From: an uncultured Clostridia bacterium
Lineage (GTDB): Bacteria; Bacillota; Clostridia; Oscillospirales; Ruminococcaceae
Assembly (NCBI GenBank): GCA_947629945.1
Contig: CANRFR010000017.1
Location: forward strand, 1-34,007
DNA length: 34,007 nt
Direction: 5' to 3'
In this document: piece by piece, positions 1-34,007 of the stretch
How the letters are laid out: every line of letters starts with the position of its first letter
How positions within the stretch are numbered: position 1 is the first letter of the stretch
Position numbers and translations under genes: made by a program
The notes under the pieces: model-generated
The model's input: the letters and a program-made list of their open reading frames with translations, nothing else
The model's database searches: none
What the model was told of the DNA's origin: nothing

Positions 1-87
1 CAAATGTCCCAAGTGCAGTCCGTCAAAATATCCGAGCGCGACAGCCGTCTTTTCGCGGGCGGGCGCGCCGTAAGTTATGTCAATCAA
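1..87 (-). CDS. ribF: Bifunctional riboflavin kinase/FAD synthetase, N-terminus (partial, runs off window)
   Basis: Minus-strand translation from a TTG just after the truB stop: LIDITYGAPAREKTAVALGYFDGLHLGHL; the ALGYFDGLHLGH nucleotidyltransferase motif is typical of RibF; truB-ribF order is conserved. Confidence 0.85.
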   Translation of the reverse strand, partial: MIDITYGAPAREKTAVALGYFDGLHLGHL

Positions 88-88
88 A

Positions 89-964
89 TTAATCACCGTT
101 AAATCGTTTTACGGAAATCAACTCATCGTCCGCGATCTTCGCAACGCCGATAAACTTTTCTCCGTAAACTCTGTAAAATCCCTCGTTAAAATTCCCGTGA
201 AGTCGTTTAACATCAAGCCGCACGCCGTTAAGATACAGCCGCTCTTGAACGCTGTCAAGCCGTATTTCGGGATACTCAGCAAAAACGCTCTCAACGGGTC
301 TCAAAAGCCGCTCCAGTTCTTCCGTCGACTTGACTTTCAATTCTTCAAGCGGAAAACTCTCGGCAAGCGAGTAGCCGCAAGCGCGGGTTCTGACCAAACT
401 TGTCATGACCGCGCCAACGCCAAGCGCCGCACCAATGTCGTCCACTAACGTGCGAATGTACGTGCCGCTCGAGCAGTCTACTTCAATAACGCCGTCCGAG
501 CCGTCAAACTCGATAAGCTCCAGCCGCGAAATATTCACCGGACGCGGCTTGCGCTCCACCTCGATACCTTTCCGCGCAAGGTCGCACAGCTTCTGACCGT
601 TGACCTTAAGCGCCGAATACATCGGCGGAATTTGTAAAATATCGCCCTTAAATTTCTCAAGCGCTTTCAGCAGCATTTCCTCGGAAATATTAACCGATTT
701 TTGCTCCGTGCATTTTCCCCAGATATCCAAAGTATCCGAAGTAAGCCCCAGCCGAAATCCCGCTCTGTAACTCTTCCCGCTCTCGGGCAAAACGGATACC
801 GCCTTCGTCGCGTTTCCGACGAACACGGGCAAAACGCCCGTAGCCATTGGGTCGAGCGTTCCGCTGTGCCCGACTTTTTTCGTTTTGAAGCACCCGCGCA
901 TTATCGCCACAACGTCAAACGACGTGAACTCGCGCGGCTTGTTCACAATAATTATACCGTTCAT
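89..964 (-). CDS. truB: tRNA pseudouridine(55) synthase TruB
   Basis: MNGIIIVNKPREFTSFDVV...KVGHSGTLDPMATGVLPV, hallmark TruB motifs; start set at MNGI rather than the longer ORF start. Confidence 0.95.
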   Translation of the reverse strand: MNGIIIVNKPREFTSFDVVAIMRGCFKTKKVGHSGTLDPMATGVLPVFVGNATKAVSVLPESGKSYRAGFRLGLTSDTLDIWGKCTEQKSVNISEEMLLKALEKFKGDILQIPPMYSALKVNGQKLCDLARKGIEVERKPRPVNISRLELIEFDGSDGVIEVDCSSGTYIRTLVDDIGAALGVGAVMTSLVRTRACGYSLAESFPLEELKVKSTEELERLLRPVESVFAEYPEIRLDSVQERLYLNGVRLDVKRLHGNFNEGFYRVYGEKFIGVAKIADDELISVKRFNGD

Positions 965-1920
965 TTGCCGAGCGCCTTCCGAACCGCCTCGCAAGCCGCT
1001 TTGATTATCTCGTCCTCTGCGTTCTGCAAGCCGTTAAAGAACGAACAGCCGCCCGCTCTCGCATGACCGCCGCCGCCGAACCGCGCGCAGACCTCTGCGG
1101 CATTCACAAGCTGACTTGTTCTAAGCGACGCTTTAAACTCGCCGCTCTTTTTTTCTTTGATACAAATACCCACGTCCACTCCCTCGATCTGCCGCGGTAT
1201 GTTCGCCAAAGCGCCAACGTCGTCGCTGTCCACGTCAACGCTGTTTATGAGAGACTGCGTTACGGTTATTATCGCAACTCTGCCGCCCTCAAAATAACGA
1301 ATGGTTTTCAGCGCTTCCTGTTCGAGTTTTATGCGGCCTTGTGTTTTGAGGTCGAAGTTGACATAATTTATCATTGCATAGTCCGCGCCGAATTTCATCA
1401 TCTCCGCCGCAATAAGGTGGGTCTGCGGCGTGGTGTTCGAGAATTTAAAGCACCCCGTGTCGGTTGCCGTGCCCGTGTAAACGCAGTTCGCAAGCTCTTT
1501 GTCGAACGGCACGCCGAGAGCGTTTATCACCTCGTACATGAGTTCGCACGCCGCCGCGTATTCCGCGCGGACAAGAGTGCGCTTCGCGTAATCGGTGTTG
1601 GTCTCATGGTGGTCTATACACAATTCCGCCGTATCGCCGACTTCTTTCATATCGCCGAGCAGCTTCGTATCGGCAACGTCCACGCAGACCACGGTTTTCG
1701 TCTCAAATTCCTGTTCCTCAGCCGCCGCAAAAAGATACTCAAACTTCTTGGGTATCTCGTCGGGGCAGACCGCTTTTGCGCGCTTTCCCATTCTCTGCAA
1801 AGTGCCGCATAGTGCATATCCGCAGCCGAGCGTATCTCCGTCGGGAGACGCGTGCATAAGAATCAGAAAATCGTCGTTCAACTTTAAGAACTCCGCCGCC
1901 TGCCTTACGTCAATCTTCAT
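961..1920 (-). CDS. nrnA: DHH/DHHA1 phosphoesterase (oligoribonuclease/pAp phosphatase NrnA-type)
   Basis: MHASPDGDTLGCGYAL, CIDHHETN, C-terminal GGGGHARAGG motifs; located between rbfA and truB. Confidence 0.88.
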   Translation of the reverse strand: MKIDVRQAAEFLKLNDDFLILMHASPDGDTLGCGYALCGTLQRMGKRAKAVCPDEIPKKFEYLFAAAEEQEFETKTVVCVDVADTKLLGDMKEVGDTAELCIDHHETNTDYAKRTLVRAEYAAACELMYEVINALGVPFDKELANCVYTGTATDTGCFKFSNTTPQTHLIAAEMMKFGADYAMINYVNFDLKTQGRIKLEQEALKTIRYFEGGRVAIITVTQSLINSVDVDSDDVGALANIPRQIEGVDVGICIKEKKSGEFKASLRTSQLVNAAEVCARFGGGGHARAGGCSFFNGLQNAEDEIIKAACEAVRKALGK

Positions 1921-2305
1921 CGCCGTCCTCCTTGTCGGAGCTTTGCGAATTATCCTCCGCATGCTTGGGCAAATGCGCGATTATATCTTCAATGTGTTCG
2001 CTGTATTCAAGCGAGTTGTCGGGCTGAAAAATAAGTTCGGGAATTTTACGCATACGAACGGCTCCCGCGATCTGCTTTTTAAAGTAGCCGCTTGCCGCCG
2101 TCATTCCCTCGACAGCCTTTGCCGTGACATCCGAACCGCCCAAACAAGCCACCCATACCTTACAGTAGCTCATATCGTTGGTAAGCTCGCAGCGCGTTAC
2201 CGTCACGAAATTTTTCGCGACGCGCGGGTCTTTGACGCCGCTTACCGCCGCAGAAATCTCGCGCCGAATATCCTCGCTCAATCTTTTGATATTAAAGTTA
2301 GCCAT
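1910..2305 (-). CDS. rbfA: Ribosome-binding factor A
   Basis: MANFNIKRLSEDIRREISAAVSGVKDPRVAKNFVTVTRCELTNDMSYCKVWV; downstream of infB. Confidence 0.93.
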   Translation of the reverse strand: MANFNIKRLSEDIRREISAAVSGVKDPRVAKNFVTVTRCELTNDMSYCKVWVACLGGSDVTAKAVEGMTAASGYFKKQIAGAVRMRKIPELIFQPDNSLEYSEHIEDIIAHLPKHAEDNSQSSDKEDGDED

Positions 2306-2329
2306 TTTAGCCTCCTTTACTTAAACCAC

Positions 2330-5113
2330 TCACTCGCGGTACTCTTCCATAACGTACGCCTCAAAAATGTCGCCCTCTTTGATGTCAGTAAACTTTTCAA
2401 GGCTAATGCCGCACTCAAAGCCCGCCGCAACTTCCTTGACCGCGTCCTTGAAGCGCTGCAAGCCCGCGATCTTATCGTCGCCGACTACAATGCCGTCGCG
2501 GACTATACGAACCTGTCCGTTTCTCGCGACCTTGCCGTCCAAAACATAAGAACCCGCAACAATACCGATATTTGACAGCTTCATAACCTTGCGGACTTCA
2601 ACGCGTCCAAGCTGCACCTCGCGGAACTTCGGCGCCAACATACCCTTCATAGCCGCCGTGATGTCCTCGATAGCGTCATAGATAACTCTGTAAAGGCGAA
2701 TTTCAACGCCCTCGCGCTTTGCGGACTCCTCCGCCGACGGGTGCGGACGAACGTTAAATCCTACGATGATAGCTCCCGAAGCCATAGCGAGCATAACGTC
2801 GCTCTCGCTTACCGCGCCAACGCCGCCGTGTATCACCTTAACGCGCACTTCATCATTCTGTATCTTCATAAGCGACTGGGTTACCGCTTCCACAGAACCC
2901 TGAACGTCTGCTTTAACGATTATCGGCAGTTCCTTGACTTCGCCTTGCTCAATAGAACTGAACAGATTGTCAAGCGTGACTTTCTGATAACTCTTGAACT
3001 GCTCTTCCTTAGCTTCGCGCTTACGCTTCTCAACAAGTTCACGAGCCAGCTTTTCATCTTCAACGGCGTTGAACGTGTCGCCGGCGCTCGGAACTTCCGA
3101 AAGACCCATTATCTCTACCGGTACAGAAGGTCCCGCTTCGGTAACGGTTCTGCCCTTATCGTCGCGCATTACGCGGATACGTCCGACGGAAGCGCCCGCG
3201 ATAAGGATATCGCCCGTATGAAGCGTTCCGTTCTGAACGAGCAGCGTTGCGATAGGACCTCTCGCCTTATCCAAACGCGCCTCGATAACCGCGCCCACAG
3301 CCAGCCTGTTCGGGTTAGCTTTAAGCTCCATAACATCGGCGGTAAGACCCACCATTTCAAGCAGCTTATCCATACCCTCGCCCGTCTTAGCTGAAACGGG
3401 TACGCAAATGATATCGCCGCCCCAGTCCTCGCAAACAAGGTCGTATTTCGTAAGCTCTTCCTTGATTTTCTCGGGATTAGCGCCCTCTTTATCTATTTTG
3501 TTCATCGCGACGATTATCTGAACGCCCGCCGCTTTAGCGTGGTTTATCGCTTCAACAGTCTGCGGCATAATGCCGTCGTCGGCGGCCACTACAAGAATAG
3601 CGATATCGGTTATCATAGCGCCGCGCGCTCTCATAGAAGTAAACGCCTCGTGTCCGGGAGTATCCAAAAACGTAATGTCGCGGTCCTCCAAATGAACTCG
3701 GTACGCGCCGATATGCTGCGTAATGCCGCCCGCTTCGGTAGTCTGAACGCTTGCATGGCGAATATAGTCCAGAATGGACGTTTTGCCGTGGTCAACGTGA
3801 CCCATTACTACGACTACGGGCGAACGCGGCTGCAAATCCTCGGGAGCGTCGGGAGTATCCTCGAACAGACGTTCCTCGATAGTAACGATGACTTCTTTCT
3901 CGACCTTAGCGCCCAGTTCTTCAGCGACCAAAGACGCGGTATCGAAATCTATAGTCTCGTTGATATTCGCCATAACGCCCAAACCGAACAGCTTTTTGAT
4001 GACCTCGGATGCTGTAACTTTAAGGCGCGTCGCCAATTCGCCGACAACTATCTCGTCGGGTATCTGAACTTTAAGCTGCTGCTTTCTCGCGCGCTCCAAC
4101 TCCAAACGCTTCAGCTTCTGCGCTTCGGTCTCACGCTGCTTGCCGTACTGCTTGCCCTTTTGCTGCGACTTCTGATTTATTTTCTGCTTGTTGCGGAAGT
4201 TATCGTTGTTCATACGTCCCGCGGGGGCGATAGTCTCATAGCGCTCGTTGTATTTGTCGAGTTCAACATAGCTGCCGCGCGTATCTACGCGCTTGGTTAT
4301 CTGTTCGCCGTGCTGAACCGCTCCGCCTTTCTGCTTCTGCTTGGGGGGATCGTTCACCTTAAGCTTGCTGGAGTCAATGACGGGCTTTGCGGGATTTTTT
4401 GCCGCCACGGGAGCTTTAGGCTGAGGCTTCTTGACCTCGGTCTTTTTGTTCTCGTTCTTGCCTTGGGGCTTATCCGAACGGTTGTCGCGCGGTCTGTTGT
4501 CCTTAACGACTGCCGCCGCTTCAACCTTCTGTACCGTCTTGGAATCCTCGGGCTTGGGCTTTTCCTCCATTTTTGGCTCGGACTTCGGTTTTTTCTCTGC
4601 CTTGACCCCTGTCTTAGCCGCATCCGCCTTGACCACGGTCTTGGGTTCTTCCGCCTTGACCTGAGCTTTCGGCTCTTCTTTTACGGCTTGCTGCGCGGGC
4701 TGCGCTTGCTTAACGGCTTTTTCGGATTTTTCCGTTTTCGCCGACTTTTCGGGCTTCTCGGACTTCTCCTTAACGGGCTTCTTCTCCGATTTTGCGGACG
4801 TTTCCTCTGCCTGAACGGCGCTTTCGTCCTTTTTAGCCGCTTTCTTTTTCGCGGGCTTTTCTTTAACGGCAGCGGACTTCTCCGTTTTAATGTCCTTAGT
4901 GGTCGCAAACGTCTTCATAACGTTCTCGACCTCATATTTTTCCGTAAATTTTTGCAAGACGTAGCCCACCTCGTCAGACGTAAGGGAGCTTTGTCCTTTT
5001 CTTGCTGTGTCGCTCGGGAACGCCTTGTCAAGAAGCTCTATAAGCTCCGACTTGTCAACGTTCAAATCACGGGCAACATCCTGTAATTTGTATTTTATCT
5101 GTTTACTTGGCAA
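2330..5113 (-). CDS. infB: Translation initiation factor IF-2
   Basis: 927 aa with GTPase G1-G4 motifs ([27 protein letters not shown]) and a long Lys/Glu/Ala/Pro-rich N-terminal region. Confidence 0.98.
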
Positions 5114-5221
5114 TGTAAATTTCCTCCAAAAAATTAGATTTAATAAACCTCTTTTTGTCTCTCCACATCCTGCGAAAAGACGTTTTCGTTTTAAAATTAA
5201 GCACTCAAAACGGCGAAGAAG

Positions 5222-5521
5222 TCAAGTTATGTTCTTTTTTATTGAACCGTAAAGTCCCTCGTCGGCAACGAAGAAAACGCCCGCTCTTTTACCGAGAGCC
5301 TCCTCCGCGTCGTCCATAGTGAACTCTGCTTTTTTTACTTCAACATCAAATTTTTGCGCGTGAAAAAGCACTTCTTTTTCGGTTTTCGGCGAAACGTCGC
5401 GACTTAGTATCACGCCGCCCGCCTTTTTGCTTTTCATCTCATCGCAAACGGCGTCAAAGCCTATTGTCAGCTTGCCCGCGCGTCTGCAAAGGCACAGCGT
5501 TGAAAGCGATTTACTGTTTAT
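5222..5521 (-). CDS. ylxQ: L7Ae/YlxQ-family ribosomal protein, probable non-AUG (ATA) start
   Basis: The ORF track starts at the internal ATG (5437), but the frame is open upstream and encodes (I)NSKSLSTLCLCRRAGKLTIGFDAVCDE-MKSKKAGGVILSRD..., the conserved YlxQ N-terminus; AAGGAG at 5532-5537 precedes ATA at 5519-5521. Confidence 0.8.
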   Translation of the reverse strand: MNSKSLSTLCLCRRAGKLTIGFDAVCDEMKSKKAGGVILSRDVSPKTEKEVLFHAQKFDVEVKKAEFTMDDAEEALGKRAGVFFVADEGLYGSIKKNIT

Positions 5522-5795
5522 TTGCGGTCAGCTCCTTTTCAAGTTCGTCGTATATCTCGGACGGCACTTGGCACTTGAACGAGCGTTCGAGCTTTTTACC
5601 CTTTCGCGCCAGCTCCAGACACTTCATCTCGTTACAGATATACGCGCCGCGCCCCGACTTTTTTCCCGTGGGATCCACAGAAAAATTGCCGTCCTTATCG
5701 CGGACTATCCTAACAGCGCCCTTTTTTCCGATCATCTCGCCGCAGCCGACGCATTTTCTTTGCGGCACGCGCTTGACCGCGGTATTTTTCTGCAT
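5511..5795 (-). CDS. rnpM: YlxR/RnpM family RNA-binding protein
   Basis: VPQRKCVGCGEMIGKKGAVRIVR...GRGAYICNEMKCLELARKGKKLERSF; between nusA and ylxQ. Confidence 0.92.
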   Translation of the reverse strand: MQKNTAVKRVPQRKCVGCGEMIGKKGAVRIVRDKDGNFSVDPTGKKSGRGAYICNEMKCLELARKGKKLERSFKCQVPSEIYDELEKELTANKQ

Positions 5796-5804
5796 ATCCG
5801 CTCC

Positions 5805-7088
5805 TTACTCCGCGTTCGCGGGCTGAGTTTCCTCTGCGGAAGTCTCGCCCTGTACTTCACCTTGCACTTCGTTCTGTACTTCGTCTTGAACTTCGCTTGA
5901 TTCGCCCTGTTCACCGTCTGCTTCCTCGCCCTCGGGGTGGAGGTACTTTTCTTCAAGCGGCACAACCTCAAAATCCTCGGGAGTAACGTTGCTTTCGGAC
6001 TTGATGTCGATTTTATAGCCCGTAAGCTTAGCCGCGAGCCACGCGTTCTGACCCTTGTTTCCGATAGCAAGCGAAAGCTGATTATCGGGAACAACTGCCT
6101 TACATTCACGCTTGTCGGGATTAGGATTAGTGATAACGACCTTAGATACCTCGGCAGGCTTCAGCGCTTGCTTTATAAATTCCTCGGGTACATCGCTGTA
6201 CATCACCACGTCAACCTTTTCGCCCTTTATCTCCTTGGTCACCGCGTTTATACGACTCTTTTGAGGACCGATACACGCGCCCAGCGCGTCAACATTGGGG
6301 TCGTTGCTCCAAACGGCGATCTTGCTGCGGCTTCCGGGAGCGCGGCTTACCGCCTTTATCTCAACGGTACCGTCGTAAATTTCGGGGCACTCCAACTCAA
6401 ACAAGCGCTTGATGAGCCACTTGTCGTTGCGCGATACTTTAAGCGTTTGGTTTTTCTCGCCCTCTTTGAACTCTTTGGAAACTCCGGAAATGTAAACCTT
6501 AATAACCTGACCGACCTCCAAAACCTCGCCCGGGATCTGCTCGGTACGCGGAAGCATAACCTCGTTGTGATTGATCTCCAGAGTAGCAAAGCCGGTTTTC
6601 GGCTCGATCTTAGTAACAGTCGCAGAAACCGCCTCGTCTTGATACTGTCCCCATATCTCGCTCAAACGCTGACGTTCCGCCGTTGAGAAGCCCTGACGGA
6701 TCAGGTCCTTGGCGTTCTTCGCGGCAATTCGCTTAAAGGTTTTCGTATCTATGGGGATACGAACGTGGTCGCCTACTTCAAGCGTCGGATCGATCTTCCG
6801 TGCTTCTTCAAGCACGATCTCCTTTTCCGGCTCGTAAAGAGTATCCACCACCTCAATGACCTCTTTAAGGATAGCTACGTCGAACCTACGGTTCTTCACG
6901 TCCACTTTAACGTCAACATAGTCCTCGTCATCGTCGAAATGCAAGTTGGTTTTAAGACTTCTTTCGATAGCGGACTTTATCTTATCGCCCAATATCTCGA
7001 TATCAATGCCCTTTTCCTCGGCAAGCGCCGAGAGATTTTCAAAAATATCGCCGTAATCTTCCCCTTTTGTTGTTTTTCTTTTAGCCAT
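5805..7088 (-). CDS. nusA: Transcription termination/antitermination factor NusA
   Basis: 427 aa; S1/KH domains (ELECPEIYDGTVEIKAVSRAPGSRSKIAVWSNDPNVDALGACIGPQ; LAIGNKGQNAWLAAKLTGYKIDIKSE). Confidence 0.97.
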   Translation of the reverse strand: MAKRKTTKGEDYGDIFENLSALAEEKGIDIEILGDKIKSAIERSLKTNLHFDDDEDYVDVKVDVKNRRFDVAILKEVIEVVDTLYEPEKEIVLEEARKIDPTLEVGDHVRIPIDTKTFKRIAAKNAKDLIRQGFSTAERQRLSEIWGQYQDEAVSATVTKIEPKTGFATLEINHNEVMLPRTEQIPGEVLEVGQVIKVYISGVSKEFKEGEKNQTLKVSRNDKWLIKRLFELECPEIYDGTVEIKAVSRAPGSRSKIAVWSNDPNVDALGACIGPQKSRINAVTKEIKGEKVDVVMYSDVPEEFIKQALKPAEVSKVVITNPNPDKRECKAVVPDNQLSLAIGNKGQNAWLAAKLTGYKIDIKSESNVTPEDFEVVPLEEKYLHPEGEEADGEQGESSEVQDEVQNEVQGEVQGETSAEETQPANAE

Positions 7089-7134
7089 TTTCCCTTAGTC
7101 CTCCAATTTCATAATTTATAATACAAGTTTTGAC

Positions 7135-7635
7135 TTAACCCATAAGGTCGTCAAAATCGTCAAAGTCATCGTAATTTATCGCTGAGATATCCGAAACGGC
7201 AATCTGAGCCGTGCCGAACTCTCCGCTTACGTTCAGCCGTTCACCGTCGAACGCGTCAAGCACACACTTCACGCTCTTTTGCGGCAATCCCTCAACGAGT
7301 TTATAAGTTTTAAGCTTTATCTTTTTTCCAACTGAAAGCGGCAATTGTTCAATTCGCCGAACAGCGCGCTCCAGACCCGCCGAGCCTATCTCGAGATAGT
7401 CGATTTTGTCAATAAAATTCGACTTGTCTATCTCCGCGTTGATAATGCCGTCGATAGAGGTGCAGTCATCGATTGAAACGCCCTCCGGCTTGTCAATCAA
7501 GATACGCAGGTACCACGCCGCGCCCTCTTTAATGAACACTACGTCCCACAGCGAGTACCCGTGCTCCTCAACAATTGGACGGACAATTTTCTCCGCCGCC
7601 GCTTCCACAGCTCCAAAGCCTTTTGCAAGCGCCAT
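7135..7635 (-). CDS. rimP: Ribosome maturation factor RimP
   Basis: VRPIVEEHGYSLWDVVFIKEGAAWYLRILIDKPEGVSIDDC...SAGLERAV; ATG at 7635 with upstream SD aaggag. Confidence 0.93.
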   Translation of the reverse strand: MALAKGFGAVEAAAEKIVRPIVEEHGYSLWDVVFIKEGAAWYLRILIDKPEGVSIDDCTSIDGIINAEIDKSNFIDKIDYLEIGSAGLERAVRRIEQLPLSVGKKIKLKTYKLVEGLPQKSVKCVLDAFDGERLNVSGEFGTAQIAVSDISAINYDDFDDFDDLMG

Positions 7636-7668
7636 TTGATCACTCCTTAAATTTAACAAATAAAACTC

Positions 7669-7696
7669 AAAGACCGAGGTGAATTCCTCGGTCTTT
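7669..7696 (-). terminator. Terminator-like hairpin in the rimP leader (possible attenuator)
   Basis: Perfect 11-bp stem AAAGACCGAGG-tgaatt-CCTCGGTCTTT followed on the minus strand by gagttttatttg; lies downstream of the promoter at 7713-7741. Confidence 0.7.
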
Positions 7697-7712
7697 GCTT
7701 TACTATAGTAAT

Positions 7713-7741
7713 ATTATACCACAATCTTTCGCAAAAATCAA
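7713..7741 (-). promoter_or_regulatory. Predicted sigma-A promoter for rimP-nusA operon
   Basis: Minus-strand TTGATT-17 nt-TATAAT. Confidence 0.65.
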
Positions 7742-7759
7742 GGGGGTTTTAATAAAAAT

Positions 7760-8506
7760 TTAAAATTCGTTCACAGAATACAGAAGCGCGAGCTTAATTT
7801 GCACAAAAAGCTTGTTGGAAAGCCGCGCGTATTCGTCCGAAAGACCTTTTTCCTCGGCGTAAAACGGCGGCGATTCGTTCCACGAGCCCATACCGCCGAA
7901 AACGTCCGCTTTTTCCGCCGCATAAGACAGCCGCTGATTTTTTTCCGGCAACTCGGAAATTTCATCTCCCTCATCGGACAATCCGTTTTCAAGAATATCC
8001 AAAGCCTTATTGAAATATCCGGTCCAAAACGGCTGATCTATTTTTACGGCAAATTGTGCGATCTCGGAAAGAACTTTTTTGAACTCGTTGGTATTATCCT
8101 TGAACTTAGGTTTTTCCTTTGGTGCGTTATTCCATTCGTTCTCGAAATATTCAATACTCCAAAAGCGTTTGTTTTGGTCAAATTTCCATTTCAGTATAAA
8201 ATACGTGACCTTGCCCGAATTATAGAAGCACACAATGCACCCGCCCGAGGAATTGCTGAACCCGTGAATTTCTCGGTCACGCGCGCTTACGGGGAGCAAC
8301 ATAAAAATATCTTCAAGACCCGTCAGCTTCAGGCGCTCAAACCATTTTTCAGCGGATTTTTCTACGACCTCTCCGTTTTCGTAAAGAAATACGAATTTTT
8401 CGGAGTTTACATACTTAGGCATTTTGTAATTCAAATCCGCGCCGCTTTTTAAAGCGCTCCTCGCGGCAGCCGTCAGCAAACACAGTTCTCGCGTTTCACC
8501 GTTCAT
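7760..8506 (-). CDS. Hypothetical protein (~248 aa), translationally coupled to the CPCC protein
   Basis: MNGETRELCLLTAAARSALKSGADLNYKMPKYVNSEKFVF...; ATGA overlap with upstream CDS stop; no family recognised with confidence. Confidence 0.75.
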   Translation of the reverse strand: MNGETRELCLLTAAARSALKSGADLNYKMPKYVNSEKFVFLYENGEVVEKSAEKWFERLKLTGLEDIFMLLPVSARDREIHGFSNSSGGCIVCFYNSGKVTYFILKWKFDQNKRFWSIEYFENEWNNAPKEKPKFKDNTNEFKKVLSEIAQFAVKIDQPFWTGYFNKALDILENGLSDEGDEISELPEKNQRLSYAAEKADVFGGMGSWNESPPFYAEEKGLSDEYARLSNKLFVQIKLALLYSVNEF

Positions 8507-8799
8507 TTCAATTCCTCTCTTTTTGGCTTTCGCACATATGGTATCATATCTTTCTCGCACGCCCCGAATTTTTTGTAATTCTCCTTGCCTTGCCGCAGTG
8601 TCAAACCGTGATTTGCTCCCGACGGCTCGTCAAGCAAATCGTCGCCGCTAACCTCTCTGTCAACGCGAACGCCCTTTATACCGCCGTTTTCAAAAACAAG
8701 ATACGCGTCGTCCTCCCAAAAACAAACGGGGCAAATGTCATATCCGCCGCGCTCGTCGATTGTCAAGCAGCCGCAGCAAAGGCAAGGCAGTTTTCCCAT
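8503..8799 (-). CDS. Cysteine-rich CPCC-type protein
   Basis: MGKLPCLCCGCLTIDERGGYDICPVCFWEDDAYLVFE matches the CPCC family pattern (PCPCC...ERG.YEICPVCFWEDD). Confidence 0.8.
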   Translation of the reverse strand: MGKLPCLCCGCLTIDERGGYDICPVCFWEDDAYLVFENGGIKGVRVDREVSGDDLLDEPSGANHGLTLRQGKENYKKFGACEKDMIPYVRKPKREELK

Positions 8800-8825
8800 A
8801 AGAACCTCCAAAATGCTATGCGAAA

Positions 8826-8849
8826 ACCGCTCGGAACAATCCGAGCGGT
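8826..8849 (-). terminator. Rho-independent terminator downstream of rplA
   Basis: ACCGCTCGG-aacaat-CCGAGCGGT inverted repeat followed by TTTTC on the minus strand. Confidence 0.75.
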
Positions 8850-8873
8850 GATGGTTATCCTATTGTGGACGGT

Positions 8874-9566
8874 TTACACGCCAAACTTGAGCGTGTTCAC
8901 CTTAACGCCGGGTCCCATAGTCGACGAAACGGTGCAGCTCTTGATATACTGACCTTTCGCAGCCGCGGGCTTTGCCTTAGCTACCGCTTCCATAAGAGCG
9001 GTAAAGTTCTCGTCAAGCTTCGCCGCGCCAAAAGACGCCTTGCCGATTGGGCAGTGGATAATGTTCGCCTTGTCCAGACGATACTCGATCTTACCTGCCT
9101 TAGCTTCCTGAACAGCCTTAGCTACATCGGGGGTTACAGTACCCGCCTTGGGGTTAGGCATAAGACCTCTCGGACCGAGAACCTTACCCAAACGTCCTAC
9201 TTGACCCATCATATCGGGAGTCGCGATAACGACTTCAAAGTCCATCCAGCCGCCCTGGATCTTCGCAACGGTCTCGCTGTCCGCAATATAATCAGCGCCC
9301 GCCGCCTTAGCGTCGGCTTCTTTCTCGGGCTTGCAGAATACGAGCGTTCTGACAGCCTTACCTGTGCCGTTCGGCAGAACTACCGCACCGCGAACCTGCT
9401 GATCCGCGTGACGGGAGTCTACGCCCAAGCGAACGTGCAGCTCAACTGTCTCGTCAAACTTCGCCTTAGCGGTCTTGCAGACCAAATCAAGAGCCTCCGT
9501 GGACTCATAAACCTTAGTGGAATCAACGAGCTTTGCGCTCTCATTATACTTTTTTCCGTGTTTCAT
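8874..9566 (-). CDS. rplA: 50S ribosomal protein L1
   Basis: [50 protein letters not shown]...[15 protein letters not shown]. Confidence 0.97.
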
Positions 9567-9615
9567 GTGATATCCTCCTTGTGGTCAATCGGGCAGCCGC
9601 CCTCCCACTTCAATA

Positions 9616-10041
9616 TTAGTCAACAACCTCTACGCCCATAGAACGACAGGTTCCCGCGATCATCGAAATAGCGGTATCAACAGTGGCTGCGTTAAGGTCG
9701 GGCATCTTCATCTCCGCGATCTCCTTAAGCTGCGCCTGAGTGATCTTTGCAACCTTAGTCTTATTGGGAACACCCGAACCGCTCTCAATCTTGCAAGCTT
9801 TCTTTATAAGAACGCTCGCGGGAGGAGTCTTGGTGATAAACGAAAAACTTCTGTCCGCGTAAACCGTGATAACAACGGGGATTATAAGACCCGCTTTATC
9901 CTTGGTGCGCTCGTTGAACTCTTTGGTAAACGACATAATATTAACGCCGTGCTGACCCAACGCGGGACCAACAGGCGGAGCCGGCGTAGCCTTGCCGGCA
10001 GGAATTTGCAATTTTATAAATCCTACAACTTTCTGTGCCAT
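9616..10041 (-). CDS. rplK: 50S ribosomal protein L11
   Basis: [46 protein letters not shown]. Confidence 0.98.
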
Positions 10042-10082
10042 GACAACTGTTCCTCCATATTATCTTGAAATAATCCGGTTTC

Positions 10083-10610
10083 TCAGAGTTTTTTGATAGC
10101 GGAAAATTCCAATGTTGTCGGAGTAACTTCTCCGAACATATTCTCAACATTGACAACCGCAGTCTGATTCTCGGCATCGATCTCCGCAACCTCGCCCTCA
10201 AAGCCCTCAAGCACACCCTGCTTGATAGCGACCTTGTCACCGACCTCAAAGGATATCGCGGTTTCTTTTCTGCCGTGCTCAAGCTCTCTGACTTCTTCCT
10301 CGCTGAGCGGTGTAGGCTTACCCTCCGGACCCACAAAGCCCGTTACGCCTCTGGCATTTCTGCAAATATACCAACTCTCGTTGGTCTCCACCATCTTCAC
10401 AAAAACGTAACCGGGGTAGACCTTATCTTCCACTTCCACAACATCTCCGTTATCTTTTTCAACGGTTCGCGTGACAGTTGGAATGATAACCTCCTCAATC
10501 AGGTTTTGAAGATTTCTGTTTTCAACAAGCTTTGTTATATCTGCCGCAACCTTATTCTCATATCCGGAATAAGTGTGCAGTATATACCATTTTGCTTCCG
10601 AGTCAGCCAT
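10083..10610 (-). CDS. nusG: Transcription termination/antitermination protein NusG
   Basis: KWYILHTYSGYENKVAADI...VYPGYVFVKM...GVTGFVGPEGKPTPLS; KOW domain. Confidence 0.97.
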   Translation of the reverse strand: MADSEAKWYILHTYSGYENKVAADITKLVENRNLQNLIEEVIIPTVTRTVEKDNGDVVEVEDKVYPGYVFVKMVETNESWYICRNARGVTGFVGPEGKPTPLSEEEVRELEHGRKETAISFEVGDKVAIKQGVLEGFEGEVAEIDAENQTAVVNVENMFGEVTPTTLEFSAIKKL

Positions 10611-10626
10611 ATCAACCCTCCATAAA

Positions 10627-10917
10627 TCAATGGAACGCCAGCTTGTTCAACAAACCGAACAGCGAATCCAGACCGAAAATGACCACTGCCGCCACAAGGC
10701 ACATAATCAACACAACGACAGTGTTTCTTGTGGTTTCTTTCGGCGTGGGCCAAACGACCTTTTTGAATTCCGCTCTGGCGTCCTTGAAGTACTTCACAAT
10801 ACCCTTTTTCTTCTTGGGCTTAGCCTTATCCTTGGATTTTTCATCCTTGGACTTTTTGTTGGCTCTTTTTTCCTCGTCATCGGAAGAGTTTTTTACGGTT
10901 TCCAAATTTTTAGCCAT
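10627..10917 (-). CDS. secE: Preprotein translocase subunit SecE
   Basis: KGIVKYFKDARAEFKKVVWPTPKETTRNTVVVLIMCLVAAVVIFGLDSLFG; between rpmG and nusG. Confidence 0.95.
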   Translation of the reverse strand: MAKNLETVKNSSDDEEKRANKKSKDEKSKDKAKPKKKKGIVKYFKDARAEFKKVVWPTPKETTRNTVVVLIMCLVAAVVIFGLDSLFGLLNKLAFH

Positions 10918-10933
10918 TCCGTTTCCTCCCTGA

Positions 10934-11083
10934 TCACTTGGTTTCCTTGTGAAGCGTGTGTTTTTTGCAGAATCTGCAGTACTTGTTCATTTCAAGTCTG
11001 TCGGGATCGTTCTTCTTGTTCTTCATGGTGTTGTAGTTGCGCTGTTTGCACTCCGAACACGCCAATGTAATTTTAACTCTCAC
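10934..11083 (-). CDS. rpmG: 50S ribosomal protein L33 (GTG start)
   Basis: Not in the supplied ORF track; translation (GTG)[48 protein letters not shown], 49 aa, SD AGGAGG 8 nt upstream of GTG. Confidence 0.95.
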
Positions 11084-11288
11084 TTTCGGCACCTCCTATT
11101 TTCTTGCACGTTTTGTGCATTATTGCCTCCCTCAACGCCCTATGCGTTTTAACGGGGAATATGTCTAAGGCATATCCATTTAAAAACTGACCGCTTGTCT
11201 GTTTTTGACATACGTCGCGTTCATTTAAAGGATAAGCCCGTGCATTTTAAAAAAGCACAAAAAAATAAACCCCATTTGAGGTAATACC

Positions 11289-11317
11289 ATTTTACCACAT
11301 ATAAACCGTTTTGTCAA
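11289..11317 (-). promoter_or_regulatory. Predicted sigma-A promoter for the rpmG-secE-nusG-rplKA operon
   Basis: Minus-strand TTGACA-17 nt-TAAAAT, leaving a ~200-nt leader before rpmG. Confidence 0.7.
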
Positions 11318-11375
11318 GTACTTTTTTCATTTTTTTGTACAATATATTGATTTTTTCTCACTCGAAGCACGTAAA

Positions 11376-11969
11376 TTATTCTTCCCGTTCCTCGCCGTCG
11401 TCCTCAAACAACACATCGCACAGATGGTCTTCGCTCTCAACAAAGCAGCACCCGTCCCGAACGTATAGAATTATGACACGCTCGCCTTTGGGAAGTCGTC
11501 TGCCGTTCGCGGTAACGGCGCGAAAAAGATAGCCGCGTTTTCCATGCTTGACCGATATAACTCCGTATCCGAACTTAGTTACCGTATCGCTCACCAGAGC
11601 GGACATACCCTCCAACTCCGTATCGGTTGGCTCGCCGCTTTTGTGTATCTTGTAGTAAATCGGCGAAAACAAAACGCTTATCAAGAAATTCACGAATATC
11701 CCGCCCACCGCCGCGATCGGCAGCGAGATCCACACTTCGTTTATTGCGATATCGACAAGCAGCCCGATAACTCCCGCCGCGAACACGGCAATGATAAGCC
11801 GCAGCATATTCTTCGGAAAAACCGTTTGCCACAGATTTTTGTCGTTTTTGTTTTCAAACAGCGTACCCGAATCGGGGAAAAACGATTTCCCGTAAAATAC
11901 CCACGCAATGGTCTGTGCGATAAGATACGCGCCCGAAAGCGCGATCAGCAAAATGCAGAACGTCCTCAT
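11376..11969 (-). CDS. Membrane protein, NfeD-like architecture (TM segments + small C-terminal OB-like domain)
   Basis: N-terminal hydrophobic helices then SALVSDTVTKFGYGVISVKHGKRGYLFRAVTANGRRLPKGERVIILYVRDGCCFVE. Confidence 0.6.
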   Translation of the reverse strand: MRTFCILLIALSGAYLIAQTIAWVFYGKSFFPDSGTLFENKNDKNLWQTVFPKNMLRLIIAVFAAGVIGLLVDIAINEVWISLPIAAVGGIFVNFLISVLFSPIYYKIHKSGEPTDTELEGMSALVSDTVTKFGYGVISVKHGKRGYLFRAVTANGRRLPKGERVIILYVRDGCCFVESEDHLCDVLFEDDGEEREE

Positions 11970-13228
11970 TTATCTTCCTCTTGGGGCTTTTCCTTTAATT
12001 CAAGACGCACCCTGTTTACGCGTAGCTCCGCCGCGTCCAGCACAGTAACTATAAGCTCGTCTGTTTCCGTCACAGCGTCGTTTTTCGGTATAGAGCCGAA
12101 CATCTCCAGCACCCACCCAGCAACCGTATGCGATTCGCTGTCGATCTCGATATCCATGTCGCGGTTCTCGAAAAAGCGCCTCAGCGAGTTGAGCGAGACC
12201 TCTCCCAAAACCTCAAAAACGCGCTCGGATCTCGCCGTTATGGGATTGTGCACCTCGTCGCTCTCATCCCATATTTCCCCGACCAGTTCCTCCAAAAGGT
12301 CTTCCATGGTAACTATTCCCAGCGTGCCGCCGTGCTGATCGAGCACCACGCCCATATGACACTTTTTCTTTTGCATAGTCCGCAAAACCTCGGAGATCTT
12401 CTGCATTGACGGCACATAAACAGTATCCTGGATAAGTTCGCGCACCGAAAAATCCAACCCTTTTTCCTCATAAGACTTAATAAAATCCTTTTCGTTGATA
12501 ATACCAACGATATTGTCGAGGTTTTTCTCAAACACCGGCATTCGCGAGTATTGTTCCTTAAGGAACTTTTCGCGAACCTCCGCCACAGAGTCGTTCACAT
12601 CAACTGCTACGACGCGAACGCGCGGAGTGATGATCTCGTCCGCGGTAATCTCATCAAATTGGAGGGCGCTGCGCACAAGAGCGCTTTCTTGTTCCTCCAA
12701 TACGCCCTCGTCCTCAATCTCGTCAATAATTGCCATAAGCTCTTCCTCGGTAACGCTGACGTTCTCTTTCTTGCGGAGAAGCTTCGCCACTCCTTTTTTC
12801 ATTAAAATAAAAAACGATGAAAAAGGAGTGAAAATTATCATCAAAAACGTTATTACCGCCGAAACACCTATGCAAACGCCTTCAGCGTAGTCTTTTGCAA
12901 CACTTTTCGGCATAATTTCACCAAAGATAAGCACAATGAACGTAACAGCCACAGTCGACACCAGTGAACCGTATTTTTCACCGACAAGCTGAATGCACAA
13001 AATCGTCGAGATAGAGGACGTCGCAATGTTTACGATGTTGTTTCCGATAAGGATAGTGGTAAGCGCCTTGTCGTATTTTTGCAGAATGTTCAGCGCCCGC
13101 GCCGCACCCTTGGAGCCGTTTTCCGCCATACCTTTAAGACGTATTCTGTTGACGCTTGAGATTGCCGTTTCCGAAGCGGAAAAAAACGCCGACATCATAA
13201 TCAAAATAACAATAAGCACTATATTCAT
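11966..13228 (-). CDS. HlyC/CorC (CNNM) family transporter: DUF21 + CBS pair + CorC_HlyC
   Basis: MNIVLIVILIMMSAFFSASETAISSVNRIRL...MPVFEKNLDNIVGIINEKDF...GGTLGIVTMEDLLEELVGEIWDESDE. Confidence 0.92.
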   Translation of the reverse strand: MNIVLIVILIMMSAFFSASETAISSVNRIRLKGMAENGSKGAARALNILQKYDKALTTILIGNNIVNIATSSISTILCIQLVGEKYGSLVSTVAVTFIVLIFGEIMPKSVAKDYAEGVCIGVSAVITFLMIIFTPFSSFFILMKKGVAKLLRKKENVSVTEEELMAIIDEIEDEGVLEEQESALVRSALQFDEITADEIITPRVRVVAVDVNDSVAEVREKFLKEQYSRMPVFEKNLDNIVGIINEKDFIKSYEEKGLDFSVRELIQDTVYVPSMQKISEVLRTMQKKKCHMGVVLDQHGGTLGIVTMEDLLEELVGEIWDESDEVHNPITARSERVFEVLGEVSLNSLRRFFENRDMDIEIDSESHTVAGWVLEMFGSIPKNDAVTETDELIVTVLDAAELRVNRVRLELKEKPQEEDK

Positions 13229-14028
13229 AGGGTAATCTCCCCGCAAGCGTATTGCTTGATAGCCTTAGTCACGCCGCTGTTGTCACAGTCATCGCAGATA
13301 AATCTGCATTGTTTTTTTATTTCAGGGTGACCGTTTTCGGGACAAAAGCTCCAATCCGCCGCCATCAGCATATCCAGATCGTTAAAGTAATCGCCGAACG
13401 CCATAGTCTCCGCGGAAGTCACGCCCAATTGGTTTTGCAAAGCCCTTAACGCGTTACCCTTGCTGACATTCGCCGCCATAACGTCCATCCACACTTCACC
13501 CGACACTTGAACATTAAGCCGCTCTCCGAAAATCTTGTCCAACTCGGGTTTTCCGTGAGAGTACGTTCCGCTTTCATCACATACAGCCAGTTTAAAAATA
13601 GTATCATCAATATTTCTGAGATCATCAACAACGCAGTGGTTTCTGTAAAACTTTCCCACTTCGTCGAAAAAGTCATCGGATGATTCGAGATGATAAACCC
13701 CGTTCGCCGCGCAAACCACAAGTCGAAAACCGCCTATGCTTTCACAGGCGTCCAACAGCTCATCAAAGGTGGCTCTGTCAAGCGGAGAAACGTGCGTAAG
13801 CTCACCGCGCAGATAAACTGCCGCTCCGTTATCGCAGATAAACGAAATCCGACTGCGGTATTCTTCGGGAAAAAGGTGGTCTACGGCAGAATAAGTCCGT
13901 CCGCTCGCCACAGTGAAAACTATCCCGCGATTTTGCAGCTCCTCAAAGGTCTCAAAAAAATCCGCGGGAAGATTTTTCCCGCTGTCAAGAAGCGTTCCGT
14001 CAAGGTCGCTGGCTATAAGTTTAATCAT
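13225..14028 (-). CDS. Cof-type HAD-IIB family hydrolase
   Basis: MIKLIASDLDGTLLDSGKNLP...FGDYFNDLDMLMAADWSFCPENGHPEIK. Confidence 0.9.
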   Translation of the reverse strand: MIKLIASDLDGTLLDSGKNLPADFFETFEELQNRGIVFTVASGRTYSAVDHLFPEEYRSRISFICDNGAAVYLRGELTHVSPLDRATFDELLDACESIGGFRLVVCAANGVYHLESSDDFFDEVGKFYRNHCVVDDLRNIDDTIFKLAVCDESGTYSHGKPELDKIFGERLNVQVSGEVWMDVMAANVSKGNALRALQNQLGVTSAETMAFGDYFNDLDMLMAADWSFCPENGHPEIKKQCRFICDDCDNSGVTKAIKQYACGEITL

Positions 14029-14116
14029 TGCTAATATCTCCCCAAAACGCGCGAAACGCACAGTCTCCGTTTATATTCGATGTTACAAATGCAGGACTTA
14101 ACGCGCGTTTTTATAG

Positions 14117-15082
14117 TTAATTTAAAAGTCCACTGCGCTTTTTCCGAAGTATCTCGTCGTTAAAAATGCCGCCGTCATACTGTTTTATCGCTTCCACGAT
14201 ATTCTCGAAAACGTCCTGCGGGATTTCCTCATAAGCGGCCATTTTCTCAAGCGCCGAAACAAATTTGTGACCGAGATACTCTGTGTCCTTAAAGCTTACG
14301 CGCATATTGACTCGTTCGCCCGTGTCTGCGTTCACAAGACATCGTATATCGTTGTCGAGAGTAGTCAGCAGCTTAGGCAGTGCCTGTTCGCCCGCTTGAA
14401 ATATGCGCGAACGGTAAACCGAAACTTTACCCAAGCTGTGAATGTCACATTCCGGAGGAAGATTATCGAACATAGTCATCAGCGCGAAAAGGTATTCCTC
14501 CAAGGAGCAGTACTTAACAGGCAGCCCCGCCGTAAGCGTAAGGCTGTCAACGTTCGCTGCCGTAAGCTTCAAAGCGCTGTCCAAAGCGGTTTTGTAAGTG
14601 TTTAACGGACACACGTCAACAGGCAGCGGCGCCAAATCGCACCGCAGCGCCATATACTTCGCGGCAACCTCGGACGCTCCCAGAAGCTCAAACTCCGACC
14701 GCACTCGAAAAGCCGCAACTTCGGCGTTGATACGGCTTTTCACAAACCGCAGCGCCCTGCCCATATTCCCCGAAATATACGGGGCTTCAAACATAACGGG
14801 CACGTTCGACGTTATTCTCTTGGCAAGATCTCCGTATGTAAGTATGATATACTTAAAGTCAAAGTATTCCGTAAGCTTTAAGAACATCGGATCCACCATT
14901 CGGAAAATGTAATTCACTCCCTCGGGGAGCCTGTGAAGCTTAAGCAAAGTGCGAAAATCGATCTCTATATACTTTACGCCGGTTTCCGAAAGCGCACATA
15001 TATAATTAAATATGTGGTTCGGATCCGCGTCATCCGCAAGAGGATAAGCACAAAGACTGTTATCTATCAAGACTGTTTTCAT
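14117..15082 (-). CDS. Divergent HMGL-like/LeuA-NifV-like TIM-barrel protein, probably non-catalytic
   Basis: N-terminus VLIDNSLCAYPLADDADPNHIFNYICALSETGVKYIEID and ...AGLPVKYCSLEEYLFALMTMF resemble the strand/helix framework of DRE-TIM synthases but lack the DxTLRDG-type motif. Confidence 0.45.
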   Translation of the reverse strand: MKTVLIDNSLCAYPLADDADPNHIFNYICALSETGVKYIEIDFRTLLKLHRLPEGVNYIFRMVDPMFLKLTEYFDFKYIILTYGDLAKRITSNVPVMFEAPYISGNMGRALRFVKSRINAEVAAFRVRSEFELLGASEVAAKYMALRCDLAPLPVDVCPLNTYKTALDSALKLTAANVDSLTLTAGLPVKYCSLEEYLFALMTMFDNLPPECDIHSLGKVSVYRSRIFQAGEQALPKLLTTLDNDIRCLVNADTGERVNMRVSFKDTEYLGHKFVSALEKMAAYEEIPQDVFENIVEAIKQYDGGIFNDEILRKKRSGLLN

Positions 15083-15125
15083 AATAATTATATATCCTAA
15101 AAAAACAAAAAATGTTCATCCGCGC

Positions 15126-15764
15126 TCAGCAAATGCTAACGCCGTAAACGAAATTGGAAACATAATAATCGGAAGTGATATCCACTTCCCTAACGGAAGT
15201 GCCAACGGAAAGAGCCGCGACCATCTTGTTGTCGCCGATATAAATTCCCCCGAAATCCGCGTCCCCGCTTTCCCCAAAGAACACCAAATCTCCCTTTTTC
15301 AACGAACCTCTGTCAACGTGAGTCCCCATCTTCGACTGCAAAAGCGTTGTTCTCGGACAGGTTATATAACCGTTTTCACGCAGAACATAGTAGATAAATC
15401 CCGAATTGTCAAAACCGCCGGGCGATTCTCCGTTTTCGGAAAACGGGGAACCGACAAGCGCGCTTGCCGATGAAGCAATCTTCTCGCCCATATTGTCGCC
15501 CGTATTCTCGGACGAACTTACCGGCTCGCTTTCATAGCTGTTTGAAACACTTTCCGAAACGCTTGACTCCTCGGGAACGCTCTGCGGTTCCGACAAATCA
15601 ATGACGCTCTCTTCCGGCTCGCTTATAACGATTTCGTTTGGCGCGGAAGAGTTGTCCGCTTCGATTCCGACGCCCCCGCCCGAACCTGTGATTAGCACGA
15701 CAGCGATAACTGTCAAAACCGCAAATATTACGATAGCAATTATTAAAAGATTGTTTTTATTCTT
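15126..15764 (-). CDS. Membrane-anchored NlpC/P60-like protein with degenerate catalytic triad
   Basis: N-terminal TM, Ser/Glu-rich linker, then ALVGSPFSENGESPGGFDNSGFIYYVLRENGYI..PRTTLLQSKMGTHVDRGSLKKGDLVFFGESGDADFGGIYIGDNKMVAALSVG. Confidence 0.85.
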   Translation of the reverse strand, partial: KNKNNLLIIAIVIFAVLTVIAVVLITGSGGGVGIEADNSSAPNEIVISEPEESVIDLSEPQSVPEESSVSESVSNSYESEPVSSSENTGDNMGEKIASSASALVGSPFSENGESPGGFDNSGFIYYVLRENGYITCPRTTLLQSKMGTHVDRGSLKKGDLVFFGESGDADFGGIYIGDNKMVAALSVGTSVREVDITSDYYVSNFVYGVSIC

Positions 15765-16045
15765 CATTCGAGCTCCTTTGAAAAGACCGCGTTCATTTGT
15801 AATAAGCACCGAAACGCCGGCGTTTTTAGATTCCGCGTCTTGCGTATTGCAAAAAGCGGTTAGGAACAGCGGTTTTTAGAGTACACCCCGTATAGTTATA
15901 ACGATTTCCAAATTATTTTGTGGATTGTAAGGATGTGGCTATATAAATATTATACAACATCTTCACTCAAAACGCAAACATAATATTTTAGCGTAAAATA
16001 ATGCATTTTAAAAACTTACGCTCAAAAAAGGCGAGACTTGCCGTA

Positions 16046-17440
16046 TCACATCGGCAAAGCCAATATTTGGTCGTCCAGAATAGTAATGTATGAATGCGAC
16101 AGCAATTCCGAAACATCAAACGTTAAAAAATTTATCGTAAACTTGGTGCCCGGGAAAATTCTGCCCGAAACATTGGCTCGAAGAGCATCCTTTTGCTGGA
16201 TGTCCTTGTCCAGATTATCAATAAGCGACTGAAGCTCTTTCATACGCATCGAGTGAAACAGCTTATTTTGCGTTTCGGAACGGAACTGCCTTTGCTGCGG
16301 TTCGGTTAAAACGCCGCCTTGCGCCATTTTACGCTGCTTCAAAAAGGCGAGGTTCTTAACGGAGGCCTCGAAAATACGCGTGGATTCTCTCAAATTTGCC
16401 TCTGCTTCGCGCTTTCTCGAAAACAGCACAGATCCGTCGCCTATAAATATCTCCGTCTGAGTATACTTTTGAGAACCTATAACACCCGCGTTCACATCGT
16501 GCATCGAAACGACCTTTCCGCCCGCAATAACGCCCGTGGGACCTTTTGCGGTAACGCCGCCGTAGCAAAAAACATCGCAAAACGCAAATTGCTTAGATGA
16601 AAGATCTCCCTTTGCAAAGATCTCTGAATTTTCGCAAAACCCGATATCCGCATTCCCATCGCAAGAAAGCTTGGAATTAATAAATCCGCCCACAACCGTA
16701 ACGTTGCCGCCCGCGGTAACCTCCCCGCCGAAAACGCTGCCGTCGACCTTAATATTCTTTCCTGCGTTCACGCAAAAGCCTTCCATAATGTTGCCCTTTA
16801 TGTGAACATCGCCGAAAAAACTGATGTTGCCCACCGTAATATCAAGGTCGGTATTTATGGTAACGGCTTCCTCCACCTGAAATGTGCCGTTTCCGAAAAC
16901 TATGTGCCCATCACACGCCGCAACTACCTTTAAACCGTCCATCGTAACAAGTGTGTTTTTGCCCAGATGTATTTGAGCGGGTTCGCCAAGAATTGCAGGA
17001 ATCTCATTACCAAAAACATCCATTCCCGGAATCCCCTCTCCCGGTAGAGTAATATCCGCAATAACCTCGTTTTTGCGAATGGGAACAATAGCGTTAAGCT
17101 CACGGAAATCCGTAACGCCGAACTCATTCTGACGAGGCTTCAGCTTGTAATCCTTGTCAAAGCGAAAAGTAATGTAACCATTCTCACCTTTTCTCGGATC
17201 GGTCGCCCTCGCAATAACGATTGGATGATCATACTCTTTATCATTCACAACCCTCTTAATATCATAATCAATCAAGCCGTGAACCACGCCAACACGCTTT
17301 ATTTCCTCATACGCCATTTCTTCGGTAACGCTTTTACCGCCTCCTTGCGGTGCATAGACAGTCATAACGGCGGTTTTTCCGTTGTCGTCCGATTTTATGA
17401 CAACTCTTCCGTCAAGCTTTGCTTTCTTATCGTCCGCCAT
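16046..17440 (-). CDS. FapA family (DUF342) protein
   Basis: MADDKKAKLDGRVVIKSDDNGKTAVMTVYAPQGGGKSVT...ADITLPGEGIPGMDVFGNEIPAILGEPAQIHLGKNT...INTDLDITVGNISFFGDVHIKGNIMEGFCVNAGKNIKVDGSVFGGEVTAGGNV. Confidence 0.88.
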   Translation of the reverse strand: MADDKKAKLDGRVVIKSDDNGKTAVMTVYAPQGGGKSVTEEMAYEEIKRVGVVHGLIDYDIKRVVNDKEYDHPIVIARATDPRKGENGYITFRFDKDYKLKPRQNEFGVTDFRELNAIVPIRKNEVIADITLPGEGIPGMDVFGNEIPAILGEPAQIHLGKNTLVTMDGLKVVAACDGHIVFGNGTFQVEEAVTINTDLDITVGNISFFGDVHIKGNIMEGFCVNAGKNIKVDGSVFGGEVTAGGNVTVVGGFINSKLSCDGNADIGFCENSEIFAKGDLSSKQFAFCDVFCYGGVTAKGPTGVIAGGKVVSMHDVNAGVIGSQKYTQTEIFIGDGSVLFSRKREAEANLRESTRIFEASVKNLAFLKQRKMAQGGVLTEPQQRQFRSETQNKLFHSMRMKELQSLIDNLDKDIQQKDALRANVSGRIFPGTKFTINFLTFDVSELLSHSYITILDDQILALPM

Positions 17441-17443
17441 GCA

Positions 17444-18115
17444 TTATCCCTCCCTAACGTTTTTTATCAAATCAATAACTTCATATAAAGAATCCGCTTT
17501 CGCGAAAATCAGCTCCGAAAGCTCTTCATCGGGCTGAGTAAAATCGGGAACCATAACGGTAACACACCCCGCCGACGCCGCGGATCTGACGCCGTTGGGC
17601 GAATCCTCCAATGCAACGCATTCGCGCGTTTCCAACCCAAGTTGTTTTGCGGCAAATATGTAAATATCGGGCTTTGGTTTGCCCTCCTCCACCATAGTCG
17701 CGCAAACTATTTTGTTGAAGCTGCGAAAAATGCCAACACGTTCAAGATAATCCCGCGTTCTTTCATAATCGGTAGCCGTAGCTACTGCGGTAAGTACATT
17801 TTCCTTATTTAAATAGTCCAAAAGATCCCGTGCGCCGTCTTTAAGTTCAAGGGGATGATCGGCAAGATACTCTTTCATAAGTTCCATACGCCGCGAACGT
17901 ATCTTAATGTAGTCAAAGTTTTCCCCGAACAGCCCACAGAGATAAGGCACCGCGAACTTTCTGTGCAGTGAACGAATGGCAAGCGCGTTTTCGCGCGTCA
18001 TGGGAAAACCCGCTTCATTAGCCGCCTGAACCCAAAATCTCACCAACAGCTTTTCGGTGTCCAGCAGTAAACCATCCATATCGAAAATTACAGCTTTGAC
18101 GTCATTCATACCCAT
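17444..18115 (-). CDS. HAD family hydrolase (beta-phosphoglucomutase-like)
   Basis: VKAVIFDMDGLLLDTEKLLVRFW...ALEDSPNGVRSAASAGCVTVMVPD. Confidence 0.9.
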   Translation of the reverse strand: MGMNDVKAVIFDMDGLLLDTEKLLVRFWVQAANEAGFPMTRENALAIRSLHRKFAVPYLCGLFGENFDYIKIRSRRMELMKEYLADHPLELKDGARDLLDYLNKENVLTAVATATDYERTRDYLERVGIFRSFNKIVCATMVEEGKPKPDIYIFAAKQLGLETRECVALEDSPNGVRSAASAGCVTVMVPDFTQPDEELSELIFAKADSLYEVIDLIKNVREG

Positions 18116-18401
18116 AAATCCCCAGATTTTTCCAACAATACATTTTATACTCTATTACATTATATCACATTTCCATTAAAAAGTCAACATTTATTAATTG
18201 TTTTTTCGAAAAGTGTGACTTTTTTCACAAAATAAAACAAAATGTTGATTAAAATTATTTCAAATTAACAATTTTGTCAAACTTTAAATTTCCGAAAACG
18301 CTTGAAATATTCCTTTTCGGTATATCGTCAGCGCTTTTCGCTTTTTCAAAAAACATTCTAAAACATATTACCAAATAATCTCAAAAAAATTAAAAAAGTA
18401 C

Positions 18402-18430
18402 TTGAAATTCATTTTTGTTTATGTTATAAT
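18402..18430 (+). promoter_or_regulatory. Predicted sigma-A promoter for secG-rnr
   Basis: TTGAAA-17 nt-TATAAT. Confidence 0.7.
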
Positions 18431-18480
18431 GAATAGGTATGATATTCAAAGACATTTTATCTATGGAGGAAGTTCACAAA

Positions 18481-18951
18481 ATGGGTATATTTGAAATTAT
18501 TAGCGCAATCGTATTGATCATAGCGTGTGTATTTATAGTGGTTGTGATTTTGGTAAAGGATACCAAAACTCAAATGTCACAAACAATCTCGGGCACGTCG
18601 TCCGACAGCTTCTACCAAAAGAATGCCGGTCGAACCAAGGAAGCAATGCTGAATAAGGCAACAATCGCAGCAGCAGTTGTTTTCTTCGTATTAGCGGTCG
18701 CGGTCAACCTGATAAACGTCTATAGCAAGAAAGCAAACGCCGACAACACATCAAGCAATAACTCAGCGGAAGTCGTTACCTCGTCGGAAGTATCAAGCGA
18801 GGAAAGCAACGATGATAGCGCGGCGATGATAGGCGCGGAAAGCAGCGAAACAGGTGCGTCAAGCGAAGTAAGCGAAACGGGTGAAACAAGCGAAACTGAT
18901 ACGTCAAACACTTCCGAAAGTGAACCCGCAAGCGACGCCGAAGCGGAATAA
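18481..18951 (+). CDS. secG: Preprotein translocase subunit SecG with long Ser/Thr/Glu-rich C-terminal tail
   Basis: MGIFEIISAIVLIIACVFIVVVILVKDTKTQMSQTISGTSSDSFYQKNAGRTKEAMLNKATIAAAVVFFVLAVAVNLI; adjacent to rnr. Confidence 0.9.
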   Translation: MGIFEIISAIVLIIACVFIVVVILVKDTKTQMSQTISGTSSDSFYQKNAGRTKEAMLNKATIAAAVVFFVLAVAVNLINVYSKKANADNTSSNNSAEVVTSSEVSSEESNDDSAAMIGAESSETGASSEVSETGETSETDTSNTSESEPASDAEAE

Positions 18952-18960
18952 CAAAGAGCT

Positions 18961-18991
18961 CAGACAGGCTGAAAGAGCCTGTCTGTTTTTT
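18961..18991 (+). terminator. Intrinsic terminator/attenuator between secG and rnr
   Basis: CAGACAGGCT-gaaag-AGCCTGTCTG followed by TTTTTT. Confidence 0.85.
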
Positions 18992-19020
18992 GCACAGATA
19001 TATAAACAGAAAGGACAACT

Positions 19021-21138
19021 ATGAACAAGCAAAAGACCAACATACTTCTTGCGTTGTATAAAGCGGGAGAGAACGGACTTACCGAAAAAGATATCGTAAA
19101 AACTCTCGATCTGCCCAAAAAAGCCGAAAAAAGGCTTGAAGATGACCTCGATGGTATGAAAAAATTCGGAGATATTACGAACAAGAAAGGAATCTGGCGT
19201 CTCAAAAACTCCGATAAATATTTTCAAGCCACGATAACCCGCGTAACGCCTCGATCCGGCTTTATGACCGATGAAAGCGGCGAATTGCCTATCGAGTATT
19301 TCGTACGCGGCAGAGATATGAAAGGCGCTATCCCCGGCGACGTGGTTCTGGCTAAGAAAATCTCCGATGCCTCAGAGGAGCGCCGCAATCCGGAAGCCGT
19401 GGTTTTTGCCGTACTTCAAGAAAGTGAAAATCTGCTCACGGGTATAATAGTTGCCGAAGGAAACCGCTTTATGGTAATGCCCGACAGGCTTTGCGACGAG
19501 CCGCTTTATATAGCAAAAACAGGCGTCAAACAGCTCCATGTGGGCGATAAAGTGGCATTCTCGATAAAAAAACGCGGAGAACGTCATTTTGACCACACGG
19601 TTGCGATAGTAGACTCGTTTGGCTCTGCGGAAAACGCGAAATCAAGCGCCGAAGCGTATATGTTAGTCAACGGTCTGCACACCGAGTTCCCCGATGAAGT
19701 ACTTGCCGAAGCTTCTAAAATTGATACAGACGAGCTTGATTCGGAAGAGGTTGACCGCCGTATAGACCTACGCGGCGAACCTATCTTTACGATAGACAGT
19801 GCGGACACCAAAGACATAGATGACGCAGTTTCAATAACGAAAGTAAACGACGGCTACAAGCTTGGCGTGCACATCGCGGACGTTTCTCATTATGTGAAAA
19901 AAGGCTCCAAAATTGACGAAGAAGCATTTTGGCGCGGCACATCGATCTACTACGCCGATCGTGTTGTTCCGATGCTGCCTAAGCAGCTCTCCAACGGTAT
20001 CTGTTCGCTGAACCCCAATGTTGACCGTCTTGCATTCTCTTGCCTTATGGAGATTTCCGCCGATGGACTGCTCAAAAGCTACCGTTTCGAAAAAACCGTT
20101 ATTAGAAGCCGAGTCAAGGGCGTATATTCCGAGGTGAACAAAATTCTGGACGGCACAGCCGGTGACGCGATAAAAGAAAAATATTCTAAAGTTATCGAAC
20201 GAATCCCGGTAATGCGGGAACTTGCAGAGATTCTCGAGAAGAACCGCATCAACCGCGGCGCACCAGACATCGACACCCAGGAAAGCAAGATAATCACCAA
20301 CGATGACGGTATCTGTATCGACGTCAAAGTCCGCGAGCGTGGTGTTTCAGAGCGCATTATCGAAGAGTTTATGCTGATGGCAAATAACGCCGCAGCCGCC
20401 ATAGCAATGAAGCATAAATTTCCATTTGTCTACCGAGTTCACGAAAACCCAACAGCCGAAAAACTTACTCAGCTTAACGAAACTTTGACGGCACTTGGCG
20501 TGAATCCCGAGGGAATCACGGAAAATTCCAAAGCGGGCGACCTCGCGAAGATACTTCGCGACAACAAGGATTCGGACAAGTACATCGTTATAAATCGTAT
20601 AGTTCTACGTACAATGATGAAAGCTCGCTACTGTGAGGAACCCCTCGGACACTTCGGACTGGTAATGCCCGAATACGCTCATTTTACCTCGCCGATACGT
20701 CGTTACGCAGATCTTTCAATCCACAGAATACTCACGGATTTCGTCTATGCACTCTCTAACGAGAAGCTGAACAAAAAGTACACAAAGTTTGCCGCCGAAG
20801 CCGCCCGTAGAGCTAGTGATACGGAACTTTCCGCAGTGCGCTGCGAACGCGAGTGTGAAAACTTCTACATGGCAGAGTACATGAAGAATCACGTTGGCGA
20901 GGAGTTTGAGGGCTTCATTTCCGGGGTATCTCCCAGCGGAGTTTTTGTAGCTCTGGAAAACACGATAGAGGGAATGGTCTCTGTAAAGTCTCTCCCGCTC
21001 GGTGAATATGACGTTCAACACGGAGTTATCCTAACAGGCGCCGCGAACGGCAAAACCTACACAGTCGGCGAAAAAGTCAAAGTAAAATGCATTTCGGTAA
21101 ACGTAAACGGCGGCTTCATCGACTTTGAATTCATTTGA
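19021..21138 (+). CDS. rnr: Ribonuclease R
   Basis: RNB domain DSADTKDIDDAVSI, LGVHIADVSHYVKKGSKIDEEAFWRGTSIYYADRVVPMLPKQLSNGICSLNP; C-terminal S1 domain. Confidence 0.97.
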   Translation: MNKQKTNILLALYKAGENGLTEKDIVKTLDLPKKAEKRLEDDLDGMKKFGDITNKKGIWRLKNSDKYFQATITRVTPRSGFMTDESGELPIEYFVRGRDMKGAIPGDVVLAKKISDASEERRNPEAVVFAVLQESENLLTGIIVAEGNRFMVMPDRLCDEPLYIAKTGVKQLHVGDKVAFSIKKRGERHFDHTVAIVDSFGSAENAKSSAEAYMLVNGLHTEFPDEVLAEASKIDTDELDSEEVDRRIDLRGEPIFTIDSADTKDIDDAVSITKVNDGYKLGVHIADVSHYVKKGSKIDEEAFWRGTSIYYADRVVPMLPKQLSNGICSLNPNVDRLAFSCLMEISADGLLKSYRFEKTVIRSRVKGVYSEVNKILDGTAGDAIKEKYSKVIERIPVMRELAEILEKNRINRGAPDIDTQESKIITNDDGICIDVKVRERGVSERIIEEFMLMANNAAAAIAMKHKFPFVYRVHENPTAEKLTQLNETLTALGVNPEGITENSKAGDLAKILRDNKDSDKYIVINRIVLRTMMKARYCEEPLGHFGLVMPEYAHFTSPIRRYADLSIHRILTDFVYALSNEKLNKKYTKFAAEAARRASDTELSAVRCERECENFYMAEYMKNHVGEEFEGFISGVSPSGVFVALENTIEGMVSVKSLPLGEYDVQHGVILTGAANGKTYTVGEKVKVKCISVNVNGGFIDFEFI

Positions 21139-21152
21139 TCGTCAAAAACTTA

Positions 21153-21180
21153 TCCCCCGAACAGATCGGGGGATTTTTTT
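21153..21180 (+). terminator. Intrinsic terminator of rnr
   Basis: TCCCCCGA-acaga-TCGGGGGA followed by TTTTTTT. Confidence 0.9.
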
Positions 21181-21193
21181 AGCGGCTCAAATA

Positions 21194-21224
21194 CAAAAAA
21201 ACGGCGTGGATAAAACCACGCCGT
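21194..21224 (-). terminator. Intrinsic terminator of the surface-protein gene
   Basis: ACGGCGTGG-ataaaa-CCACGCCGT followed on the minus strand by a run of seven T. Confidence 0.9.
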
Positions 21225-21266
21225 CTCTTATGTTCTAAATTTCATCAAAGAAATCTCGAATGAGAA

Positions 21267-21890
21267 TTAGCCCTTTTTCTTCTTGCTCATTACAGCAGCA
21301 ACAGTAACAAATGCAACTGCGAGACCTGCAGGAGCGATAGCGAGAGCAATACCGGTAGGCTTGTTAGTAGCGCCACCGTTGTTGTCATCACCATTGTTAG
21401 CGCCAGCCTTGTAAGTAATCTCAGCGGTAACAGTGAACTCAGCCTTCTCGTCCTCGTTAACAATCTTTACGTAGCCTTTTCCGGGCTTAGAAGTGTCGAA
21501 CAAAGAAAGGTAAGTCTCATCAAGAGTCCATGTAGTATTCCACTTAGCTTCGTCATCAGCTCTAGTGATAATCTTGTCATCATCAACACCCATTGTGAAC
21601 CAAGTGATGTCCTTAGTTGTTTCAGCAGTAGTAGAGAACTGTACGCTGAACTTAGTGTCAGAAGTGAACTTTACAGACTCAACATTGGACCAATCCTTAC
21701 CGGAATCAGCAAATACAGCTGTATTGAGCGCGTCACCCTCAAGCTTGCCGGGAACCTTAAAAGTTACGGTAGTAACATTTTCATTGGTAGCACCGGGCTC
21801 GTTGGTAGCGCCGGGCTCCTCAGCAAAAGCGGTTGTCAAAGACATTGTTGCTGCAAGCGCAAGTGCAGCGGAAAGAATTTTCTTTTTCAT
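21267..21890 (-). CDS. Secreted, C-terminally membrane-anchored surface protein
   Basis: Signal peptide MKKKILSAALALAATMSLTTAFA, tandem EPGATN EPGATN, C-terminal NKPTG-hydrophobic-KKKKG sorting-like tail. Confidence 0.8.
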   Translation of the reverse strand: MKKKILSAALALAATMSLTTAFAEEPGATNEPGATNENVTTVTFKVPGKLEGDALNTAVFADSGKDWSNVESVKFTSDTKFSVQFSTTAETTKDITWFTMGVDDDKIITRADDEAKWNTTWTLDETYLSLFDTSKPGKGYVKIVNEDEKAEFTVTAEITYKAGANNGDDNNGGATNKPTGIALAIAPAGLAVAFVTVAAVMSKKKKG

Positions 21891-21948
21891 AAATATTTCC
21901 TCCATAAGTTTCTTTTAAAATATATAAATAATGGCAGAATGCCAATAT

Positions 21949-23217
21949 TTAACTCTTAAACCATCCGTCAATATTCGGGATGTCAAACCCGTAAAGCGTT
22001 CTATAAGGAAGAACACCATGCGCACCATTCTTTGGAATGATAAGTCCCACCATATTATATGTGAGCATCAAAGCAAAGACGAAAACATTAACACCCAAAA
22101 CGATTTTTCCAACCTTTCGATGAGCCCTCGTCTCTGCGTTAACAACTGCATTTTTTCTTTGCGCATTTGGATTTATTTCATTTAACTTTTTGTTTGCCTT
22201 ACTGATTTTCAATTCCAAAAGCTTTTCTTTGAACATAGATATAAACTCGGGAATTGCAATCAGCAAAAACGGCATCGTGTAATATGAAAAACGCTCAAAC
22301 AATGCGTGTTTTGTCATAACAATTTGCCAAAAGCCCATCATCAATATAAGATGAAGAAGCATATTCTGGTATTTCGTTAGCCTAAACCTCATCCAAAACG
22401 CTAAAGCAATCATCGCTACACAAATCACAAGCATGAAAATCGCGTAAACATAGGATATCCCATATTTAATAAACCTTGAATCCGCGTATTCTTTGTGAAA
22501 ATGCGAAAGAACGACTTTAAGCACTGCGTCAGACGCTGCGAAATACACAATCAATCCAACAGCATATATCGGAAGCGTTTTCAAATTTAGCTTTATAAGC
22601 GAAACGAAAAGCACCGGTATCAAATATATCACCGGCAGATGGAACGTAGCCGCGACTCCGATAAGGAGAATAAACAGCCACATATCCTTGTTTTTCCACA
22701 GGTGTTTGTGTTCGCCCTCAATAAACCGCTTCATAGAGTCAAACGCAAAGCACATAATCGACATTGCGATACCCTGCCTTACATAATTCAGCGTGAGGTA
22801 AAACAAATACGTGTTCAGGAAAATGAACACTGACATAAACGGATTTTTTGAATGCCGCCACGTCATATACATCGGACCTACCAACGAAAGTGCCGCAGCA
22901 ATCGAAAACATTACCGAAGCTTTTTTCGTGAACAGCCCTATGAATTTATTAAGTAAAATATACCCGATCTCCCAATCCTCATATTTCAAATCGGAAAATC
23001 CCGTTTCAGCCATTTTGACGAAACCCTTGGCATACATATAGTAATCGGTTCCGATGTTATATCTCATCGACGACACGACCCAACATTGAACAAAGCAAAG
23101 TATAATGAAGAAAAATCTGTTCAGCTTTTCTTCGCGTTCAGTTCTTGAAGCGCCTTTTCTGCAAAACAAAAGCGCAAACACGCAGACAGCCAAAATATTC
23201 ACCAGATAAACAAACAT
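21949..23217 (-). CDS. EpsG family polysaccharide polymerase-like membrane protein
   Basis: Multi-TM; MRYNIGTDYYMYAKGFVKMAETGFSDLKYEDWEIGYILLNKFIGLFT...LNYVRQGIAMSIMCFAF typical of EpsG/Wzy-like proteins. Confidence 0.85.
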   Translation of the reverse strand: MFVYLVNILAVCVFALLFCRKGASRTEREEKLNRFFFIILCFVQCWVVSSMRYNIGTDYYMYAKGFVKMAETGFSDLKYEDWEIGYILLNKFIGLFTKKASVMFSIAAALSLVGPMYMTWRHSKNPFMSVFIFLNTYLFYLTLNYVRQGIAMSIMCFAFDSMKRFIEGEHKHLWKNKDMWLFILLIGVAATFHLPVIYLIPVLFVSLIKLNLKTLPIYAVGLIVYFAASDAVLKVVLSHFHKEYADSRFIKYGISYVYAIFMLVICVAMIALAFWMRFRLTKYQNMLLHLILMMGFWQIVMTKHALFERFSYYTMPFLLIAIPEFISMFKEKLLELKISKANKKLNEINPNAQRKNAVVNAETRAHRKVGKIVLGVNVFVFALMLTYNMVGLIIPKNGAHGVLPYRTLYGFDIPNIDGWFKS

Positions 23218-23505
23218 CGTTTTCTTCGTCTCCTCACAAAATGCAAAAATTATTTCAAATGTGAGAAACGACGTTGTTCGACCGACTTTTCTCTATCCAA
23301 CACGTACATTATAGCACATCCAAAATAATAAGTCAAGCGTTTTTTCTTAAAAATGACTTCAACAAGCCAATTTTGTTAATTTTATATCACATATTCACAA
23401 TTGGTATCATTATATTTTGTGCATTTTAACTCATACGCGGCGTATATTTAGAGGTTTTCTCCAATTAGACCGCATTTTTTTCTGCAATAATGCCCAATAA
23501 ATTGG

Positions 23506-24579
23506 CTAAATTTGGTCGTATTTTAAACGTGTTACATTTTCCCGAAACGCGTTTTCCAGCCAATATCTTTCGGGCAGAGAACTACGGCGTTTCGTCGGCT
23601 CCGCGCACTCCATAAGCTCTGCCAACCTCTCAACGTCATTGTATGGGTAAACCTTACCCATATCCTCGGCGAGATCGTTATTTCCCTTAACATCACTGAC
23701 AATGATGTCCTCATGACAGTAAAGAGCCTCCAGCACATTGAACGGCAGACCCTCAAAACGGCTCGCCGAAATAAGACAGTCGCATGTCCTGTAAAGCAGA
23801 TTAACTTTTTTCGACTGTCCTAAGAAGACAAGTCTATCCCCGACTCCGCGCTCCCGAGCTTGTTGCCGGCATTGCTCCAAAAGATCGCCCTGTCCCGCAA
23901 ATACCATTCTATAGTCTGTTCTCTTCAATCTTGAACACGCCTCGATGATCGCCGACTGATTTTTCCGCGCGGAAAACTCCCCAACGCACAAAAACAACGT
24001 ATCGCCGTTATCCGCGCCCAGTTCCTTACGCTGAGCCGCCACATCGTTCTCCGAAACTTCCGGGAATTTTTTCGTGTCCAAGCCCATACCGTCAAGGAAT
24101 ACGATCTCGCGACCGAGCTTGTACTTTTGCGCGATCTCCAGATCTTCCCTGTTCATCACCGCAAGCAGCGCCGTACGCTTTCTGACAAGCTTTTCACACG
24201 CAAGATAAACGCGGCTTCGCTTGGAACCGTCGTCATTGAACAAATATCCGTGACAAATGTGTCTGCACTCGGCGCTTTTCACTCCCGAAACCTTCGCCGC
24301 CATTCTCCCCGCGATACCCGCCAGCGTGGAGTTGGTGTACACCGCGTCAAAACGCTCCTTTTTAATAAGAGAAGCCAATTTAAAGATCACCTTGATGTTA
24401 GCGGGCGAGGTTATTTTTTTCCGAAATCCCAGTTCTGTATGAACGACTCCCTCGTGCTCGAATACACCGTTCGCCGCCGTATAAACCTCAATGTCTTTTT
24501 TTAGCAGATACTCGATATACGGCACGTGAAAATTCCGAAAGTGCGAACTTTCGGACGCTACCATCAAAACTTTTTTCAT
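23506..24579 (-). CDS. Glycosyltransferase family 4 (GT-B)
   Basis: MKKVLMVASESSHFRNFHVPYIEYLLKKDIEVYTAANG...FLCVGEFSARKNQSAIIEACSRL...FLGQSKKVNLLYRTCDCLISASRFEGLPFNVLEAL. Confidence 0.9.
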   Translation of the reverse strand: MKKVLMVASESSHFRNFHVPYIEYLLKKDIEVYTAANGVFEHEGVVHTELGFRKKITSPANIKVIFKLASLIKKERFDAVYTNSTLAGIAGRMAAKVSGVKSAECRHICHGYLFNDDGSKRSRVYLACEKLVRKRTALLAVMNREDLEIAQKYKLGREIVFLDGMGLDTKKFPEVSENDVAAQRKELGADNGDTLFLCVGEFSARKNQSAIIEACSRLKRTDYRMVFAGQGDLLEQCRQQARERGVGDRLVFLGQSKKVNLLYRTCDCLISASRFEGLPFNVLEALYCHEDIIVSDVKGNNDLAEDMGKVYPYNDVERLAELMECAEPTKRRSSLPERYWLENAFRENVTRLKYDQI

Positions 24580-24678
24580 AACTCCTCCGATTAAAGAACA
24601 GGGACGCGGGTAAACACTCACGTCCCTACATTATTATAATAGCTGTCAAAAAGCGTTAATATAACAGCTGTAAAAACT

Positions 24679-25476
24679 TTACTGACCGCGGTGGAACTTT
24701 TTAAACAGCGCCCCCACCGTAGCGAACACCAACTTAATATCCCACCACAAATTGCACTTTCTTACATAATCAAGCTCCATCTTCTGACGTTTGCCGCCCG
24801 AATATGTAATGCCGTCACAGCAATAAACTTGCCAATAGCCCGTAAGTCCAGGTCTGACGGAAAGCAGCAGATCCTTGTCGTCGCCATAGAACGCTAACTC
24901 TTTTTCCTGAATTGGACGCGGACCAACTATGCTAAGCTCGCCGCGGAAGATATTCAATATCTGCGGAAGCTCGTCCAAACCCGTTCTGCGCAAAAATTTA
25001 CCGATCTTGGTAACACGCGGGTCATTATCAACTTTATACTCGCGGTAGTATTGTTTAAGCTGCTTTTTGTTGAGCCATTTCTCAACATCGTCCGCGCCGT
25101 CGACCATTGAACGGAATTTGTATATGTATATCTCTTTTCCGCCCTTGCCTATTCGCCGCTGCTTGTAGAAGACGTGCTTTCCGGACTTTTCAGATTTTAT
25201 CAAAATCGAGATGATAAGGAACACGGGAATCAAAACTATCATACCCAGTCCCGAACCGATTATGTCGAACACGCGTTTTACCGCTTCGTAAACTCGTTTG
25301 CTTTTTTGCTTCGGAACCTCGCGTTCTTTAACGACCTGTCCCGCGCCGCCCGAGTATCCTCTTTCATAATCTACGATATCGGGGCGTTCTGCGAGAGCCA
25401 CAGCACTGCCGCTTAAAAAATCCTGATTAACAGACTGCAATTTAATACTCCTTACATTTTCCATATTTTCCCCCAT
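24679..25476 (-). CDS. Sugar transferase (polyprenyl-phosphate glycosylphosphotransferase, EpsL/WcaJ-like)
   Basis: AVKRVFDIIGSGLGMIVLIPVFLIISILIKSEKSGKHVFYKQRRIGKGGKEIYIYKFRSM...DELPQILNIFRGELSIVGPRP. Confidence 0.93.
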   Translation of the reverse strand: MGENMENVRSIKLQSVNQDFLSGSAVALAERPDIVDYERGYSGGAGQVVKEREVPKQKSKRVYEAVKRVFDIIGSGLGMIVLIPVFLIISILIKSEKSGKHVFYKQRRIGKGGKEIYIYKFRSMVDGADDVEKWLNKKQLKQYYREYKVDNDPRVTKIGKFLRRTGLDELPQILNIFRGELSIVGPRPIQEKELAFYGDDKDLLLSVRPGLTGYWQVYCCDGITYSGGKRQKMELDYVRKCNLWWDIKLVFATVGALFKKFHRGQ

Positions 25477-25747
25477 TTCGTACAGTGACCCTTTTCTTTA
25501 TGTACGGGTCGCATTTCTAAATCTCTTATATATATTATAATACATAAAATCCGTTTTGTAAAGGGCAATTTGTCAAAAATTAGGTGGAAATTCAATAAAA
25601 ATATTAGTTTATTTGCCCGAAAGTAAAAAATTTCCTTAATTTTATTGTAAAATTTTCCAATTTTAAGCTAAAATAATAACAACGTAATATACATAAACTG
25701 TCCTACAAGATAAAATTCGACGGAAATATTACCACATGGAAAACCTC

Positions 25748-25776
25748 TTGACAAATCAAGGAAAACGAACTATAAT
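25748..25776 (+). promoter_or_regulatory. Consensus sigma-A promoter upstream of ABC transporter operon
   Basis: Perfect TTGACA-17 nt-TATAAT; ~190-nt leader before the SBP ATG. Confidence 0.8.
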
Positions 25777-25860
25777 AAATACGGGGCAAGACAGGACAAC
25801 AAAATTTTATTGTTCCGGAAAATGTTGACAAGTATCAGCAAACGGGATATCCATATACTA

Positions 25861-25871
25861 TAGCAATCCAC
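25861..25871. repeat. Solo copy of the TIR found on the 33217-33314 MITE
   Basis: TAGCAATCCAC; 17-nt match atactatagcaatccac (25855-25871) to 33211-33227 when flanks are included. Confidence 0.4.
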
Positions 25872-25976
25872 TCACAGCCTTTTTACAGAGCAAACACGCG
25901 TTTAAAACACCCTCGCCGTGATATTTGGAAAACCCCGACAGAGCACCCCAACGAACAGAAAGAAGGAAAACAAATT

Positions 25977-27068
25977 ATGAAGCTCAAAAAAATTATTTCA
26001 AGCATATTGACAGCTGCGGTTTGCACACTGTCACTGACGGCTTGCGGGAATGGAAGCTCGTCGATTTCGGAAAGCTCGGCAAATTCGAACGTAAGCACAG
26101 CTTCAACCTCGGAAGGTGACACTTCAACTCCCGAAAGTACTGCTTCGGCTCCCGAGAGCGGCACTTCAACTCCCGCCAACAACGGCTCAATAAAGGTTGT
26201 CGCGCTCAAAGGACCTACGGCTATGGGATTGGCAAAGTTGATAGATGACAACGAAAAAAACAATCTGGGCTACTCTTTTGAAATAAAAGCCGCACCGGAC
26301 GAGATCTCTCCGATGGCGGCGCAAGGAACCGCTGATATTTTCTGCGTTCCCGCAAACCTAGCCGCGATACTCAGTCAAAAAACCGAGGGCAAAGTACAGG
26401 CGATTGCAGTGAACACGCTGGGCGTGCTTTATATCTGCGAAAAAGGCGAGACCGTGAAGTCCGTTGCCGACCTTAAAGGCAAAACTATTTACAGCGCCGG
26501 CAAAGGCTCCACACCCGAGTACGCATTGAATTTCATTCTGGAAAACAACGGTCTCGACCCGGAAAAAGATGTCACCATTGAGTGGAAAAGCGAACACACC
26601 GAATGCCTTGAAGCAATGCTTAAAGGAGAAAACTGCGTTGCTATGCTGCCGCAGCCTTTCGTGACCACCGCACAAGCCAAAAACGAAGCGGTTAAAGTTG
26701 TCCTCGATCTGAATAAAGAGTGGGACGCTCTCGGCAAAGACAGTTCGCTCATCACGGGCGCGGCTATCGTTCGCAAGGATTTTGCGGAGCAAAATCCCGA
26801 GGCGCTCAAGACTTTCCTTAAGCAGTATGCCGAGTCCGTTGATTATGTGAACAACAACGTTGACGATGCGGCGGAGCTTATCGAAAAAGCGGATATCGTT
26901 CCCGCAGCCGTGGCTAAAAAAGCTATTCCCGAATGTAATATTGTCTGCATAACCGGCAACGATATGAAAGGCAAACTTTCCTCATATCTGTTTGTATTAT
27001 ACGAAAGCGACCCCAAATCGATAGGCGGCACACTCCCCAACGACGAGTTCTACTATATAGCTCAGTAA
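25977..27068 (+). CDS. ABC transporter substrate-binding lipoprotein (SsuA/NMT1-like)
   Basis: Lipobox LTAC; Ser/Thr linker; GPTAMGLAKLIDD...VADLKGKTIYSAGKGSTPEYALNFILENNGLDPEKDVTIEW. Confidence 0.88.
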   Translation: MKLKKIISSILTAAVCTLSLTACGNGSSSISESSANSNVSTASTSEGDTSTPESTASAPESGTSTPANNGSIKVVALKGPTAMGLAKLIDDNEKNNLGYSFEIKAAPDEISPMAAQGTADIFCVPANLAAILSQKTEGKVQAIAVNTLGVLYICEKGETVKSVADLKGKTIYSAGKGSTPEYALNFILENNGLDPEKDVTIEWKSEHTECLEAMLKGENCVAMLPQPFVTTAQAKNEAVKVVLDLNKEWDALGKDSSLITGAAIVRKDFAEQNPEALKTFLKQYAESVDYVNNNVDDAAELIEKADIVPAAVAKKAIPECNIVCITGNDMKGKLSSYLFVLYESDPKSIGGTLPNDEFYYIAQ

Positions 27069-27116
27069 GCCGGTGAATTTTTAAATTTTTCGCATATTAT
27101 CGTCAATAACGATCCC

Positions 27117-27147
27117 GCTCTCCACCCACACGGGCGGGGAGCTTTTT
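27117..27147 (+). terminator. Imperfect hairpin + T-run between SBP and permease (possible attenuator)
   Basis: GCTCTCCACCC-acac-GGGCGGGGAGC followed by TTTTT. Confidence 0.6.
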
Positions 27148-27173
27148 ACGAAGCAAAAAGGGAGGTGTGAAAA

Positions 27174-27929
27174 ATGCACAGATTAAAGAAATTCGGCACG
27201 ACCGCTGCGGCTGCCTTATTTTGGATTGTCGTGTGGTACATTATCGCGTTAAAGTTGGACAGCAACATAATCCTGGTCACCCCGATAGAAGCGGCAAAGC
27301 GGCTTTTCAAGCTTGTGCGGCTCGGTGATTTTTGGCGGAGCGTGCTGTTTTCGGCGGCTCGCGTACTGCTGGGTTTCGCGCTGGGACTGGTCATCGGAAC
27401 GCTTCTAGCTGTGGCTTCAAAGAAGCTCCGATTAGTGCGTGCGCTTTTTTCGCCGCTTATCTCCGCGATGAAATCCATTCCCGTGGCGTCGTTCACAATT
27501 CTTGCACTTATCTGGATAGGCTCGAAGAACCTTTCGGTGCTTGTCTCTTTCCTGATCTGTGTGCCTATAGTCTGCGGAAATATGTTGGAAGGTCTGGATA
27601 ATTTAGATCCGAAACTCACAGAGATGTCTCATATTTTCCGAATTTCTCCTTGGAAACGGTTCGTGGGCGTTTATTTGTCGCAGCTTCTCCCCTACTTCCG
27701 CTCGGCGGCACGGCTCGGCATAGGGCTTTGCTGGAAATCGGGAATCGCCGCCGAAGTCATCGGCATACCAAACCACTCCATCGGCGAAAAGCTTTATCAA
27801 TCAAAAGTATACCTTGAAACCGCCGACCTTTTCGCGTGGACAGCGGTAGTGATATTGCTGAGCTTTATATGCGAAAAACTGTTCATATTACTTCTGAACA
27901 TACTTCAAAAACGTGTTGAAAGAATGTGA
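27174..27929 (+). CDS. ABC transporter permease (SsuC-like)
   Basis: ALGLVIGTLLAVASKKLRLVRALFSPLISAMKSIPVASFTILALIWIGSKNLSVLVSFLICVPIVCGNMLEGL, BPD-type permease. Confidence 0.9.
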   Translation: MHRLKKFGTTAAAALFWIVVWYIIALKLDSNIILVTPIEAAKRLFKLVRLGDFWRSVLFSAARVLLGFALGLVIGTLLAVASKKLRLVRALFSPLISAMKSIPVASFTILALIWIGSKNLSVLVSFLICVPIVCGNMLEGLDNLDPKLTEMSHIFRISPWKRFVGVYLSQLLPYFRSAARLGIGLCWKSGIAAEVIGIPNHSIGEKLYQSKVYLETADLFAWTAVVILLSFICEKLFILLLNILQKRVERM

Positions 27930-27936
27930 GGACATT

Positions 27937-28503
27937 ATGCTGAAATGTAATAATATCCGCAAAAGCTTTGGAGAACTGCGCGTTTTCGACGGATTCACGC
28001 ACGAGTTTGCCGAGAGAAAGCTCACTGTGATTTTAGGAAAATCGGGCTGCGGCAAGACCACTCTACTGAACCTGCTGATGGGCTTGCAAAAGCCGGACAG
28101 CGGCGAGGTACTCCGAAACGGGCAAATAAGCGCCATTTTTCAAGAAAACAGGCTGTGCGAAAACCTAAGCGTTTCCGCGAATATCAGATTGGTTACGGGA
28201 AAGCGGCTGTCAAAAGCGCAGATTGCCGTGGAACTTGCCGCTGTAGGGCTGTCTAACTGTGAAAACAAGCCGGCGCGTGAGCTTTCGGGAGGAATGAAGC
28301 GTCGAACGGCGCTTCTCCGCGCGTTGCTCGCCGAATACGACATTCTGTTCGCCGACGAGCCGTTCAAAGGACTGGATACTGACACTAAGCGCGATGTAAT
28401 GCTCTATTTCAAGGAAAAGACCGCTGACAAAACAGTTGTTTTGGTAACTCACGACAGCGACGAGTGCGCGACCCTTGCCGATGAAACGCTCAGACTGGGG
28501 TGA
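27937..28503 (+). CDS. ABC transporter ATP-binding protein (compact, ~188 aa)
   Basis: Walker A GKSGCGKTT, signature LSGGMKRR, Walker B DILFADEP, H-loop THD. Confidence 0.93.
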   Translation: MLKCNNIRKSFGELRVFDGFTHEFAERKLTVILGKSGCGKTTLLNLLMGLQKPDSGEVLRNGQISAIFQENRLCENLSVSANIRLVTGKRLSKAQIAVELAAVGLSNCENKPARELSGGMKRRTALLRALLAEYDILFADEPFKGLDTDTKRDVMLYFKEKTADKTVVLVTHDSDECATLADETLRLG

Positions 28504-28507
28504 TAAG

Positions 28508-28960
28508 ATGGAATTTATCGTAGGTTATGTAATGATCGCAACTCTGCTGCTTTTTATGGGATTCAGTCTGACGCAAATCGGTGTAATGACGCTGATTTTG
28601 CTTGGAGTTTTCGTTGCGCTTATCGGAGTTTTTTTCTCGGTGTGCCTTGCGTTTTTGGCGATGTCGAGACGCGTGACGGCTGTTTTCGGTTTTATTGACG
28701 AAGAACCGCGGTTTCCCGTGGCGGTTTACAGAGTTGGCGATGATGAGGTTCCGAATTTATTTCCCTGTGAAATGATTATGCGAAATAAACTGTACGTTCC
28801 CGACAAGGAGCTAAAGCTTCTTTACTGCAAGCCGCGCAAATCTGTTATTGACGCCAACGCGCTTACCACAATCATTGCGGGCAGCGCGATCTTTATTCCT
28901 GCGGGGGTGTTTTGCATTTTTATGATTGTCAGATTTTTCGGCAATCTTAACGGTATGTGA
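28508..28960 (+). CDS. Hypothetical membrane protein (2-3 TM)
   Basis: MEFIVGYVMIATLLLFMGFSLTQIGVMTLILLGVFVALIGVFFSVCLAFLAMSRRVTAVFGF...; immediately downstream of the ABC ATPase. Confidence 0.65.
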   Translation: MEFIVGYVMIATLLLFMGFSLTQIGVMTLILLGVFVALIGVFFSVCLAFLAMSRRVTAVFGFIDEEPRFPVAVYRVGDDEVPNLFPCEMIMRNKLYVPDKELKLLYCKPRKSVIDANALTTIIAGSAIFIPAGVFCIFMIVRFFGNLNGM

Positions 28961-29093
28961 TTTTCAAAGGACTGTTATGCGCGAAACGGGCGGGCATTTC
29001 GAGTGTAACAGCGCTATGGAACAGTCAAAGCGCTTCTAAACCGAAATCGGCTTTTGAGCGCGGACATCATTACAATATAAGGAGATTTTCAAA

Positions 29094-29882
29094 ATGATAA
29101 TTGACGCACACGCGCATATTTTTCCCGATATAATAGCCGAAAAAGCGAGTAAAGGGATAAGCACATTTTACGAGGGAATGAAAATGGACGGCTGCGGCAC
29201 GGTATCGGAGCTTCTGGAAAAAGGAGACAAAGCGGGCGTTGACCGTTATATCGTACAATCCGTGGCTACGGTGCCGACTCAGGTGGTCGCTATAAACAAT
29301 TTTATAACAGAAAGCGTTAAATCGCACCCCGACAAGCTCGTCGGCTTTGGAGCTTTACACCCCGATTTTGAGGATATAAACGGCGAAACAGAGCGAATAA
29401 TCTCATTGGGGCTGCGCGGAATAAAACTACACAGTGATTTTCAAGACTTTAACATTGACGACGAAAAAGCTTTTCCAATCTACGAAGCCGCCGAGGGCAG
29501 ACTGCCTATTCTGTTTCACGTCGGCGACCCGCGCTCCGACCGTTCCTCGCCTGAGCGACTGCTGAACGTTGTGAAGCGTTTTCCAAAACTTACGGTCATC
29601 GGAGCGCATTTTGCCGGGTGGTCTATGTGGGACACAGGCGCGGAACTTTTCGACCACAGCGGAGTATACGTAGACTGCTCCAGTTCCCTTTACGCTATGT
29701 CGCCCGAACATGCCGCCGAACTTATCCGAAAAATTGGCGTACACCGGGTTATGTGGGGAACAGACTACCCGATGTGGAACGCCTCGGAGGAACTGGCGCG
29801 TTTCGCTAAGCTTCCGCTTACAGAACGCGAACGCGAACTTGTTCTCGGCGAAAATGCTCGGCGGCTTTTAGGCGAGCTGTAA
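29094..29882 (+). CDS. Amidohydrolase family (amidohydrolase-2-like TIM barrel)
   Basis: MIIDAHAHIFPDII...GLRGIKLHSDFQDF...PILFHVGDPR...MWGTDYPMW. Confidence 0.9.
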   Translation: MIIDAHAHIFPDIIAEKASKGISTFYEGMKMDGCGTVSELLEKGDKAGVDRYIVQSVATVPTQVVAINNFITESVKSHPDKLVGFGALHPDFEDINGETERIISLGLRGIKLHSDFQDFNIDDEKAFPIYEAAEGRLPILFHVGDPRSDRSSPERLLNVVKRFPKLTVIGAHFAGWSMWDTGAELFDHSGVYVDCSSSLYAMSPEHAAELIRKIGVHRVMWGTDYPMWNASEELARFAKLPLTERERELVLGENARRLLGEL

Positions 29883-29921
29883 ACGCACGGGAAATTTATC
29901 GTACAAAACCGAGGGGATAAT

Positions 29922-30050
29922 ATGCATAACAAATTAAAAAACGAAATGATAGACTACTACACCGGAGATCCAAAACGGATACAACACTTTTTAAAAGTCC
30001 ACGAACTTGTCGCTCTTATCGCGGCAAACGAAAAGCTCAACGAAAAATGA
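29922..30050 (+). pseudogene. Truncated N-terminal fragment of an HD-domain-type hydrolase
   Basis: 42-aa ORF MHNKLKNEMIDYYTGDPKRIQHFLKVHELVALIAANEKLNEK* resembles the region preceding the HD motif; no HD motif follows. SD gagggg precedes the ATG. Confidence 0.6.
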
Positions 30051-30062
30051 TATTTGTATTAT

Positions 30063-30560
30063 TTATGCAATGTTATTGTTTGAAAACCTTTTTGTGACCA
30101 GTTGTGCACAGATACCCGTGAATGCTCCCGCCAAGCACCCGGAAACGATCAAAAAGGGAAGATATCCAATAACTCCTGCCCCCATCACAAAAAAAGCAAC
30201 AGCAATCTGTCCGATATTATGCGAAATCGCTCCGAAAACACTGCTTAGCCAAATATGATTACTGCCAATTACCTTTTTAATGATCAACATTGTTGCAACA
30301 CAAAAAACACTGCCCGCAAAGCTGTATAAAAGCGCCGACAAATTGCCGCCGAATAACGCGGCAAGTGTAATTCTTGCGCCGACAACCATCATAACCTCGC
30401 ACGCTCGATATTGATACATGGCGTAAACCGTGACGATGTTCGCAAGTCCGAGTTTTATTCCGGGTATCGGAAACGGATTCGGTATTTGCAGCTCCACTAC
30501 GAATATTACAAGCGCAATACCCGTTAAAAGCGCAAGCTGCGCTAATTATTTTGTTTTCAT
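30063..30560 (-). pseudogene. Gx transporter family protein (HepT component I/EetB-like), nonsense at codon 5
   Basis: Minus-strand MKTK*LAQLALLTGIALVIFVVELQIPNPFPIPGIKLGLANIVTVYAMYQYRACEVMMVVGARITLAALFGGNLSALLYSFAG; TAA at 30546-30548 in otherwise continuous frame. Confidence 0.75.
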
Positions 30561-31325
<765 letters not shown>

Positions 31326-31420
31326 CTAAATATTATTCTGTGATTATATTATAACCAATCTTTGCGGTTTTGAGAAGTTCATTTTGGTTTATCGGCTTAT
31401 ACCTTGAGGTATAAAGCAAA

Positions 31421-31446
31421 GAGATCGAACCAAAATCCGATCTCTC
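31421..31446 (-). terminator. Hairpin downstream of flavin reductase gene
   Basis: AGAGATCG-aaccaaaatc-CGATCTCT with T-rich tract on the minus strand side. Confidence 0.5.
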
Positions 31447-31488
31447 CGTTTTATGAAAATGAGATAGGAAGCCGCTGATTTCTTCCAC

Positions 31489-32045
31489 TTACTTCAGCGC
31501 CGCGCCATCCTTAAAGGCATTGCCCACACGTTCGCCGAGAACGTGATAACCGTTCTTTATAGGCTCGAACGATATGGGGCGCAGCTTGGCAATGTCGATA
31601 ATACCGTCCTCGCCGAGAATGCTCTCATCGGCGCTGATGTTGATGATCTCGCCGATAATGTTGCCGTCCTCGGTGATTTTCACAAGTCTGCACTCCAACG
31701 TCATGGGAACTCGTTAATGATCGGCGCGTCAACAAATACGCTTTTTGTAACGGTAAATCCCGCTTTTTTCATTTTGTCGGGAGTATCGTTTGCGGAAACC
31801 GTTCCCACATAGTCGCAAGCCGTAACGTGCGCCGCGTCCGCAAAGCTCACGGTAAACGCTCCTTTGTCCTTAATGTTTTGCGTAGTCTTATGTCCCGCGC
31901 TCAGGCACAGCTCTACCATACTCGCTTCGTACAAACCTCCCCAAGCGGCATTCATCGCGTCGGGATTACCGTTCTTGTCGTATGTGCCTATAATCAGCAC
32001 AGGGAGCGGATAAAACCACGGCTTCACTCCAAAATTCTTTCTCAT
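31489..32045 (-). pseudogene. Flavin reductase family protein, split by a 1-nt frameshift
   Basis: Two abutting frames: ...KSVFVDAPIINEFP* and MTLECRLVKITEDGNIIGEIINISADESILGEDGIID...; together they give a complete flavin reductase-like protein. Confidence 0.8.
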
Positions 32046-32050
32046 AAAAA

Positions 32051-33052
32051 TCACTCCTTAATTATTTTTGATCCTCCGAAAACGGCGGACATTTCCATAT
32101 TATCAAGCGCCTTGTCAATTTCGGCGATTTCGCTGTCGGTCAGAATGATATCGGCAGCGGCGAGGTTTTCCTTTAGTCTGTCCGTTTTGCGCGAACCCGG
32201 AATGGGCACGATATACGGTTTTTTGCACATCATCCACGCAAGTGAGATCTGCGCCGGGGTCGCGTTCTTTTTCTCTGCGATTTTGTTTACAAGTGACAAC
32301 AGATCACTGTTTTGTTCAATGCCTTTCTCGGTAAATTGCGGCATTGCACTGCGGTAATCAAGCGCTCCGTCAAATTGCGTTCCCTTGCCGTATTTTCCCG
32401 ATAAAAATCCGTTGGCAAGCGGCGAGAACGCCACAAATACGATATTCAGCTCCTCCAAAACGGGAAATAATTTTTCGTGCCACCGAGCCATCATTGAATA
32501 TCTATTCTGTATTGCGGTTATTGGGCAAACCTTATGTGCGCGGCGAATTTGTTCCTCGTCAGCCTCCGACAGTCCCCAATGCGTTATCTTTCCCGCTTTT
32601 ATAAGCTCCGACATCACGCCCGCGACCTCCTCAATGGGAACATTCGGGTCGGCGCGGTGCTGATAATACAAGTCGATATGGTCAGTGCCGAGCCTCTTTA
32701 AGGACGCGTCGACAGACGCTCTTATTGTTTCGGGGCGCGAGTCGGGAATAAGCGGTTTGTTGACTTCGGGGCTGCTCATATCGAACTTTATCCCGAATTT
32801 CGTTGCTATAACCACATTATCCCGAATGTCTTTAAGCGATTCACCGACAAGCAGCTCATTTTGATGAGGATCGTCGGCAGTGCCGTAAACCTCCGCCGTG
32901 TCAAAAAAATCATACCCCATTTCGACCGCTTTCCGAATAGTTTCAACGGCGGTTTTCTTATCGGTTGGCGCGCCGTAGGCGTGAGAAAATCCCATACAGC
33001 CAAGCCCGATCGCAGATACTTTCAAATCCGTTCCCAAAACTCTCTTTTTCAT
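32051..33052 (-). CDS. Aldo/keto reductase
   Basis: MKKRVLGTDLKVSAIGLGCMGFSHAYG...DFFDTAEVYG...HIDLYYQHRADPNVPIEEVAGVM...IPGSRKTDRLKENL. Confidence 0.95.
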   Translation of the reverse strand: MKKRVLGTDLKVSAIGLGCMGFSHAYGAPTDKKTAVETIRKAVEMGYDFFDTAEVYGTADDPHQNELLVGESLKDIRDNVVIATKFGIKFDMSSPEVNKPLIPDSRPETIRASVDASLKRLGTDHIDLYYQHRADPNVPIEEVAGVMSELIKAGKITHWGLSEADEEQIRRAHKVCPITAIQNRYSMMARWHEKLFPVLEELNIVFVAFSPLANGFLSGKYGKGTQFDGALDYRSAMPQFTEKGIEQNSDLLSLVNKIAEKKNATPAQISLAWMMCKKPYIVPIPGSRKTDRLKENLAAADIILTDSEIAEIDKALDNMEMSAVFGGSKIIKE

Positions 33053-33056
33053 ATAA

Positions 33057-33884
33057 TTACCCTTTCAACAAATATTGCAGATGAACGGAGTTACCGACAC
33101 GTCTAACGTCTTTCAACTCGAAAACCGCAGGTGTTCTCTCGGGAAGAAAATCCGCCTTTTCAAATATAGTCGCGGCGGCAGGGTTTCCGTCCGTGGCGGG
33201 AGCGATAACAATACTATAGCAATCCACGAAAATAGTGCTACAGTTCAATTAAACGTTATCATACGAGGCGGGCGCTTAAAAGCACCAATGTTGCCTTAAT
33301 TGTGTGGATTGCTATAACCTCGTCAATCAAATTCTATTGGATAAGCGACCGGTTCATCAGTCCGCCGCCTGCCGCAAGCAAACGCTCTATTTTGAATAAT
33401 TTGTGCAGCTTTTTAAGCATAAGAGAGCAGTCCAGACTATCGTTTCCCGCAAAAATATACGATACCCCGACATTTCGCAAATACGCTAAATAATCGTCCG
33501 AAACTTTTCCAAAAGCACTTCAATAACGTGCGCTTTCGGGCGGTTTTTCTTTTCGATGTAACCCGAATTAAATCCGAGAATTCCTTTCGGGTCGACCGAA
33601 ACGATATAGTTTTTTATATCGTTCGGCGCTTGGAAATCTTCGTGCGGAATATCGTGCTCACATTTCGGAATATTTTCGGCAAGACCGTCGGAAAATCCGC
33701 CGCGCATAGTCGTTGTGCCGTATAATGTCGCGGAGCAATCGAAGCTTTCCCGCAAATTCGCGTATTCCGCAAGCGTTCCTCCGCACTCGGGAACGGAGAA
33801 AAAATCGCCATCTATTTTTCCGTCAACGGAAGTCAGCATGTGGCATATCACATAAGGTCTGTTCATTTGTCGGTTCTCCTTAAG
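33057..33884 (-). pseudogene. RibD C-terminal/dihydrofolate reductase-like protein, disrupted by frameshift, stop codon and MITE
   Basis: MNRPYVICHMLTSVDGKIDGDFF...HVIEVLLEK [frameshift ~33501-33510] VSDDYLAYLRNVGVSYIFAGNDSLDCSLMLKKLHKLFKIERLLAAGGGLMNRSLIQ* NLIDEV [MITE] SIVIAPATDGNPAAATIF...AVFELKDVRRVGNSVHLQYLLKG. Confidence 0.85.
33217..33314. mobile_element. 98-bp MITE with 11-bp TIRs and TA target-site duplication
   Basis: TA|TAGCAATCCAC...GTGGATTGCTA|TA; removing the element plus one TA restores the reading frame NLIDEV-SIVIAPATDG. Confidence 0.85.
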
Positions 33885-34007
33885 GCAACACCGCACAAAG
33901 ACCGCCCTACGGGCTTTGTCATTCGCTTGCTTGCATCTTTTCCGTCATCTTGCACATAGTTCGCTTGCAAGGCGTCAGCCTTGCGGCGCTCACTTTGTAC
34001 AATCTGA
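33880..34007. repeat. Probable palindromic repeat/MITE-like element (truncated by window end)
   Basis: Starts TTAAGGCAACACCGCACAAAG just upstream of a start codon; contains ACAAAG...CTTTGT and perfect hairpin GCAAGGC-GTCA-GCCTTGC (33967-33984); no ORF support. Confidence 0.5.

Follow-up and report, generated by a model that had tools for sequence, protein, structure and literature searches.

Locus and protein layout

The window analysed here is a stretch of 34,007 nucleotides from an uncultured Clostridia bacterium of the Ruminococcaceae (assembly GCA_947629945.1, contig CANRFR010000017.1). On its minus strand, we detected a gene for a 213-amino-acid NlpC/P60 protein without the catalytic triad (15126-15767; identified from the open reading frame, its translation and a profile match). 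The ATG start codon (15767-15765) lies behind a ribosome-binding site, AAAGGAG (15779-15773). An earlier sequence-only reading had placed the gene at 15126-15764; the open reading frame is indeed intact and on the minus strand, and its start is three bases further out.

The protein begins with a hydrophobic helix (residues about 7-27; 15687-15749, minus strand) that is predicted to act as a membrane anchor, in line with the membrane tether proposed earlier. An acidic linker rich in Ser, Glu and Pro follows (residues about 28-95; 15483-15686, minus strand), and the NlpC/P60 domain, delimited by its PF00877 match and an AlphaFold model, occupies residues 106-206 (15150-15452, minus strand).

Fold and catalytic positions

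Residues 106-206 match positions 1-100 of the 105-position PF00877 profile with 60.7 bits (curated cut-off 23). The AlphaFold model, built on an alignment of 40 relatives, has a mean pLDDT of 95.9 and a pTM of 0.90, and its TM scores to solved members of the family are 0.77-0.90. Score and model both place the protein in the fold family, and the scaffold is kept, as had been claimed from the sequence. The best PDB match of the model in Foldseek is the catalytic domain of the Clostridioides difficile autolysin Acd24020 (PDB 7cfl, TM 0.90).

Alignment to relatives that keep the Cys-His-His triad (C-H-H) puts Asn121 (codon AAT, 15405-15407) at the catalytic Cys position, Phe172 (15252-15254) at that of the first His and Ala184 (codon GCG, 15216-15218) at that of the second His, all on the minus strand. 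The spacing of 121-172-184 (51 and 12 residues) is the same as that of 68-119-131 in Spr. The claim that all three triad positions are replaced at the Spr spacing therefore holds in the alignment with Spr, 7cfl and the C-H-H relatives; the codon positions given for Asn121 and Phe172 were correct, and the one for Ala184 was off by one base. Neither this alignment nor the confident AlphaFold model places a Cys or a His elsewhere in the catalytic site. With Asn, Phe and Ala at these positions, the window protein lacks the catalytic Cys and His that characterise C40 cysteine peptidases.

Comparison with characterised NlpC/P60 proteins

To our knowledge, few NlpC/P60 domains have been recognised as catalytically dead, RipD being the chief case, and we found no relevant literature on degenerate NlpC/P60 proteins in Firmicutes. 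RipD of Mycobacterium tuberculosis (Rv1566c; PDB 4jxb and 4lj1) has Ala83, Ser132 and Glu144 at the catalytic positions, is non-catalytic and binds peptidoglycan (PMC12067865). It shares with the window protein the NlpC/P60 fold (TM 0.77 to the model) and the replacement of all three catalytic positions, but the replacing residues differ, the phylum is another one and the C-terminal pentapeptide repeats are a feature of RipD. The window protein scores 42.2 bits with the NCBIfam model of RipD (NF033743; cut-off 215), which places it outside that family. RipD is the closest protein in kind, and the window family is a separate family of Clostridia that, judging from the distance, likely arose independently.

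The other proteins compared are active or of active type. Acd24020, the closest solved fold, aligns with the window protein over the whole domain at 38% identity, but keeps the Cys, the His and a Tyr-x-Trp pocket. MepS/Spr of Escherichia coli (PDB 2k1g) resembles the window protein in its fold, its single domain, its envelope anchor and the spacing of the three positions, whereas it is an active Cys68-His119-His131 enzyme.

Orthologues, selection and distribution

Whole-genome searches, which are free of motif bias, located 39 orthologues in the window's genus. Cys and both His are absent in all 39; 38 of these were read with a regular expression, and the one that the expression missed (G015) is N-F-A in the alignment. 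Because none of the 39 has the Cys or either His, chance or sequencing error as the source of the missing triad is excluded. Relatives were drawn from 61 genomes and from genome contigs, with part of the contig loci found by peptide patterns including FDNSGFIY and hence biased toward such sequences. Among the 99 relatives aligned, C-H-H occurs in seven distantly related outsiders; the rest, some of them present twice, have neither the Cys nor either His, as is the case for all family members read. The triad positions show the patterns N-F-A, N-F-Y, N-F-S, S-F-G and a few more. The S-F-G pattern, in which Ser replaces Asn121 and the third residue is Gly, marks a sub-clade (L021, L023, L025, L027, L029 and L145; G002 and G005).

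Across orthologues, the Asn121 codon is AAT or AAC and that of Phe172 TTC or TTT, a silent drift under which the residues are held. dN/dS of the nearest pairs is about 0.03-0.2, and selection on the gene is purifying. The catalytic residues have been lost and kept lost over evolution, as in non-catalytic NlpC/P60 proteins, while the fold has been kept under selection. The loss of all catalytic residues could also mark a decaying, functionless remnant, but the gene is intact and present in nearly all genomes of the genus, its dN/dS is well below 1 and one pattern is common to five families; we regard this explanation as refuted for practical purposes.

In a tree of 92 domains, which has few columns and no known root, one branch splits 75 triad-less domains from 17 that keep Cys and the first His (support 99/96, present in 98% of bootstraps). 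The triad was probably lost once. Orthologues, selection, model and tree all back the pseudo-peptidase proposed in the sequence-only reading, and the refuting case named there, orthologues that keep C-H-H, did not arise. Within the order, triad-less members occur in five families (f1, f4, f14, f17 and f20), and active-type NlpC/P60 proteins in others. We also surveyed genomes with a strict DNA motif, which passes over variants in codons or residues: 14 of 394 genomes of the order contained members, and among 399 genomes of the phylum only the window matched. As far as this motif sees, the family looks restricted to one order of Clostridia.

PF00877 matches were found in 41 of the 43 genomes of the genus, mostly one each, and in two of the 41 (G008 and G011) the match is a different protein. 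In the window genome (97.75% complete), the triad-less protein is the single match. The protein is unlikely to serve as a decoy for an active NlpC/P60 paralogue, because the PF00877 search found none in this genome.

The remodelled groove

The S1 and S2 sites of this fold are defined by the complex of Bacillus cereus YkfC (PDB 3h41), in which four residues, Tyr226, Trp228, Asp237 and Ser239, predict binding of L-Ala-gamma-D-Glu (PMC2954226). YkfC has the same fold as the window protein but is active. In the alignment from which we read the pocket, the window protein keeps the Asp and the Ser, and has Phe109 for Tyr226 and Glu111 for Trp228. Since two of the four residues are changed, canonical muropeptide binding is not to be assumed, and with the S1 site half kept, ordinary stem-peptide binding would not be assured. 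Among 67 family sequences, Asp120, Ser122 and Arg139 (YkfC Asp237, Ser239 and Arg255) are invariant. The equivalent of Tyr226 is Phe in 60 of them and that of Trp228 Glu or Asp in 48, while at the equivalent of YkfC Ser257, 37 have Thr or Ala and 30 a bulky Ile, Val or Leu. The stretch FDNSGFIYYV is specific to the family and near-invariant: Tyr126 is present in 67/67 and Tyr127 in 66/67 members, at positions where the compared enzymes vary. This pattern would look like a groove that is kept and re-purposed; it does not by itself tell the ligand.

The strong conservation of FDNSGFIYYV, together with a Cys before Pro-Arg in 57 of the 67 sequences, could also point to an enzyme that uses other groove residues for a different chemistry. 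We looked for a replacement catalytic Cys or His in the family and found no invariant Cys and no conserved His. The other ten sequences and relatives from other families lack the Cys before Pro-Arg, the window protein has Ala in place of Cys185, and Asn121 itself is replaced by Ser in the S-F-G sub-clade, all of which makes a different chemistry quite improbable.

Gene neighbourhood, promoter and possible partners

The common gene order in the genus is HAD, FapA, the triad-less gene, a gene for a 321-amino-acid protein, a Cof phosphatase and a CNNM/CBS protein. Searches of Pfam, NCBIfam and PDB returned no match for the 321-amino-acid protein (14117-15082, minus strand), which adjoins the triad-less gene in much of the genus. 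At the six loci of the S-F-G sub-clade whose neighbours were read, a HAD gene lies directly upstream and no FapA match was found. At 22 loci of a sister lineage (genus g28, belonging to the same family, where relationships could be assigned), ypeB stands immediately before the triad-less gene; in a third set of seven loci, the gene before it is one of glycoside hydrolase family 2. The neighbours vary by lineage, with no single partner common to all contexts.

The ypeB-adjacent loci, together with SleB in 12 of the 13 such genomes searched and SpoIVA in the window's genus (16/16 genomes), raise the possibility of a dead partner that works with YpeB in spore germination or cortex handling and steers a cortex hydrolase. 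However, the window's genus keeps the gene while YpeB is absent from all 31 genomes searched, and is therefore not needed for the function of the gene there; SleB above the cut-off was found in none of ten genomes of the genus. FapA or glycoside hydrolase family 2 genes stand upstream in other lineages. We discarded YpeB and SleB as required partners in the window's genus. If this genus sporulates, cortex lysis needs enzymes other than YpeB and above-cut-off SleB.

Upstream of the window gene, we found a candidate sigma-A-type promoter, TTGCGT-17-TATAAT (15949-15977, minus strand), with a good -10 box and a poor -35 box; it is weak by consensus, and the motifs of relatives are stronger. Sigma-A-type motifs occur in 30 of 64 upstream regions (3.8 expected) and are frequent both with and without ypeB. 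A sporulation promoter was also considered and rejected: no sigma-G or sigma-E motif was found upstream, sigma-G, sigma-E and sigma-K did not rise above shuffled sequences, and sigma-F reached 2/74 with a shuffle maximum of 2. The upstream motifs suggest expression in growing cells and, with the genomes that lack YpeB, leave a role beside YpeB unlikely.

The genomes also encode other types of wall hydrolase: M23 was found in 11/11 genomes examined and CHAP in six, the window genome included. These might serve as clients of a regulatory protein, but no link between them and the triad-less protein was found. Such possible clients, the change of half of the muropeptide S1 residues and the near-invariant helix residues Tyr126 and Tyr127 would suit a protein that binds a protein partner and no wall ligand, with the groove as docking site. 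Against this stand the invariance of the peptide-site residues Asp120, Ser122 and Arg139 and the lack of a partner gene common to all contexts, so that we hold a purely protein-binding role to be possible, if somewhat doubtful.

Proposed role

Taken together, the evidence points, with a probability of about 0.6, to an old, order-level Clostridia family of non-catalytic NlpC/P60 proteins that serve as an extracytoplasmic wall-binding or regulatory module. The N-terminal helix would anchor the protein in the membrane and the acidic linker would carry the domain outwards, to a presumably extracytoplasmic location. There, the NlpC/P60-folded domain, with no Cys in the site and no conserved His in the family, would be incapable of papain-like cutting, and its remodelled groove would most likely accommodate either a peptide of the cell wall or a protein partner, giving a putative wall-binding or regulatory role in growing cells. 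Peptidoglycan sensing or binding by such a triad-less protein, also suggested in the sequence-only reading, is plausible.

A more specific version of this wall-binding or regulatory role, in which a pseudo-peptidase family of single origin rebuilt its groove around Asn and two Tyr to recognise a novel ligand or partner in the envelope and in one genus is almost the only NlpC/P60 protein of the cell, is rather speculative.

The family has kept its fold under selection, has apparently lost the triad once and is usually the sole NlpC/P60 protein in the genus. Because the fold is kept, selected and mostly unaccompanied there, it offers a clean case for the role of this fold without cutting. Judged by a profile match alone, these proteins would pass for peptidases, which is misleading.

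Five distant triad-less relatives (L132, L184, L185, L186 and L188) start with a lipobox-like sequence (for example LTACGG) and not with a helix. Since the window protein has a helix and these relatives lipobox-like N termini, an envelope anchor appears to be kept by two means. Elsewhere in the window, a gene for an EpsG-family protein (21949-23217, minus strand) adjoins one for a glycosyltransferase (23506-24621, minus strand), and the two are probably exopolysaccharide genes.
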